Shown: positions 1 to 28,199 of the stretch, piece after piece | How the letters are laid out: each line of letters starts with the position of its first letter | How positions within the stretch are numbered: the first letter of the stretch is position 1 | Virus record (IMG/VR): IMGVR_UViG_3300031933_000228 | Coordinates: 1 to 28,199 of that record | Direction: 5' to 3' (one strand) | Origin: a virus | Length of the DNA: 28,199 bases | Program-made: the position numbers and the translations under genes | The notes under the pieces: generated by a model | The model's database searches: none | What the model saw: only the letters and a program-made list of their open reading frames with translations | Told to the model about the DNA's origin: nothing

Positions 1-1651
1 TAAAGGGTCGGGGTAGACGTTCTTGTGGCAGGGGCTTAGTGGTATAAACGATGTCGGTTACGGTTGTGTCATTTACATCCATGGCCGCTTTGGTAATCTT
101 ACTGAGTAACCAGCGACTGTAGTTGTTAACCGCTTTGGGGTTACGGGTTACGAAGATTTTACCGAAGTACGAGGCCAGGGATACTTTATCTGGGGCGACC
201 TTTCGAATGGGTAGGTCAAACTTCTGGTGGTCCAGTTTGTACTGTACACCCGCAACCGTATAAATGCCCTCTTCATTTACAACTGGCAATTTAAAGGTAA
301 GCTTAGATGGCTTACCGGCGATCGGTACTAAATCTACGGTATAGACCTTATAGTGGTTAAGGGCATCGCTGCGCTCCTCAATCGCATAGTCTTTAACCAG
401 AACGCCGGCGTTCTGAATCGAGACCACGGCAGCTGCGACATCTGCCTCTAACACCTCTTGAACATAGCGTCGATCGAAGTCCTTTAGCGTAGAGCGTAGC
501 ATGGATTTATCCAGGACAGCGGGACGCTCAGGTAAGTTCTCTTTACGGGAATCTATTTTAACAGTTTCGGGTTTAGAGGTAATAAGGTTTTCCAATGTAC
601 CCTCACCCACTGGGTTGGGCAATGACTTGTATCGAACAGCCAGTTCACTTAAACGACGCTGCTCAGCGGCACTGAGCATGCCATTGCTACCCAGCCCTTC
701 AACCTGACGGTTAACGTGATTCTCCCCGATAACCTCAATGCTACCTGGATAGAGCCCTGAGGTTACCTCTAGAATGGACTCAGCAGGTGCCTCATCTGCT
801 TCCAGTACCTCCTCTTCGGACAGTTCCCGCTCGGGTACACTCTCCGCCGTATCCGTAACCGTACGGGTTTCCAAGATGCGAGCCAATGAAGAAAGCAGGT
901 ATTTACGAACTTCTTTAGGTGACTCCAGTCCCCAGGCTAAAAAGTCATTGACATGCAAGAAGGAGACCTTACCCGATTCAATCCAAGCAACCATAACGTC
1001 ATGGTTTAGCGCATGCAGTGGGTGGTCAGGGTCCTCTACGGCCAACCAGAGTTCACGGATGAAGAGTCGACTCAGGTCCATCCATCGCTCATGCCGGGAG
1101 ATCGGAATAGGGTTCGGCAACTGATTGAGTTCAGACAGAGTAGGGACCAGCTCAGGCAGTGCCAGGGGTACAATGTGCACGGTATCTTCAGTGCCGACTG
1201 ACAACTGTGTATATAGGGTCGAGAGTCGGTTACTGAGCTTATCCATCTCAACCGTCCGGCTAACGGGGTAAAGGTACTGGCCCTCGACCAGTGAGTAGTC
1301 AAAGGCGACTGCGGCTTTCATGTAACTTAGACTGCGATCTAAATCCCGACTGCGTGTAATCGGCGCCTGTGCCTGTTTAAAATATTGCCGTTTACTGGCT
1401 TCCAGCGGGACTGCTTTCTTACGAGGGTTACCCGCTGTGGCTACTAGGTCCTCTACGTGATGAACAAAGACCCGTCCAGCACCTACAATCAATGGATGGG
1501 TAGATGGAATCCCCGTCTCAGGCCCATCGATAAAATGCAGTACGCTGTGGTAGGGCAATGCAATGGTATTTGTATCGGTGATGGTGGGCGACATGAGCTG
1601 GGTGACCGTACGAGCACATAGGCTCCGTTTAAACTCGATATACCGAACCAT
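1..1651 (-). CDS. Phage multisubunit RNA polymerase beta subunit, N-terminal part (partial, 3' end outside window)
   Basis: An uninterrupted frame of 550 codons runs from ATG at 1651 to the left edge with no stop. The start is set by a strong ribosome site (AAGGAG, 6-7 nt upstream) and lies 10 bases after the stop of the beta-prime gene, so the two are co-transcribed. Near residues 450-500 the protein reads NEEGIYTVAGVQYKLDHQKF followed by DLPIRKV and SYFGKIFV. This matches the beta-subunit signature 'GTFIINGxERVIVSQLHRSPG' in position and pattern. In phiKZ-like phages beta is made as two polypeptides, and this corresponds to the N-terminal one (phiKZ gp178 by memory). The enzyme should be the virion RNA polymerase that transcribes early genes. 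The first 250 residues are less conserved. The family call is fairly secure; virion versus non-virion assignment rests on the neighbouring genes. Confidence 0.78.
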   Translation of the reverse strand, partial: MVRYIEFKRSLCARTVTQLMSPTITDTNTIALPYHSVLHFIDGPETGIPSTHPLIVGAGRVFVHHVEDLVATAGNPRKKAVPLEASKRQYFKQAQAPITRSRDLDRSLSYMKAAVAFDYSLVEGQYLYPVSRTVEMDKLSNRLSTLYTQLSVGTEDTVHIVPLALPELVPTLSELNQLPNPIPISRHERWMDLSRLFIRELWLAVEDPDHPLHALNHDVMVAWIESGKVSFLHVNDFLAWGLESPKEVRKYLLSSLARILETRTVTDTAESVPERELSEEEVLEADEAPAESILEVTSGLYPGSIEVIGENHVNRQVEGLGSNGMLSAAEQRRLSELAVRYKSLPNPVGEGTLENLITSKPETVKIDSRKENLPERPAVLDKSMLRSTLKDFDRRYVQEVLEADVAAAVVSIQNAGVLVKDYAIEERSDALNHYKVYTVDLVPIAGKPSKLTFKLPVVNEEGIYTVAGVQYKLDHQKFDLPIRKVAPDKVSLASYFGKIFVTRNPKAVNNYSRWLLSKITKAAMDVNDTTVTDIVYTTKPLPQERLPRPF

Positions 1652-1660
1652 AGTAACTCC

Positions 1661-4600
1661 TTACTTAAATCCAGTGAAGCTACGCAGTACGCGTTCAATG
1701 GTTTCTATGTTTGATCCGTTCGCTAAAGACCCAGAGGCATCGACATAGTTCTCAACTGAGTTAAGCTTAGCGTCGATTTCAGCTACAGCATCTTCTGCAA
1801 ACACAAAATGGGTACTCACTCTCGTTCCATTCAAGTCAGACGCTACTCTGACCCCGCGGCTTTACCCGCTGCCCTGGCTTTCACCAGGATACTAGACTAT
1901 ATCTTCACCCACTACACTGGCGTGCAGGGTGCTTCCCATTTGGGGCGGCCAATCGCTTGTCGCTCTACAGTGTGGCTAACACTTAGTCGTTGGACGTTCC
2001 CCCTAGCCTGTCTCCCGACAGTCCTTAGGGGCTTCGCTGCTGATCGCCCATTGTTAACTCGGGTTAGGTTTACGATCACCATACCGAATCCCCATACTTT
2101 TTTCTACTTTCGTAACCGTCGCAAATGCCCTTTAGAGCTGTGCTGTGGTGTTTGGGGCTTTAGGGTCTTCCAGTCAATTAGAGAAGGATCCAGCTGAACA
2201 TTACTGCCCAGTGGGACGTTGATTGGTAACAATCATTCATCGCCGTCGTACCTATTGTCCACTGTAGTCGCGACGCTACAGCCGGTGTGCTTCGACACCC
2301 GCCCTAGGCTTTCCCTAGGGAGCAGACCATATCTTGACCTTCAGCATTACCTGGTAAGGCCCCTCCCGTTTGGCAGGCGCTTGCCCGCTACTCCGCGCTA
2401 CCGGATGGCCGTTGAACACATCCCTTAGCCTTAGCCTTAGGGACTTCGCTGCGTCGGTTGTCCAATCCTTGAAGGTTTTTACCGTGCCCCTCACTTCCAT
2501 TACTGGGAGGGGTGTTACTCTCGGTTTCCCGGAGTAAGGGGTACTTCAAGGCTGTAAGGATTTTCCCGCAATTAGAGAGGATACCATACACAGTTACCCA
2601 TGTATGGGACTATCGCCACATATCGTTAACTAATATACCGTTTATATTGCAGCTGCCACTGCCATTTTCCAACATTTTATTTAAAACATACCCACTGACG
2701 CCCACTAACCTCGCAGCACTAGCTATGCTGACTAACTCAGCCATAACTACACCATCGGGGCCTGTTACTTTAAGTTCTCTAGCTAATCCAGACCTAATCA
2801 TGTCTTGCTGTATATTGACGTGCTGTGGCCATGGTGTGCTGTCGTTTTTAAACTTAAACTGCAGGCCGGGCGGCCATACCTTTTTACAGCCAGCTTTACA
2901 GCGGTTATTAACTGTATCCGCAGTAACGTTAAGTCTACTGGCCGCTTCAGATAAGCTGAAATATTCCACCACTTCGTCGGTATGACAGTCTCTAACCAGA
3001 ACGGATATGTTCTCATTCCGTAGGCCAGTGCTATATGCGTGTCTGCAATTTTCAGCTCTAGTTGCCCACTCTAAATTACCAAGACTATTATCAAGCTTAA
3101 TGCCATTTTTGTGGTTAACGTCCAGCTTATCTACAGATGGCTCATACGGAATATATGTCAAGGCCAGTAAGCGGTGTATTGGGTATACCCTTCTACCGCC
3201 AACATCTGGCTGCATGCCAACCATACTGTAACCAGCCTTACCTACATAAGTAGACAATGTCCTCTGTGTCGGTATGCTGAAAACCGTACCTGTTTCATTG
3301 ATAAGGTATCTAGATAGACCGGGAATAGATCTGTATCCCGTTAATTCGGGTAAACAGATACCAGAGTCGGGATATCTCCATACCAGGTTGGCTGGAGATA
3401 CGTTATTTGGATCGCCATCAAGATACAGCACATCCAATTTAAACCAATATTTAGTGGGCAGTGTCAAGTTTTTAGTGACGGCGTTTATTAATACCGCCTC
3501 ACGTATAAACATAATAGCGTCGCGATACCGTACGCTAAATATCCTTGGGTATCCATCTTTACTGGCCAATTTTGCCAGATTGTTATTTGAGATACTTATG
3601 CGTGACTGCGTATCGATGGTTAGCATGTTAAAGGGATATGGCAGTTCCTCTTTAACGGGTATTTCTCTGTACTTAGTTAACATTTTAGCATCCTACATAT
3701 TTAAAGGTATAGGATACTAAATATATGGTCTTAATCAGCGCCGAGCCCGGATATTGCAAATGGACTTACGATTGTAGTTGAGATAAATTCGCTTTTACCG
3801 ACAGTGTTTGGAAACTCAGGGAACACCTGTCCCTCAGATTCCAGCTCCCAGCTTTCATTATACTCGTTTAAAATGTGAGAGGTTACGGTAGAGCGTAAGT
3901 ATACGGTTGATGGATACGTGGAACCCTGTCCCGTTACGGGATAACGGGTAATATAGCAACGTACCCGATGCACGTACTGCTGGGCCTCAATATAGAAATA
4001 CTCCGCCCAGGTTAACGGGCGTACTGTAGAGACATCTTTATCCTCGGGTAACTCAGCGATTGAATCCAAAAGCTTGAAGCCTTTCTCATCCTGATAGACG
4101 AGTTTAAGGTAGTGACCGTTTACCATAATGGGTCGATGGCGACGTTCGACCTCACTGAAGGCTTTAATCAGTTTAGCTCGACCGGCTTCTGTGGCCCAAC
4201 TTACACGCTCAGTCTCATCTAGCTTCACCCGGTGTGAGGTAAGGGTTTTAGGGTCAATGAGGTAAGGTTCATAATCGGCTTCCGCAATTAGGTCCCGTGC
4301 AATGCCATTGGGCATTTGAAAGCCGGTCATAACCGGTTCGGTACCTTTAATGAACTGGTAGATCCCCACTTGGGTGGTGGTCAGGTCAAAACTGCGCGGC
4401 CCATCCAGATCAGAACCCGCTGGATCCATAGCTGAGATTACGTTGGCTGTCGCAAAGGCCACTCGACGAGATCCCCATTTAGACTGTAGGAAGCCTTGCT
4501 TGCCCCCTAACATACCCATGATGATCGTCCAGATCTGTTGGACGGAGGATTGGATAGACCAGCGCGTCGCATTGAGTACGGGGTCGTTCTTAAAGGCGAG

Positions 4601-5188
4601 GGCTTCTGAAATTCCGTTGGTAGCGGCAATCACCTTACGGTAGAGCTTATTGATCTCCTGCTCAACCGGACGATCTTGCTCGTCAATGTCCAGATCCCGA
4701 AGACCTGCGGGCATGACGATTAGAAAGTTAAGGACAGACTTGTCCCTGTACTTGTTGATGAGATCAATGACGATATCACGACGATAGGACTTCGTGCGGG
4801 GAATCTCGATCTCTTTAAAGTGCTTCATGAAGAAGGCATAGCCAGTTTCACCTTCGAGTACATCTGAACGTACGAAGTCTTTTAACTCAGCGTCCCAGAC
4901 CGCATATGCGCGGCCCTGCATAATGTCTTTATAAAGACTCTTTAGACGGGTAATATCTTCAAAGACCTTAGGGTGAAGAACTTGAGTCCGTAAGTTAATA
5001 TACCCATGGCGAGTCATACGACTATCACTGCCGACAGGGCCAAAGATTAGATCAGAGTAGAGTCCTGTAGGATGGAACTCTCGACCCTGCACAAACATCT
5101 CTAATGACTTAACGGGTAAGAGACCCGCAATGCGTTGGAGACGATTTTCTAGCAGGGCAATGTTGAAAGGTTTACTTCTATTGGACAT
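1661..5188 (-). CDS. Phage RNA polymerase beta-prime subunit, N-terminal part; three exons interrupted by two group I introns
   Basis: Proposed exons on the minus strand are 5188-3734, 2250-2235 and 1818-1661, giving about 542 residues. Exon 1 (485 aa) carries beta-prime signatures in order. MPAGLRDLDI with NKLYRKVI (about 160-190) corresponds to PPDLRP...LYRRVI. KWGSRRVAFATANVI (about 235-250) corresponds to GKRVDYSGRSVI. RYPVTGQGSTYPSTVYLRST (415-434) corresponds to the NRAPTLHR region. Exon 1 ends ...GLGAD and then runs into a stop at 3731. Joining GAT at 3734 to TAC at 2250 restores GADYDGDE, the metal-binding NADFDGD motif. Joining to 1818 gives DGDELSTHFVFAEDAVAEI, the same spacing as DGDEMNLHVPQSEETRAEL of cellular enzymes. 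The end is FTGFK-stop at 1661, soon after the active site, so the rest of beta-prime must be encoded elsewhere (phiKZ gp180/gp80 arrangement). The ATG has AGGGA about 8 nt upstream. The exon 3 junction is the least certain. Confidence 0.85.
1819..2234 (-). ncRNA. Group I intron 2 of the RNAP beta-prime gene (no ORF)
   Basis: A second complete core follows on the minus strand. The P element AATTGACTGGAAGACC is at 2164-2179 and Q GCAGCGAAGCCCC at 2028-2042. A P6-type stem CCCCTA...TAGGGG has an inner CTGTC...GACAG hairpin. R CAACGACTAAGT is at 1981-1992 and S AAGATATAGTCT at 1894-1905. P7 is GACTA with TAGTC. CCTGG(TGAAAG)CCAGG and GCGG...CCGC follow as P9 hairpins. A candidate P1 pairs exon TGAAT with guide GTTCA further downstream, leaving the required U.G pair at the splice site and placing the 5' cut after 2235. 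The 3' cut after G1819 is chosen by protein alignment; an alternative cut after GAT (2239), joined to AGA at 1822, cannot be excluded. No protein gene lies in these 416 nt. Confidence 0.8.
2610..3683 (-). CDS. HNH homing endonuclease with NUMOD-type DNA-binding repeats, intron encoded
   Basis: The 357-aa protein lies wholly inside intron 1, upstream of the ribozyme core, the usual place for a homing endonuclease that spreads its intron. A NUMOD4-like segment (about 116-170, YRSIPGLSRYLINETG) leads into an HNH_3 module: IHRLLALTYI at 169-178, DVNHKNGIKLDNS at 188-200 and LGNLEWATRAENCRHA at 201-216. H191 is the likely general base. Two helix-turn-helix repeats follow, FSLSEAASRLNVTADTVNN (242-260) and VSIASAARLVGVSGYVLNKM (318-337), matching NUMOD1. 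Residues 84-104 (DVLYLDGDPNNVSPANLVW) look like a decayed second HNH half. The start ATG follows AGGATGCTAAA, and that ribosome site is inside a hairpin. It likely cleaves an intronless allele of the polymerase gene; activity is inferred. Confidence 0.88.
   Translation of the reverse strand: MLTKYREIPVKEELPYPFNMLTIDTQSRISISNNNLAKLASKDGYPRIFSVRYRDAIMFIREAVLINAVTKNLTLPTKYWFKLDVLYLDGDPNNVSPANLVWRYPDSGICLPELTGYRSIPGLSRYLINETGTVFSIPTQRTLSTYVGKAGYSMVGMQPDVGGRRVYPIHRLLALTYIPYEPSVDKLDVNHKNGIKLDNSLGNLEWATRAENCRHAYSTGLRNENISVLVRDCHTDEVVEYFSLSEAASRLNVTADTVNNRCKAGCKKVWPPGLQFKFKNDSTPWPQHVNIQQDMIRSGLARELKVTGPDGVVMAELVSIASAARLVGVSGYVLNKMLENGSGSCNINGILVNDMWR
3684..3721 (-). promoter_or_regulatory. Hairpin sequestering the HNH ribosome-binding site
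   Basis: On the minus strand TTTAGTATCCTA (3721-3710) pairs with TAGGATGCTAAA (3695-3684) over 12 bp with one G.U pair and a 14-nt loop. The 3' arm contains the AGGA ribosome site and abuts the ATG at 3683, so translation from the long polymerase transcript should be blocked. This resembles control of endonuclease genes inside T4 introns. The AT-rich loop (CCTTTAAATATG) could hold an internal start site, but this is not shown. Confidence 0.6.
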
Positions 5189-5301
5189 ACGGAGGTCCCT
5201 ATGTGAGGTGAATCAAATCATTCCCTAAGTCAATAAACCACTATAGTAGACAGCGGTTGAATCATCTGACAAGTGGTCAGTGACCTAAAAGGAGGTACTC
5301 T

Positions 5302-8300
5302 ATGGCCAAGTATGACGATGATGTTGATTTTGACATCGATGACTTGGACGATCTCGATGTACCTGACATCGACATTATGCCAGACGACAGTGTGGCAGCA
5401 GATAACCGCACGCCCGCCACGCGTGTGGCGGACGGGGCACTCAAATCAGTATTACGTACCAGTACAGCCCGTACCGCAGCCCGTGCAATTAAAGAGAATG
5501 CACTGCCGGAAGGCTATAGCATGGCCATTGATGCCGCGGATGACGCGCTGTCCTTAGGCCAGGATCTATATGATGCGGCAGCCAAAGAACTCGAGCCTGC
5601 GGTCAAAGCGGCTCAGAAAATGCTCCGTAAAAGCCAGGAAAAGGCGGATAAATATCTACCTAAATGGTTGGCGGATACGGTTAAGAAGCTGGGTGGTGAG
5701 GCCGAAGAGGCGAGGCAGTACGTAGACCCCAATGAGTCTGCGATAGCCGGTAGCCTGGGCTCTATCTTTGATAAGTACCGTGAAGCGACTGCCCAGACAG
5801 CCGCAACAGAGGCTAACCTAGCGCTGGACGATAAGCAGCGCTCGGTGGATCGCAAAATTGCGATTGAGCAGGGCGATCGTCAGTACAATCAGCTTACCTC
5901 TATCAGTGAAGGTATCAGTAAGCTGGTAGGGTATCAGGAGTCGGTACTCTTTGACTACCAACGTAAGAGTCTGGAACTCCAACACCGTCAGTATTTCGCA
6001 GCCCGTGACCTGTTAACGGTTACCAAAGCGATGGCGGATCAGAACCTACACGAACTCAAAGCGGTGGTTAAGAACACCGGTCTACCCGAAGCTGTTAAGC
6101 TACGGCTCTCCGAGCAATACGGTCAGGTTGCGACCAATCAGCTCATTGGTCGGGTGCAAGGCAGTGTGCATGACTTTGTTGCGAACTACACCTCTGAGTT
6201 TCGAGAACGTGCCTTCAAGAAGATTACAGGCGCAGCCCGTGATCTTAAAGATGGTGTCCTCATGGGTGCCGACATGTATGAGCAGATGTCGGAGATGGGT
6301 GAGACCATGGATGAGGCAGGCATTGACCGTGCCCGGATGGCTGGCGAGCAGTTAGGTGCCATGGGTACGTCCGCAGCCTTTAAATATGGTGCTAGGTTAG
6401 CGGGTGACCGTCTCGTTACACGCAATAAGTACCAGGAGCGTAGTCGTCTAATAAAACTACTGGATCCCGATAACCGACTCTCTTCTCGTGCGGCTAAAGC
6501 ACTAGAGGCCCGCATTCAGCAATATGAGGCTTCCGGTGAGCCTTTGGATCTACAGGCTTTGACGGATAAAGAGAGTTATGAGGATAAGCGGGTCGGTGAA
6601 GAGATTGCGGAAACGATCAGCACCAGTTCAGGTCTCTTCGGTATACGCAAACGTAAAATCAATGCGCAGTTTAAACGCGTACTGAATGCAGGTGAAACGG
6701 TAGAGCGTGGCCGCTTCCTACGGGGCGCGGACACCATGCAGTACTTGATAGAGAACGCCCCTAAGGTGGCAAACGACTGGGCCCGTTCGGGGCGCAGTGT
6801 ATTCGATAACGTGGAGGTCGAGAATGAAACCCTACAGCGATTACTGGAATCTGGCGGCGTACAAGCCGTGGAAGACTTCATACGAGAACTGGCGCCTACG
6901 TTCAAGGAGTCCTTCAGCATTAATTCAAACCTGCATGCTGATGCAGCTAATGCCGTTGGCTTTGATCTACTTACCCGTCGTTCAATCATTGAGATTATAC
7001 CAGGCTATCTCTCCCGTATCCTCCAGCAAGTAACAACAGTTGCCACAGGGGAATCAGCGGAGCGGATTACCTACTCAACTGAGCGGGAGCAGTTTGTCAG
7101 TCAATCGACTCAGGATACCATTGTTGCCAGCCGACTATTTGACCAGCGCAATGTAGATAACCGGTTAAACGATGCAGATGCTGTTACGAAGTTGTTAGGG
7201 GGTGAAAACCTTGATGATGACGTTAAGGCCGCGCTGAATAGAAGAATCCTCCAGTTAAGGGATGATGGTAGTACACTCTCGCTGAACAATTTGCGTAAAA
7301 CTTCAGTGGCCGGTGAGGATGCCGGATTAACCGCAGCATTGGAAACGTTCTTAGACTCGGAGGATATTAACTTCGACTCTGAGAATAAAATCAAGCTATC
7401 CAGACTCTATGACCGTATCACCGCGATGACGCGGGAGGTCAACCAAGGATTGGCGGATACGAACAAGGTTGCGGATAAGGACACACTGTACCGCTTGGGT
7501 ATCGTGGATCCCAAAACCGGTAAGGTAGATGCGGCTAAGGTCCGAGCTTATGTGGATGGACGCTTGCGCCCGGGTACCGCAGGTGAGGACAGCACACTAT
7601 CAGACGCCTTTAACCCTAAGCCGGGTCCAGATAGTTCTCGACCGGAAGGGGGAGAGGGGCTCAGCACTACCGTTAACTATGTGACCGAGGCAACGGTTAA
7701 CTGGGATGACTTCACCCCACAACGTAAACTGCTGGTTGAAGAATTGTTCAGTCAGTTCACAACGCTGACCTCGACCTATGACGGCATACCTATCGCTGTA
7801 GATTTGCGCTCTGAGGCACCCCAGGGTACATTGGACGCCTCACCTACCCATGAGCGTTTAGACGCCATTTTAGACGCCATCAATGGCAATTTTGAAACCA
7901 ACCATGTGCTCTTACAAGCCGTTGCTGAAAATGCAGGTCGTGGGGGTGAGGGTGGTGACACTGTCTCGGTGGAAGAGATGGGGTCTGGGTTACTGGGCAA
8001 ACTGCGCTCTGGTGCAGGTAGCTTAGTAGGGATGCTGGGTAGCTACTACAGTTGGTTAGGTCGTACGTCTTTGAAGACCGTCCAGACGGCTAAAGATGTT
8101 GCTTTGGACGTGGGGGATCGGGTACTGAAGCGTACAGGTGCAACCGGTGTACGGGATATCTACGTTAAAGGGAAGCCGGGCGTTGTTATCTCCGCAAAAG
8201 GACTGCGTAACGGCTGGTACTTCGATGCTGAAACCAAAGCCCCCATCGCTACTATGGAGGACATTCAGGGCCCCGTGGTAGATCTGGATGGTAATTTTGT

Positions 8301-11300
8301 ACTCACCCAGGAAGACTATGACTTAGGGGTTGAGGACCGCTTCGGCAATAGCTTAATCGATGCCGGTAAGGGTCTGATGCGGGGACTGGGTAAGATTTAC
8401 GGCGCGCAGTTTGCACTTATGGGCGCTGTACTAAAGGCACCCATGGCTGTAGTGCAGAAGGTGAAGGATCGCTTCGACGGGGTTAAAGATGTCTATGTAA
8501 AGGGTGAAGGCACACCGCGTATGCGTGCACTGCTCATGCGCAATGGCGGCTACATCTCCAGTCGGAGTCAGAAAGTCATCACACACCAAGGGCAAATTGA
8601 CGGCGAAGTCTTAGACTCTAAGGGGAACATCGTTATTTCCTTGGACGATATTGAGACGGGACTCGTTGACCGGTGGGGCATTAGCATTGAGGCTAAGGGA
8701 CTCAGTGGGTTACTGGGTGGCCTGGCGGGGCGTGGCCTTGAACTAGGCGGTAAATTGCTAGGGAAAGGCGCTAAGCTGTACGGTCAATACCTGAAGGGTG
8801 TCGGCAAAGCTACCGCCGGTATAGCGGGTGGTATCTGGGGTGTTGCTAAGGAAGGCGGTCGACGCCTAGCCGGTGGCGGTGGCATGTCGCGTGAAGAGAT
8901 GATGGCGATGTTTCTGGAGATGCAAGGGGGCGGTGCCCCTGAGCTGGACCCCAGTGAACGTGAAACCTTGTCACTCTGGCAGAAGCTGAAGGATCAGAAC
9001 CTTACCCCTGATATGTTAAAGTCCATGGATTTGGATGAACTTAAAGCCCGCATACCCGATCTAAACATGGATGCGTTAAACGTAGGATCCATGGAAGAGC
9101 TCACGGCTAAACTCTCTGAAGTAGGGGAGTCTGTTCGGCAGGCGCTGACCGGTAACCAGATGGACATTGGTAGCCGTAAGCTACTGCCGGTGTTGGTTGA
9201 ACAATTAAATGTACAACAAGGTATCTACCGTCATCTGACGGGCGAGAGTTGGGCCAGTCCCGGTACCGACATTATCCGAGACAGCTACGACGACATCCTC
9301 TCTAACGATGATGATGTTGGTGGTTTGAAGGATACGGTTGCTAAAGTCACCGATAACTTCGCCCGTGAAGTCGGTAAGGAAGATGATGAAGAAGGTCACC
9401 GTGCAGGGAGCTGGCGAGATCAGCGATCTCAGTTGACCCCTGAAGAAGTCAAGGTTAAGGAAGAGGAAAAGAAAGAAGAGAAGGAGGAAAAGAGCTCTTG
9501 GCTTATGGACATCATCGGGTCACTCGGTGGGTTGTTCATGAGCGGCATTGGTGCGCTGGGTGATAAACTCATGATGGCGATGGGCATTAAGACTGCCGCC
9601 AGTACCGCCGGTGACGTACTGGGCGGTGCAGATGTCTTAGGTAATGCCAGAGGTACGCCACCAGGGGGTAAGAAACCTGGGCTACTGGGTAAGTCTTGGA
9701 ACCTGCTAAAACGTGGAGCTAAGGGTGCTGGCGGACTGTTAAAACGCGGTGCCTTGGCGGCTGCGCCATTACTAGCGTCGTCTAAGGTGGGTGCGGCAGT
9801 ACTCGCAGGCGGTGCTAAGCTCGCCGCCGGAGCCGCTGCGGTTGGTAGCGCGATTGCCGCTGCACCTGTAGGACTTATCATCGGCGGGGCAGTCGCGGTA
9901 GGCGCTGCAGCCTATGGTGGCTATAAGCTCTGGGATCATTTCAGGGACAATGCGGCACTGGAGCCATTAGAAGCCTTGCGCTTCATGCAGTACGGTATCG
10001 ACACAACCGATCAAGAGTTCATCGCACATGTCCGTCGCATTGAGCGTGAGTTCATTGACGATATAAGTTGGGAAGGTATGAAGGCTACCTTTAAAGGAGA
10101 CCAACAGGAGTACTTCCAAGAGTTCGGTGAAGACATGGGGATGGACCTCACCAACATGAACGATGCCACGGAGTGGCAGACTTGGTTCGTGAAACGCTTT
10201 GGTCCTATACTCTTAACGCATCTGACCGTCTTGAAAAAGATTGATGAGGATGTGGATGTCACAGATGTGGACGACGAACTCGATCCCAAATACCATGCGG
10301 ACTACATTAAGCGTGTTCAGATTACCTCTGAAGACGTAGCCTCTGGATTTAACCCATACGAGTGGGTTGCCTCCCCCTTTAAAGGACATGAAGTCCGTAA
10401 CATGGTTGAGGAGATTTCAGAGTACACTGACGTACTCCTGAAGGCAGCTGAAGCGGGTAACGTAGAAGATGTGGAGGTTGACTCTAAAGGTACCCTCAGT
10501 ACATTAATCAACGGAGCTAAGAAAATCTACGGTAATGTAGCAAAGGTAATTCCTGGCGTTGCGTTGATGGGTAAGGTCGCCAGCGGCGTCCATAGTGCAG
10601 TCAGTGCGGTTACCGACACGGTACGTGAGAAAGGTGTACTCGGTACCGCTAAAGCGGCTGCAAAGGGTATATTGGGATCCATACCTTTGATTGGAGGACT
10701 GTTTAAAGGCGACGAAGCGAAGGATGGGTCTAGTGGTGAGACGCCAAGTATGGATAAGTGGTTCTTACTACGCATGATGATGTACGGCTTTGATAAGGAT
10801 GTAGGGCCGGATAAAGTCAAGGCCATAGTTACCCTGGAAAAGCACCTTGCTAAGTATAAGAAGTTTATACGTGGCGACGGTAGCATTCGGATGGACCGTT
10901 TCAAGCTTCACCGTATGATGGCACCTAGTTTTGGATTAGCCGTGGATGACAGGGCCAGCACCATTCTGTGGATCGACTGGCTCACTAAACGCTTCATTCC
11001 AAGCTTTGTGCGTTTCCTACATGCCCTCAATGGTGCCACGGGTAGCGATTCGTTGGAGAATGTAGAAGCCAGGTTAGGTACACTGGATGAGGAGAAGAAG
11101 GCGGTCTTCCTGCGGCGGGTTAAAATGGAACACGTGCCTGTAGGAGCCACCCAGCATCCGTATGAAGTGAATTCTTCTCCCTTCATGGACACGCCTGTAA
11201 CCATTTTCAAGGATGAGATTAGTGCCTTCATCTCAACATTGGCAGCAGGTGAAGACGTTAACCCAACGTTAGAGGCTGGAGCTGGTGCTACTGGTGTGGT

Positions 11301-13293
11301 AAAGAAAGGCCTACTGTCAGGTCTATGGGATAAGGCCCAAGGCCTAATCGAGGGAGTGAAGTCTGGCGTAGCGACTGCGGTTGCAACCGTGCAGGAAAAG
11401 GGACTTGTAGGTGCGGCTAGTGAGGCGGTTAAGAAAGTTATCCCTGCAGTGGCCGAAAAGTTACCTGGGGTAGGTGCCGGCCTCTATATTGCAGGTAAAG
11501 TGGTAGAGGCATTCAAGCGAGATACCGAGGTAACTCCCATCGAAGGCCTACGGTTCCTGCAGTACGGCGTTAACCTTAAGGACGCGGTCTTTGTTAAACG
11601 AGTCCGTGAGCTGGAAATGTTAGCCCTGGATACCGTTACGTGGTCAGGTAAACGTGCTGAACTTTCGGAAGATCCCGAATACTTCTTCAAGCTAATGGCC
11701 GAGAAAATGGGAATGTCCTCCACTGACCCACTCAACGCCAAAGCCTGGACCACCTGGTTTGCGAAACGCTTCGTACCTGTACTGTTAACTCACCTCCAAA
11801 CACTCAAGTTGTTGGATGAAATTCTAGAGCTTGAGGAGGTGGATGTCCGCATGTCGGTTGAGTTGAAGATTGAGTATGTTAACCGTGTTCAGTTTACAGC
11901 CAACGATATTGCCTCTGGGAAGGACCCCTATGCGGTAACGGATAGTCCCATGTATGGTGTTACAGTCGAGAGTCTGCGTGAGGTGATTGCGGTATACACC
12001 AAGCGTCTGTTGGATACCCTGGCTAGGGGTCGCATAAATAATAGCCAGTCGTTCCTACCACCACAAGTGAAAGAGAATGACCGCGCGGTAGAATCCATCG
12101 CGCAGGCTAAAGAGACACAGCAGGCCATCGGTCAGCAGCGCAGTGAGGAACGGAAGCGGTCTTCTGGCACTAATCTCCCGGTCGAAACGGCTAAGGGTGT
12201 GGGCGCCAGTGCCATGGGCGAGGCGTCTAGTGGCGATGCACCGGATGCGGATGGCAATATGCCTGCAGGTGTGCCCGATGCACCCAGTAACATGAAGCCG
12301 TCTGGAGATGGCAGTATGCTCATGCCTGCACAGGGACGTATTAGCTCTGCGTACGGTCGCCGCATGCACCCAACTCGAAAAGAGATGCATGGACATGGAG
12401 GGATCGACATTGCTGCACCCACCGGCACACCGGTCTACGCCGCGATGGCCGGTACTATCTCTCGCCAGTACCGCAGCAGTAGTTACGGTAATGTTATCTA
12501 CATTAACCACCCTGATGGTCGCGCTACACGCTACGCTCACTTGAGTCGGTTTGCGGCAGGGACAGGGGCTGGCGCTGTTGTGAAGCAGGGCCAGATAATT
12601 GGGTATGTAGGGTCAACGGGTGTCTCTACCGGTCCTCACTTGCACTTTGAGGTGAGAGAAGGCCATGCACAGCGCTCACCCACGGCGGATCCAATGAAGT
12701 TTATTGGTCCGGCACGGGAAATGCTGGCTCAGCAAGAGAAGGAGGTCAAGGAAGCTGAGAAGGGCGATGATATTGGGGATCAAGACTTCTCCTTGGAGGG
12801 CGTTGATACCATCGCATCGACTACCCTGAAGAAGCCTGTATTGGCGGACGCAGGTATCTCCGACGATGACCCCAGTGTTAACGCAACGGCTAACAACGAC
12901 CCTGTAGCGGGCGCGCTGCCTGTTAGTCCTAAGGTAGGGCCTGGTGGAGTAGACGGTACCCTAACGGCTCAGACGGGCGGTACGGCTAACCTGCCGGATG
13001 TAGGGGCAGGGGCTGCCGGTGTGGACGTGGAGCGTTTAGTTGGCGAGCAAACAAAGCATGCCTCTGAAGCACAGCGTCTACGTGAACGTCAGGTCATGAC
13101 GCAAGAAGAAACCAATGCGAAGATGGATCGACTCATTGCCGCTATTGAAAACCAGCAACCTCCTCAGGTGAATGTAACCGCAGGAGAACCCAGTCAACCT
13201 AAAGGCACTAAACCCAATACGCCTGTTGGACAGCGTAAAGGGGATTCCCAAGGATCGGGATATAATGGTGTCGTTGGATTTGACTATTCATAA
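5302..13293 (+). CDS. Giant virion protein with peptidase M23 domain (probable tape-measure / tail-associated peptidoglycan hydrolase, phiKZ gp181-like)
   Basis: The 2,663-aa protein starts at ATG 5302 behind a near-perfect AAAGGAGGT. The N-terminal 700 residues are charged and helical. Two copies of a D(I/V)YVKG module lie at about 950-1035 and 1062-1145. A glutamate/lysine-rich stretch (about 1375-1400) precedes a long Ala/Gly hydrophobic segment (about 1480-1545). Three related 165-residue domains begin LRFMQYGIDT (about 1552), LRMMMYGFDK (about 1816) and LRFLQYGVNL (about 2076). The M23 endopeptidase domain (about 2335-2470) has the zinc ligands H2365 and D2369 in HGGID and HLH at 2446-2448, then a disordered tail. 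Length, helical make-up and hydrophobic segments fit a tail tape-measure role, with the peptidase locally opening the cell wall during DNA injection. The position next to the virion polymerase genes matches phiKZ gp181, a known virion muralytic protein. The 113-nt gap upstream is shared with the divergent polymerase gene. Confidence 0.85.
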   Translation: MAKYDDDVDFDIDDLDDLDVPDIDIMPDDSVAADNRTPATRVADGALKSVLRTSTARTAARAIKENALPEGYSMAIDAADDALSLGQDLYDAAAKELEPAVKAAQKMLRKSQEKADKYLPKWLADTVKKLGGEAEEARQYVDPNESAIAGSLGSIFDKYREATAQTAATEANLALDDKQRSVDRKIAIEQGDRQYNQLTSISEGISKLVGYQESVLFDYQRKSLELQHRQYFAARDLLTVTKAMADQNLHELKAVVKNTGLPEAVKLRLSEQYGQVATNQLIGRVQGSVHDFVANYTSEFRERAFKKITGAARDLKDGVLMGADMYEQMSEMGETMDEAGIDRARMAGEQLGAMGTSAAFKYGARLAGDRLVTRNKYQERSRLIKLLDPDNRLSSRAAKALEARIQQYEASGEPLDLQALTDKESYEDKRVGEEIAETISTSSGLFGIRKRKINAQFKRVLNAGETVERGRFLRGADTMQYLIENAPKVANDWARSGRSVFDNVEVENETLQRLLESGGVQAVEDFIRELAPTFKESFSINSNLHADAANAVGFDLLTRRSIIEIIPGYLSRILQQVTTVATGESAERITYSTEREQFVSQSTQDTIVASRLFDQRNVDNRLNDADAVTKLLGGENLDDDVKAALNRRILQLRDDGSTLSLNNLRKTSVAGEDAGLTAALETFLDSEDINFDSENKIKLSRLYDRITAMTREVNQGLADTNKVADKDTLYRLGIVDPKTGKVDAAKVRAYVDGRLRPGTAGEDSTLSDAFNPKPGPDSSRPEGGEGLSTTVNYVTEATVNWDDFTPQRKLLVEELFSQFTTLTSTYDGIPIAVDLRSEAPQGTLDASPTHERLDAILDAINGNFETNHVLLQAVAENAGRGGEGGDTVSVEEMGSGLLGKLRSGAGSLVGMLGSYYSWLGRTSLKTVQTAKDVALDVGDRVLKRTGATGVRDIYVKGKPGVVISAKGLRNGWYFDAETKAPIATMEDIQGPVVDLDGNFVLTQEDYDLGVEDRFGNSLIDAGKGLMRGLGKIYGAQFALMGAVLKAPMAVVQKVKDRFDGVKDVYVKGEGTPRMRALLMRNGGYISSRSQKVITHQGQIDGEVLDSKGNIVISLDDIETGLVDRWGISIEAKGLSGLLGGLAGRGLELGGKLLGKGAKLYGQYLKGVGKATAGIAGGIWGVAKEGGRRLAGGGGMSREEMMAMFLEMQGGGAPELDPSERETLSLWQKLKDQNLTPDMLKSMDLDELKARIPDLNMDALNVGSMEELTAKLSEVGESVRQALTGNQMDIGSRKLLPVLVEQLNVQQGIYRHLTGESWASPGTDIIRDSYDDILSNDDDVGGLKDTVAKVTDNFAREVGKEDDEEGHRAGSWRDQRSQLTPEEVKVKEEEKKEEKEEKSSWLMDIIGSLGGLFMSGIGALGDKLMMAMGIKTAASTAGDVLGGADVLGNARGTPPGGKKPGLLGKSWNLLKRGAKGAGGLLKRGALAAAPLLASSKVGAAVLAGGAKLAAGAAAVGSAIAAAPVGLIIGGAVAVGAAAYGGYKLWDHFRDNAALEPLEALRFMQYGIDTTDQEFIAHVRRIEREFIDDISWEGMKATFKGDQQEYFQEFGEDMGMDLTNMNDATEWQTWFVKRFGPILLTHLTVLKKIDEDVDVTDVDDELDPKYHADYIKRVQITSEDVASGFNPYEWVASPFKGHEVRNMVEEISEYTDVLLKAAEAGNVEDVEVDSKGTLSTLINGAKKIYGNVAKVIPGVALMGKVASGVHSAVSAVTDTVREKGVLGTAKAAAKGILGSIPLIGGLFKGDEAKDGSSGETPSMDKWFLLRMMMYGFDKDVGPDKVKAIVTLEKHLAKYKKFIRGDGSIRMDRFKLHRMMAPSFGLAVDDRASTILWIDWLTKRFIPSFVRFLHALNGATGSDSLENVEARLGTLDEEKKAVFLRRVKMEHVPVGATQHPYEVNSSPFMDTPVTIFKDEISAFISTLAAGEDVNPTLEAGAGATGVVKKGLLSGLWDKAQGLIEGVKSGVATAVATVQEKGLVGAASEAVKKVIPAVAEKLPGVGAGLYIAGKVVEAFKRDTEVTPIEGLRFLQYGVNLKDAVFVKRVRELEMLALDTVTWSGKRAELSEDPEYFFKLMAEKMGMSSTDPLNAKAWTTWFAKRFVPVLLTHLQTLKLLDEILELEEVDVRMSVELKIEYVNRVQFTANDIASGKDPYAVTDSPMYGVTVESLREVIAVYTKRLLDTLARGRINNSQSFLPPQVKENDRAVESIAQAKETQQAIGQQRSEERKRSSGTNLPVETAKGVGASAMGEASSGDAPDADGNMPAGVPDAPSNMKPSGDGSMLMPAQGRISSAYGRRMHPTRKEMHGHGGIDIAAPTGTPVYAAMAGTISRQYRSSSYGNVIYINHPDGRATRYAHLSRFAAGTGAGAVVKQGQIIGYVGSTGVSTGPHLHFEVREGHAQRSPTADPMKFIGPAREMLAQQEKEVKEAEKGDDIGDQDFSLEGVDTIASTTLKKPVLADAGISDDDPSVNATANNDPVAGALPVSPKVGPGGVDGTLTAQTGGTANLPDVGAGAAGVDVERLVGEQTKHASEAQRLRERQVMTQEETNAKMDRLIAAIENQQPPQVNVTAGEPSQPKGTKPNTPVGQRKGDSQGSGYNGVVGFDYS

Positions 13294-13295
13294 GT

Positions 13296-13324
13296 AAGGG
13301 GGCCCTGCCCCCTTCTTTCTTTTT
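13296..13324 (+). terminator. Rho-independent terminator
   Basis: AAGGGGG (13296-13302), loop CCCTG and CCCCCTT (13308-13314) form a perfect 7-bp stem followed by a T-rich run TTCTTTCTTTTT. It lies directly after the stop of the 2,663-aa gene and just before the next gene, so it probably attenuates read-through rather than ending the operon. Confidence 0.8.
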
Positions 13325-13346
13325 GATATACAGTAGGAGTCTAGCT

Positions 13347-15404
13347 ATGGCTACCCCCATCCCAGAGAGTGGAATACGGTCAGATGCCGACTGGATTCGA
13401 CAAGCTTTCTTTGTCCCCGGATTAACCACCAAAAACGGTATCGGTGGTGCAACGATACGGGATAGCGAATCTCGAGGCCAGCGTTTTTCATCTGCTGAAC
13501 TCAAATATACGGATACCACACCGGGTGGCAACTTTGCGATTAACCCCCGTCCACAATTTACTCGATATTGTGACCCTAAGGTACCGGGCATTAATCCAGA
13601 TAGCCGAGGTATGGGTGAATACTACTCTGAGGCTATTGATGACAATGCACAAATCGTCCATCTGCAATTTGGGGTACCCGAGTATAACTCCCTCACCAAC
13701 TTCTTTGGTCGTTTTTACGATACGGCGGTAGGTCGCTTAGCCAATACCGGCGATGCCTCTGAATTTACTTTCTTTGCGGGGCAAGTGGTGGGGTATGTAC
13801 TGACAGCACCCTTCCAGGTTGTCAACAGCGTCATTAACTTTGTAAAGCGTATCTGGAACTTTGTAAACAACACGCCCTATAGTCGGTTCTACTACATGAA
13901 ACCGGTTATGCCGATGTATTGGTCTACGGTATCTCATCTGTTGAACCGCATTGGTGTGAACATGGGGATTATAAATGGACCCACGCCGGATGACGTTACG
14001 CTGGACAGTGAGGGTAGTGCTACCAAGATTACGTATAACAATGGGTTAAGTGCCTCTGAGTTTGAAGTACTAAACCGGTTGTTACCCGACGTCATGGCCT
14101 CCGATGGCGGTATAGATGTCTTTGCAATTTCGACTCGCGCCCAGCGACTTGCGAATGCGCATTATAAAACCTTAAATACGTTAGAAAAAAGTTTTCGAGG
14201 TCAACCTAAAGAGCTCTTCGATAACGCCGTGTTAAGTTATGTTGAGGGGAACTTTGACCCTAATCCCCCCAGTAAACATCGTAGCTTACCGGAGTATCTG
14301 AATACCTTCTATAAAGGGGGCACCATTGGTCAAGGGGTCGGGGCGGATGACCCTCAGGCAGCTGTAGATGCACATGCGACCGAAGGCAGCGCCGCTGATA
14401 GTGTACCCGACAAGCAAAATGGAAAGGCTATGTCCGATGGCGGCGTTGAGGTTGCCCGTGCATGGAACGATCCGTCCATGAAGGACTACTTCGATGGGGA
14501 GTTAGCCGATGGCGCTGCCTTTGTAAGTTTTGCGGTGGACCATGAAGGTTCAGTGTCGGAGTCATTTTCGAATAGCTTTAAATCCTCCGATATTGCGGAT
14601 AAGCTTAACTCGATTAGCTCCTCTGGTCGATCTGCCTACTTTAACATGGCCGGTGGTAACATAGGGGACAATACCATTGTCAATGGCATTGAAAGTATGT
14701 TAGGGGGGATAAAGTCGTTCGTACAAGGGGCTTTAAATTCAGTCGGTCTTGGGGGACTCTCTGCCCTAGGGGGGGCGGCGTACGTCGATATCCCTGAGTT
14801 TTGGGACAGCGCCAGTGCGGATCTACCCAAGTCCAACTACACCATTAAACTGTCCTCGCCCTATGGGAACAAGCTTTCGATTCTACTGAACATTTATCTG
14901 CCGCTGTGTATGCTACTGGCAGGTGCGTTGCCGCGTACTACCGGTAAGAACTCTTACACCAGTCCGTTCCTGTGTAGCTTGTACGCACCGGGTCGTAACG
15001 TCATTAAACTGGGTATGATAGACAGTCTTTCCATTACCCGTGGTGATGATAGCATGGGGTGGTCAGCCGATGGGTTACCGACGTCGGTTGAAGTGAGTTT
15101 CTCAGTAGTGAACCTGTCTAAGATTCTACATGTACCGGTGTCAGAATTGGCAGGGCCTACGGACGCACTGAAGCTATCCATGATCGATGAGGATACGCCC
15201 TTCACGGACTACATGGCGGTGCTAGGTGGACTCTCACTCTATGACCAGTATTACATTGAACCCCGTTTGAAGTTAGCGTGGCGCAATCAAATAGCCGACT
15301 TTGAACGCTGGTTCTCCATGTCACACTTTGCCTCGCACTTTGCTGGTACAGAGACTATGGCGAACCGCGTCATAGGTCCTTTATATCGTGCTGGCGATCG
15401 ATAA
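13347..15404 (+). CDS. Probable virion structural protein, 685 aa
   Basis: I do not recognise a domain. ATG 13347 is preferred because TAGGAG lies 7 nt upstream; an in-frame TTG at 13323 sits inside the terminator T run and has no ribosome site. The protein has two hydrophobic stretches (about 140-180, GYVLTAPFQVVNSVINFVKRI within it, and about 515-535, ILLNIYLPLCMLLAGAL) and a Gly/Ser-rich middle. The C-terminal part (LCSLYAPGRNVIKLGMIDSL, then VEVSFSVVNLSKI) resembles the beta-rich style of tail and baseplate proteins. It is the last plus-strand gene before a strong bidirectional terminator and follows the giant M23 protein in the same direction, as the gp182 gene follows gp181 in phiKZ. 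A tail or injection-apparatus role is inferred from position only. Confidence 0.72.
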   Translation: MATPIPESGIRSDADWIRQAFFVPGLTTKNGIGGATIRDSESRGQRFSSAELKYTDTTPGGNFAINPRPQFTRYCDPKVPGINPDSRGMGEYYSEAIDDNAQIVHLQFGVPEYNSLTNFFGRFYDTAVGRLANTGDASEFTFFAGQVVGYVLTAPFQVVNSVINFVKRIWNFVNNTPYSRFYYMKPVMPMYWSTVSHLLNRIGVNMGIINGPTPDDVTLDSEGSATKITYNNGLSASEFEVLNRLLPDVMASDGGIDVFAISTRAQRLANAHYKTLNTLEKSFRGQPKELFDNAVLSYVEGNFDPNPPSKHRSLPEYLNTFYKGGTIGQGVGADDPQAAVDAHATEGSAADSVPDKQNGKAMSDGGVEVARAWNDPSMKDYFDGELADGAAFVSFAVDHEGSVSESFSNSFKSSDIADKLNSISSSGRSAYFNMAGGNIGDNTIVNGIESMLGGIKSFVQGALNSVGLGGLSALGGAAYVDIPEFWDSASADLPKSNYTIKLSSPYGNKLSILLNIYLPLCMLLAGALPRTTGKNSYTSPFLCSLYAPGRNVIKLGMIDSLSITRGDDSMGWSADGLPTSVEVSFSVVNLSKILHVPVSELAGPTDALKLSMIDEDTPFTDYMAVLGGLSLYDQYYIEPRLKLAWRNQIADFERWFSMSHFASHFAGTETMANRVIGPLYRAGDR

Positions 15405-15447
15405 AGAAAAAAAAGGACACAGCCACCGGGGGTAATCCCCGGTGGCT
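15405..15447. terminator. Bidirectional terminator between convergent genes
   Basis: AGCCACCGGGG (15421-15431), loop GTAAT and CCCCGGTGGCT (15437-15447) form an 11-bp perfect stem. The left flank AAAGAAAAAAAA gives a U tract on minus-strand transcripts, and the right flank CTTCTATTT serves plus-strand ones. The stop codon of the minus-strand DUF488-like gene lies in the stem. A near copy of this site occurs at 25229-25278. Confidence 0.85.
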
Positions 15448-15811
15448 AGTCTTCTATTTCACCTTTATACGTAAACGCAATGCCTTCCGCAGTACACGCT
15501 TTCTCGATCATCTCCTTTAACAGTAATCGATGACAGAACGCACCTGCTTTACAGTAGCAGGCGATAGCTACCTTAGGCTGACGCAATAGCTTGTCCCATT
15601 GTGTAGCGTTGACCCGATAACTCGTACGCATGAGTCGGTAATACTCGGTGCGGTACTCTTCGGCTGAGATCCGCCCGGCCTTATAATCGCCGAGTAACTT
15701 AGGGGTAGGGGCAAAACAACGGTTGCCGCTGCGCAGAGTAATGTCCAATAAAGGAATATCTTTCGCTTTAACTAACCGCCATTTTGCCAACTGTACTGTA
15801 TAGAGCTCCAT
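15446..15811 (-). CDS. DUF488-like small protein
   Basis: The 121-aa protein ends in a pattern typical of DUF488: VAIACYCKAGAFCHRLLL (about 86-103), where the family has 'LLCaE..p..CHR' with conserved cysteine and His-Arg. Upstream features also fit: a short N-terminal strand, then a Tyr/Arg-rich helical middle containing EEYRTEYYRLM. The biochemical role of DUF488 is not established. Its ATG shares bases with the stop of the 377-aa gene (TAATG), so translation is coupled, and the pair form one operon ended by the hairpin overlapping its stop codon. It lies on the strand opposite the virion genes. Confidence 0.68.
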   Translation of the reverse strand: MELYTVQLAKWRLVKAKDIPLLDITLRSGNRCFAPTPKLLGDYKAGRISAEEYRTEYYRLMRTSYRVNATQWDKLLRQPKVAIACYCKAGAFCHRLLLKEMIEKACTAEGIAFTYKGEIED

Positions 15812-16944
15812 TATACCGCCAGAGATGGATATTGGGATTGGATGAGGTACCCTAAGGACTTAGGATCAGTATTTAGTCCCTTCGCCATAATAGCGGTTGA
15901 CTTAAGTGGGTCAAACGAGGTAAAGACCCTGATCGCATCGTCAGAGGCATATCGAAAGAGGGTATAGTCGATAATCAACTCCCCATCTCGATCATAGGTT
16001 AAGCACCCCTCATCAATTAGATTAAGGTTATCGTAAAAGGCTTCTGCCATGCCGCTATGGGCTGACTTAGGCTCAGCACGATCCAATCGATAGCTATTAA
16101 GTAGGCGGCGAACCGTATCCCGTCGCAATGACGGTGTGGCGCGGGAACCCATCGCCTCAATGATCGCCGCAACCTGCGCATGGTTACCTGAGTTGGCCGC
16201 CGCTAAGGCGACCTGGGTCTGAATAAAGAGTTGCTCTTCAGGGGTTAACTCCGCTGCTTCAATCTCAGCAACAATTTCCTCAGGCGTTAGGTAGGGGGTC
16301 TTAAGGATCGTTTCACTGTTCAGTGTTGCGAGAGTGCGCACCTTTGTCGGCAGAGGGTGGCGAGTCCCTAAGTCACTCAGCGTCTCCAGTACCTCTAGAC
16401 GACTATCTCCCCGGGTAATACCGGCATCTAAATACAGGTCGTCACCGTTTAATTGTCCGCGATCCATGGCCCCTAAAATCTGATTAACCGACTCGACGTG
16501 TACCGGTAACGTCTTGTTATTCAGTGACCGGTAATCGTCCGGTGACATGGTAGTCTGGATGAAAGTCAATAGGGCATTGATCTCATTAACACCCAAGCCC
16601 CGGAAGCGGTTAAAGAACTCAATGACATCTACCGCCAATGGGAATAGACTCTTGAGGAAGCTGCGGAGCTGTCCCACCGACAGACCCAAGGAGAGTAGCT
16701 TCTCGAGTAAGAGTTCAAACCCACCCTGAGAGAGGGCAGCTTTCAATGCCTGTAAGTTTTGACTCAGTGCCTTTTCAGCTTCTTCTGGGGACTGACCCTC
16801 TGCAGCAGCTTCCTGTGCAGCAGCGGCAGCAGCAGCGGCCCCTTCAAACGCACTTAAGATTTCCCCCTCACCGTATACGTCAACAACCCGCAAACTGTCG
16901 TCTGGACCTGTTTTAAAGACCGACTCTTTAGGTGCTACCGGCAT
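15811..16944 (-). CDS. Unrecognised 377-aa protein, possibly virion associated
   Basis: I do not recognise a family. The ATG at 16944 has GAGGG about 8 nt upstream, just past a terminator belonging to the previous gene. The N-terminus has a low-complexity run of nine alanines broken by one glutamine (about 35-47) inside an acidic linker. A leucine-rich helical region (about 60-120) with LLEKLLSLGLSVGQLRSFLK follows, then mixed helical segments to the C-terminus (LIQSQYPSLAV). No signal peptide, membrane span or catalytic motif stands out. It is translationally coupled to the DUF488-like gene. The terminator upstream implies its own promoter or read-through, so it may be expressed on a different schedule from the macro-domain operon. 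Confidence 0.7.
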   Translation of the reverse strand: MPVAPKESVFKTGPDDSLRVVDVYGEGEILSAFEGAAAAAAAAQEAAAEGQSPEEAEKALSQNLQALKAALSQGGFELLLEKLLSLGLSVGQLRSFLKSLFPLAVDVIEFFNRFRGLGVNEINALLTFIQTTMSPDDYRSLNNKTLPVHVESVNQILGAMDRGQLNGDDLYLDAGITRGDSRLEVLETLSDLGTRHPLPTKVRTLATLNSETILKTPYLTPEEIVAEIEAAELTPEEQLFIQTQVALAAANSGNHAQVAAIIEAMGSRATPSLRRDTVRRLLNSYRLDRAEPKSAHSGMAEAFYDNLNLIDEGCLTYDRDGELIIDYTLFRYASDDAIRVFTSFDPLKSTAIMAKGLNTDPKSLGYLIQSQYPSLAV

Positions 16945-16962
16945 GGTTAAACCCTCATCCAG

Positions 16963-16995
16963 TTAAAAAAAAAAGAGGACCGAACTGATCCTCTT
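16963..16995 (-). terminator. Rho-independent terminator of the macro-domain operon
   Basis: On the minus strand AAGAGGA (16995-16989), a 9-nt loop and TCCTCTT (16979-16973) are followed by an uninterrupted run of about ten T residues. This is a textbook terminator and ends the transcript that begins at the early-type promoter near 19069-19081. Confidence 0.88.
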
Positions 16996-17019
16996 GATTT
17001 GCCATATTATCGCCTAGCC

Positions 17020-17511
17020 TTAGGTGGCATTGGGCGATAGCTTAACCAACGTCATTGGGAAGTCCTTAAGTACCTCCAACAACGTATCCCGTATCCGTGC
17101 CCAACGTCCACCTGCATGACCGGTCCCGATTAAAGGGAAGACGAAACGAACGTTCATTCCCTTATAATACTCAGCCAATCGATGACAGACTGTGGTAAAT
17201 GCCTCGTAATCGAAGTGCTGCTCATAGGCCGGACCATACCGATACTGGCAATAGAGATTATGTACAGATATGATGTAGTAGTCATCAATCTCCACACTGG
17301 CCATTGACCAGTGGCCAAGTTTCTCACGATCTCCTCGCCCGGTCATCTGATCGGCAATTTCCACTTCAGGCCACGCCATGGCTATGGCTTTCGCTGCGCC
17401 TGCCCCCATGCGGCACTGACAGTTTGCATTGTGTATAACGACAATGTGTTCAGTCCAGTTCTGTGGGTTTGTTTCAACAACGTCGACAAGGTTGCCGTAC
17501 AACACATCCAT
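17020..17511 (-). CDS. Macro-domain protein (ADP-ribose / Appr-1''-p binding or hydrolysing)
   Basis: The 163-aa protein covers a single macro domain. The ribose-binding loop IHNANCQCRMGAGAAKAIA (about 26-44) has the conserved Asn and the Gly-x-Gly turn. The second signature FVFPLIGTGHAGGRWARI (about 123-140) is the phosphate loop with GTGxAGG. Cellular relatives such as Poa1-type enzymes remove the phosphate from ADP-ribose-1''-phosphate or cleave ADP-ribose from targets. In a phage it could recycle products of tRNA-repair chemistry or undo ADP-ribosyl marks or signals made by host defences; the target is not visible. ATG 17511 has AAGGAG 6 nt upstream and follows the previous stop by 9 bases. 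It is the last gene of a four-gene minus-strand operon behind a candidate early promoter. Confidence 0.87.
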   Translation of the reverse strand: MDVLYGNLVDVVETNPQNWTEHIVVIHNANCQCRMGAGAAKAIAMAWPEVEIADQMTGRGDREKLGHWSMASVEIDDYYIISVHNLYCQYRYGPAYEQHFDYEAFTTVCHRLAEYYKGMNVRFVFPLIGTGHAGGRWARIRDTLLEVLKDFPMTLVKLSPNAT

Positions 17512-17520
17512 AATGTCTCC

Positions 17521-17814
17521 TTAGTGTACCTTAGGGTCGGCTTCAGGTGCGTAACTGCAGAATAGACACGGCATGCTCCAGCCAATGAACCCGTGTTGAT
17601 CCACATCGGTTGTATAGTAGAGCTCTCCACCTACACTGGGGAGGGCCGGAATGCGATTCAACGGCATATCCAGTGTACGACCCTGTGCCTCTATGTGTAC
17701 GCTGTGCATTTCCTCATCCACAATAACGTTCAATATGGGGTCTCGAATGACCCGACTGCCCTCTGACAATTTAGGGGCGAGCCGGGTATACAGGGTGTAA
17801 AATCCATCATCCAT
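17521..17814 (-). CDS. Unrecognised 97-aa protein
   Basis: It begins MDDGFYTLYTRLAPKLSEGS and ends with a possible metal-binding pair in PCLFCSYAPEADPKVH (Cys-x-x-Cys, about 82-85). No family is recognised. The ATG has GAGG upstream and lies one base past the stop of the preceding gene (TGATATG), so translation is probably coupled. Good spacing on both sides and the lack of a competing frame support it as a real gene of the macro-domain operon. Confidence 0.7.
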   Translation of the reverse strand: MDDGFYTLYTRLAPKLSEGSRVIRDPILNVIVDEEMHSVHIEAQGRTLDMPLNRIPALPSVGGELYYTTDVDQHGFIGWSMPCLFCSYAPEADPKVH

Positions 17815-17815
17815 A

Positions 17816-18505
17816 TCACTGCCTCACCATCAGTCTCTGCCACCGCGTATCGATCATGCCATCCTTGTCCTGAACCAGCGTATTGCTAAACGACATTCCA
17901 TTGAAGTAATCCGCCGGAACTGTCATAGGCTCCCATCCAGTATACCGCATGCCAACACATTGGAAGCGAGGATCCTCGAACCCCTCTACAATGTAGAGTG
18001 TGTCAGGAATAGCGGTTTCACCCGGTTTAAGGGTAGGGGTATTCCCTTCACGCAAGGAGGCAATCAGTGGATCTTCAACGGCACCGGTCTCGCGGTTAAT
18101 CACATCGATCGCTACGATGCGGGTTTCATCTGATTCCCGCGTGGGAATAAGGTGTACCTCAAAGCGTATGGCCTTAAAGCGGCGGCCTGCCGTCAGAATT
18201 TGAAGTCCCTGATAAAAGTTAGACCATGTCAAGCTGTCACGGGACAGTGCCTTAACCAGGTTCCCTTTAAGGGAGATGATATCTGACTTTGCATCCGGTC
18301 CCCGAGTCTTGAGTTGTTCCTCATACCAGTCCTTGACACAGCGGTCCCAATCTTCAGCACCGATTGGCTTTATCCCATGGGGTCCAGAGCCCGCCACCAT
18401 TAGGGTCTTGGCCCAGAGTTTTGCCAGAATGTCATTCGCCCTGGCAAAAGCGGCTCTAAGGTCATTGAGCTTAGGGCGCATAGGGGATGAGCGCGTTTTC
18501 TTCAT
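17816..18505 (-). CDS. Unrecognised 229-aa protein
   Basis: ATG 18505 is chosen because GGAG lies 6 nt upstream; an in-frame GTG at 18517 would place that ribosome site inside the coding region. The N-terminus is basic (MKKTRSSPMRPKLNDLRAAF), followed by helices. A beta-rich region (about 115-150, containing RFKAIRFEVHLIPTRESDET and VIAI-type strands) ends with RWQRLMVRQ. No catalytic motif or membrane segment is visible. It sits second in the four-gene operon ending with the macro-domain gene. Confidence 0.7.
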   Translation of the reverse strand: MKKTRSSPMRPKLNDLRAAFARANDILAKLWAKTLMVAGSGPHGIKPIGAEDWDRCVKDWYEEQLKTRGPDAKSDIISLKGNLVKALSRDSLTWSNFYQGLQILTAGRRFKAIRFEVHLIPTRESDETRIVAIDVINRETGAVEDPLIASLREGNTPTLKPGETAIPDTLYIVEGFEDPRFQCVGMRYTGWEPMTVPADYFNGMSFSNTLVQDKDGMIDTRWQRLMVRQ

Positions 18506-18520
18506 AAAGGTCTCCACTGA

Positions 18521-19018
18521 CTAAAGTGACAATAGCAAGTCCACCAGTGAACGGGTACCACTTTCTAAGGGCGATAGCTTACGTTCTACATAGTGAGGCT
18601 GTATATCCACTAAAGTCTTCAGCTCTAAAAGAAGGGCCTCCAACGAAGCCGTGTATTTACTAAAAAAGTCGTCCACTGACATACCCCGGCGGTGAGTAGA
18701 CTCCACCAGCCACTGGTGTGCCGAGGCAACCCCTACTTTAGGGGCGATGCCAGTTTGAACATAATTAAGTACACCGTCCTCTTCGAGTGACCTGCGCATA
18801 GACGCTACTATATCCAACATTACCGTGACATCGGCTATGGTAGATTCAACCTGTAGGGTTCTTAATATTGCACGGTCTGAGGCGCGGTGACGTAAGCTAT
18901 ATAAAAGTGTAACGTAGGTTGCCAGCCTGTCGTAGTGTGTGGCGTTACGATCCTCCAATTTAAATAAGGTAAATTCCATGCACAGGCGTCGTAACCCATG
19001 CAGTAACTGTTTGACCAT
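18521..19018 (-). CDS. Unrecognised 165-aa helical protein, first gene of the putative early operon
   Basis: ATG 19018 is preceded by a strong AGGAGG at the right distance; an upstream in-frame GTG at 19048 lacks a ribosome site and would bury this one. The protein is almost wholly helical and leucine-rich (MVKQLLHGLRRLCMEFTLFK at the start, SLEALLLELKTLVDI near 130-144, RSLVDLLLSL at the end). A candidate early promoter lies 51 nt upstream. First position behind an early promoter suggests expression right after infection, but no function can be read from the sequence. Confidence 0.72.
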   Translation of the reverse strand: MVKQLLHGLRRLCMEFTLFKLEDRNATHYDRLATYVTLLYSLRHRASDRAILRTLQVESTIADVTVMLDIVASMRRSLEEDGVLNYVQTGIAPKVGVASAHQWLVESTHRRGMSVDDFFSKYTASLEALLLELKTLVDIQPHYVERKLSPLESGTRSLVDLLLSL

Positions 19019-19068
19019 TCTGCCTCCTATGGCGCCTATAAGGGTCACAGTACACTCAATACATCAAG

Positions 19069-19081
19069 GTAATATAGGTTT
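19069..19081 (-). promoter_or_regulatory. Candidate phage early promoter (TATATTAC type)
   Basis: The minus strand reads AAACCTATATTAC, 51 nt before the ATG at 19018. The same 13 bases occur at 26039-26051 in front of another minus-strand gene. TATATTAC is the element I recall for phiKZ early promoters used by the virion RNA polymerase. The identity of the two sites is seen directly; the promoter function is inferred. Confidence 0.6.
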
Positions 19082-19149
19082 TGCATTCACACGATTGGAC
19101 TGCACGGTATGATTGTATGACTTTCACCTGCCTTTATTAGGGGTATACC

Positions 19150-19533
19150 ATGAGCAGTCCATTAGACACCACCCCTGCATCAGTGTTAAGGCTTGTGCAG
19201 GAAAGACGTTTAGCGTTAATCAACGGCAAAGCAGAAGAGATTGATAAAAACCAGGTACAGGTTTTACGGGACTTGGCTAAAACCAGTATCGATGAGCTGC
19301 GGGTTAATGTCGAAGCAGAAGGGCTGGAGTTGGAACGTGAGATGGCGCAGGCCTTTACCCGTATTGCGGCTAAGGTTACGACCAACCCCTACTTACAAGG
19401 GGAAGTGGTTGACCGACCTGACGTTACGCTCACGCACGATGACATTCCACCCGTTACACTTGTAGAGGGGGAAACGGCTACTGATCCATCTGATCTGGAT
19501 TTCAAAACCTTTACTGATACAACCCGCATGTAG
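19150..19533 (+). CDS. Unrecognised 127-aa protein, coiled-coil-like
   Basis: A lone plus-strand gene between two minus-strand blocks. The ATG has AGGGG about 8 nt upstream. Residues 10-75 are highly charged and helical (VQERRLALINGKAEEIDKNQ and VEAEGLELEREMAQAF within it), consistent with a coiled coil. The C-terminal 45 residues are acidic and probably disordered. It lies divergent to the 165-aa gene, with about 100 nt between the two start regions holding promoters for both sides. Its transcript ends at a strong symmetric hairpin immediately after the stop. No function is assigned. Confidence 0.7.
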   Translation: MSSPLDTTPASVLRLVQERRLALINGKAEEIDKNQVQVLRDLAKTSIDELRVNVEAEGLELEREMAQAFTRIAAKVTTNPYLQGEVVDRPDVTLTHDDIPPVTLVEGETATDPSDLDFKTFTDTTRM

Positions 19534-19534
19534 T

Positions 19535-19566
19535 GAGTCCCACTGACCCTCAGGGGTCAGTGGGCT
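19535..19566. terminator. Bidirectional hairpin terminator between convergent genes
   Basis: GAGTCCCACTGACCC and GGGTCAGTGGGCTC form a 14-bp stem with one bulged T and a 4-nt loop. The stop codon of the minus-strand gene (19550-19552) lies at the loop. There is no long U tract on either side, so the assignment rests on stem strength and the convergent position. Confidence 0.65.
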
Positions 19567-20266
19567 CTATATCGTCAGGCAACATAAGGCTAAAGTAACG
19601 CAGGGGCATCAACTCAAATACCGCCAACTCGGCAAAGAGCATTCTAAAGGCATTGCCGATAAAGGTTTGAGGCGGTACCTCACCGCTACACTGTAAGATC
19701 TCCGGTGCGTAGAAGTCCAACTTCGGCATAGGGTTTTCGGTTAAAGCTTCACCGTGTAGCGTGAACCATTCATCCAGGTCATGCCAGATGAAGGTGTTGT
19801 ACTGTGCAAGCGTGGTTGGAGTGAGCCAGTCGACTGACGTACTGGTTAGGCGAACATCGTCGATCTGTGTGACGGAGCGTAAGATATCACAATAAAGCGA
19901 TTGCTCTTCATCCGTAAGGCGATACGGGTGCGTATTAACAATCAATCTAAGGGTTACGATATCCGGCTTAATGGCATCCTTGCTCCGATACCGCTGCTGG
20001 ATGTCGTACAGTAGAGGTACGACAAGGGTAGCCATGGAGAGCTTAAGGGTCTCAATGTCACGGTCCTTCCACAGCTGTTTAAAGGTATCCGGATTGATCC
20101 GATCATCGAGCAGCCAAAGCTCATTCGTACGTCGGCTATGGTACCGGTCGTCTTTCAGGATATCCGCTGCTGCCGATTGATCTATGCGAGCCACCGTACC
20201 CATGCGGGTATCGAGAAGACTGTCCATAGACGCATAGACGGTGTGATATTCCTTGTCTGAAACCAT
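19550..20266 (-). CDS. Unrecognised 238-aa protein
   Basis: No family is recognised. The protein starts MVSDKEYHTVYASMDSLLDT, is mostly helical, and has an aromatic-rich section (about 150-175, NTFIWHDLDEWFTLHGEAL). It ends in a hydrophobic helix-like stretch, AFRMLFAELAVFELMPLRYF, and an acidic tail. Its ATG shares bases with the stop of the 224-aa gene (TAATG) and has GGGGAG inside that gene, so translation is coupled. It is the last gene of the minus-strand block that includes the UvsX-like recombinase. Confidence 0.72.
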   Translation of the reverse strand: MVSDKEYHTVYASMDSLLDTRMGTVARIDQSAAADILKDDRYHSRRTNELWLLDDRINPDTFKQLWKDRDIETLKLSMATLVVPLLYDIQQRYRSKDAIKPDIVTLRLIVNTHPYRLTDEEQSLYCDILRSVTQIDDVRLTSTSVDWLTPTTLAQYNTFIWHDLDEWFTLHGEALTENPMPKLDFYAPEILQCSGEVPPQTFIGNAFRMLFAELAVFELMPLRYFSLMLPDDIEPTDP

Positions 20267-20940
20267 TACTGCTCCCCAATTGTGTTATCCAGGTGCACCG
20301 ACAATAGTAATGCGCGTAGCGTTTTAATTGCAGTAGGTTTGCTGCCTAAGGCTTCGATCGCTTTAACGTTAAAGGTACCGGATTCCCGAATAGCTTCCTT
20401 CATAGCGGCTAAGGCTACATCATCACCGCCTCGTACTTTAATCAGCTCCAGTAGACTGGTTTCCAAGCCTTTAGACTCGATCACCAATAACTCAGGCAGT
20501 GAGATCTTCCCGCCCTTAGAGTCGCCGGTTACCTGGCCAGAGAGATGGTCAACAACCCGGTCATCCTCAGGAATCGACTGCTTCTTAATCAGGTGCTGTG
20601 ACTGACGGCGCATGGCCACATCCAGCACCATGTACGATAATGGCGTGGTGTATTCCTCACCCGTCTCGGGGTCAGTTAAGACGAGTTGTTCAAAGAACTT
20701 TGCGCCTAACTCTTCGCCAACTTTAACGGTGCGGTTAATGTCAAGTTTGATGTCATTGGCATTGGGGATAATGAGGTGGATGGTTTCACGTCCACTATCC
20801 AGCGCATCAATCCAGCGTTCAAACTCAGCGTCTGACATGGATTTAAATAATGCGGTGTACAGGGCTGCGTTTACGTCACCGCCCTCTAATTCCTTTAGAT
20901 ATTTAATTACAGCGGCTTCTGCTGCTTTACGGTTAGCCAT
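20266..20940 (-). CDS. 224-aa protein resembling the C-terminal region of RNA polymerase beta (tentative)
   Basis: The second half follows the order of motifs at the C-terminus of cellular beta: TDPETGEEYTTPLSYMVLDV (about 89-108) against 'GrTG..f..PvtvGYMYMLKL'; GDSKGGKISLPELLVIESKG (about 138-157) against 'GGKaqfGGQRfGEMEVWALEAYG'; SLLELIKVRGGDDV against 'TLQEMLTVKSDDV'; and TLRALLLSVHLDN (about 207-219) against 'LLKEIRSLGINIEL'. The spacing is also similar. There is no catalytic region, so it could be a detached domain that binds beta-prime or a degenerate paralogue. The match is by eye and key residues such as the GGQR arginine are absent, so it may be coincidental. It is translationally coupled to the 238-aa gene. 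ATG 20940 has AGAGG upstream. Confidence 0.45.
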   Translation of the reverse strand: MANRKAAEAAVIKYLKELEGGDVNAALYTALFKSMSDAEFERWIDALDSGRETIHLIIPNANDIKLDINRTVKVGEELGAKFFEQLVLTDPETGEEYTTPLSYMVLDVAMRRQSQHLIKKQSIPEDDRVVDHLSGQVTGDSKGGKISLPELLVIESKGLETSLLELIKVRGGDDVALAAMKEAIRESGTFNVKAIEALGSKPTAIKTLRALLLSVHLDNTIGEQ

Positions 20941-20986
20941 ACTAGACCTCTAGATAGGTGGGTTCTATAGAATCCTGTCACCCCCA

Positions 20987-21322
20987 CTACCCGTACTGGT
21001 ACCGCTCCATCGGGTACACCGTCTGTGAGGTATCCGGTAGGTTATAGTCCACGATCAGGGGTATGATCAGGTACTTGAACTGTGCCATGAACTCCGGCAA
21101 CGTATTGCACCGTAACAGGGCCAAGGCAGTGAGATCTACTGGGTAGCCTCGGCTGGCCAGCTGGTCCAGCCAATAGTTGGTTGCCCATCGAATTTGGTTA
21201 GCTGCAGGCACACGATTTAAATTGGGGAGGTTAGCCGAGACGTGTTCTAAGAACCGCTCGGCATTATCACCATCGACCTCAATCATAATCTCGTAGTGCA
21301 TGCCGTTGATGATATTTGACAT
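20987..21322 (-). CDS. Unrecognised 111-aa protein
   Basis: It begins MSNIINGMHYEIMIEVDGDN behind AAGGTGA and starts 11 bases after the stop of the UvsX-like gene, so both are probably on one transcript. The sequence looks like a small alpha/beta fold with an N-terminal strand and central helices (ALALLRCNTLPEFMAQFKYL). No known motif is present. A 46-nt gap containing GGATTCTATAGAACC (near palindromic) separates it from the 224-aa gene. Confidence 0.7.
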   Translation of the reverse strand: MSNIINGMHYEIMIEVDGDNAERFLEHVSANLPNLNRVPAANQIRWATNYWLDQLASRGYPVDLTALALLRCNTLPEFMAQFKYLIIPLIVDYNLPDTSQTVYPMERYQYG

Positions 21323-21332
21323 GTGTCACCTT

Positions 21333-22745
21333 TTATGTCTTTTTAGGGTACCACCAGGGTACATACTGACCTGCCCGCATACGGAGTAGGTCCATTGTTG
21401 AGAGGAATGGCTTCTCTTTTGATTCATCACATTCAAAGACCCAGTAGTCGCGGGTATCTAGCAGAATGTCCCAATCATACCCGAGCTCTTTAATGTCCTT
21501 ATAGAGGACGTCTGGCGTAACGTGAAGGGCCGGATCAATGTCTGACCAATAGAGCTCCATCTGACGCAGCTGTGTAACAATCTCCAATGCCCGACACAGT
21601 TTCGGATCTTCGTCGATCTTGCTACGGATTGTAGTACGGGATAAGGTAACCTCAGGGTAGATATCCAGTACGTACGTGGTATTGTTGCCGCTGAAGCCGT
21701 AGTTCTGACCCTTCAGGAAATGGAAGTTAGTCAGATGGGGGAGTAAGCCTTCAGACTGTGAAATGACCAGCTCGAACTTGATGCCCGAGGGGCCATTCTT
21801 GTTACGGGTGTTGACCATGTGAACCACAGTCAGGTCCGAGGTACCGGCGATACGGTCAGAGTCTGACTTCGGATAACGGGCAGACTTATCCGCGCTAGAG
21901 TTGTACAGTACCTTGGCATCGAAGATCTCGAACAGGTTATTGTTGATGAACGAGAACTTCTCCGGTACACCTTTGGTCTTAGTGCCACTGCGAGAGTGGG
22001 TAAGCTTAGGGGCTTTAGGCGCATAGGGGTCCATCTCTATCCCCATGCCGATGTGGGCCACCAAGAAGAAGTACAGTCCCCCTTGTACACCCATGTTCGG
22101 AAGCTGGGTAATAAGCTGTGTCTTAGCCGCACCGTCTTTCATAAACTGAGTGTTGGCCCCAGACTCACCGACTGCATTCTTGTCGACTAACTTATCCTGT
22201 ACCGCTGACACCTTAAACTCGGTCAGACTGTCAATATTCACCAGCATCGGAGGTAGAATAGCAATCTGTTTACCCGAATCGTCAAAGAAAGGTGTCCCTA
22301 TCTCCAGCTTCTTACTGGCTTTAGCCCGTTCACGAGACCCTTCTTTGATTAGTTCAAAGTAGTCGTCTCCCAGAATATCGGCGGACTGGGTAAGGCGCAG
22401 CTTGTTAGCCCCCTCAGCACTGGAGAAGTCCACGTCTTTAAGCTGCCAGTGTCGATTGGCCGCACGATTCAATCGCTTATACGTCATGGAGTTCTCAGTA
22501 TCGTACGCAGCCCCTTGAGAGGGACTGTAACGGGCCATGACCGTAAAGAAAAGGTAATTGAGTATCTCAGACTTAAAGGTGTTACCCGGTCCTGCGATCG
22601 AGTTAACCGTGGAGACGCCTGCATTGAGGATGGACTCGCCATGTTGACCCAGTACGTAATTACCTGTCGGTATATCAAACACAGACCCTACGTTTAGATG
22701 GGGGCGTAATTTAGGAGCCTGTGGCAATGAATCAAAAAATCCCAT
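21333..22745 (-). CDS. uvsX-like: UvsX/RecA-like recombinase ATPase
   Basis: The 470-aa protein has a RecA-type core. Its Walker A is GPGNTFKS (52-59), where the usual glycine before lysine is phenylalanine; T4 UvsX has the closely similar GPSKSFKS, which drives the family call. AAYDTENSMTYKRL follows, matching the acidic 'D(S/T)E' element after Walker A. A Walker B-like strand is PMLVNIDSLTEF (about 165-176). QLPNMGVQGGLYFFLVAHIG then corresponds to the segment around DNA-binding loop 1. The C-terminal 150 residues are not typical of RecA and may contact phage partners. The likely role is strand exchange in recombination-dependent replication and repair. The ATG has AAAGGAT upstream. A DnaB-like helicase role is a weaker alternative. 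Confidence 0.78.
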   Translation of the reverse strand: MGFFDSLPQAPKLRPHLNVGSVFDIPTGNYVLGQHGESILNAGVSTVNSIAGPGNTFKSEILNYLFFTVMARYSPSQGAAYDTENSMTYKRLNRAANRHWQLKDVDFSSAEGANKLRLTQSADILGDDYFELIKEGSRERAKASKKLEIGTPFFDDSGKQIAILPPMLVNIDSLTEFKVSAVQDKLVDKNAVGESGANTQFMKDGAAKTQLITQLPNMGVQGGLYFFLVAHIGMGIEMDPYAPKAPKLTHSRSGTKTKGVPEKFSFINNNLFEIFDAKVLYNSSADKSARYPKSDSDRIAGTSDLTVVHMVNTRNKNGPSGIKFELVISQSEGLLPHLTNFHFLKGQNYGFSGNNTTYVLDIYPEVTLSRTTIRSKIDEDPKLCRALEIVTQLRQMELYWSDIDPALHVTPDVLYKDIKELGYDWDILLDTRDYWVFECDESKEKPFLSTMDLLRMRAGQYVPWWYPKKT

Positions 22746-22830
22746 TATCGTAATCCTTTCAGAGTGTCCTGTAGTAAGCTATACCATCGGGAGGGGCGGT
22801 TAGATTTAACTATAGGTCATAGCCATTGAC

Positions 22831-23082
22831 TCACCCGCCGCATGTCCCCTCTATTACATTACCTTCCCAATCGACCTCCACGGTGGGAACGTCAAGCCAA
22901 ATAACTCCACCCTCAGTGCCCTTTGTGTAACAGTTAGCTACCTGTAGAGTCGACCGCCCATCGGGCTTACGGGCAAATCTAAGTCCTCTAGGGGTGGTAT
23001 CAATTATTTCAAGCGCGTCACTTAGTCCCGCAGTATTAAGTTGCTTGATGGCGATTGCAATATCTGTTGTACCTATAGACAT
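22831..23082 (-). CDS. Unrecognised 83-aa protein
   Basis: A small gene with a strong ribosome site (AGGAGA, 6-7 nt before ATG 23082). The N-terminal half is helical (MSIGTTDIAIAIKQLNTAGL). The C-terminal half is strand-rich and ends EVDWEGNVIEGTCGG. It is the first minus-strand gene of the recombinase block, 85 nt upstream of the UvsX-like gene, and the intervening gap shows no clear terminator. No function is assigned. Confidence 0.65.
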   Translation of the reverse strand: MSIGTTDIAIAIKQLNTAGLSDALEIIDTTPRGLRFARKPDGRSTLQVANCYTKGTEGGVIWLDVPTVEVDWEGNVIEGTCGG

Positions 23083-23222
23083 CGTTATTCTCCTATATCA
23101 GTAAAGGATCCCTGTTTAGGGTTATTGTAGATTTACACACATAGTACGGTTACTGCCTAAATCATATGTCCATTGATTATTAGGGCATTCGCCCCTAACC
23201 CTCTGCCGAGATCGGAGTTTTT

Positions 23223-24059
23223 ATGAGCAACTTACTATTAGTATCCCTTCTAGAAGACCAACAGGCTGAGGCTGAACTCCAGTCAGTTGGTATTGAAGGG
23301 TTCACCCATTTGTTTGATTACCTGTCTGAGGTAGGCAATTTACTCTCGGGTCACTTTGGTGACATACTGAAGAAATTGGAACCGATCAATGCAGGCAGTG
23401 CCTTTAGTCGTAACCTGGTGAAGTTGATGGGTGAGATTCCCTACGACGTCGTCAGTAAGATTACCGTCTACCATCCAGTGGGTCTGTCGGAGTACATGGT
23501 GCCGTTTATCGTACACATGAACCGTTCACTGGAGATGTTGGATAAAATCGATGAGCGCCTGTATACGCCGCTCTCAACCTACATGGGTGAGCTATTGAGT
23601 CAGCCCGACAGTGCGGATAAGCTGTGGGTCGCCCGGGATCTGAAGCCAGTGGACATTGAATCAACGAAGGCAACCTTCGAGTCGTTCTTTGACCCACGCA
23701 TTAAAGCACGTAGTACAACACTGACGGCGCCCTTTGAGAAACTGTATCGCACCAATAGTGATTTTCTGGAAGCCGGCAAGCAGTTGAAACTGCTGATCGA
23801 ACGCATTAACGGCATTGACTTTAACCGTATCCGTAAAGCGGAAAAGACGCTGTCTGATCGCATTAAAGCCTACGCCGATTACGTACAGAAAAACGAAGAC
23901 GCTGCGATTCGTAACAAACAGTCTTTGCGTAAACTGGCGGATACCGTTCGTTCTATTGCAAACGAAACCGAATATTTCGCACTGATGGTCTACACGGCTA
24001 AAACGGTGCAGGTTGCCGTTTCAGATTCTGCTGAACGCCTTGAGAAGGCCTTAAAATAA
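23223..24059 (+). CDS. Helical 278-aa protein, probably internal virion or structural
   Basis: No domain is recognised with confidence. ATG 23223 has CGGAG about 7 nt upstream. The protein is helical throughout, with a charged central helix (about 195-225, RINGIDFNRIRKAEKTLSDR within it) that may form a coiled coil. It ends YTAKTVQVAVSDSAERLEKA. It is followed 11 bases later by a 385-aa gene of similar make-up, and the pair end at a bidirectional terminator that nearly copies the one closing the tail-gene block. In phiKZ-like phages such helical gene pairs can encode inner-body or head-core proteins; that role is inferred only from composition and context. Confidence 0.7.
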   Translation: MSNLLLVSLLEDQQAEAELQSVGIEGFTHLFDYLSEVGNLLSGHFGDILKKLEPINAGSAFSRNLVKLMGEIPYDVVSKITVYHPVGLSEYMVPFIVHMNRSLEMLDKIDERLYTPLSTYMGELLSQPDSADKLWVARDLKPVDIESTKATFESFFDPRIKARSTTLTAPFEKLYRTNSDFLEAGKQLKLLIERINGIDFNRIRKAEKTLSDRIKAYADYVQKNEDAAIRNKQSLRKLADTVRSIANETEYFALMVYTAKTVQVAVSDSAERLEKALK

Positions 24060-24070
24060 AGGAAAGAGAT

Positions 24071-25228
24071 ATGTACCCTACTGTATCTGGAAATACAATC
24101 GATAGTGTAGCCGTGGAACAGTTGTTCAATCTGGCTAATGGGTTGAGTAACATCATAGTCGCATACGGTGACGAGTCCAAAGCACTGCCGGTTGCTTGCG
24201 CCTGTGCCAGCGGCATTATTAAGGGCGTTGGACTGGAAAGCGGTGAAATTGTTTCCATGGAAAACATTGTGGATTGGTTGAAGAAGACCTACAATGCGAT
24301 TAAAAACAAAATCAGTGACGCAATGGATGCCGTATCGGCTAAACTGTCAAAACTGTCCAGCGACGTTAAGATGCACAGTAAGGAATTTGACCTTGCGGTT
24401 AAGCAGTTTGATCGGGTGAAGGATAATAAAGACGGACCTAAAACTGTAACCGTGGGCCCTACAATCTGGACACTTCTGATTGGTGAGAAGCTGCCTTCCG
24501 ATCTTGCGCGTGAGTTTAAACGCCTGTACGATGAGGCGCCCGACACCGGTGCCGCCAGTAAACTTATCGAGACACTGGTGGACGGAAGCACTGCGAAGAA
24601 ACTGCACGATGGATACAGGAAGGGCGGGCTCGGCGACGCCGTGGGTGAACTGCAGGAGCTGAGTGACTCGACGCAAGAGGCGGTTGAGAAAACCACTCTG
24701 AAAAATACTAAACCCGTCAAACAATCGGACACAAATTTCAAAGGTAAGATCGAGGGTAAGCTCGTTGCAACGGACTATTACCTGGGTAATTGGCGTGCTA
24801 TATTTGAATTGCCTGCCGATAAAAAGGACATTGGTAGTACCCAGTGGGGCACGCAAAACATGCCAGGCACGGCCGGCAAGGATCGCTCTGAGTTAGAAAC
24901 ACCGACTCTAACCGCTGGGGAAGTGGCTAACGCCGTTAGTGCACTGAAACCTATCTTTGCTCAGTTGGCCGATAGCGAGAAAACCAACCAAGCGCTTACA
25001 AAGGGATACAATACTCTTGTTAGCGCAGCAAATGAGATTGGTGCAGTTGCATCCTGGAGGGGGGAGAGTAAAAAGTGGTTTGACGCCTATAATAGCCTTA
25101 TCAAATACCAGCTAGATGTACTCAACATGATCGGTAATCTGTACGGTGTCTATGGAAGTCGAACATTGACCTCTGTCGCTACTTATACCCGTTATATTAA
25201 AGCCTCTACCAAGGCATTAGAAGGGTAA
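24071..25228 (+). CDS. Helical 385-aa protein, probably internal virion or structural
   Basis: ATG 24071 follows AAAGGAAAGAG, 11 bases after the previous stop, so the two genes are one operon. The protein is helical: an early segment with cysteines (LPVACACASGIIKGVG, about 37-52), then WLKKTYNAIKNKISDAMDAV (about 69-88) and a charged region. The C-terminal helical domain includes YQLDVLNMIGNLYGVYGSRT and ends ATYTRYIKASTKALEG. No catalytic motif is visible. Both this and the 278-aa protein end in a similar tyrosine-containing amphipathic helix, which might mean shared ancestry, but the similarity is weak. A virion-internal function is inferred. Confidence 0.7.
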   Translation: MYPTVSGNTIDSVAVEQLFNLANGLSNIIVAYGDESKALPVACACASGIIKGVGLESGEIVSMENIVDWLKKTYNAIKNKISDAMDAVSAKLSKLSSDVKMHSKEFDLAVKQFDRVKDNKDGPKTVTVGPTIWTLLIGEKLPSDLAREFKRLYDEAPDTGAASKLIETLVDGSTAKKLHDGYRKGGLGDAVGELQELSDSTQEAVEKTTLKNTKPVKQSDTNFKGKIEGKLVATDYYLGNWRAIFELPADKKDIGSTQWGTQNMPGTAGKDRSELETPTLTAGEVANAVSALKPIFAQLADSEKTNQALTKGYNTLVSAANEIGAVASWRGESKKWFDAYNSLIKYQLDVLNMIGNLYGVYGSRTLTSVATYTRYIKASTKALEG

Positions 25229-25278
25229 AGAAAAAAAAAGGAACACTACACTCCACCGGGTAATCCCGGTGGAGTGTA
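25229..25278. terminator. Bidirectional terminator, near copy of the 15405-15447 site
   Basis: TACACTCCACCGGG (25247-25260), loop TAAT and CCCGGTGGAGTGTA (25265-25278) form a 14-bp perfect stem. The left flank AAAGAAAAAAAAAGGAACAC nearly repeats that of the 15405 site, including its position directly after a TAA stop. It closes the plus-strand pair and the convergent kinase operon. Confidence 0.87.
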
Positions 25279-25281
25279 TGC

Positions 25282-25557
25282 TTATTTTGACAACGATCCA
25301 AGTCTTAGGGTGTAAGGGTTAACAGTGTAGCCTTGGCGTTTTAGATAACCTAAAATACACATCTTAAGGTTATAGTCCTCATTACGAGGGTGGTAGGTCA
25401 GACGGTACTTACCCGTATACTGCTCTGCACCCGCACAATAGTCATCAAATCTCTGGACGACTGTGTGGGTTCTAGAATGGGGTGCCTCGTAGAAGAATAC
25501 GATCGTAGTGCCTGGTACCATATGTTCTTCTAGTTCAAAGTGATATACGGTACTCAT
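25282..25557 (-). CDS. Unrecognised 91-aa protein coupled to the kinase gene
   Basis: ATG 25557 overlaps the kinase stop by four bases (ATGA), a standard translational-coupling junction. The frame stays open further upstream (to 25842), but that part runs inside the kinase gene and is not credible. The protein begins MSTVYHFELEEHMVPGTTIV and is rich in Tyr and His, with central RFDDYCAGAEQYTGKYRLTY and a C-terminal MCILGYLKRQGYTVNPYTLR. No family is recognised. Coupling suggests it acts with, or in the same pathway as, the kinase. Confidence 0.7.
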   Translation of the reverse strand: MSTVYHFELEEHMVPGTTIVFFYEAPHSRTHTVVQRFDDYCAGAEQYTGKYRLTYHPRNEDYNLKMCILGYLKRQGYTVNPYTLRLGSLSK

Positions 25558-26003
25558 GCACACACCTGCTCCGCTAAGGCTATTACCCCATCTACGACAT
25601 CTGGCGTAATGTCCCGTCCCACTAAAATAGCCTCCGAATAATCCTCCCAGCGCTTCTGCATCATAGAGATGGCAACTGCTGGTACCCCATGAATGTTGTC
25701 GTATTCTCCCGTACACTGTACCACCGCATAGGGAAAACCCATCTCCATGTAGGGCTCCATCTCCCACAGGCGGGTAAAGGTGTTGGACACCACTACCGAC
25801 TTGCCCTCCTCCAAGGCAGACCGCACGGCTTCCTGACACCACGCATGGGCATCTTTAATGCGGCCACTGTCATACACGTAGTCCCCCGACTCCGTTACAA
25901 AATACTGGTCAGCCTCTACATGTTTAAAGCCAAAGCGTTGCTTTAATGCTGTGGCCAAGGTGCTCTTACCCGAGCCCGGTAATCCACGTACAATAATGAG
26001 CAT
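25554..26003 (-). CDS. P-loop kinase, AAA_33 / polynucleotide kinase-like
   Basis: The 149-aa protein opens directly with a strand and Walker A, MLIIVRGLPGSGKSTLATAL (P-loop GLPGSGKST at 7-15). EADQYF (about 31-36) has the acidic pair common in 5'-kinase domains. VVVSNTFTRLWEMEPYMEMG (about 71-90) matches the 'vivDnTn....e..py' element of NEDD4-binding-partner / T4 PNK-type kinases. The family phosphorylates nucleic acid 5' ends or small molecules; the substrate here is unknown. The protein lacks a phosphatase domain, so it is a stand-alone kinase. The ATG has GGAG about 9 nt upstream. A candidate early promoter lies 36 nt upstream. Confidence 0.82.
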   Translation of the reverse strand: MLIIVRGLPGSGKSTLATALKQRFGFKHVEADQYFVTESGDYVYDSGRIKDAHAWCQEAVRSALEEGKSVVVSNTFTRLWEMEPYMEMGFPYAVVQCTGEYDNIHGVPAVAISMMQKRWEDYSEAILVGRDITPDVVDGVIALAEQVCA

Positions 26004-26038
26004 CTGTAATCTCCATTAAAGGGTATCAGTCTACAACC

Positions 26039-26051
26039 GTAATATAGGTTT
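26039..26051 (-). promoter_or_regulatory. Candidate phage early promoter (TATATTAC type), second copy
   Basis: The minus strand reads AAACCTATATTAC, identical over 13 bases to the site at 19069-19081, and stands 36 nt before the kinase ATG. It overlaps the stop codon of the upstream 88-aa gene by two bases, so the kinase operon probably has its own start. Function is inferred from repetition, position and the recalled phiKZ early element. Confidence 0.6.
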
Positions 26052-26316
26052 ATAGCTCTAATAAACGGGCTACCTTGTTACGCATCTTACGACGCCATAC
26101 AATCGGCATCCCCTTACCGCATCCTTCAAATACCTCTATTAGCTTAAAGAACTTACCTCGGTGTGGCTCGCCATAACAAACATAGATGTACTCGACCCAC
26201 CCAGGACCGTGGCGACGACTAAGCCGTTCTCTTATTATTCTAACCGCATCCTCATCTAACTCTACTACGGACATTCCATCAAAGGTACGGTAGTCTGGCT
26301 CATATAGTTTAACCAT
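26050..26316 (-). CDS. Unrecognised 88-aa basic protein
   Basis: ATG 26316 is preferred, with AGGG about 8 nt upstream. The frame is open to 26397, but that extension runs through a strong hairpin, and the next in-frame ATG at 26343 lacks a ribosome site. The protein begins MVKLYEPDYRTFDGMSVVEL. It has a basic helix RIIRERLSRRHGPGW, then EVFEGCGKGMPIVWRRKMRN and a C-terminal RLLEL. The high Arg/Lys content would suit nucleic-acid binding, but no known fold is recognised. The start is less certain than for its neighbours. Confidence 0.62.
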   Translation of the reverse strand: MVKLYEPDYRTFDGMSVVELDEDAVRIIRERLSRRHGPGWVEYIYVCYGEPHRGKFFKLIEVFEGCGKGMPIVWRRKMRNKVARLLEL

Positions 26317-26353
26317 CTCTGCAGCCCTACAACTCAATGACATACAAACCGGC

Positions 26354-26380
26354 TGTCTCCAGGGAATCCCCCTGGAGACA
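26354..26380 (-). terminator. Strong hairpin after the RNase H gene, possible terminator
   Basis: TGTCTCCAGGG (26354-26364) and CCCTGGAGACA (26370-26380) form an 11-bp perfect stem with a 5-nt loop. On the minus strand it comes 29 bases after the RNase H stop and before the 88-aa gene. There is no U tract (GCCGGTTTG follows), so it may be an RNA-processing or stability element instead. Confidence 0.5.
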
Positions 26381-26408
26381 CGGGTCAGCAGACCCACCGG
26401 TAGTGTGA

Positions 26409-27881
26409 TTAAAGCGTAGGCTTTAGGTTACTAAAAGGACTTGCGTAGATGGCACGGTCTTCGTCTGCTTCGATGATTACCGCGTATCGGAACCCGGCGT
26501 TCTGTTGACCGTATTTAACCAGCACAACTTTCATATGATCGACTGTTTTACCCACTGCATTTAAATGGTTGCGGGTAGGGAGGTCGATATTGAAGGTGAG
26601 GGTTAAACTGATCGTCTTATTGCCGTGTAAAACAGGGATCGTGACGGCGGCGTCACTGCCTTTAATCTCCTTTAACAACTTCCACTCTTTCTTACCTTTG
26701 GTTACTAAGTGTTCAGTAATGTCCAGGTATTCAGTGCGGGTACAGCTGTGGTTAGTGGTATAGCGTTCTAATTGATCCAGTAGCTGCATTAAGGTGTCCA
26801 CACCTTCATATGCGCGTCTGGGTGGTCTGACGTAAATCGTTAGCGGCTCTCCTTCCACCGTAACAATGTTAAGACGCTTATGGTCCAAATGGGCCTTACC
26901 GTGGACGGTCAACTGTTCCCAGATAGCGGGCTTAGTGACACGGTCCATCATCATAATGACCGGCTGGACAAAGTCATCCGGGGTTACGGCATTCTGATGC
27001 TCAATGATCGCTTCAAACTGCTCAACCGGATTCGGGGTTACTAAAACAGACATGAGGGTATCAGGCGCTTCTGTCCCAAAGTGTTTGCCGTTAAATCCAC
27101 CACGATCATCAAAGTTCGCTGACAAATAAATGTGGCGGTTATCGACTGTACGCATGGGGGTATTCGTGGTGAACACCAAACGCTTACCCGAGATGAGTTT
27201 ATTATAGGACGCGGGTTTGGGTTTACTGGGTTTAGTCTCCGCGACTGAGGGGTCGGTGGACTCCTCGGTACCCTTCACCTGAATAACGAGGTCTTCTATT
27301 TTCTTTTCAGCCGCTAAACGGCCTCGGTTCGCATTCTGATCAGCACGCTCATTGCCAGGGTCATCGGAGTGACCCTTTACCCAGTGGTAGATGAGTTTGA
27401 TCTTACGCTGCTTTACATCCTGTTGAAGGCCGTCGATGGTTTGCCACATATCCATGTTGGAAATGGCATTGCCTTCTTTCGTCTTCCAGCCATTCTTGCG
27501 CCATCCTTTTATATGGCGCTCTGCCCCATCCAGTACATATCGACTATCAAAGTACACGTGTGCTTCTACCCAATGTCCGGCTAACAGCAGTTCGAGTACC
27601 CGAATATAGGCCAATAACTCAGCCCGGTTATTCGTGACAACATCACCAACATGACCAAAAATATCGAACTCGTTACCTGCATCGTCTTTACCGTAAATAC
27701 CCAAACCCCCCATGCCAGGGTTAGGGCGCGCTGAGCCATCACAGTAAAGGGTTAATACCTTACCTCCTTCCATTGCCTTAATCGCACTATAGCTATCGTC
27801 TTTAGCCAATAATGCATTACTCTCTTCTGCGCGTGCAGGTTCGTGTGTAACGTCCTGCTTATTCTTCTTCGCACGTCCCAT
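26409..27881 (-). CDS. Ribonuclease H (type HI) with large C-terminal extension
   Basis: The 490-aa protein has an RNase HI domain at about 40-190. Its catalytic residues are D48 (YCDGSARPNPG), E88 (NNRAELLAY), D112 (YFDSRYVL) and D181 (GNERADQNA), with H171 in KGHSDDPG; all are present. It should remove RNA from RNA-DNA hybrids, for example primers at phage replication forks. A lysine-rich linker (about 190-230, ending TKPSKPKPASYNKL) joins a 260-residue C-terminal region that I do not recognise. That region contains KRLVFTTNTPMRTVDNRHIY, TIYVRPPRRAYEGV and a last strand-rich section VVLVKYGQQNAGFRYAVIIE. Typical RNase HI is about 155 aa, so the extension is unusual. ATG 27881 has GGGAG about 9 nt upstream and overlaps the end of the previous gene by 23 bases. 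Confidence 0.9.
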   Translation of the reverse strand: MGRAKKNKQDVTHEPARAEESNALLAKDDSYSAIKAMEGGKVLTLYCDGSARPNPGMGGLGIYGKDDAGNEFDIFGHVGDVVTNNRAELLAYIRVLELLLAGHWVEAHVYFDSRYVLDGAERHIKGWRKNGWKTKEGNAISNMDMWQTIDGLQQDVKQRKIKLIYHWVKGHSDDPGNERADQNANRGRLAAEKKIEDLVIQVKGTEESTDPSVAETKPSKPKPASYNKLISGKRLVFTTNTPMRTVDNRHIYLSANFDDRGGFNGKHFGTEAPDTLMSVLVTPNPVEQFEAIIEHQNAVTPDDFVQPVIMMMDRVTKPAIWEQLTVHGKAHLDHKRLNIVTVEGEPLTIYVRPPRRAYEGVDTLMQLLDQLERYTTNHSCTRTEYLDITEHLVTKGKKEWKLLKEIKGSDAAVTIPVLHGNKTISLTLTFNIDLPTRNHLNAVGKTVDHMKVVLVKYGQQNAGFRYAVIIEADEDRAIYASPFSNLKPTL

Positions 27882-28199
27882 CTGTTCTTACTCCCTCGAG
27901 CCAGGTGTCAATTTGCCGTGTCCGTTTGAGCAATGCCTCTACCAGCTCTAACATACTGTCACGAGTCTGATAGGGAGTGATGTCAAATGCATCTTGCTCA
28001 ATTACCTTAACCAATCGCGTACAGAGCGTCTTCTGTGGCGAGGCATCGGCAGAAGGTGGACCGGAATCAGTGAATACCTGGGTGGTGATGGAGGGATAAG
28101 TGGTGGTTTGTGCGTACCCTGATCGGTGGTCAATCAGGGTGAGTTTAAGCTCCAGCGGTGGAGGCGGTGCGGGTGGTTGAGGGGAGGGTAGTATAACCA
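27859..28199 (-). CDS. C-terminal part of an unrecognised proline-rich protein (5' end outside window)
   Basis: One minus-strand frame is open from the right edge to a TAA at 27859-27861, giving 112 residues. It begins with a proline run (PSPQPPAPPPP), then KLTLIDHRSGYAQTTTYPSI. A helical end follows (SMLELVEALLKRTRQIDTWL) with the tail DGTCEEE. The other two minus frames contain stops. The last 23 bases overlap the RNase H start, whose ribosome site lies inside this gene, so the two are likely coupled. No family is recognised. Confidence 0.6.
   Translation of the reverse strand, partial: VILPSPQPPAPPPPLELKLTLIDHRSGYAQTTTYPSITTQVFTDSGPPSADASPQKTLCTRLVKVIEQDAFDITPYQTRDSMLELVEALLKRTRQIDTWLEGVRTDGTCEEE

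Follow-up and report, generated by a model that had tools for sequence, protein, structure and literature searches.

The window analysed here is a whole IMG/VR virus record of 28,199 bases, a metagenomic 28-kb contig from a giant phage. Judged by homology, its minus strand carries the gene (N-terminal part) for the beta-prime subunit of a phiKZ gp180-type virion RNA polymerase (vRNAP), split by two introns (Table 1). The protein encoded by exon 1 gave tblastn matches in 295 phage records, many of them from jumbo phages and bearing annotations as the beta or beta-prime subunit of RNA polymerase; 272 of the matches extend over at least 80% of its length, and all are below 60% identity. Together with the alignments, these records give full-length homology to gp180-type proteins, and the annotated phiKZ homologue, gp180, is a vRNAP subunit (PMC8287921). 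Furthermore, an alignment profile matches the beta-prime subunit of phage AR9 (7s01, E=3.8e-16), and profile residues 474-532 align with residues 447-506 of E. coli beta-prime, the DFDGD region, whose motif lies in the double-psi beta-barrel. As an earlier sequence-only reading of this DNA had noticed, exon 1 stops directly after GLGAD, at the first catalytic aspartate (D1).

Table 1. Features of the interrupted beta-prime gene (positions in the window; a caret marks a splice junction)
Feature	Position	Strand	Details
Exon 1, vRNAP beta-prime (gp180-type) gene	3734..5188	-	ORF of 485 aa, ends GLGAD-TAA (first catalytic Asp, codon GAT)
Group I intron 1, site A, 1483 nt	2251..3733	-	GAT^TAAGAC ... 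GGACAATAGG^TAC; RF00028, 60.5 bits; exactly absent in L012
Intron 1 catalytic core	2302..2644	-	Rfam match
Intron 1 ORF for a putative HNH homing endonuclease, 357 aa, in P1 loop	2610..3683	-	Pfam HNH_3 (PF13392), E=9e-13, 48.1 bits (cutoff 24.8)
Intron 1 internal guide sequence GUCC	2607..2610	-	Pairs U.G, A-U, G-C with exon ...GAU; directly 5' of P2 hairpin
Micro-exon, 12 nt (most likely extent)	2239..2250	-	TACGACGGCGAT, Y-D-G-D (catalytic D2 and D3); from junction comparison with relatives
Group I intron 2, site B, 416 nt, no ORF	1823..2238	-	GGCGAT^GAATGA ... TTGAATGGAACG^AGA; RF00028, 68.9 bits
Intron 2 Rfam match	1872..2240	-	5' edge reaches 2 nt into the micro-exon
Intron 2 internal guide sequence GUCC	2214..2217	-	Pairs with exon GGCGAU: U.G, A-U, G-C
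Exon 3	1661..1822	-	RVSTHFVFAEDAVAEIDAKLNSVENYVDASGSLANGSNIETIERVLRSFTGFK, stop TAA; from relatives and alignment

Both introns exceed the gathering score of RF00028 (50) and cover positions 1-253 of the model, the conserved catalytic core P3-P8, so that the covariance-model search bears out the earlier suggestion of two complete group I cores flanking the YDGD codons. Similarly, the exon ends (GAU^) and intron ends (..ATAGG^ and ..GAACG^) agree with the group I rule, invoked in that reading for the outer junctions, that exons end in T and introns in G. The guide of intron 2, like that of intron 1, lies directly 5' of the P2 hairpin, and two more pairs are possible beyond a bulged C. In intron 1, the guide overlaps the TAG stop codon of the HNH ORF, the guide G being the last base of the stop (2610). 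P1 has only three contiguous pairs in each intron, and P10 is weak, with 2 bp for intron 1 by inspection and none clear for intron 2. Another candidate guide for intron 1, an AUUAGU further upstream, in the ORF, that could pair with GCUGAU, was not adopted, as it is distant from P2 and puts a U-A pair at the splice site. Tandem duplication of a single intron was also ruled out, since the nearest relatives of the two differ (site A introns of L203, L215 and L248 for intron 1; introns of L012, L011 and TSL-2019 for intron 2). The HNH protein of intron 1 is 34% identical to phiKZ gp179 over 350 aa (E=1e-62).

Between 3767 and 1700, no frame of the minus strand encodes a YDGD or FDGD apart from the 12 nt between the introns, TACGACGGCGAT, and the claim that the motif is supplied only at this spot in the roughly 2 kb after exon 1 is therefore upheld; the only other D-G-D in that interval (LYLDGDPN) lies within the intron ORF. 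By simple arithmetic (96/4^12 12-mers), about 0.01 occurrences of a 12-mer encoding [FYH]DGD would be expected by chance in 2 kb of one strand, and one in the right phase that also obeys the junction rules would be rarer still. The introns had been proposed to bracket all three metal-binding aspartates; D2 and D3 do lie in the micro-exon, but D1 is the end of exon 1.

Two relatives from IMG/VR provide natural controls for the predicted junctions. In L012, exon 1 (143 differences in 1455 nt) runs directly into TTCGATGGCGAT, so that intron 1 is absent to the base, and site B holds a 416-nt intron that is 97.6% identical to intron 2 of the window. L011 also has a site B intron, which is 69% identical to intron 2 and carries its own HNH ORF of 414 aa. 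The window and both relatives share ..GAATGRAACG^AGAGT at the junction of intron 2 with exon 3. Beyond it, L011 and L012 read AGA GTT TCC ACA CAT and the window AGA GTG AGT ACC CAT, all of the changes being synonymous (R V S T H).

These comparisons bear on the length of the micro-exon, which had been read as 16 nt, TACGACGGCGATGAAT, joined to TG at 1818 to give YDGDEL. That version is in frame too, its exon ends in T and its intron in G, and its spacing fits the homologues equally well. However, L011 has no GAAT after GGCGAT (it reads GGCGAT^AAAAAG), and placing the second junction at 1818 would leave T as the last intron base in both L012 and L011 (GAGAGT^TT). Furthermore, the U at the end of the longer exon has no G partner in P1, where the hairpin puts an A opposite, and, in 126 intact relatives, DGD is followed by T, M, Q, R, K or A but never by E, whereas the R of the shorter version does occur. 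The ends of the relatives' introns fit ..TGAAnnnAACG^, and the phiKZ intron ends in the same style (CTGAACATAACG). Because of the missing GAAT in L011, the intron ends in both controls, the phiKZ-style intron end and the residues found after DGD, we place intron 2 at 2238-1823, which moves each of its junctions by 4 nt from where they had been put; exon 3 starts at 1822 with AGAGTGAGT / AGAGTGAGTACC. The exon is thus most likely 12 nt long and encodes YDGD without E, and a 16-nt exon seems highly improbable.

Differences between the window and the two controls are clustered at the edges of the intron cassette, with seven to eight in the last 30 nt of exon 1 (binomial p 0.02-0.002) and five among the 12 nt at the start of exon 3 (binomial p under 1e-4). 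Such clustering would be consistent with co-conversion as the cassette moved; a chimeric assembly would explain it too, but is less likely. The second possibility has to be weighed, as the contig is metagenomic and its close relative L012 has intron 2 alone: a phage carrying the site A intron may have occurred together with another carrying the site B intron, and a joining of their reads might also account for the clustered differences. A join within 12 shared nucleotides would, however, be unusual, and all four junctions obey the splicing rules. Exon 3 directly past intron 2 also differs from L012, independent loci with double introns exist (L215, L225 and L248, described below), and the clustering also fits co-conversion during homing. 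We therefore consider an assembly artefact very unlikely.

Very probably, then, two group I introns bracket a YDGD micro-exon, and their splicing would yield a beta-prime protein with an intact DxDGD motif. Intron 1, with its putative HNH homing endonuclease, follows the first catalytic Asp codon (LGAD^) and intron 2, which has no ORF, the third (YDGD^). In each case the upstream exon end ..GAU would pair with the guide GUCC, with U.G at the splice site and G as the last base of the intron, and both excisions would be ordinary guanosine-initiated group I reactions joining exon 1, the 12 nt and exon 3. The micro-exon would thereby double as the 3' exon of intron 1 (UAC) and the 5' exon of intron 2 (GGCGAU). 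That this splicing takes place in infected cells, and in what order, we infer from sequence features; similarly, homology to phiKZ gp179 suggests that the HNH protein drives the homing of intron 1 into site A. The predicted product has 542 aa (GLGAD-YDGD-RVSTHFVFAED), acquires its DxDGD motif only once all three exons are joined and, as anticipated, can be aligned with gp180 homologues, being collinear with intact relatives such as L013 (SGLGADFDGDRGSTTG / GLGADFDGDRGSTTG). Since intron 1 begins with an in-frame TAA and intron 2 with GAA TGA, translation of unspliced RNA would end at LGAD, or at LGADYDGDE. As YDGD is needed for catalysis and is flanked by both introns, the enzyme would work only if both were removed exactly.

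Could the gene instead be truly broken, with a non-functional polymerase truncated at LGAD or with another protein supplying the metal-binding motif? The annotated gp180 of phiKZ likewise ends at LGAD. In phiKZ, however, the missing part is found after a group I intron of its own: downstream of the annotated gp180 come gp179 and a group I intron (92 bits), and then TTCGACGGGGAC, so that this site A intron interrupts the gene and gp180 as annotated is without its catalytic motif. Furthermore, LGAD followed by a stop, which the sequence-only reading had considered as a possible natural end of the protein, is contradicted by 126 relatives that continue without interruption into LGAD-[FYH]DGD, and L012 has the motif too. 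A broken gene is thus exceedingly improbable.

A further reading would add to the one preferred here and not replace it. In some transcripts the exon might be skipped, if the 5' splice site of intron 1 were linked to the 3' splice site of intron 2, to give an in-frame but catalytically dead beta-prime without YDGD, possibly acting as a brake on the virion polymerase. Loss of 12 nt keeps the frame and removes exactly YDGD, and the two introns apply a shared guide core, GUCC, to identical exon ends (GAU). The phages Twort (PMC3073962) and SIOphi (PMC11878797) offer documented cases in which an exon between group I introns is skipped. In the window, there is no sign of selection for skipping, which may be mere noise, and we regard this reading as rather unlikely.

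The window is not unique, as a wider comparison indicates that the DxDGD loop has been invaded repeatedly by group I introns. Viral contigs were scanned four times with protein guidance, which yielded 157 different sequences of the gp180-type gene. Of these, 126 are intact, about 27 are interrupted within the loop, and a few could not be read where a contig or frame ended. Six insertion registers are represented: GAD^ (site A), which is used most often; one base further; two bases further; FD^GD (pir03 and L215); YDG^D (L225); and DGD^ (site B; the window, L011, L012 and VP4B). The guide tracks the register, as GUCC for GAU^, GGUC for GACU^, GAUC for GAUU^, GAGUC for GACUU^, GUCG for CGAU^ and GCC for GGU^, and GUCC is found in nearly all GAU^ introns, including those of phiKZ, MS32, TSL-2019, L203 and L215. 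When the guides were shuffled among 35 introns, the observed pairing was reached in 0 of 20,000 permutations, a test that is not blind, since the register was already known when the guide positions were chosen by inspection.

Adjacent introns with micro-exons of 6-12 nt occur at no fewer than two other vRNAP loci (L215 and L225) and at least one non-virion RNAP (nvRNAP) locus (L248). In L215, two RF00028 matches flank a 6-nt exon, TTCGAT; in L225, the exon has 8 nt (ATGACGGT) and the locus is incomplete, the contig ending inside intron 2. L248 (IMGVR_UViG_3300037323_000212, minus strand 2523-1365) has three group I introns in an nvRNAP beta-prime gene, and its exons (..AAAGGAT^, TCAACGCTGAT of 11 nt, TTCGATGGTGAT of 12 nt and CAGATGAAC) were checked against the uninterrupted, 50% identical homologue of phage FLC9; like the window, L248 has an intron at site A as well as at site B. 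Among the viral contigs searched, no other record spans the same A plus B double junction in a gp180-type gene, and the pattern of the site A 3' end had no match in the genome contigs.

Several further loci were seen in passing. The contig of L215 has an nvRNAP beta-prime gene (L254, G003:C1:77000-82500) with four group I introns and exons that apparently encode PNAD (12 nt) and FDG (9 nt), the outer junctions being provisional, and that of L203 has one (L257, G006:C1:37500-41500, about 1700-2450) with two group I introns around DFDG and an exon of about 14 nt, TCGATTTCGATGGT, whose first junction is provisional. In Photobacterium phage PDCC-1 (MN562221; L170/L251; 5431-7155), the intron looks chimeric, with a 5' part and HNH ORF like those at site A of Vibrio phage 2 TSL-2019, a 3' end like that at site B of VP4B and no YDGD between the exons; this is either a double intron collapsed in assembly or a real loss of catalytic codons. 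Exon 1 of L238 (5420-5915) stops after MGADFD, and its exon 3 resumes past DGD, with TISF; the only GGTGAT that could supply the missing GD lies about 46 nt into the intron, and a 46-nt segment is too short for a group I intron. In L247 and L249, a different beta-prime-like gene (YDGDALWGELP / FDGDALWGELP) has introns of the site A type, with GGACAATAGG^T at their 3' end. Group I matches number nine in the 113 kb of the L215 contig (G003) and eight in the 70 kb of the L248 contig (G005), and these intron-rich contigs include an intron pair in a DNA polymerase-like gene (L256).

Codon usage within the loop is also skewed. At D1 (site A), 87 of 99 intact representatives (88%) use GAC, compared with 50.5% over all Asp codons, uncorrected for kinship; the share of GAC is 53% at D2 and 61% at D3. 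Every carrier of a register-A intron has GAT at D1, because the U.G rule demands U at the exon end. The skew would fit either avoidance through GAC or GAT imposed by the introns, and synonymous GAC at D1 is possibly a defence against introns that need this U. Tentatively, and with rather less than even confidence, we suggest that, in the multisubunit RNA polymerases of jumbo phages, the DxDGD loop may be a battleground at the level of codons. In both polymerases, GAU-recognising introns (guide GUC) would strike each catalytic Asp in several registers and accumulate, up to four together, with exons of 6-14 nt left between them; uninvaded phages would resist through GAC at the favoured site, and the window would represent one stacked state.

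Parallels exist in several known systems. Gene 180 of phiKZ is the same gene with the same insertion site (GAD^[FY]DGD), a homologous HNH ORF and the guide GUCC, but it has the site A intron alone and no micro-exon. The intron of PhiPA3 gp210 (Birkholz et al. 2024, PMC11620839) likewise belongs to group I, bears an HNH ORF and interrupts a virion RNAP gene of a jumbo phage, where it is inserted after conserved Asp codons, and its homing endonuclease has been shown experimentally (PMC11620839); unlike the pair described here, it is single and lies in the beta (gp178-type) gene. Vibrio phage VP4B, L011 and L012 share the register of intron 2, after YDGD, but their site A is empty. Several group I introns per gene are known from Twort, phiNIT1 and SIOphi, with a small internal exon between introns in phiNIT1 (PMC11878797), although these introns (PMC3073962, PMC11878797) lie in other genes and do not define a micro-exon in a catalytic loop. 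Coding exons of 12-15 bp between introns also occur in fungal mitochondrial cob, cox1 and cox2 (PMC6506933), which are not phage genes and are not tied to a catalytic metal-binding loop. A literature search found no paper describing the gp180 intron or a micro-exon in the catalytic loop. Homing endonucleases, group I introns and exons of very small size were already known; the repeated subdivision of the DxDGD loop appears to be a new variation on them.

This recurrence makes the micro-exon more interesting than a single oddity would be. Group I introns are expected at conserved sites, but two stacked within 12 nt, around an exon that holds two catalytic aspartates, put the minimal length of an exon to the test, as one exon has to serve as the 3' exon of one intron and the 5' exon of the next. 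Furthermore, for many polymerase subunits of jumbo phages, including phiKZ gp180, the annotated end is an intron artefact, and the protein as predicted lacks the catalytic motif. Finally, the correspondence of guide and register, together with the GAC skew, may allow direct tests of how introns choose their sites and of possible evasion by phages at the active site of their polymerases.

Follow-up and report, generated by a model that had tools for sequence, protein, structure and literature searches.

Among the closest known systems to the protein analysed here are gp181 of phage phiKZ and gp239 of phage SPN3US. phiKZ gp181 is muralytic and has been listed as a needle-like puncturing device and putative trimer (PMC5380687). 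SPN3US gp239 (SPN3US_0239) was placed in the tail by mass spectrometry and named the tail tape measure (PMC10052503, PMC5694885, PMC7411985). Little is known about the individual parts that bring phiKZ-like phage genomes through the envelope. Many database entries label the gp181-family protein as a tail fibre, a record that the present result helps to correct.

The window, the whole stretch of DNA that was analysed, is a linear virus record of 28,199 bases. Genes nearby code for parts of a multisubunit RNA polymerase, for a UvsX-like protein and for an internal head protein of the phiKZ type, and the window was therefore taken as part of a phiKZ-like jumbo phage genome. A giant open reading frame encodes a protein of 2663 amino acids containing three copies of a repeat unit, called U here. 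The features are as follows.

3731-5188, minus strand: RNA polymerase subunit in the position of phiKZ gp180, a conserved neighbour (phrog_2986, E=1e-148)
5302-13293, plus strand: giant tail protein of 2663 residues, orthologue of phiKZ gp181 and SPN3US gp239 (open reading frame and translation; phrog_3201, E=4e-206; gene order)
9751-9906, plus strand: hydrophobic membrane-type segments, residues 1484-1502 and 1517-1535, right before U1 (Kyte-Doolittle windows)
9943-10476, plus strand: unit U1, residues 1548-1725 (profile E=1e-53; AlphaFold2 pLDDT 88.6, pTM 0.86)
10477-10737, plus strand: linker 1, residues 1726-1812 (pLDDT mostly below 50 past the end of U1)
10738-11262, plus strand: unit U2, residues 1813-1987, divergent and fast-changing (profile E=1e-36; folded in the model)
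11263-11514, plus strand: linker 2, residues 1988-2071 (pLDDT mostly below 50)
11515-12048, plus strand: unit U3, residues 2072-2249, sister of U1 (profile E=1e-45; tree support 99/91)
12049-12321, plus strand: low-confidence linker from U3 to the enzyme, residues 2250-2340
12391-12672, plus strand: M23 peptidase domain, residues 2364-2457 (PF01551, E=6e-30)
13323-15404, plus strand: gp182 orthologue (phrog_3181, E=5e-197)

The giant protein matched phrog_3201 with E=4e-206 in four stretches, the best covering residues 474-1719, and homology to this family extended across most of its length. Identity across the isolates was 17-30%. The gene order RNA polymerase subunit, giant protein, gp182 homologue was the same as in the 24 isolates fetched first, and the family arrangement, in which U precedes a murein hydrolase close to the C terminus, was found as three U and then M23. 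phiKZ gp182 matches PDB entries 9xqs and 11lx_H, and a solved relative of it carries the name "tail tube initiator complex protein gp203". By sequence and gene order, phiKZ gp181 and SPN3US gp239 are orthologues of the giant protein. Its assignment to the tail by homology is firm, and its tape-measure name is inherited from the SPN3US orthologue. The tape-measure trait of a very long tail protein with a membrane-type hydrophobic segment was present, with the tail location given by homology.

The giant protein has zero cysteines, as do 27 of the 65 orthologues tallied below, where the median is about 1 cysteine per 2,240 residues. A second internal repeat, a short D(I/V)YVKG... module, occurs twice (about 8119-8316, residues 940-1005, and about 8479-8691, residues 1060-1130), and both copies were also seen in the family consensus. 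Amid the RNA polymerase genes there are two tandem group I introns on the minus strand (1872-2240 and 2302-2644; Rfam RF00028, 68.9 and 60.5 bits, respectively) beside an HNH endonuclease open reading frame (2610-3683). HNH or intron annotations are found around the equivalent place in EL and Goslar.

The first-pass annotation had proposed three repeats of a 165-residue domain about 262 residues apart. The repeats are real: Smith-Waterman local alignment scores were 346, 120 and 101 for U1-U3, U2-U3 and U1-U2, respectively, while the best scores of the shuffle controls (500 per pair) were 50-58. All three units were also recovered by the profile search. A plain blastp self-comparison of the giant protein did not list the repeats, so the repeat claim is carried by the Smith-Waterman and profile results. 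The units start at residues 1559, 1823 and 2083 (nucleotides 9976, 10768 and 11548), giving spacings of 264 and 260 residues, close to the proposed value, and the unit length by profile boundaries was about 165-178 residues. The motif W..W..KRF.P was found literally in U1, U2 and U3; the late motif, described earlier with YPY, is in fact RV......(N/H/D)PY.(V/W)..SP. The linkers, described as Ala/Gly-rich, are only moderately so, with Ala/Gly shares of 31% and 35%.

The statement that no named domain has this pattern also held. Searches of the units against Pfam gave nothing above the curated cut-off (12 weak families in 72 units, the best being Gad1 with E=0.0026), and NCBIfam gave nothing above cut-off. 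The match to Gad1, a Gabija anti-defence family, was rejected, as U1 scored 17 bits against a cut-off of 27 and only three units matched. Searching the PDB by profile with U returned nothing significant. PHROG covers U just as an unnamed stretch of PHROG 3201. The unit folded confidently in AlphaFold2 with a 72-sequence alignment (mean pLDDT 88.6, pTM 0.86), and the predicted structure was mainly helical with a small beta hairpin. Foldseek of this model against the PDB gave a best match with E=1.5, probability 0.03 and TM 0.15. Against viral models there were ten matches below 1e-3, and the named ones (Ralstonia phages RSL2 and RP31 and Pseudomonas phage Psa21) look like family members. The near-invariant residues R, YG, E, W and RF.P mapped to the helices of the N-terminal part and to a long helix in the centre, and no catalytic-looking constellation of conserved residues was seen on the model. 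The model of all three units showed three confident beads with linkers mostly below 50 pLDDT and a whole-array pTM of 0.33; the linkers are probably flexible, because they were predicted with low confidence. The 50 PDB matches listed for this model comprised domains of the M23 type (LytM) and two alignments that were long but poor. U is a real, conserved and undescribed domain in a known protein family, and, judged from the prediction and one search program, it may have a new fold.

A profile grown from the three units of the window recovered U in 24 of 24 isolate orthologues. Orthologues from IMG/VR were gathered with two alignments, and U was present in all 65 distinct complete orthologues tallied, with one, two and three copies in 20, 42 and 3 of them, respectively. 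The tally excludes nine loci that were cut off, very distant or non-orthologous (L048, L050, L060, L079, L083, L084, L086, L087 and L088). The three-U proteins were those of the window phage and two close relatives, and three copies is a number absent from the other family members examined. The spacing of U across the family had a median of 247 residues. A 3842-residue open-ended relative (L083/L084) gave a number of weak matches to parts of U and may carry a distant array.

The family has a fixed order of a long N-terminal part, a hydrophobic segment, the U array and a swappable murein hydrolase. In 52 of 65 orthologues (random expectation 2.9) the first U was preceded, within 70 residues, by a hydrophobic 19-residue segment, with a gap of 0-28 residues and a median of 14. 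No above-threshold hydrophobic segment was found near U in the other 13, which include phiKZ and EL. The enzyme after the array was M23, SLT, GH19 or none detected. On a tree of the N-terminal part, made by a quick search and with long branches, the enzyme state switched 11 times while U was retained. One swap separates the sisters LucasX (SLT) and L040 (GH19), and the clade of the window protein holds M23 and enzyme-less proteins with support 97. Six orthologues (L033, L036, L041, L043, L051 and L080) had one U and no murein hydrolase by Pfam, nor was one detected in the two genes that follow in L033 and L041. Since U is kept in enzyme-less proteins, it is not solely an enzyme carrier. The idea that a second U always goes with a glycosidase was rejected; the trend is strong, with exceptions in L064 (two U, M23) and in FLC6, L063, L067 and L068 (one U, glycosidase).

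In the unit-core trees all second copies formed one group (support 100/99, and 96 in the other tree), and U1 and U3 were sisters (99/91). An origin of U3 from the second-copy (B) type was rejected (AU p=0.029), while joining U2 to the second copies was not rejected (AU p=0.26). The three window units and all single copies scored higher with the first-copy profile than with the second-copy profile, U2 by 25 bits. The trees and profile scores together argue that at least one extra copy was added by a separate amplification; one U is the usual number among the other members of this lineage. Between the window phage and its nearest relative, identity was 95% for U1 and 45-46% for U2. Compared with the nearer close relative, most of the N-terminal half and the C-terminal end had a dS of 0.09-0.13 and the M23 part 0.19, but dS rose to 0.63 in U1 and approached or reached saturation in U2 and U3. 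Synonymous divergence was also high in a second block, residues 701-840 (7402-7821), outside the U array, in comparison with relatives L031 and L032. That synonymous divergence is raised only in these blocks indicates replacement by recombination, the U array having been swapped as a cassette between close relatives. In U1 and U3, dN/dS was about 0.04-0.05 where dS was measurable, a sign of strong purifying selection, and U2 had changed far more. Positive selection behind the divergence of U2 was not supported, since synonymous sites are saturated there too; this saturation points to recombination from a diverged relative together with looser constraint on U2.

Our favoured reading, to which we give about an even chance, is that U is an ancestral family-specific folded domain that serves as a periplasmic, bead-like docking or spacer module between the membrane-inserting part and the lytic tip. 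This reading is favoured by the family-wide presence of U and the fixed order, by the repeated enzyme swaps with U retained, by the separately folded beads, by the tail location of SPN3US gp239, by the muralytic activity of phiKZ gp181 and by the relationship of gp182 to a tail tube initiator protein. In the virion, the beads and the enzyme would sit distally in the tail tube, close to the initiator complex of the gp182 type. Having the lytic tip, the flexible beads and the membrane-type segment in series suggests an order of ejection: the enzyme would lead and open the murein, the hydrophobic segment would insert into the inner membrane, and the beads would bridge the periplasm between them or dock there. 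U would thus act as a spacer and would probably also offer a contact site to an envelope or hub protein, and a third copy would give a longer flexible arm, not a longer tail. The computed minimum diameter of a 20 kDa bead is about 3.6 nm and the reported inner diameter of the phiKZ tail is 4.5 nm (PMC13282480), so the beads could pass singly. A precedent for envelope docking comes from lambda, whose tape measure touches inner-membrane ManYZ at injection; dependence on ManYZ correlates with a segment of the tape measure (PMC13190303). Against the docking and spacer module stand the six orthologues that keep U without a detected enzyme, the 13 of 65 orthologues lacking an above-threshold hydrophobic segment near U, and the needle-like trimer described for phiKZ gp181, which is another geometry. 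A bolder form, in which U has a new fold and is dedicated to entry, docking on an envelope protein while the adjacent segment opens the inner membrane, with entry tuned by adding, losing or exchanging beads as cassettes, seems unlikely to us. A conserved domain without a solved relative, usually lying between a membrane-type segment and a lysin, is a concrete piece to delete or to solve.

The alternative that survives best, although we hold it to be rather doubtful, is that U forms a rigid, trimeric element of the baseplate hub or needle, which holds the lytic tip in the hub and is not extruded. The published description of phiKZ gp181 as a needle-like putative trimer (PMC5380687) and the relationship of the neighbouring gp182 to a tail tube initiator protein agree with such a role; low-confidence linkers and a copy number of 1-3 suit a rigid ring poorly. 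Furthermore, the PDB copy searched has phiKZ gp182 but no chain of the gp181 family beyond the enzyme domain, which means that no ordered U has been deposited there.

It is less probable still that U binds a putative host factor of the inner membrane or periplasm, with exchange and copy number reflecting host adaptation. Exchange of the array between otherwise near-identical phages, the tolerance of U2 to much change and the lambda tape-measure segments that go with inner-membrane partners (PMC13190303) are consistent with it, but U1 and U3 are under strong purifying selection, and the similar exchange block at residues 701-840 lies far from U.

The suggestion of the first-pass annotation that regular spacing could set a length, making the array a tail-length ruler, did not survive and is very improbable. 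The spacing is indeed regular, and an orthologue of the giant protein is published as a tape measure (PMC10052503). However, in a sample of five, phages with one U (BONAISHI, 190 nm) and two U (phiKZ, PhiPA3, OBP and EL, 185-200 nm) have similar tails (PMC6207643, PMC5348500, PMC13282480), the part before U in these phages (about 1357-1518 residues) is already enough at 0.13-0.15 nm per residue, and the linkers are probably flexible. A tail of 240 nm was reported for pVa-21, which has two U (PMC12685585), indicating that tail lengths from electron microscopy are noisy. Finally, that U directs the enzyme to its target by binding peptidoglycan or polysaccharide is hardly credible, because U, although it directly precedes murein hydrolases, occurs without a detected enzyme, is kept across three unrelated enzyme classes and matches no known binding domain.

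Compared with known systems, phiKZ gp181 (NP_803747), a tail-associated peptidoglycan hydrolase, is orthologous by position (between the gp180 RNA polymerase subunit and gp182) and by sequence. It has two U (residues 1358-1528 and 1596-1771) and an SLT transglycosylase, whereas the window protein has three U and M23, and, unlike the window protein, it lacks an above-threshold hydrophobic segment. Tape measures with fused lysins (T5 pb2, TM4 and phiIPLA35) likewise combine a long tail protein, a hydrophobic segment and a lytic domain; we know of no U-type domain in them. SPN3US gp239 (259 kDa), in the orthologous position, has two U (about residues 1442-1591 and 1691-1855) compared with three in the window, and the consulted passages on it do not mention U. 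The closest isolates are Vibrio phages BONAISHI, Yong XC31, pir03 and sm033, whose giant protein has M23 and an A-like U as in the window, but only one U and 1830-1919 residues compared with 2663. The protein family was thus known, and what is new is the description of the domain and its copy number.
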